Under the pieces are notes generated by a model. That model worked only from the letters and a program-made list of their open reading frames with translations. It was not told the DNA's origin and ran no database searches. This document shows positions 1-20,846 of a stretch of DNA of 20,846 bases, piece by piece. The DNA is from a virus. The stretch's first letter is position 1; each line of letters opens with the position of its first letter. Made by a program: the position numbers and the translations under genes. Where the stretch lies: positions 1 through 20,846 of the IMG/VR virus record IMGVR_UViG_3300025131_000526. One strand, 5' to 3'.

Positions 1-1
1 A

Positions 2-1519
2 GGAGGTATAGTAGCTGGTAACAGATATAAAGGTAGAGCTGCAGATTTAACTTCTCTGGCTCCTGTAGTTACCGGTGATTATGCATATGAAACTGATACA
101 CATAGTTTAAAAATATGTATAGCCGGGACTGGAGCTGTAGAGACTGATTGGTTAACTGTTGCTAACCAAATCAGTGCTGGGGACGGTACTATAGTAATTG
201 ACTCTCAAAATTTAATTACTGTTGGAACGTTATCTGCCGGCAACTTCGATCCGGATGCTTTAGGAAGCTCTCTAGAACTAGATGGTTCAAATAGAGTAGC
301 GCTTAGCGGTACAGTTAATATTGATAAGATTACTCAAAGAACAACAAGCGCTACTAACTACCTTTCACTTCCATCTAAATTAAAGATAAACGCAATTAAT
401 TATGATTTCCCTCCTACCGGGCCTCAAAATGCTACGTACCTAGGATCAAACGCTGATGGGTTGTTATCTTGGTCTATACCGAACATAGTAGAATCTACCG
501 TTGCACCGACTACTGCGTCTCTTATCCCTGTCGCGACTATAGTACCTTTTGCTTCGGCGGCTGCGGAGGTACCTTATGGTTGGCTAAGTTGTGATGGTTC
601 AGAATATATTAGTACAGCTTATCCTGATCTATCTGCCGCTATCGGTACGGCATATAATACCGGTGGTGAGACAACTACTGACTATTTTAGGGTACCGAGT
701 TTAAATAATAAGGTTGTTTACGGCTCTCCTAACCCAGCAAATAGTACCTTAGTGGGTGTAACAACTGCAGCCATGGCAACGAGTCCCGTCCTATCAGCGA
801 CTGGTATGCATTACATGATCAAGTCAATAGGCGGTACAACTAATCCTACGCTTACAGTTCAGAAGAATCTTTCCGCTTTTGTAAATACTGTAGATAAAAC
901 AGGAACAACCTTTAATCCATTAAGCGGGGACGTTCTTATAGAAAGACCGGCGCCTGGGATAAAGGTTTTTGATGATGGATTAGACACACACACATTTACA
1001 ATGCCTGCTGGTATACATTATGTTAAATGTCACGTGACAGGAGCTGGTGCGAGAGGTGGAAACAGCCCGGGTGGAGCTGCAGCAACCGCTATAGGTAACT
1101 TATCTGCAGCTCCAGGAACAGTATTTAAGATTAAGTGCGCAACAGGCCCCGCAGCTGCTGATGCACCAGTTGATGGAGACTTTTCTGCTATATACACTCC
1201 TGATGGCGCGACGACGCTTCTAAGAGCTGATGGTGGTTTATATGATGATAACTATCAACGTGGTGGATTCAACAATCCTCCAAAGCCGGCTCCGACTGGG
1301 ATTGTAGCGGAAAATGCGTATGTATTAGGTGGTTACGTCGTTAGGGGTGCTAGCGGATGGCTCGATACTACTAATAACGACGATGAGGAGTCAACAGGTG
1401 TAGCGGGATTCTGGGGGAATGCACCAGCTCCGGGTGGTGGTGCTAGCGCGGATAGAGGTCGAACACCCCAAGGTGGTGGCCTGCCAAGTAACGGAATAGT
1501 GATGATCGAGTGGTCGTAG
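2..1519 (+). CDS. Tail-collar / glycine-rich tail fibre protein, 5' partial
   Basis: The reading frame is open from base 2, so the start lies before the window; 505 residues are visible. Residues of roughly 175-280 of the visible part match the phage tail-collar pattern: a segment beginning VPYGWLSCDG, then a YPDLSAAIGTAY-like stretch and FRVPSLNNKVVYG, ending in HYMIKSIGG. From about residue 330 a second region starts HTFTMPAG and is rich in glycine (GAGARGG, GGGASADRG, PQGGGLPSNG), ending in GIVMIEWS, a layout typical of the distal adhesive tips of phage fibres. The part before the collar is Ser/Thr/Asn-rich and probably a trimeric fibre shaft. The likely role is a virion receptor-binding or short tail fibre component. 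It heads a run of + strand adhesion genes. The family assignment is firm; which T4 fibre it corresponds to (gp12-like or gp37/38-like) cannot be said. Confidence 0.85.
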   Translation, partial: GGIVAGNRYKGRAADLTSLAPVVTGDYAYETDTHSLKICIAGTGAVETDWLTVANQISAGDGTIVIDSQNLITVGTLSAGNFDPDALGSSLELDGSNRVALSGTVNIDKITQRTTSATNYLSLPSKLKINAINYDFPPTGPQNATYLGSNADGLLSWSIPNIVESTVAPTTASLIPVATIVPFASAAAEVPYGWLSCDGSEYISTAYPDLSAAIGTAYNTGGETTTDYFRVPSLNNKVVYGSPNPANSTLVGVTTAAMATSPVLSATGMHYMIKSIGGTTNPTLTVQKNLSAFVNTVDKTGTTFNPLSGDVLIERPAPGIKVFDDGLDTHTFTMPAGIHYVKCHVTGAGARGGNSPGGAAATAIGNLSAAPGTVFKIKCATGPAAADAPVDGDFSAIYTPDGATTLLRADGGLYDDNYQRGGFNNPPKPAPTGIVAENAYVLGGYVVRGASGWLDTTNNDDEESTGVAGFWGNAPAPGGGASADRGRTPQGGGLPSNGIVMIEWS

Positions 1520-1551
1520 TTGCTTTTATATTTTTTATATATAACTAAAAT

Positions 1552-1716
1552 ATGGAAGAAGTTATAGTTGAAGGCCTAGACTACGAAGATTTTGTATCGT
1601 TAAAATCAATTCTCACTGAATGCACGGTATTTAATACAACTCAGGGACAATACCTCGCTGATAATACCATATTAATAGAAAAAATTGAAAAAATTTTGAA
1701 AGTATTTGAAGACTAA
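1552..1716 (+). CDS. Small acidic hypothetical protein (54 aa)
   Basis: ATG at 1552 opens a 54-residue frame that fills the gap between the collar fibre and the next small gene and ends at TAA 1714-1716. The product begins MEEVIVEGLDYEDF, is acidic and ends with a helical IEKIEKILKVFED segment. No family is recognised. Support is modest: it has the same strand as its neighbours, it fills an otherwise empty 205-bp gap, and its composition looks like a real protein. Its stop codon lies inside the octamer ACTAAATA that precedes the next gene. Confidence 0.5.
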   Translation: MEEVIVEGLDYEDFVSLKSILTECTVFNTTQGQYLADNTILIEKIEKILKVFED

Positions 1717-1719
1717 ATA
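1712..1719 (+). promoter_or_regulatory. T4-type late promoter-like octamer ACTAAATA
   Basis: ACTAAATA resembles the T4 late -10 element TATAAATA and lies 5 nt before the ATG at 1725. The same octamer, with the same spacing, precedes the gene at 9304. No AGGAGG-type ribosome site is seen between octamer and start. Confidence 0.5.
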
Positions 1720-1724
1720 CTTAT

Positions 1725-1937
1725 ATGAATATAAGTTGTTGCAGGGCGAGCGCACTGTGCGAAGAGTTTTCTGATTATGTTATATATGATGATCGCTCTG
1801 ATAGCGTTCTTGTTAACATCAACCAAGAATATTTTAATGTAATTTGGAGTGAACTTCAAAAAATCGGCTATGTGTTGGTATTTAAAACGCGACTCAAAGC
1901 AACAAATTCTTTGACCTGTACTTTCATAAAGGAATGA
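1725..1937 (+). CDS. Hypothetical protein (70 aa)
   Basis: This is a 70-residue product of no recognised family. It has an N-terminal Cys pair (MNISCCRAS), then a mixed alpha/beta-looking stretch (VIYDDRSDSVLVNINQEYF, then WSELQKIGYVLVF) that could be a small folded domain. The start is chosen because ATG 1725 sits 5 nt after a late-promoter-like ACTAAATA. It lies between the collar fibre and the lectin-like protein on the same strand, so a role in tail assembly or host recognition is possible but not shown. Confidence 0.55.
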   Translation: MNISCCRASALCEEFSDYVIYDDRSDSVLVNINQEYFNVIWSELQKIGYVLVFKTRLKATNSLTCTFIKE

Positions 1938-1956
1938 GTAATTAAATATATAATAG

Positions 1957-2829
1957 ATGGCCTTTCCAACAGATATAAAATTACCAACGGGTTCTAGATA
2001 TTATACATTAATTGCAGCTAAAAAATCCTTTAATTCGAACTATGATATAACTTGGTCGTTTGAGTATAAATTACCTAGTTGGGGTATTTCAGCTCCTCTT
2101 AATACTTACGAAGTAGGTTTCGCTACGTTTTTAACAAACCTTGCATACCCTTTATGTTGTTTACCGGGTCAATATCTAGGCGATCAAGATCCAGAATATA
2201 TCTTATCTGCCCATGCTCTATATACAGAGGTGCCAGAAGTGTTAAAAACAGAGAGTGACTCATCAATTTTATTAGAGAGCGGTATTTTAAGTGGAATGCT
2301 AGTTAAGGTTGCTTTTGATTCTACCGGGTTATACGCATTAACTGGGAGAGACGATAGACCGGGGGTTGGCTACAATCAAACACATAGAAACGCTATGGTA
2401 GTTAGAGACTATGTGCATAATCTTAGAGGTAATGCCCCGTTATCAGATTTTTCTAGTACCTTTACTAATCTTTCAACCGATACATATCGGACATTAAGGT
2501 TTCGATACGTTAACTTAGGTGAGAAGCTACATATAGATTATAGAGAGGCAGACACAACAACATATACTCTTCTAACCACAATAGAACTGGGATATAGAGC
2601 AGCTCGATTAACCAACTTAGAAAACGTATATTGCGGATTTGCTTTTAGTACGCCTATTTCCGCACGGCTTACTCTTACCGACGCTTTAAGCGTAAAACAA
2701 TTTTACTTAAGGAACTTTAACATAGAAGGGTATGAAGGCGATACAGTAACTACTGAAACCGTTGTTACGCCCAGTCTCTCAGTTAATCCTAATACATCAT
2801 ACGATACTGTTGCTAACATAACAACTTAG
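1957..2829 (+). CDS. Putative lectin-like (concanavalin A-like) virion protein
   Basis: This 290-residue protein is predicted to be nearly all beta strand. Its order of motifs recalls L-type lectin/concanavalin A-like sandwiches: ITWSFEYKLP near residue 31, GFATFL near 54, GILSGMLVKVAFDSTGLYAL at about 109-128, YRTLRFRYVNLGEKLHIDYR at 177-196, and the strand VYCGFAFSTP at 224-233, which resembles the lectin pattern VxVGFSAxTG. The last 30 residues are Thr/Val-rich and may be a linker. It is 2 bp upstream of the giant fibre gene and is probably co-transcribed with it. The inferred role is carbohydrate binding on the virion. No ligand residues can be assigned, and it may be only a structural beta-sandwich. 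An ATTAAATA octamer lies 8 nt before the start. Confidence 0.6.
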   Translation: MAFPTDIKLPTGSRYYTLIAAKKSFNSNYDITWSFEYKLPSWGISAPLNTYEVGFATFLTNLAYPLCCLPGQYLGDQDPEYILSAHALYTEVPEVLKTESDSSILLESGILSGMLVKVAFDSTGLYALTGRDDRPGVGYNQTHRNAMVVRDYVHNLRGNAPLSDFSSTFTNLSTDTYRTLRFRYVNLGEKLHIDYREADTTTYTLLTTIELGYRAARLTNLENVYCGFAFSTPISARLTLTDALSVKQFYLRNFNIEGYEGDTVTTETVVTPSLSVNPNTSYDTVANITT

Positions 2830-2831
2830 AA

Positions 2832-5800
2832 ATGCCTACTACTACACCAGTCCCCATAGCAACCCCACCACCGGGAGTTATACCCACGACATTACCTCCA
2901 GTCACGACGGCTGCTCCGGCAGTAAATTTTAATAATATTAACATATCTAATGTTAATATATCTTCAACTTACCCTGTTATAGGCTCTGGCGGGGTTGAGG
3001 ATTCTTATGAAAACACTGATGGAAAGGTAACGGTAGAAAATATTGTTTTAGATAAACCGTTCTCAGAACAACTAACATATTTTGTATATGATCAAAACGG
3101 TGCAAGAGACGAGTATGGTGATCCTATAAATTTTACGTCCGGCCAAGCCGGGGTTTCTGTAAACGATAATAACGAATCAATTGTAGAGATAAACGAAGAG
3201 TTGACGGTTGTTGCGGATCCTACAGATAATTCCGGTAATATGGATATAGTGATTCAGTTAAGAGATCAAAACTATACTACTATAGTTACAGGACGATCCA
3301 TAACAACCCCTGGACCTACCACCACACCAGCACCTATCACAACTGCCGCGGCGCCTGCAACAACTACCACGGGGCCTGCAACACCTGCTCCCACGCCTAT
3401 TACACCCACGCCAACACCGGCGCCGAGAATTTCAAGGCTGGGGGATAGTGATAGAGGTAGTGAAGGTGATACAGATTATATCCCAGCTACATCAACTGAA
3501 ACTAAAGTTAACGTACCAGTATTTCGAGACCGATCTTCTATAGAAGAGTCAACAACTACACCAGTACAGGTTTCATCACAAGAAGAATTAATAACTTCAT
3601 TAGAAACTTATTCACAAATAGAAATTGTTAGTGATTTCGATTTAACAGTTACAGTTAGAGTACCTGAATATACTTCAATTAAAGGTGTTAATAACCCGGT
3701 TATACGTACCAATACTACTGCTTTTTCTGTTAAAGAAAGTAATATTGAATTAAGTGGGTTTACGATAGCAAAAACCAGGACAATTTCTACCGGGGCTGGT
3801 ATATTAGTAGATAGACCGTATAGATCCTCTACAGAAGCTCCTTCTAATATCCTTATTACAGATATAACGTTTAATACTGTTGGCACCCCGGGGTTAGAGA
3901 AATATTCACCGGTAACAATATTAGGTTATAGTAGTTTAAACGCCACGCCATTAATAGATGAGAAATTAACTGTTTTAAATAGTGGATGTGGGCCTATACA
4001 GAATGTTACTATTACTAATTGTACCTTTCTTAACACACCAAACACTGCTATCTACGCAACAGTAGTGGATGGGTTAAATATTTCTGAAAATATAATAGCT
4101 AACACTACTAGTAATATTACTTCATTGGGTGATGGTATAAAATTAAACGGCGTTACTAATAGTAGTATTACTAGTAATGAACTATCTAATATTGGTCGTT
4201 CTGGTATATATATCACCGGTAGTAATACAAATAATATTACTATTACAGATAATAAAGTAGATGCATTTGCAACAGATAAAGCCGACGGGTTTAGAGCAGG
4301 TTTATCAATAAACTACGGTGTTAATGGTGCTCTGGTATCAAATAATAATATTTCTAGAGGTAGTAATATTTGGAACGCTGGTATTGCTAATAGAGGCGGT
4401 GTTACAAATGTTTTAGTAAATAGCAACGAGATAAGTGATGTTAGAGATGGTATTCTTATAAGCGATAATAGTAGCACGTTTAATATAAGAAATAATTCTA
4501 TATTAAATGTTCATCGCTACGGTGTCCAGACTTTTAAAACGTGGGATACTGTTATTTCAAACAATAGTATTATACAATCAGAAAGTAAGAGAGAAGATTT
4601 TCAAAGCCTTTCGAAATTTGACCAAAAGATGATTGGTTTGGGCTGTGGAATATTATGCGGGACGAGTAACAATGTGCAAATATTAGATAATAGTATTACT
4701 GGCACTTATAATGAAGGAACTGGTGATTCAGCAATTCTAGTTACCGGTACGTTACTAACCAATGATCAGAATGACCTATATACATTACACGCGCTTGGTA
4801 TCAGTAGCAACTTAGATGAAATTTATGGAACGAGTGGTAAAGGCGTATTAGAGGGTATTTCACAAAATATCGTTTCTAATAATACTCTAGAAGGTAGAGA
4901 CACACTGCTTTCAGTAAATAAAGCAGATGTAATTTTACCAAGCAGAAAGCTAGGTGAAAGTAATAATATTGAAATACCTGATGCTGCTATATTTAAAACA
5001 AACCTTACAGGGTCAGAAGGAAGAATAGTAGTAGTTGTTAAGCCAGACAGTACAAGAACCGTAGAAAGTTATATACAGGATAATTCAAAATTATCCGAAG
5101 GTAATGACATAATAATTGTTAGACCTAGTAAGCTCAATCCTTCCGACGGTACAGTTAGTAGCATTGATACGGTAACAGAATATAAAGGTAGCAGTCTTGT
5201 TACTATTAATACTGATCCTGTAATAGACACAAAAGAGGTGGTAGGTTCCCGCGGGCGAAGACAGACAATCATCGAACCAGAAGTAGTTGAACCAGAAGTA
5301 GTTGAACCGACGGAGACATGGGAAGAAACACGACAGCGATTATTAGCGGCTAGACGGGCCGCGGCCCTCGAAGCGGATGTCGAAGCGAGGCGCTTACTAG
5401 AGGAGGCAGCTGCTGCCGCAGAGCTAGCCTCCGGTGAGACCGTCAACCCTGCTCCGAGTCTCACCTCAGAGAATTCAATTACCTCACAAAGTACTAAAGA
5501 AATTCAAGCTTTAGTATCTGGTCTTACCCCGTCAAGTGAGACCATTGACATGTTTATTCGTTATAACGGTCCTATGGATCCACAATCTCCTCGGTTAGAA
5601 AGAAATCCTAGTTTTTGGGGAAGTGATCTTAAAGGTATAACTGGAATTAGCCCTCTTGTATATTGGCCATCCCAACCAGCCCGGAAGAGATACTTTCAAG
5701 GAGTAGCGATCACCCGGAGACATGTATTAATCGCAAGACATCTCGAGCATCCAGAAGTTGGAACTGAAATATACTTTGTAGCAAAAGATGGCACGATAGA

Positions 5801-7412
5801 GAAAAGAACAATAATTGGTGCAAGGGACAACCCAACCGCTGGGGATTGGAATATAAGTGTGTTGGATGAAGATTTGCCTAGTAATATAGAGGTTTTAAAA
5901 GTCTTACCAGAGGACTTACCTTCATTAGCTCCTCCTAGCGAGTTAGTGCGCGTTCCCGGCGACGAGGGCGGCTGGTCACCTGGTGTAGTCGGGAGATTGG
6001 AACCTAGTCCCGGGTGGCGGTGGACCGTAACAAGCGGGTTGGTATGGGGCACGGATCAAGAAGAAAAAGGGATAATTAGTAGACTAAGTAATTTATACAT
6101 TGGAGATGGGGTTACCGGAGGAGCCCTCCGGTTCCCGGAGGTCCCGTCTCCCCTCGACGCCGAGCACCTCCACATCTCGACTAATCTCAACGGCCTTGTT
6201 AGTCAAGGATGGACGGAAAGCTTAGAAACACATGATTCGAGTAGCCCGTGGTTTATCGTGATTAATAACGAGGCAATTCTAGCAGGAACGGCTCATTATG
6301 CGGACAACGGTCCAATGACCGGAGGTAGGAACAGTACTCAGATTTTAAATCAGCTGATTGCCGCGGCCGATGAGGCGGTTCTGGGGAGTAGTACAGGTTA
6401 CACGGTAACTAATGCTGTCTTTACGCCTATAGATACGTTACAAGAAAAAATTACTATTGAACCGATAGACATATCTAATAAGCTGTATACATGGGCAGAC
6501 CTGTTAAAAGAAAACATTACTATCGACGAAGACGACCCGTCTAAGCTGAATATATGGTCAGATACGTTACAAGAAAAAATTATTATTGAACCGATTGACT
6601 CTTCGACCGGTAGACCAATAGACATATCTAATAAGCTGTATACATGGACAGACCTGTTAAAAGAAAACATTACTATCAACGAAGACGACCCGTCTAAGCT
6701 GAATATAAACGGTGGCAGCGGTGGAGGTGGCGGCGGTGGAGGTGGCGGCATTGGGGAAAAAAGAACTATTGAACTGATTGACTCTTCGACCGGTAGACCA
6801 ATAGACATATCTAATAAGCTGTATACATGGACAGACCTGTTAAAAGAAAACATTACTATCGAAGAAATAGACGGCCCGTCTAAGCTGAATATATACGGAG
6901 ACCCTCCTCTCCGGCCTCTCACCGGTGACGGACCCGATGGACGTGACCCGTTCCGTCCTAACCCTGCGGGGGACGGATGGCCACCGCCGGAGTGGCCACC
7001 GCCGGATTGGCCACCACCGGAGTGGCCGCCTCCACCGCCACCGATGCCGTATATACCAGCTCTTTGTAGAAAACCACCAGTGCCACCCCGTGGAGATCCT
7101 GAAATGGAGGAAGAGGAAAGACAAGATGATATCATGAATAGAATTGATATAGAACAACAAGGAAATGACCCTCCAAATAAAATCTTCCCTTCTCCATCGA
7201 ACGCGTTGCAGGTACCTTTTTACTCGCATATAAACTTTAATACTAATATAACTAAAAAATTTCCAACACCATATAATTTTGATGATGATGATGATACACA
7301 ACTTATAGATGATACACAACTTATAGATGATAATCAAATATTAGCAAGCGCTTCTGTTACAACAACAATATGTCCTCCAGATAGGGAAGATTGCAATATG
7401 CTTCATTACTAA
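2832..7412 (+). CDS. Giant multidomain tail fibre with beta-helix and trypsin-like protease domain
   Basis: The frame encodes 1526 residues. In order there are: a Pro/Thr-rich N-terminus (1-30); a beta-rich domain (about 45-150); a mucin-like Thr/Pro linker (156-200); a right-handed beta-helix (about 248-700) with repeated Asn/Ile/Ser turns such as NVTITNCTF and GIYITGSNTNNITITDNKV; a tandem EPEVV repeat; an Ala/Arg/Glu coiled coil (830-873); a trypsin-fold domain (about 940-1185) with candidate triad H970 (LIARHLEH), D1005 (AGDWNISVLD) and S1136 (HDSSSPWF); three copies of a repeat containing LYTWxDLLKENITI (1201-1354) with a Gly run between copies 2 and 3; a WPPPEWPPPD tract (about 1383-1406); and an Asp-rich tail with DDTQLI repeats. 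The beta-helix suggests receptor binding or glycan cleavage. The protease domain could mature the fibre or cut host surface protein; this is inference. Base composition changes sharply inside the gene. Confidence 0.85.
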   Translation: MPTTTPVPIATPPPGVIPTTLPPVTTAAPAVNFNNINISNVNISSTYPVIGSGGVEDSYENTDGKVTVENIVLDKPFSEQLTYFVYDQNGARDEYGDPINFTSGQAGVSVNDNNESIVEINEELTVVADPTDNSGNMDIVIQLRDQNYTTIVTGRSITTPGPTTTPAPITTAAAPATTTTGPATPAPTPITPTPTPAPRISRLGDSDRGSEGDTDYIPATSTETKVNVPVFRDRSSIEESTTTPVQVSSQEELITSLETYSQIEIVSDFDLTVTVRVPEYTSIKGVNNPVIRTNTTAFSVKESNIELSGFTIAKTRTISTGAGILVDRPYRSSTEAPSNILITDITFNTVGTPGLEKYSPVTILGYSSLNATPLIDEKLTVLNSGCGPIQNVTITNCTFLNTPNTAIYATVVDGLNISENIIANTTSNITSLGDGIKLNGVTNSSITSNELSNIGRSGIYITGSNTNNITITDNKVDAFATDKADGFRAGLSINYGVNGALVSNNNISRGSNIWNAGIANRGGVTNVLVNSNEISDVRDGILISDNSSTFNIRNNSILNVHRYGVQTFKTWDTVISNNSIIQSESKREDFQSLSKFDQKMIGLGCGILCGTSNNVQILDNSITGTYNEGTGDSAILVTGTLLTNDQNDLYTLHALGISSNLDEIYGTSGKGVLEGISQNIVSNNTLEGRDTLLSVNKADVILPSRKLGESNNIEIPDAAIFKTNLTGSEGRIVVVVKPDSTRTVESYIQDNSKLSEGNDIIIVRPSKLNPSDGTVSSIDTVTEYKGSSLVTINTDPVIDTKEVVGSRGRRQTIIEPEVVEPEVVEPTETWEETRQRLLAARRAAALEADVEARRLLEEAAAAAELASGETVNPAPSLTSENSITSQSTKEIQALVSGLTPSSETIDMFIRYNGPMDPQSPRLERNPSFWGSDLKGITGISPLVYWPSQPARKRYFQGVAITRRHVLIARHLEHPEVGTEIYFVAKDGTIEKRTIIGARDNPTAGDWNISVLDEDLPSNIEVLKVLPEDLPSLAPPSELVRVPGDEGGWSPGVVGRLEPSPGWRWTVTSGLVWGTDQEEKGIISRLSNLYIGDGVTGGALRFPEVPSPLDAEHLHISTNLNGLVSQGWTESLETHDSSSPWFIVINNEAILAGTAHYADNGPMTGGRNSTQILNQLIAAADEAVLGSSTGYTVTNAVFTPIDTLQEKITIEPIDISNKLYTWADLLKENITIDEDDPSKLNIWSDTLQEKIIIEPIDSSTGRPIDISNKLYTWTDLLKENITINEDDPSKLNINGGSGGGGGGGGGGIGEKRTIELIDSSTGRPIDISNKLYTWTDLLKENITIEEIDGPSKLNIYGDPPLRPLTGDGPDGRDPFRPNPAGDGWPPPEWPPPDWPPPEWPPPPPPMPYIPALCRKPPVPPRGDPEMEEEERQDDIMNRIDIEQQGNDPPNKIFPSPSNALQVPFYSHINFNTNITKKFPTPYNFDDDDDTQLIDDTQLIDDNQILASASVTTTICPPDREDCNMLHY
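5274..5303 (+). repeat. Two tandem 15-bp copies encoding EPEVV
   Basis: GAACCAGAAGTAGTT occurs twice in a row and a third copy begins (GAACCG). It encodes EPEVVEPEVVEP, a charged linker between the beta-helix and the coiled coil of the giant fibre. Confidence 0.9.
6432..6893 (+). repeat. Three imperfect repeats in the giant fibre, including an exact 85-bp pair
   Basis: The units run 6432-6554, 6561-6707 and about 6752-6893. All share the core ATATCTAATAAGCTGTATAC and encode ISNKLYTWxDLLKENITI followed by PSKLNI. Units 2 and 3 are identical over 85 bp (6593-6677 and 6776-6860), including synonymous positions, which points to recent duplication or gene conversion. Unit 1 lacks the SSTGRPI insert. 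A Gly-rich spacer (6711-6749) separates units 2 and 3. Confidence 0.92.
7293..7328 (+). repeat. Two exact 18-bp tandem copies encoding DTQLID
   Basis: GATACACAACTTATAGAT is repeated head to tail near the C-terminus of the giant fibre, after a run of GAT codons. It encodes an acidic DTQLIDDTQLIDD tail. Confidence 0.9.
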
Positions 7413-7425
7413 TAATTAATGGTGA

Positions 7426-8256
7426 GTGAAAAAGATCACCATAGGTACTTGTGTATATGATGATTATGACGGTGTTTATTTTACCTTACAATCTATCCGA
7501 TTATGTAATCCTGATATTCTAGATAGAATAGAATTTATTATCATTAATAATAACCCTGCTTCATGTCACGGTGAAGAAGTTTCTAAGTTAACGCAACATA
7601 TTAGTGAACCTATAACATATTTGGAATTCTCCAAATACAATTCCCCGTTTTTAAAAGGTAAGATATTTGATCTAGCTGAAACAGAATATGTATTAGTATT
7701 AGATTGCCATGTTCTATTAGAACCAGGAGCCTTAAAGCAATTGTTAGATTTTTATGATGCTGGTAAAGATGAAGGTAACCTATTACAGGGCCCTCTTCTG
7801 CATGATGATCTTACAAATATAAGCACACATTTTGATTTATCAAAATGGGGTAGTGATATGTGGGGTGAATGGTCTTTTGACAAGAGAGGTAAGGATAGAG
7901 ATAGTGAACCGTTCGAAATACCAGCACAAGGTATGGGACTGTTTACATGTCGTCGAAATAGCTGGTTAGGCTTTAATAAAAATTTTAGAGGTTTTGGTGG
8001 TGAAGAAGGGTATATTCACTGTAAATATAGAAACGCTGGTAAAAAGACATTATGTTTGCCATTTTTAAGATGGTTACATAGATTTAGTCGCCCGGGAGGA
8101 ACAAAATTTACACCTCTATTACAAGATAGATTTAGAAACTATATGATAGGATTTAATGAGGTAGGAAGAAACACTAATGAAGTTATTAAAATATTTAAGG
8201 AAAAAATACCTAATAAATTTATTGACGACGTTAAAAAAGAGCTAGGAATTACGTAA
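7426..8256 (+). CDS. Family 2-like (GT-A fold) glycosyltransferase
   Basis: The 276-residue product starts directly on the first Rossmann strand (KKITIGTCVYDDYDG). The start is GTG 7426, because the in-frame codon just upstream is a TGA stop. The metal-binding DxD site appears as LDCHVLL (D93, H95), as in GalNAc-transferase-like members. Further GT-A features are the acceptor-side FRGFGGEEGYIHCK segment (E193/E194 as candidate catalytic acids) and a late His in LRWLHRF (H218). It would transfer a sugar from a nucleotide sugar to an acceptor in the host cytoplasm. Placement right after the adhesion genes suggests it may glycosylate fibre protein, host surface polymer or another phage target; the acceptor is unknown. 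Its TAA abuts the stop of the convergent gene with no spacer. Confidence 0.8.
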   Translation: MKKITIGTCVYDDYDGVYFTLQSIRLCNPDILDRIEFIIINNNPASCHGEEVSKLTQHISEPITYLEFSKYNSPFLKGKIFDLAETEYVLVLDCHVLLEPGALKQLLDFYDAGKDEGNLLQGPLLHDDLTNISTHFDLSKWGSDMWGEWSFDKRGKDRDSEPFEIPAQGMGLFTCRRNSWLGFNKNFRGFGGEEGYIHCKYRNAGKKTLCLPFLRWLHRFSRPGGTKFTPLLQDRFRNYMIGFNEVGRNTNEVIKIFKEKIPNKFIDDVKKELGIT

Positions 8257-8490
8257 TTAAATATTACCCATAGCAGCTTCAACTTTAAGATCATGTTTCA
8301 TTGAATGAAACCTCTCATCAATATACTTTTGAAAAGCTAACGGTTTAATCCACTTATCACTCTCAATATCGATACCTTCTTTACCACATACAACATCAAG
8401 CGCTTCTATTAAACAGGCCCAACGAACCATTTCATCAAATTTCATAGTTTTTTTTGTACCATCTTTTAATTCAAATTTATATTTTTTCAT
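8257..8490 (-). CDS. Hypothetical protein (77 aa)
   Basis: This is a small charged protein that begins with a likely beta hairpin (MKKYKFELKDGTKKTMKF) and continues with a helical region containing two Cys and ending KHDLKVEAAMGNI. No family is recognised. It is the last gene of the leftward small-gene group, stop to stop with the glycosyltransferase. Upstream of its ATG the sequence is very AT-rich (TAATAAATTA), with no clear ribosome site. Confidence 0.65.
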   Translation of the reverse strand: MKKYKFELKDGTKKTMKFDEMVRWACLIEALDVVCGKEGIDIESDKWIKPLAFQKYIDERFHSMKHDLKVEAAMGNI

Positions 8491-8507
8491 TAATTTATTA
8501 TATTATA

Positions 8508-8948
8508 TTATAGTTCCGTTCCTTGTTCATAATCTGAGGTTATTTTAACCTCATCATCAGTTAAACTTGTTATAGGTTGTTCAATATCAACCGGGTGTGT
8601 GAGTAATGTTGGAGAAACTGATACCTTGAGTCTAAACTCATTGTTACACTTCTCACATACATACGTATTTTCTATGTTTATAAAAACATTTTCGGTAAAA
8701 CTATAATTACCACATGGACATTCTATAGTTACCTCGCTTAAATCTAATAACTGTTGTACTTCTCCTTCAAATTCATTAGTTAAATTTTGTACCTTATTAA
8801 TCTTTAAGGAAGAATATATAAACGATATAACAAATTGTAAAACAAACGCTAACGACGCGGCCTCAAAAAAGCCCAAAAAGTTACGAAAAGCAAAACCAAA
8901 TAATACAGATACAATACCAGTAATAAGAATCGATCTAAAAACAGTCAT
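8508..8948 (-). CDS. Two-helix membrane protein with C-terminal zinc ribbon
   Basis: Of 146 residues, the first half holds two likely membrane segments (about 5-26, ILITGIVSVLFGFAF; and 31-47, SLAFVLQFVISFIY). A helix follows, then a four-Cys ribbon (C77, C79, C98, C101: ECPCG ... CEKC) and an acidic Thr/Glu-rich tail. The predicted layout is a membrane hairpin with a cytoplasmic metal-binding head. The family is not recognised. Its ATG overlaps the TGA of the upstream gene by 4 bp (ATGA), so the two are probably translationally coupled. It could be an accessory protein acting at the host membrane, but the sequence gives no direct function. Confidence 0.7.
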   Translation of the reverse strand: MTVFRSILITGIVSVLFGFAFRNFLGFFEAASLAFVLQFVISFIYSSLKINKVQNLTNEFEGEVQQLLDLSEVTIECPCGNYSFTENVFINIENTYVCEKCNNEFRLKVSVSPTLLTHPVDIEQPITSLTDDEVKITSDYEQGTEL

Positions 8949-9271
8949 ATAGCTATTTTAGCCAGATCACACGGAATATCAAGTATCAACTCATTAATTT
9001 TATCAATTTTATCGTTAATTTGATTTACAGCACCATCTGCAATATTTTCATTAGCTTTTGCTTTTGAAAGCATATTTCTTAGTTCAGCTAAAGAAACAAA
9101 AGTATCGCCGAGAAGCTGGTTCATTTGCTCTAACTCAAACGGTAAGACAGGGGGTGCGTTTTGTCGTCTTTCATTGTCTTTATACATCTCTATTTGATCT
9201 TGTACATTCATATGAAAGCTAATAGGGTTATCTTCAGGCCCTACGCTATAAGGAAATTCTGCTCCATCCAT
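8945..9271 (-). CDS. Hypothetical helical protein (108 aa)
   Basis: The N-terminal third is extended and Pro/Asn-rich (FPYSVGPEDNP). The rest is strongly helical, with a heptad-like pattern (LEQMNQLLGDTFVSLAELRNML and then AVNQINDKIDKINELIL), suggesting a coiled coil and oligomerisation. No family is recognised. ATG 9271 lies 5 nt after the late-promoter-like CATAAATA on this strand, and the gene is coupled by ATGA overlap to the membrane/zinc-ribbon gene. Late expression and a virion or assembly role would fit but are not shown. Confidence 0.65.
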   Translation of the reverse strand: MDGAEFPYSVGPEDNPISFHMNVQDQIEMYKDNERRQNAPPVLPFELEQMNQLLGDTFVSLAELRNMLSKAKANENIADGAVNQINDKIDKINELILDIPCDLAKIAI

Positions 9272-9276
9272 GTAAT

Positions 9277-9284
9277 TATTTATG
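9277..9284 (-). promoter_or_regulatory. T4-type late promoter-like octamer CATAAATA
   Basis: Read on the minus strand, CATAAATA is one base from the T4 late consensus and ends 5 nt before the ATG at 9271. It sits in a 32-bp divergent gap, facing away from the ACTAAATA at 9291-9298. Confidence 0.6.
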
Positions 9285-9290
9285 CTAGAG

Positions 9291-9298
9291 ACTAAATA
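9291..9298 (+). promoter_or_regulatory. T4-type late promoter-like octamer ACTAAATA
   Basis: ACTAAATA ends 5 nt before ATG 9304, the same octamer and spacing as at 1712-1719. It is the right-hand member of a back-to-back pair in the 9272-9303 gap. Confidence 0.55.
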
Positions 9299-9303
9299 AT
9301 TTT

Positions 9304-9738
9304 ATGACCAAATTTGAAAGACGTTTTTTTAAATCCTTGAACGAGCAAACTGAAGAAGAAGTAGCTTTTGAAGCTGAGCTTGAGGATGATACTGATGCCG
9401 GAGAGTTTGATGTTGATGTAAATGTAGACGAAACGGTGGTCGAAGATGATCCAAATGTAAAAGCTGCAGTAGCAGTAAGTGAGCGCAATGCAGCTATGAG
9501 AACTAAGCTTGAAGGATGGGTTGGCGAGATTGAAGTATTTCTAGAATATCTTAACGGTTCAACGGAAGACTCTATTCAAACTGTTTTAGCTAGTGCAGAG
9601 GCCGATACAATCTTTGATCGGATGAAAGCTTCTGAACAGCGTAAAATTGCTAGAGTTGCTACTGAACTTGCAGCTTTAAATGAGTCATTTAAAGGCTACC
9701 TCGCACAAACTGGTAATGCTCAATTTAAATACGTCTGA
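9304..9738 (+). CDS. Acidic hypothetical protein (144 aa)
   Basis: This lone rightward gene lies between leftward blocks. The N-terminus is basic (MTKFERRFFKSL), followed by a very acidic stretch (about residues 15-50, with repeated Glu/Asp and VDVNVDETVVEDD) and a helical C-terminal half (WVGEIEVFLEYLNG, then AEADTIFDRMKASEQRKIARVATEL). No family is recognised. The layout (own late-like promoter, own terminator hairpin at 9771-9802) suggests a separate, strongly expressed late transcript, as expected for a scaffold, core or virion protein; that role is inference. Its last 19 bp overlap the 3' end of the convergent primase gene. Confidence 0.7.
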   Translation: MTKFERRFFKSLNEQTEEEVAFEAELEDDTDAGEFDVDVNVDETVVEDDPNVKAAVAVSERNAAMRTKLEGWVGEIEVFLEYLNGSTEDSIQTVLASAEADTIFDRMKASEQRKIARVATELAALNESFKGYLAQTGNAQFKYV

Positions 9739-10781
9739 TTTCGATATTTTTTAATTTCAGACAACCTCACAATACCTTCGATACCGTCGAAGGTATTTTT
9801 TTCTATAAAGTCCCATTTAATCTCGTCTATCTTACACGTAATTGCAATATCATTAAAATCTTTAAACCTCTTACCGAATTTTTCCGGCCAGATGAACACT
9901 CTCTCCCCTTGCTTGAGTAAAACTTCGGATTTTACTAAGGATGCTTGATCAATCCACTGTGAATCGAGAATCCATGTTTTATCAAAAAATTTAAGCCTTG
10001 TATTTAACTGTTCTTCCTGGCGCTGTGTGAATGATCTCCCTCGTTCAGTAATACCCGCGACTGCAACAGCGTTTTTTGTAAAGAAAGCATTAACAGGTCC
10101 TTCAAAAATATAAACACAATCATGATCACTGCTTATTCTATCGATATTGAACAAAGTCTTTTCTGCATTTACTTTTCCTAGATATTTGGGTTTTGTTTTC
10201 TTGTCTTTATTTAAAACCGTCCTAGTTTGATAAAATTCAATTTCATCATGTTCATTAAAAAACGGTATAACAAGTCTATTCTTATGAACCATATCCGCCA
10301 ACGATACGTATAGAGCTTCCGGTTTATTTACTGCAGTATCTAACCGTCTCTCGGTAATTAGATGTCGAACAGCTCTAACAATATTGTTGCTATCGTAATA
10401 GTCAAGCTGAAACTTATCAGACAAATTAATGCTATCTTTAGGTAAGGTCTCGACTTTAAAAGTTGGTTTAGTTTCTTCATTATTTACAATTATATCTTCT
10501 ACATCAGGTACATATTCCTTTAACTCCTTTATAATATCCTCATCCGTACTACCTGCTACTTCCTTAATCCATCTTAAAGGCTTCCCAGACCAACCACAAT
10601 TGTGACAAAATATGTTCTCGTTTTTGGGTATATAATAACAACGGCGCTTCTTACCTAATGACTTACCTTCTCTACAGATAGGACAGCTGCATTGATAAAC
10701 ATTATTAAATTTGTTATATTTTGGATAAAACCCCAGTTCAAAAAACTTAAGTATAACAAAATCTTCAGGAAGCGATATCAT
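9720..10781 (-). CDS. DNA primase (T4 gp61-like; zinc finger plus TOPRIM)
   Basis: The 353-residue protein makes RNA primers for lagging-strand synthesis together with the gp41-type helicase. The N-terminal zinc-binding domain has CSCPIC (C31/C33/C36) and CHNC (C59/C62) around an aromatic strand, as in DnaG-type primases. The TOPRIM core shows the acidic motif IFEGPVNAFF (E227) and the later ILDSQWID (D273, D278). Residue 231 is Asn where many relatives have Asp. Its length is close to that of T4 gp61. Its ATG overlaps the end of the exonuclease gene by 17 bp, so the two are coupled. The last 25 codons carry, on the opposite strand, the terminator of the convergent gene. Confidence 0.88.
   Translation of the reverse strand: MISLPEDFVILKFFELGFYPKYNKFNNVYQCSCPICREGKSLGKKRRCYYIPKNENIFCHNCGWSGKPLRWIKEVAGSTDEDIIKELKEYVPDVEDIIVNNEETKPTFKVETLPKDSINLSDKFQLDYYDSNNIVRAVRHLITERRLDTAVNKPEALYVSLADMVHKNRLVIPFFNEHDEIEFYQTRTVLNKDKKTKPKYLGKVNAEKTLFNIDRISSDHDCVYIFEGPVNAFFTKNAVAVAGITERGRSFTQRQEEQLNTRLKFFDKTWILDSQWIDQASLVKSEVLLKQGERVFIWPEKFGKRFKDFNDIAITCKIDEIKWDFIEKNTFDGIEGIVRLSEIKKYRNQTYLN
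9771..9802 (+). terminator. Rho-independent terminator for the + strand gene ending at 9738
   Basis: A perfect 11-bp stem (AATACCTTCGA, 9771-9781, with TCGAAGGTATT, 9787-9797) with a 5-nt loop is followed by a T-run through 9802. It begins 33 nt after the stop of the rightward gene. On the minus strand the T-run is on the wrong side, so leftward transcripts should pass. The hairpin is exactly nine primase codons (residues 329-337). Confidence 0.88.
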
Positions 10782-11646
10782 TTAGTTTATTATAGAGGCT
10801 TTTCATAAAAAACAAATTATGCCAGTCTTCCTTTTTATCTAAAATACGTTTAAAAGAATGCTCCTCACAATAATTAAGAAATGTTTTATAACACGCATCA
10901 ACTTCAACCGATAATTGTTCCTTATAATACTGCTCTTCTTCTGGTAGTTCTTTATACTTCTTTAAACAAAATATATCTGCATTTCGTTTAAATATCTTAC
11001 GTTCTTTTTCTGTTAAAATATACCCTGGGTCTTCTAGATATTTTCGAACTGTCTTTTTCCCAAACCCCGGTATACCCGGGACGTTATCAGATGCATCACC
11101 TATCAAACATTTTGCTGTATACCATTCATCAACATCTTTAAACCCTGTTTGTTCTTCAAAATTATTGTCTTCGAAGAATTTCTTACGCATAGGATCATAT
11201 AATGTGCACTCAGAATTAACTAACTGTAAAAAATCACGATCCACAGAAATAATAACTTTATCACCTTCATGTTCTCTACAAATATAAGCAACAATATCAT
11301 CAGCCTCTAGCTCACGGGGGAAAATAGAATTAATACCCATTGAATGGAGTATAGATTTAATCACTTCATTATTTTGATGAGGTGTTAAGTCTTTAATTCG
11401 ATTACCTTTATACCTTTCTAATATACTCTTACGTATATTAGGCTTATAATCTTTCTTTTCATCCCATACAAATATAGTAGTATCTGGAACAAATTGTTTC
11501 ACGTAGGAGCTCACAGCGTTGAGCGTGAAATACACGTGGAAGTTACTTACTTGGTAATCCGTAGACTCGGTCGTCTTCGCTACCGACTTCGCTGTGTGAA
11601 ACGTTCGGTGTATTAAGTTGTTGCCGTCTATTATCAGGGTCTTCAT
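10765..11646 (-). CDS. 5'-3' exonuclease / flap endonuclease (T4 RNase H-like)
   Basis: Starting at ATG 11646 gives 293 residues beginning MKTLIIDGNNLIHR, the usual N-terminus of this PIN-fold family. An in-frame TTG at 11670 would only add eight unmatched residues. Metal-site acids are visible: D7, LEADD (E114, D116, D117), SVDRD (D136, D138) and LIGDASDN (D184, D187), followed by the helix-3-turn-helix segment VPGIPGFGKKTV. The enzyme removes RNA primers and 5' flaps behind the replication fork. It is coupled to the primase by a 17-bp overlap. Its first 104 bp overlap the 3' end of the upstream small gene in another frame, an unusually long overlap for this window. Confidence 0.88.
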   Translation of the reverse strand: MKTLIIDGNNLIHRTFHTAKSVAKTTESTDYQVSNFHVYFTLNAVSSYVKQFVPDTTIFVWDEKKDYKPNIRKSILERYKGNRIKDLTPHQNNEVIKSILHSMGINSIFPRELEADDIVAYICREHEGDKVIISVDRDFLQLVNSECTLYDPMRKKFFEDNNFEEQTGFKDVDEWYTAKCLIGDASDNVPGIPGFGKKTVRKYLEDPGYILTEKERKIFKRNADIFCLKKYKELPEEEQYYKEQLSVEVDACYKTFLNYCEEHSFKRILDKKEDWHNLFFMKSLYNKLNDIAS

Positions 11647-11881
11647 TTTTTCTATATTGAGCCTCCACAACAGAATAAACCCTTTTTGGTAGCCTCTCTA
11701 CAAATTTAATTATATCATTGTTCCTTCCATTTTCAAATGACTCCCTTGGAACTTTAATATTTTCTACTAACGGTAATGATAGACAACCTACAAAATCTTT
11801 TCCCGGTTCAACAACTGTAAACATTTGACCAACGTAGTCTCCTGCTTGTACAGCATATACCTCTCTTTTACAGCATTTCAT
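11543..11881 (-). CDS. Hypothetical protein (112 aa), overlapping the exonuclease start
   Basis: The N-terminal 75 residues look like a small beta-rich domain (REVYAVQAGDYVGQMFTVVE, then GCLSLPLVENIKVPRESFE) ending in a helix (DIIKFVERLPKRVYSVVEAQ). The remaining 35 residues are polar (NRRQQLNTPNVSHSEVGSED) and are encoded in the 104-bp overlap with the exonuclease, so their composition may be forced by the other frame. No family is recognised. The ATG at 11881 overlaps the upstream gene by 14 bp. Position between clamp and exonuclease suggests a replication accessory role, unproven. Confidence 0.6.
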   Translation of the reverse strand: MKCCKREVYAVQAGDYVGQMFTVVEPGKDFVGCLSLPLVENIKVPRESFENGRNNDIIKFVERLPKRVYSVVEAQYRKNEDPDNRRQQLNTPNVSHSEVGSEDDRVYGLPSK

Positions 11882-12191
11882 CTGAACCTGGTGGATTAAT
11901 ACCTTTTATAGACTGCACTTCTGCTGCAAAATACTTCAAAAGAAACGAGTTTAATGCTTCCTCTTTCTGCGGGGTCGCTGCAAGTTTGATATCAAAATGA
12001 TTACCATTAAAATCATACCCTAAAAGTATATAACTATCCATATACTCGCTTATTATAGCTGATAGTCGATCCGCTAAATCTTTTTTTCTCTTAAATGTTT
12101 TTCTATCTTTAATATTTTCCTTAAGAGCTCTCTCGATGATCTCTTTCAACTCTTCATCGTCTTCAGCAGAGTTTTGATTATCGTTACGCAT
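11868..12191 (-). CDS. Hypothetical protein (107 aa)
   Basis: An acidic N-terminus (AEDDEELKEIIERAL) leads into a basic helical segment (KDRKTFKRKKDLADRLSAII) and a strand region YILLGYDFNGNHFDIKLAAT, then a helix (EEALNSFLLKYFAAEV). No named family is recognised, though the strand-helix half looks like a compact conserved domain. ATG 12191 lies 5 nt after AATAAATA, and that octamer overlaps the stop of the preceding gene. The gene is part of the replication run between the clamp-adjacent gene and the exonuclease. Confidence 0.65.
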   Translation of the reverse strand: MRNDNQNSAEDDEELKEIIERALKENIKDRKTFKRKKDLADRLSAIISEYMDSYILLGYDFNGNHFDIKLAATPQKEEALNSFLLKYFAAEVQSIKGINPPGSDEML

Positions 12192-12196
12192 ATAAT

Positions 12197-12204
12197 TATT
12201 TATT
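12197..12204 (-). promoter_or_regulatory. T4-type late promoter-like octamer AATAAATA
   Basis: On the minus strand AATAAATA ends 5 nt before ATG 12191 (spacer ATTAT). It overlaps the last base of the upstream stop codon. It could start a separate transcript for the small genes, exonuclease and primase. Confidence 0.5.
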
Positions 12205-12539
12205 CAAAAACTATCATTATACTTCTGACCTACACCGGCCTTTAAAAGACGTTGAACAACGACTTCTATAGAATCAGTCTTTAAACTAAAATTACCTTTA
12301 AAATTTTGATTACCGTCATCAAAGCAGAATAGATATTCATCCTTAAACGGGGTGTTCTCAAAACATGTCACAAAAACGGATGACTCAAATGGGTCTATTA
12401 ATACTGTCCATCTTCGAGGGTCTCTAGTATTATATTTATCAAATATACGCCAAGTTGTAAAATTATTATCTTTTAATCTTTTAATAAAGTACCCAGGTGT
12501 TTTTAGTTTATTCTTTTTTTGCTGATTCACGGTTATCAT
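12204..12539 (-). CDS. Hypothetical protein (111 aa) coupled to the sliding clamp
   Basis: The protein starts basic (QQKKNKLKTPGYFIKRLKDN), then has a mixed alpha/beta domain with WRIFDKY, DPRRWTVLIDPFESSVFVTC and a final helix (SIEVVVQRLLKAGV). The TPGYFIKRLKDNNF and DPRRWTVLIDP segments look like those of conserved small proteins in marine T4-like phages; I recall this as a pattern only and cannot name a function. Its ATG overlaps the stop of the sliding clamp gene by 4 bp, so both are likely made together, which suggests a replication or late-transcription accessory. Confidence 0.7.
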   Translation of the reverse strand: MITVNQQKKNKLKTPGYFIKRLKDNNFTTWRIFDKYNTRDPRRWTVLIDPFESSVFVTCFENTPFKDEYLFCFDDGNQNFKGNFSLKTDSIEVVVQRLLKAGVGQKYNDSF

Positions 12540-13258
12540 TGAGTTAAAGCAGAAATTATATATTTTAATTTAATGTCTTTATCTTGAATATCAAATATTA
12601 CTACACCGTATTCAGTATTTATTTTAACCTCAAATTCATCATTAATACTAGACAATAATCTAATATTATCTAGATTTACGGGTATCGGGTCTAAGGTAAA
12701 ATCAACTTCATCTAAGCCTATAGTAAAATTATCTGTATTATGACGAGATCTATCAGTAAGCTCGGCCATTAAATTACCATTCTCAGTATAAAAATAAATT
12801 TTATTAGTTTCTGATGCAAAAGTACTCCCCTTAAACAATCTTTGCAACATTGTTCGAGTTAATTTAAACTGCACGTCAGAAGTAAACTTACTAATTTTAT
12901 CTAAATTAATATTAGGCCTGTTTATGAACCCCTCTTCATATAGATGATATTTAAACTTTACATTATCCCCGTTATATTGAATATTATTTGTATTAATATG
13001 TAAATTAATATCTGAAACCTCGATTGTATCTAATACACTTCGTAGTTTCTTAACATCAGGAATATTTAAAGTATCCGTAACCCCTAGTTTAGTCTGATAC
13101 TCTGAGTATAGAATTAATGTGCTATCGATACTAGAAACCAAGCTGGTAATCTTATCTTCTTTGATATCAAGAATAACACCGCTATCGTTTATCTTTGAAA
13201 TAGCGTCTAAAAATTTTAGAAAATCACCTTTGTTTGTTACCTTTAGCTGTCTTTCCAT
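12536..13258 (-). CDS. Sliding clamp (T4 gp45-like)
   Basis: The 240-residue protein is close in length to T4 gp45 (228) and has the expected two-domain layout of alternating strands: first half from MERQLKVTNKGDFLKFLDAI through INLHINTNNIQYNG, second half from VQFKLTRTMLQRLFKGS through FEVKINTEYGVVIFDI. Helix-strand order (KxxFLxFLDAISKI near the start, LTRTMLQRLFKG at the second domain start) matches clamp domains. It would form a trimeric ring tethering polymerase and late transcription factors to DNA. The call rests on fold pattern and position next to gp32, helicase and primase; sequence identity to T4 is low. The start overlaps the upstream gene by 35 bp. Confidence 0.75.
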   Translation of the reverse strand: MERQLKVTNKGDFLKFLDAISKINDSGVILDIKEDKITSLVSSIDSTLILYSEYQTKLGVTDTLNIPDVKKLRSVLDTIEVSDINLHINTNNIQYNGDNVKFKYHLYEEGFINRPNINLDKISKFTSDVQFKLTRTMLQRLFKGSTFASETNKIYFYTENGNLMAELTDRSRHNTDNFTIGLDEVDFTLDPIPVNLDNIRLLSSINDEFEVKINTEYGVVIFDIQDKDIKLKYIISALTQ

Positions 13259-13664
13259 TACCTAATTTTATGTTAATTTGTTGTAAAAGCAAAATTTGCT
13301 TCTCTGTTAAGCTAATTAACTTATCTAACTTAGATGGTTCAGAAAGATCAAATTCTAACTGGTTCCCCTCCGGAGGTGATTCAGTAGCTACACTAGCTAT
13401 TTCTTGTGCTGCTTGTTCTGGGGTAATTTGCTTAATTTCAGCAGCCTCAGCAACCGGTTGCGGTGGTGGTCCAGGCATGGACCCAGGTATATGTTGCGGT
13501 GACATTGCTGGGGTTTTTGCAACTTGTTCAAATTGATTCCTTAACTGATGTGATTGGGGTTGTAAATTACCAGAAGAACCAATAATCATCTGATCCTGTT
13601 TATGAGCTTCTCCGTAAGTTTGACCCATTAACTGCATTAACCCTGCTTTTTGCTCTGGTGTCAT
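13224..13664 (-). CDS. Pro/Gln-rich hypothetical protein (146 aa)
   Basis: A short N-terminal helix (TPEQKAGLMQLMGQTYGEAH) is followed by a disordered Pro/Gln/Met-rich middle (PGSMPGPPPQPVAEAAE, about 55-100), the hydrophobic-acidic segment NQLEFDLSEP (101-110) and a Leu-rich C-terminal helix (LDKLISLTEKQILLLQQINI). No family is recognised. It sits between gp32 and the clamp and overlaps the clamp gene by 35 bp. The QLEFDL segment faintly resembles short clamp-binding peptides. The layout fits a flexible adaptor, but this is only a suggestion. Confidence 0.65.
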   Translation of the reverse strand: MTPEQKAGLMQLMGQTYGEAHKQDQMIIGSSGNLQPQSHQLRNQFEQVAKTPAMSPQHIPGSMPGPPPQPVAEAAEIKQITPEQAAQEIASVATESPPEGNQLEFDLSEPSKLDKLISLTEKQILLLQQINIKLGNGKTAKGNKQR

Positions 13665-13681
13665 TATCTCTACTTATTATA

Positions 13682-14515
13682 TTAAAGATCTTTAAGCAAA
13701 TCGTCAATATCTTCCTCTACAGTATCATTACCAGCGACAACCGGTTCGGGCTCAGAAGGCGCTTCTGTTGGCGTAGGTGCTGAAACATCAACTGTAGATT
13801 CTTCTTCTGTTCTACAATGATAATGCTCATTGAGCATAGCTTTAAGATCATCGGTTGATTTAAGAGTAAAGACTTCAGAAAGATCAAACACCCCGTCGTA
13901 AATATTTTTCTGCTCATCTTCAGAAAGATCAATTTTACCAGCAGTAGTGAATCTAGAAGAAACATAAGTAGGAAAATCTCCTTGTTGTTCAACCTTAATC
14001 TTAAAGTTAACACCATCTTGGCCGAGGTCAAAAATACGAGGACCAAATTCTTCAGCATCTTCACCTTCAATAGCTTCAGTGATGATTTTTTGAAGCTGCT
14101 TACCATACCGAAGGATCTTCACCTTTCCATTATTATCAGGGTTAGCAGGGTCGTCAATAACATAAATATTAACCAACCACTTCTCAAGTCGTCGGATGGC
14201 CTGCATCTTCTCTTTTTCCTCTTCAGAGCCAGTGCGTAAGACCTTAAATCTCTCTTCTGCGATAGGATCGCGTTCACCGAACGTTTGCGGGCTTAAAGTC
14301 TGAACATATTGACCAGTCGCGAAGGAATTCCACCCGTGGTTGTAGTAGTGAAAGAACGTCTTACTTGGTTCTTTCGAAAAAGGTAACAACCTCACCGTGT
14401 ATGTATTACCTACCTTAGTAGGCATAATTTCATTAAATGTAGCCGACCCCTTACTCTCGGAGCTAGCTAACGCATCTTTAATCGATTGAAACATTGAAGT
14501 ATTAAACGTACTCAT
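13682..14515 (-). CDS. Single-stranded DNA-binding protein (T4 gp32-like)
   Basis: The 277-residue protein has the gp32 plan: an N-terminal basic/polar arm (MSTFNTSMFQSIKDALASS), an aromatic OB-fold core (TYTVRLLPF; FFHYYNHGWNSFATGQYV at 54-71; KWLVNIYVIDDP at 112-123; GVNFKIKVEQQGDFPTYVSS) and a long acidic C-terminal tail ending EEDIDDLLKDL for protein contacts. It coats ssDNA at the fork and in recombination. T4 gp32 binds zinc through one His and three Cys in the core; here the only Cys is C234 near the tail, so the zinc site appears lost. The start ATG 14515 has no clear Shine-Dalgarno. It lies between an unknown gene and the clamp-proximal genes. Confidence 0.85.
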   Translation of the reverse strand: MSTFNTSMFQSIKDALASSESKGSATFNEIMPTKVGNTYTVRLLPFSKEPSKTFFHYYNHGWNSFATGQYVQTLSPQTFGERDPIAEERFKVLRTGSEEEKEKMQAIRRLEKWLVNIYVIDDPANPDNNGKVKILRYGKQLQKIITEAIEGEDAEEFGPRIFDLGQDGVNFKIKVEQQGDFPTYVSSRFTTAGKIDLSEDEQKNIYDGVFDLSEVFTLKSTDDLKAMLNEHYHCRTEEESTVDVSAPTPTEAPSEPEPVVAGNDTVEEDIDDLLKDL

Positions 14516-14531
14516 GTCATAATTATAACCA

Positions 14532-15209
14532 CTAAGATCTAAACTTCAACAGCTTTTGTTCTATTATTTTGAGCCCTTTTCGAGCTTTTTTCTTAAGTGA
14601 TTTGGAACTTATAAATTTAACCCTAGTCTTGGAATAAAGATCTGTAAAATCGCTTATAAACCAATCAAATATTGCTGTATCTTTATTCTTTACAGCTGTA
14701 TCCATATCAAAAGCGTGTAATGTATAGAAATTAATTTTATGGTCTTTTAAATGCCAAAATATCTCCGGAGTTCCTCCTCTCCGTGAAATCTCCACCCCTG
14801 TTCCCGGAATATATGTTTTATATTCCGTAAGGGTTATCTTTTTATCTGAGCAATAATTATAAATAAATTTTAAGCACCTTCTAAGAGTATCAATACTCTC
14901 TTCACTATCCGGATCTTGTACTTCTCTATCTTTACAATATAACGAATAACATCTTATCGCTTTCCGTGTGTTAAAAAACGATATATCAAAATAATTATCT
15001 TTCCCGTATATCTTATATGGCGCAATAAAAAAGTCATTATAGTTAATATGTGTGTATTTAGATAACAGTAAATTAAGTTTCTTTAAAGCTACTTCATCCT
15101 TGCTTTCAATATTATCAAAATTCTGTCTTAACCTTACTGGTTTGTTTTTGGCTTTACGTGATGAATATAAGAAGCTATTATAGATAGACTTTTCCTTTTC
15201 ATTAATCAT
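14532..15209 (-). CDS. Conserved-looking hypothetical protein (225 aa) upstream of gp32
   Basis: This protein is basic and largely helical: KEKSIYNSFLYSSRKAKNKP at the start, then YNDFFIAPYKIYGKDNYFDI, TRKAIRCYSLYC, DTLRRCLKFIYNYC, a strand pair around EIFWHLKDHKINFYTLHAFD, and a Lys-rich C-terminus (SLKKKARKGLKIIEQKLLKF). Size and position beside gp32 recall the helicase loader gp59 of T4 (217 residues), but I see no diagnostic motif, so this remains a guess. It overlaps the preceding gene by 4 bp and is followed by gp32 after 16 bp. Confidence 0.7.
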   Translation of the reverse strand: MINEKEKSIYNSFLYSSRKAKNKPVRLRQNFDNIESKDEVALKKLNLLLSKYTHINYNDFFIAPYKIYGKDNYFDISFFNTRKAIRCYSLYCKDREVQDPDSEESIDTLRRCLKFIYNYCSDKKITLTEYKTYIPGTGVEISRRGGTPEIFWHLKDHKINFYTLHAFDMDTAVKNKDTAIFDWFISDFTDLYSKTRVKFISSKSLKKKARKGLKIIEQKLLKFRS

Positions 15210-15502
15210 AATTTAATGTCTGCATTCGAATTAAGGAACTTTGTAATATATTTCGATTTAGTAATCGAGGGTTCAAAGTCTATAAATAGTTTAACTACAT
15301 CAAAGTTAGTTTCAATGGTTAAGAGTTCTTTTAGAATATTTCTTAATTTCTCTTCCTGTAGGACTAATATGAAAATATTTTGAAAAGATAATTTTTTACC
15401 TTTTAATGAAGAACAAAAAGTACAAAAACATAATAATAAATGCTCAGTCTCTTCTTTAATAAGAGTATTAGATGGCGCTTTCGGTGTATTAATTATTAAC
15501 AT
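15206..15502 (-). CDS. Hypothetical helical protein (98 aa)
   Basis: The protein is mostly hydrophobic/helical, with Leu/Cys-rich LLLCFCTFCSSLKG (residues 22-35) and later helices (FILVLQEEKLRNILKELLTI; VVKLFIDF). The two halves have an internal similarity in style but no clear repeat. The Cys cluster CFCTFC could bind metal, or simply be buried. No family is recognised. It overlaps both neighbours (7 bp with the DHH gene, 4 bp with the next), so it is translated as part of the same run. Confidence 0.6.
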   Translation of the reverse strand: MLIINTPKAPSNTLIKEETEHLLLCFCTFCSSLKGKKLSFQNIFILVLQEEKLRNILKELLTIETNFDVVKLFIDFEPSITKSKYITKFLNSNADIKL

Positions 15503-16386
15503 AATTTAAATTGTTTGGCTAGAGTTGCAAACTGTTCTGTTAATTTACCCCCGGCTGAAGCTGCGTGACCGCCGCCTTGACATAGATTTTTAGCTAAAAT
15601 ACTTACATCTACATCACAACTTTTAGATCTTCTAAATGTAACTGCTTTAGCTTGTGAGTTGACTACTATACCGATATCAGCATTATACTTTTTAATTAAA
15701 AAATGAGCTAATTCACCAACTGCATAATTAGCAAATGTTGCTACTACATTATACCCCTTTATCTGACCTTTGAATATATCATTATTTTCAATTTGGTCTT
15801 TAAATTTTTTAAAAAATAATTTAATAGCATTTTTTTCATAAACAGTAAAGTCTCTAAACCCATCTGAAAATGCTGAAATAAACTTTTCGGTTTTTGGGGT
15901 GTTTAGAGTATAATAAATAGCATTTAATTTAAGGGACTCTTTGTATTGTGTGTTATACCAATCATATGTACCAATATACTCAATTAGTAACAATTGCTTA
16001 TCAGTTAAATAAGTATACAAATGGTCTCCAAACGTATCAATAATTAAATCAACAGTTGACCTATAACCATGGTCCGGGGCTCCCTTTAAGATAGCTTTGG
16101 CTTTTTTATATAAGTGTTTATTTTTAATGTGGTCTTTATGTGTATCGATAACAACAACATTATCTCTATCAACTAACCTAATTTGTTCCGGTGTTAAGTT
16201 TAAATCAACGATAAAAATTCTATCGTAATGATCTAATGTCTGTAGAGCTCCCTTAAACCTACCTGTAATAGTATATTCTGAAACATCATTAATGTTAAAT
16301 ATCTTTGCATCTTTATACAGCCACTTTAATACGAGAGCTGACCCCGCTCCGTGTAAATCAGTATCTGTCCATACTTGAATATTCAC
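15496..16386 (-). CDS. DHH-family phosphoesterase
   Basis: About 296 residues. The start could be GTG 16389 or GTG 16386; 16386 leaves a 6-nt gap after the TATAAATA octamer, like the other genes, and is preferred. Numbering from 16386, the N-terminal DHH domain shows motif I WTDTDLHGAGSA (D8, D10), motif II IVDLNL (D61), and motif III IDTHKDH (D81, H83), in which DTH stands where the family name motif DHH is usual. The C-terminal DHHA1 domain has the RNA/nucleotide-binding GGGHAASAGG (271-280). Relatives include NrnA/NrnB oligoribonucleases and RecJ. The likely role is hydrolysis of short RNA/DNA oligonucleotides or pAp during genome breakdown and replication; the true substrate is unknown. 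Confidence 0.8.
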   Translation of the reverse strand: MNIQVWTDTDLHGAGSALVLKWLYKDAKIFNINDVSEYTITGRFKGALQTLDHYDRIFIVDLNLTPEQIRLVDRDNVVVIDTHKDHIKNKHLYKKAKAILKGAPDHGYRSTVDLIIDTFGDHLYTYLTDKQLLLIEYIGTYDWYNTQYKESLKLNAIYYTLNTPKTEKFISAFSDGFRDFTVYEKNAIKLFFKKFKDQIENNDIFKGQIKGYNVVATFANYAVGELAHFLIKKYNADIGIVVNSQAKAVTFRRSKSCDVDVSILAKNLCQGGGHAASAGGKLTEQFATLAKQFKLC

Positions 16387-16392
16387 CACAAT

Positions 16393-16400
16393 TATTTATA
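16393..16400 (-). promoter_or_regulatory. Perfect late-promoter-like TATAAATA
   Basis: An exact match to the T4 late consensus, on the minus strand, in the 20-bp gap between helicase and DHH genes. It ends 3 nt before GTG 16389 and 6 nt before GTG 16386. Confidence 0.6.
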
Positions 16401-16409
16401 AAAAGTTCC

Positions 16410-17717
16410 CTATGATGCAAGCCCAGCTAAAACATTAAGAGTTTCATCACCGTCATCTTCAAATTCAATATCATCAGCTTCTTCAATAGTAAGTGTAGAA
16501 TAATCTATTCGCATTGCTTGTGTCATGCCGCGTGGACCGTATCTGTTTTTCATCATACCTAATCTAATAATTCCTAATTCCCTGTCTTCCTCGTTTTGAT
16601 AGATAGATACGATAACATCTGCAGTTGCTGCAAGACCTATAGATTCAGATATAGTAGCAAGATCAGGATTATCTTGATCAAACCCCGCTCTATTTAATTG
16701 CGTTGCAGAAATAATAGGACATTCAAACAAATAACTCATAGCACGGACTTGCTCCGTTACATGTTTAATTCTTTCATATGAATTATTACCCATTGTAGAG
16801 TGCATTAAGTTGAGATAGTCTAAAATAATTGCATCCAGCTTAATACCCTGTTCTTGAAACTTCTTGATAAAGCCTTTTAGTTGACCGGGTGTAATTGTCG
16901 AGGGAGGAAACTCTTTAATAAAAATTTTACCCTCTTCACCTTTAATTGCTTGCTTAATAGCTGGGGTATTACCTACCATTTCCTTCATCGGCACCTTCGT
17001 TACATTAGAACAAATTCGTCTCGCATAAAGTAATTCTGACATTTCGAGAGTTATTAACAGTACATTCTTACCTTCTTTAGCAATATTATGAGCTACATTA
17101 CCTAAAAAGATAGACTTACCAATATTCGTTTCACCAGCAAAAACATATAATGATTTACCGGCTTCAAGGAAACCACCATCCAAACAACCATCTAACCATT
17201 CCCATTTACTCGGAATATGTCTCTCAACCGAATTTATATCATCAATAAGAGTGTCAATATTGGTATATAAGTCTAATCCGAGGTCAGTTACTAGGTTAAT
17301 ATTACACGACTTTTCAAATTTATCTAATACATCTGATGTATCAACCTTTCCGCTTGATACGTCTTCAGCAACATTAAGCATTGTATGATAAACAGCTTTT
17401 TCTTTGAGAAATTGTTCTGTATTATCGTAGAGTTCTTCTTTATCTAAATTTTTATCAATATCATTGAACGTGTTAACTAGCCTCTTAAAGGAACTTTTTT
17501 GTTCATCAGAAACTAGATATGACTTAATTTCTGTTACTGTAGGTAGTTTATTACGTTTTTCAGAAAAGTCTTTAACTATAGCAAAAATACTTGCTATAGC
17601 TTTATTTTTAAAGTATTCAGGTTGAACAAAGTCAGCAATTGAAGCAAGATAGGTTCCATCTGTTAACGACTTATAAATAAGAACGTTTTCAAAATAATCT
17701 AAGTCTAGCTTGCTCAC
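16410..17717 (-). CDS. Replicative DNA helicase (T4 gp41 / DnaB-like)
   Basis: The 435-residue protein has an N-terminal helical domain and a RecA-type motor. Visible motifs are Walker A GETNIGKS (195-202), the catalytic-glutamate region LITLEMSE (E225), Walker B LDAIILDYLNLM (D300) and the sensor strand PIISATQLNRAGFD (Q340). The motor is preceded by the DnaB-type entry IPSKWEWLDGCLDGGFLEAGKSLYV. It unwinds the fork as a hexamer with the gp61-type primase. Start is GTG 17717, since the N-terminus SKLDLDYFENVLIYKSL reads as a proper first helix. The acidic C-terminal tail (DDIEFEDDGDE) may contact partners. It follows the glycosyltransferase after 19 bp. Confidence 0.93.
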   Translation of the reverse strand: MSKLDLDYFENVLIYKSLTDGTYLASIADFVQPEYFKNKAIASIFAIVKDFSEKRNKLPTVTEIKSYLVSDEQKSSFKRLVNTFNDIDKNLDKEELYDNTEQFLKEKAVYHTMLNVAEDVSSGKVDTSDVLDKFEKSCNINLVTDLGLDLYTNIDTLIDDINSVERHIPSKWEWLDGCLDGGFLEAGKSLYVFAGETNIGKSIFLGNVAHNIAKEGKNVLLITLEMSELLYARRICSNVTKVPMKEMVGNTPAIKQAIKGEEGKIFIKEFPPSTITPGQLKGFIKKFQEQGIKLDAIILDYLNLMHSTMGNNSYERIKHVTEQVRAMSYLFECPIISATQLNRAGFDQDNPDLATISESIGLAATADVIVSIYQNEEDRELGIIRLGMMKNRYGPRGMTQAMRIDYSTLTIEEADDIEFEDDGDETLNVLAGLAS

Positions 17718-17736
17718 ACTTTAATGGTATTATAAT

Positions 17737-18384
17737 TTATTTTGTTTTCCACTTATCGAGAAACCACTCGCTTCCTCTCTTAAATTCTTCTGTCACTTGA
17801 CTAAGTCCAGGTGATTGATGTGTAATTAAAATATCACCTACACCAAGTTTAAATCCAGCCTTATGACATTGCATAGAATAGTCTAAATCATAAAGATGCC
17901 ATTTCGAAGGGCAAGATTCATCAAATCTAATTTTTTTAAATACCTTACGGCTAATAGCTAAAAATACACCATCAAGTAATACTACTCTTTTTGGATAACA
18001 ACCAAAAGCAGTCATGTGTTTTTCTTTTTCGTCGCCATGTGCTACGGCGCCATGAAGATTTCCGGATCCAAATCCACCGCCCATTATATGCCAAAGAGCA
18101 GGACTTTGTAATTTAACTTGTGTTGTACCAGCTACCCCCACAACGTCAAACTTTTGTAATAGTGGTTGTAGTTTTTCTTCAGAATAATTTTCTAAAATAA
18201 CATCATCATGAACGAGAATAAGGCAATCCATATTTTCTTTAATTGCAAAGTCAATAGCTTTGTTATAACACTTTGCAAGAGATTTAGTATTGTTTTCTTG
18301 GATCCATACAAATTGATCAGTCGTATTGTACAAGGTAGTTGCTTCTTTTTTACCTTGTGATGGTGCAAATATAAACGTTTTCAT
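17737..18384 (-). CDS. Glycosyltransferase, GT-A fold family 2-like
   Basis: The 215-residue protein has a nucleotide-sugar site around LILVHDDVIL (H59, D60, D61), a VVGVAGTTQV loop (81-90), an acceptor loop GGGFGSGNLHGAVAHGD, VLLDGVFLAI (D138), the WHLYDLDYSMQCHKAGF segment (D166, D168) and H189 in ITHQSPG. This order fits the short 'glycosyltransferase like family 2' proteins common in phages and polysaccharide loci. The acceptor is unknown. Its ATG overlaps the amidotransferase stop by 4 bp (ATGA), and the helicase follows. Location in the replication block rather than beside tail genes makes DNA or nucleotide modification worth considering; this is inference only. Confidence 0.75.
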   Translation of the reverse strand: MKTFIFAPSQGKKEATTLYNTTDQFVWIQENNTKSLAKCYNKAIDFAIKENMDCLILVHDDVILENYSEEKLQPLLQKFDVVGVAGTTQVKLQSPALWHIMGGGFGSGNLHGAVAHGDEKEKHMTAFGCYPKRVVLLDGVFLAISRKVFKKIRFDESCPSKWHLYDLDYSMQCHKAGFKLGVGDILITHQSPGLSQVTEEFKRGSEWFLDKWKTK

Positions 18385-19058
18385 ATAAACGAAAATGGAG
18401 AATCAGATTTAAACGTTCCAGCTTTGTTCCATCTCTTAGTTTTAGTATTTAATTTCATTATAACTCCTTCAGAAAGTTCCTTAAACCCGTCGCCGCCTAA
18501 AGTAGAATAGTCACCTTTATTGTTATAATGTAATATCGAACCAGATCTTGCTAAGAAAACTTCATTTGTATCATAAAATATAATACTTAAAGCATACGTA
18601 CCAGATAAACGCTCTAATGTTTTCTTTATAATAGTAATCGGATTAACAATTAATTTACCTGTATCATATTCTTTTTGCGTAAAATATTCTAATAAGTTAA
18701 CAATAACAGCAGTATCTATACTATTTGTCAAATGCCCACAATACTTCTTTTTAAGTTTTTTGTGGTTAGTTAAGACACCGTTATGTGTAATACACCATGA
18801 TAGTGTTTCAAAAGGATGTGATGTATGATAATCCCACGTTCTTTTAGCCGACGTAGGTGCTTGTACATGACCTAAAAAATATGTAGCGGTTGGTTCGTAT
18901 GTATATTTATCAAAATCTATGTTACCTCTTTTTTTTCGTATAAACTGATCATCTCTTGCTAAACCAATTATACTACTAGCAAAATTACCTCTCTGTTTAT
19001 TTGCTTCATACAACACCTCAAACATTGACTTATCATATGATCCAAAAATAGCACACAT
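18381..19058 (-). CDS. Stand-alone class II glutamine amidotransferase (Ntn hydrolase)
   Basis: The frame is open further upstream, but ATG 19058 is chosen because it gives MCAIFGSY, placing the catalytic Cys at position 2, as Ntn-type glutaminases need. Other family features are LGHVQAPTS (63-71), SHPFETLSW (80-88), THNGVLTNH (N93, G94 oxyanion site) and NSIDTAVI (D115), then LSGTYALSII and FLARSGSIL. The Arg usual after GH in GlmS-type proteins is Gln here. At 225 residues it is only the glutaminase half, with no synthase, isomerase or QueC domain attached, so the ammonia must go to a separate partner. It is coupled by ATGA overlap to the glycosyltransferase. Amidation or amination of a sugar or nucleotide is plausible. 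Confidence 0.82.
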   Translation of the reverse strand: MCAIFGSYDKSMFEVLYEANKQRGNFASSIIGLARDDQFIRKKRGNIDFDKYTYEPTATYFLGHVQAPTSAKRTWDYHTSHPFETLSWCITHNGVLTNHKKLKKKYCGHLTNSIDTAVIVNLLEYFTQKEYDTGKLIVNPITIIKKTLERLSGTYALSIIFYDTNEVFLARSGSILHYNNKGDYSTLGGDGFKELSEGVIMKLNTKTKRWNKAGTFKSDSPFSFI

Positions 19059-19096
19059 AACGTATATTAATATAAAGACGTTATTATTCAATGAGA

Positions 19097-19549
19097 TTAT
19101 TTTTCCCAGTCAAACTTAACCCCAGGTTCCCACATATATGAATTGTCTACATATCGACTACGTATATCATCTGGGCCTTTAGCCCTTGTTTTTTCATCTA
19201 TACGACGCATGCGGAGTTCGTACGAGGTTGGTTCTCCTACAGGATCACGAAACTCTTTAGGTACCCTCCAAAATAAATCAATATTACCGTATCTCTTATC
19301 TTTTGCTAAAGAAAAATCCGGATAATCGACACCATCAATAGTATACCACTTTTTCTTTTTCTTTTTGGGCTTTTCAATCCCGAACCCACTTAGTGTTTTC
19401 TTTCCTAATCCTCTAACCTTAAATAAATCATTATTATTTCTAAAGGGCCGCATCCCCATAATACGTTTAGATGTGGTCCTTCCGACTCCAGATAGATTAC
19501 ACAGCTCCTTTTCAGTCATTTCATTAAAATCTTTATAATTCAGCTTCAT
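19097..19549 (-). CDS. Helix-hairpin-helix DNA-binding protein
   Basis: The 150-residue protein starts with a ComEA-like pair of helix-hairpin-helix motifs: LCNLSGVGRTTSKRIM (16-31) and LFKVRGLGKKTLSGFGI (42-58), with GVG and GLG hairpins that grip the DNA backbone. A run of six Lys (61-67) follows, then a C-terminal domain of unknown type rich in Trp, Arg and Tyr (IDLFWRVPKEFRDPVGEPTS; YMWEPGVKFDWEK). It is the first gene of the leftward block, 38 bp ahead of the amidotransferase and divergent from the partial gene at 19567. Non-specific DNA binding is likely; the C-terminal part may set its real function, which is not recognised. Confidence 0.75.
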   Translation of the reverse strand: MKLNYKDFNEMTEKELCNLSGVGRTTSKRIMGMRPFRNNNDLFKVRGLGKKTLSGFGIEKPKKKKKKWYTIDGVDYPDFSLAKDKRYGNIDLFWRVPKEFRDPVGEPTSYELRMRRIDEKTRAKGPDDIRSRYVDNSYMWEPGVKFDWEK

Positions 19550-19552
19550 AGG

Positions 19553-19560
19553 TATAAATA
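19553..19560 (+). promoter_or_regulatory. Perfect late-promoter-like TATAAATA
   Basis: An exact T4 late consensus in the 17-bp divergent gap, ending 6 nt before ATG 19567 (spacer TATTAT). A transcript started at the usual T4 late distance would begin at or one base before the start codon. Confidence 0.65.
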
Positions 19561-19566
19561 TATTAT

Positions 19567-20846
19567 ATGAGTTCCTTCGACTATACCGACAATTTTAGTG
19601 ACTTTAGTGATTTAATCAACAGAGCAGAAGTTCTTACAGAAGCGCGCAAGTATGGAGAATACCATCAATCTCTCGGTGGTGTTAGAAAAAAGATAGCTGC
19701 AGCTGGGTTGAATTCACCTACTCTAGACACTATTTCCTTTATTAGAACACTATTATTTAATTTAGGTATTATCAGTCATGACGAAATGCTTGCAGCAAAA
19801 AAGGGGGGTATAAAGGACAAAGGAAACAGTTTATTAGCACTACTAGATTCAAATAAAAAAAAGATTGATGGTAAGATAGATGAAATCGTGGCGAGGGTAG
19901 AGACGGACCTTCCAGACTATATAGCTGGAGCTGGCACTAATAGAGGTAGAGAAGAAAAATACGCGGCCCAGGCTCAAAAAATTGCTCAAAAGCTCGCAAG
20001 AGATATTAGATCGGGTGAAGATGTAGGAGATGCAGTAGAAACAACAATAGATTTGACAACAGGGGGAGGTATGGTTGATGATATGAACCTTGCCAGTGCT
20101 GGTGAACAAATAGATAAGATAATATCACAAGACCCAACCACGTTTATCGAGATTAGAATTAAAGATGCTGATCGTGCTGAAGATGTTAGTAAAATAGTTT
20201 CGAAGTTTGCTGATAAAGACGGTGTTGAGGTTACCGGTAATATTATTCAATTTAGTATTGATCCAGATATACCACTCGCTATAGCAGCAAAAAATCTAGC
20301 TTTAAACGGAAAAGAGCATGAAATTGAAGCTGCATTAAAAGGGGAGGTTGATAAGATTAGTGATAGTGTAGTTATTTTACATCTGCCGGCAGATGTTAAA
20401 GATCGAGCTGATGAAGATTTCGAAGAGGACATGTATGGTACAGAAGGTGATGAGAGTTATGGTGCTGAAGAAAATGAGGTAAGTGAGCCTGAGGTGGATG
20501 AAGAGGATGGTAACTGGATTCAAAAAGCTGTTGATCCGGAACATGAGGGATATTGTACGCCTATGTCTAAGCCAACTTGCACACCAAGACGAAAAGCTTT
20601 AGCTAGAACATTTAAGAAAATGGGAGAAGAAAGAAAAGAAGAAGGTCAGGAGGAGCTTGACCACTTTTTAACTAAAGAGCAGCCAGAAGATTATATACCG
20701 TCACCTGATTATGAGGATGTTTTAAATGATCTTGTTAACAAAGATAAGAAAGAGCATGCACTAAAGAAATTAAATGGTGACGGTGAACGGCATCGACACA
20801 GTCCAATGCTCGACTCTTATCAGACTAGTACTGCAGGTTATCTTAC
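19567..20846 (+). CDS. Large acidic phage protein with C-terminal WIQKAV motif, 3' partial
   Basis: The frame from ATG 19567 stays open to the window edge (426 codons). It begins MSSFDYTDNFSDFSDLINRA. Next come a helical region (about 20-75), a Lys-rich coiled segment, a region with alternating strands (TTFIEIRIKDADRAEDVSKI; VEVTGNIIQFSIDPD), a very acidic linker (FEEDMYGTEGDESYGAEENE), and from residue 317 a compact motif WIQKAVDPEHEGYC followed by TCTPRRKALARTFKKMG. That motif recurs, in my recollection, as a tag at the ends of different marine phage proteins. Neither whole-protein family nor function is recognised; a scaffold, virion or assembly role would fit the late-type promoter. The stop lies outside the window. 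Confidence 0.7.
   Translation, partial: MSSFDYTDNFSDFSDLINRAEVLTEARKYGEYHQSLGGVRKKIAAAGLNSPTLDTISFIRTLLFNLGIISHDEMLAAKKGGIKDKGNSLLALLDSNKKKIDGKIDEIVARVETDLPDYIAGAGTNRGREEKYAAQAQKIAQKLARDIRSGEDVGDAVETTIDLTTGGGMVDDMNLASAGEQIDKIISQDPTTFIEIRIKDADRAEDVSKIVSKFADKDGVEVTGNIIQFSIDPDIPLAIAAKNLALNGKEHEIEAALKGEVDKISDSVVILHLPADVKDRADEDFEEDMYGTEGDESYGAEENEVSEPEVDEEDGNWIQKAVDPEHEGYCTPMSKPTCTPRRKALARTFKKMGEERKEEGQEELDHFLTKEQPEDYIPSPDYEDVLNDLVNKDKKEHALKKLNGDGERHRHSPMLDSYQTSTAGYL

Follow-up and report, generated by a model that had tools for sequence, protein, structure and literature searches.

A chymotrypsin-fold domain with a variable pocket in the giant fibre of a phage

The window considered here is a virus record 20,846 bases long. 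It encodes a giant phage fibre of 1526 residues, and this fibre raises two questions: does it carry a trypsin-like domain, and what would such a domain do on a phage particle? The first-pass annotation had read residues 940-1185 or so as a trypsin-like serine protease with H970, D1005 and S1136 as catalytic residues, and had proposed that it processes the fibre itself or cuts proteins on the host surface. The features discussed below are listed in Table 1.

Table 1. Features of the fibre gene in the window, with the evidence for each
Feature	Position in window	Strand	Evidence
Giant fibre gene, 1526 aa	2832..7412	+	Pfam Beta_helix E 1e-8; PHROG tail spike E 0.0016
Right-handed beta-helix, residues 386-477 (best Pfam stretch of the fibre)	3987..4262	+	Pfam
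Chymotrypsin-fold (PA-clan) domain, residues ~886-1202	~5487..6437	+	AF2 model, Foldseek, profile match
H970 codon (His57 equivalent)	5739..5741	+	66/66 copies; factor IX alignment
D1005 codon (Asp102 equivalent)	5844..5846	+	67/67 copies; factor IX alignment
Clade insertion, residues 1036-1060, low-confidence loop	5937..6011	+	pLDDT <50
Hypervariable segment, residues 1087-1159 (surface loop and pocket positions 189/192/193, 214-219)	6090..6308	+	Allele comparison; pocket numbering counted from factor IX alignment
Serine loop HDSSSP, residues 1134-1139 (family: GDSGNP)	6231..6248	+	S1136 codon at 6237-6239
LQEKITIEPIDISNKLYTWADLLKENITIDEDDPSKLNI repeats, C-terminal to the protease-fold domain	6435..6896	+	Read from translation

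Detection and predicted fold of the domain

When the window domain was used as a single query, no convincing match was obtained in Pfam, PHROGs, or the PDB (searched with phmmer). A profile of 58 relatives, built without the window and without its near-copy L002, recovered the window domain (E 1.5e-44), and the three motifs were in register; the alignment spans about residues 880 to 1197 of the protein, in an ORF numbered from five codons upstream. In a match of the family profile to coagulation factor IX (E 2.6e-5), the motifs of H970, D1005 and S1136 align with H57, D102 and S195; a profile of six members, with the window left out, matched bacterial trypsin at E 0.0025.

Structure prediction led to the same fold. 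For the window domain, the AF2 model (pLDDT 77, pTM 0.81) has two weak stretches, residues 1036-1060 and 1093-1110, of which the first is a feature of the window's clade that is missing in most relatives. This model matched serine proteases in Foldseek (E 3.9e-6, prob 1.0), and the structural comparison gave a VIA Z of 17.4 for Esp (rmsd 2.8 over 186 residues) and a Z of 17.3 for chymotrypsin. The model of L017, an intact relative (pLDDT 95.4, pTM 0.93), matched chymotrypsin with Z 18.4, rmsd 2.7 over 184 residues and a Foldseek E of 9e-10. The two-beta-barrel chymotrypsin fold is present in both predicted models; the window domain is just ~10-15% identical in sequence to solved structures. 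Structures of thrombin G193P and G193A with bound PPACK were also among the fold matches.

Taken as predicted models with their fold and profile matches, these results confirm a PA-clan chymotrypsin-fold domain at about residues 886-1202 of the fibre. The first-pass annotation had therefore recognised the domain correctly, had placed the three catalytic residues where the factor IX alignment puts them, and had located the domain well while making it too short. In comparison with the trypsin/chymotrypsin-fold peptidases of the PA clan (PF00089, V8/Esp-type glutamyl endopeptidases), the window domain has the same fold and the same catalytic residues in the same order, but it lacks Gly193 and Gly196, has no Pfam family of its own, and is embedded in a virion protein.

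The Pfam Beta_helix match supports the proposed location of the domain in a fibre, next to a beta-helix. C-terminal to the domain (window 6435-7100), the fibre contains two kinds of repeat, a ~40-residue unit and WPPPEW, together with a poly-Gly run; the lengths of this run and of a C-terminal DDTQLIDD stretch vary among near-copies of the fibre. GC3 is ~0.4-0.6 in a part of the domain (window 5952-6308) and thus higher than in the N-terminal part of the fibre (0.25), which may reflect recent acquisition. Directly after the fibre lies a gene with a GTG start (window 7426-8256) that resembles family 2 glycosyltransferases, although weakly (Pfam E 2.6e-4, below the Pfam cut-off).

Recovery of the family and its virion setting

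In the phage collection, we found a single distant relative, MW202510 (26.5% identity), which has the His, the Asp, and an intact GDSGSP loop and is located in the virion region of its record, after a gene annotated as rhamnogalacturonan lyase. The family was found by means of a DNA pattern, GDSGNP followed by a strand and then an N-G turn. This pattern led to 15 viral loci, nearly all of which have common motifs far beyond the pattern (YVRN, SPWNS, GTLITPRH, LDQEEKAL, and STGYTVTEAD). A subsequent profile scan yielded 80 loci, and a final scan with the window's own clade yielded more. No new loci were obtained with a profile of three sequences (A3) or with the intact phage relative as the lone query, and searching with other parts of the fibre did not add any alleles.

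The window domain is ~30-40% identical to its relatives. Pfam, NCBIfam, and PHROGs each lack a model dedicated to this family; weak matches to Pfam Trypsin (PF00089) were seen for 11 of 60 members, the best at 7.2e-5. Searches of curated libraries and of open-access literature did not reveal any earlier description of a family of trypsin-fold domains on phage particles. Twelve relatives were found on bacterial contigs, mostly of the Planctomycetes-Verrucomicrobia group and one of Anabaena. Some of these bacterial copies (L118, L115, L119, and L120) have signal-peptide-like N-termini, and secreted cellular members of the family may therefore exist.

Several arrangements suggest that the domain is portable. 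In L025 (2957-4546), it is joined in one frame to a T4 gp15 tail-sheath stabiliser (Pfam E 1.5e-61), and in L026 it occurs with a baseplate-wedge-type N-terminus. L041, L047, and similar loci have stand-alone domain genes with no obvious signal peptide, and in a prophage-like locus of Anabaena lutea the domain gene directly follows a gene matching tail-fibre and minor-tail families; a long ORF downstream of it looks tape-measure-like, a reading that PHROGs did not confirm. The domain is thus found N-terminally, internally, or C-terminally in unrelated proteins, or on its own. Because of these fusions, stand-alone genes, and neighbours, the family, as read from its sequences, can be described as a portable virion-protein module across tailed-phage contigs.

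Two further arrangements were observed. The stand-alone-type copy in L052 (1782-3374) continues in frame into Pfam Galactosyl_T (E 2.9e-12), while its sister copies stop earlier. The ORFs of L121 (3098-8854) and L122 (3098-8842), each about 1915 aa long, carry the domain, with a GDSSSP loop, at residues ~300-610; the L121 protein has no PHROG match.

Catalytic triad and serine loop

The active site was surveyed in 70 distinct sequences of the first viral set, with counts referring to the copies that reach each position. The triad is kept throughout, with Ser in 69 of 69 copies (for His and Asp, see Table 1), and the Asp preceding the catalytic Ser and the Pro three residues past it are likewise invariant in this set; L129, a member found later, has Ala in place of the loop Pro. 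Gly occupies position 193 in 60 of 69 sequences, with His, Asn, Tyr or Phe in the rest, and position 196 has Gly in 64 and Ser in 5. All 12 relatives from bacterial contigs have GDSGNP.

By alignment to known enzymes, the window domain has the His, Asp, and Ser in the expected order. The oxyanion-hole Gly193 of a GDSGGP-type loop, however, is absent from all three near-copies of the fibre, whose loops read HDSSSP (window and L003) or NDSSSP (L002). The caution that replacement of this Gly by His could mean loss of activity was fair but incomplete, since Gly193 has been lost repeatedly elsewhere in the family with the triad kept. The window loop also has Ser at 196, in place of Gly, and at 197, where the family usually has Asn. 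In a family tree computed without alignment columns 193 and 196, changes of residue 193 are spread over about five branches, and the triad is retained on every one. The window groups with L027 (NDSGSP), L025, and L026; since the nearest further relatives have GDSSSP (L121/L122) or NDSSSP (L123), the two serines are a feature of the clade, with residue 193 variable.

The view that an enzyme which has lost Gly193 must be inactive is weakened by the census and the tree, because members with Tyr, Phe or Asn at this position keep the triad. Known enzymes point the same way: human mesotrypsin is active with Arg193 (PMC5413004), and the venom plasminogen activator TSV-PA has Phe193, where bulky residues may lower inhibitor sensitivity and substrate interaction (PMC3123349). 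As these chymotrypsin-fold enzymes indicate, loss of Gly193 alone does not abolish activity. They differ from the window domain, however, in being cellular secreted enzymes. Moreover, mesotrypsin and the viper venom proteases without Gly193 keep Gly196. For peptidase activity of the window domain, the sequence points both ways: the complete triad argues for it and the altered oxyanion loop argues against it.

An alternative, which we hold to be somewhat unlikely, is that the domain is a pseudoprotease, in which the trypsin fold is purely a binding cleft that holds a host-surface peptide or a virion partner uncut. The replacement of Gly193 by His or Asn and of Gly196 by Ser in the oxyanion loop would fit this, as would the free variation at pocket positions 189, 192, and 193 described below. 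By analogy, a version that does not cut is best exemplified by UmbA of the Streptomyces umbrella toxins, which has a trypsin fold within a large extracellular particle targeting other cells and which binds, rather than cleaves, its partner strand in the cleft (PMC11062931); a chain of this toxin particle (8w20) is among the fold matches of the window model (Z 16.8). However, UmbA of S. coelicolor lacks a complete triad and holds UmbB (PMC11062931), whereas the window domain has a complete triad and its family keeps all three residues at ~30-40% identity, even in the members with Tyr, Phe or Asn at 193.

Pocket variation and proposed role

Three contigs carry the fibre (the window, L002, and L003); all are fragments, and one lacks the N-terminal half of the domain. 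Downstream of the fibre, the window is 99.80% identical to L002 over 7984 nt and 99.63% identical to L003 over 7993 nt. Between the window and L002, codons 1087-1159 have 16 nonsynonymous and 3 synonymous changes, so that half of the fibre's 32 nonsynonymous changes (16) fall in 73 of the 1296 codons compared (p 5.8e-13). In this segment dN is 0.144 and dS is 0.127, whereas dS is zero in residues 886-1086 and the remainder of the fibre is almost free of synonymous change. Numbered from the factor IX alignment, the variable pocket codons are 189 (Ser/Gly/Arg), 192 (Thr/Ile/Glu), and 193 (His/Asn/His), together with 214-219 (HYADN or TNPNS); from this numbering we infer that they line the primary specificity pocket. 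The other variable codons are in 1087-1114, mainly inside the low-confidence loop 1093-1110. Among near-clonal phages, the pocket thus appears to vary more than any other part of the fibre.

A decaying passenger, that is, a domain that has lost its function and whose cleft is drifting, might be expected to show the loss of Gly193 and Gly196 and the near equality of dN and dS in the cleft segment. We consider this improbable: drift would not pile changes up within 73 codons of a fibre that is otherwise almost free of synonymous differences, and D1135, P1139, and the triad are retained, with the reading frame open in all copies.

Since synonymous change is also raised in the segment, selection alone does not explain it, and a local source of variation (targeted mutagenesis, or recombination with other alleles) has probably contributed as well. 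The variable proteins of diversity-generating retroelements in phage tails likewise have local hypervariation in a tail or fibre protein. Known retroelement variable regions, however, systematically have C-type lectin folds (PMC8144416), whereas the window segment belongs to a protease fold. No RVT_1 match, indicating a reverse transcriptase, was found in the three contigs, and the search for a template repeat on these fragments, in which a mismatch was tolerated only where the template has adenine, yielded no candidate that exceeded shuffles. An A is present in some allele at 18 of the 32 variable sites, a proportion that is not informative. It is doubtful that the fibre carries a catalytically competent serine protease whose specificity pocket is diversified by a targeted mechanism (a retroelement or cassette-like recombination), with a protease instead of a lectin as the evolving key to the host.

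Other closely related pairs within the family showed no comparable cluster of changes, and most of them have more synonymous than nonsynonymous changes (L121/L122 judged by eye). In L037/L075, six nonsynonymous changes and one synonymous change are scattered, and the more distant pairs L088/L099 and L098/L099 also vary in the same loop as the window alleles. The hypervariable pocket in a virion-borne protease fold would be a new point, based on three alleles.

The reading that we prefer, with a probability of about one half, is that the fibre bears a protease-fold module whose substrate cleft is displayed towards the host surface. The cleft would bind a protein or peptide there, and changes in the pocket would follow changes in this target. 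Because the His, Asp, and Ser are kept, the bound target would probably also be cut, which is less certain; with Gly193 and Gly196 replaced, cleavage would perhaps be slow or narrowly specific. Such cleavage would clear a protein layer or free the fibre, and binding alone would serve adsorption. As a counterpoint, the three near-copies have His or Asn at residue 193, a position that is itself variable, which would be odd if catalysis were strongly selected.

Self-processing, in which the domain cuts its own fibre during maturation, is very improbable: the domain does sit between two regions of one chain, and some giant phage fibres undergo cleavage during assembly, but nothing was found in support of it, since relatives carry the module at varying positions in unrelated proteins or as a stand-alone gene, and a fixed site in cis would not require a pocket that varies between near-clonal phages. 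Of the two roles proposed in the first-pass annotation, contact with the host surface is the part that fits better, because the pocket is where the fibres of these phages differ most.

If the cleft of the fibre-borne module does meet the host, protein cleavage or peptide binding would join sugar binding and depolymerisation among the ways in which phages engage cells. The hypervariable pocket makes this question testable, in that three natural alleles can be compared for binding and cleavage.
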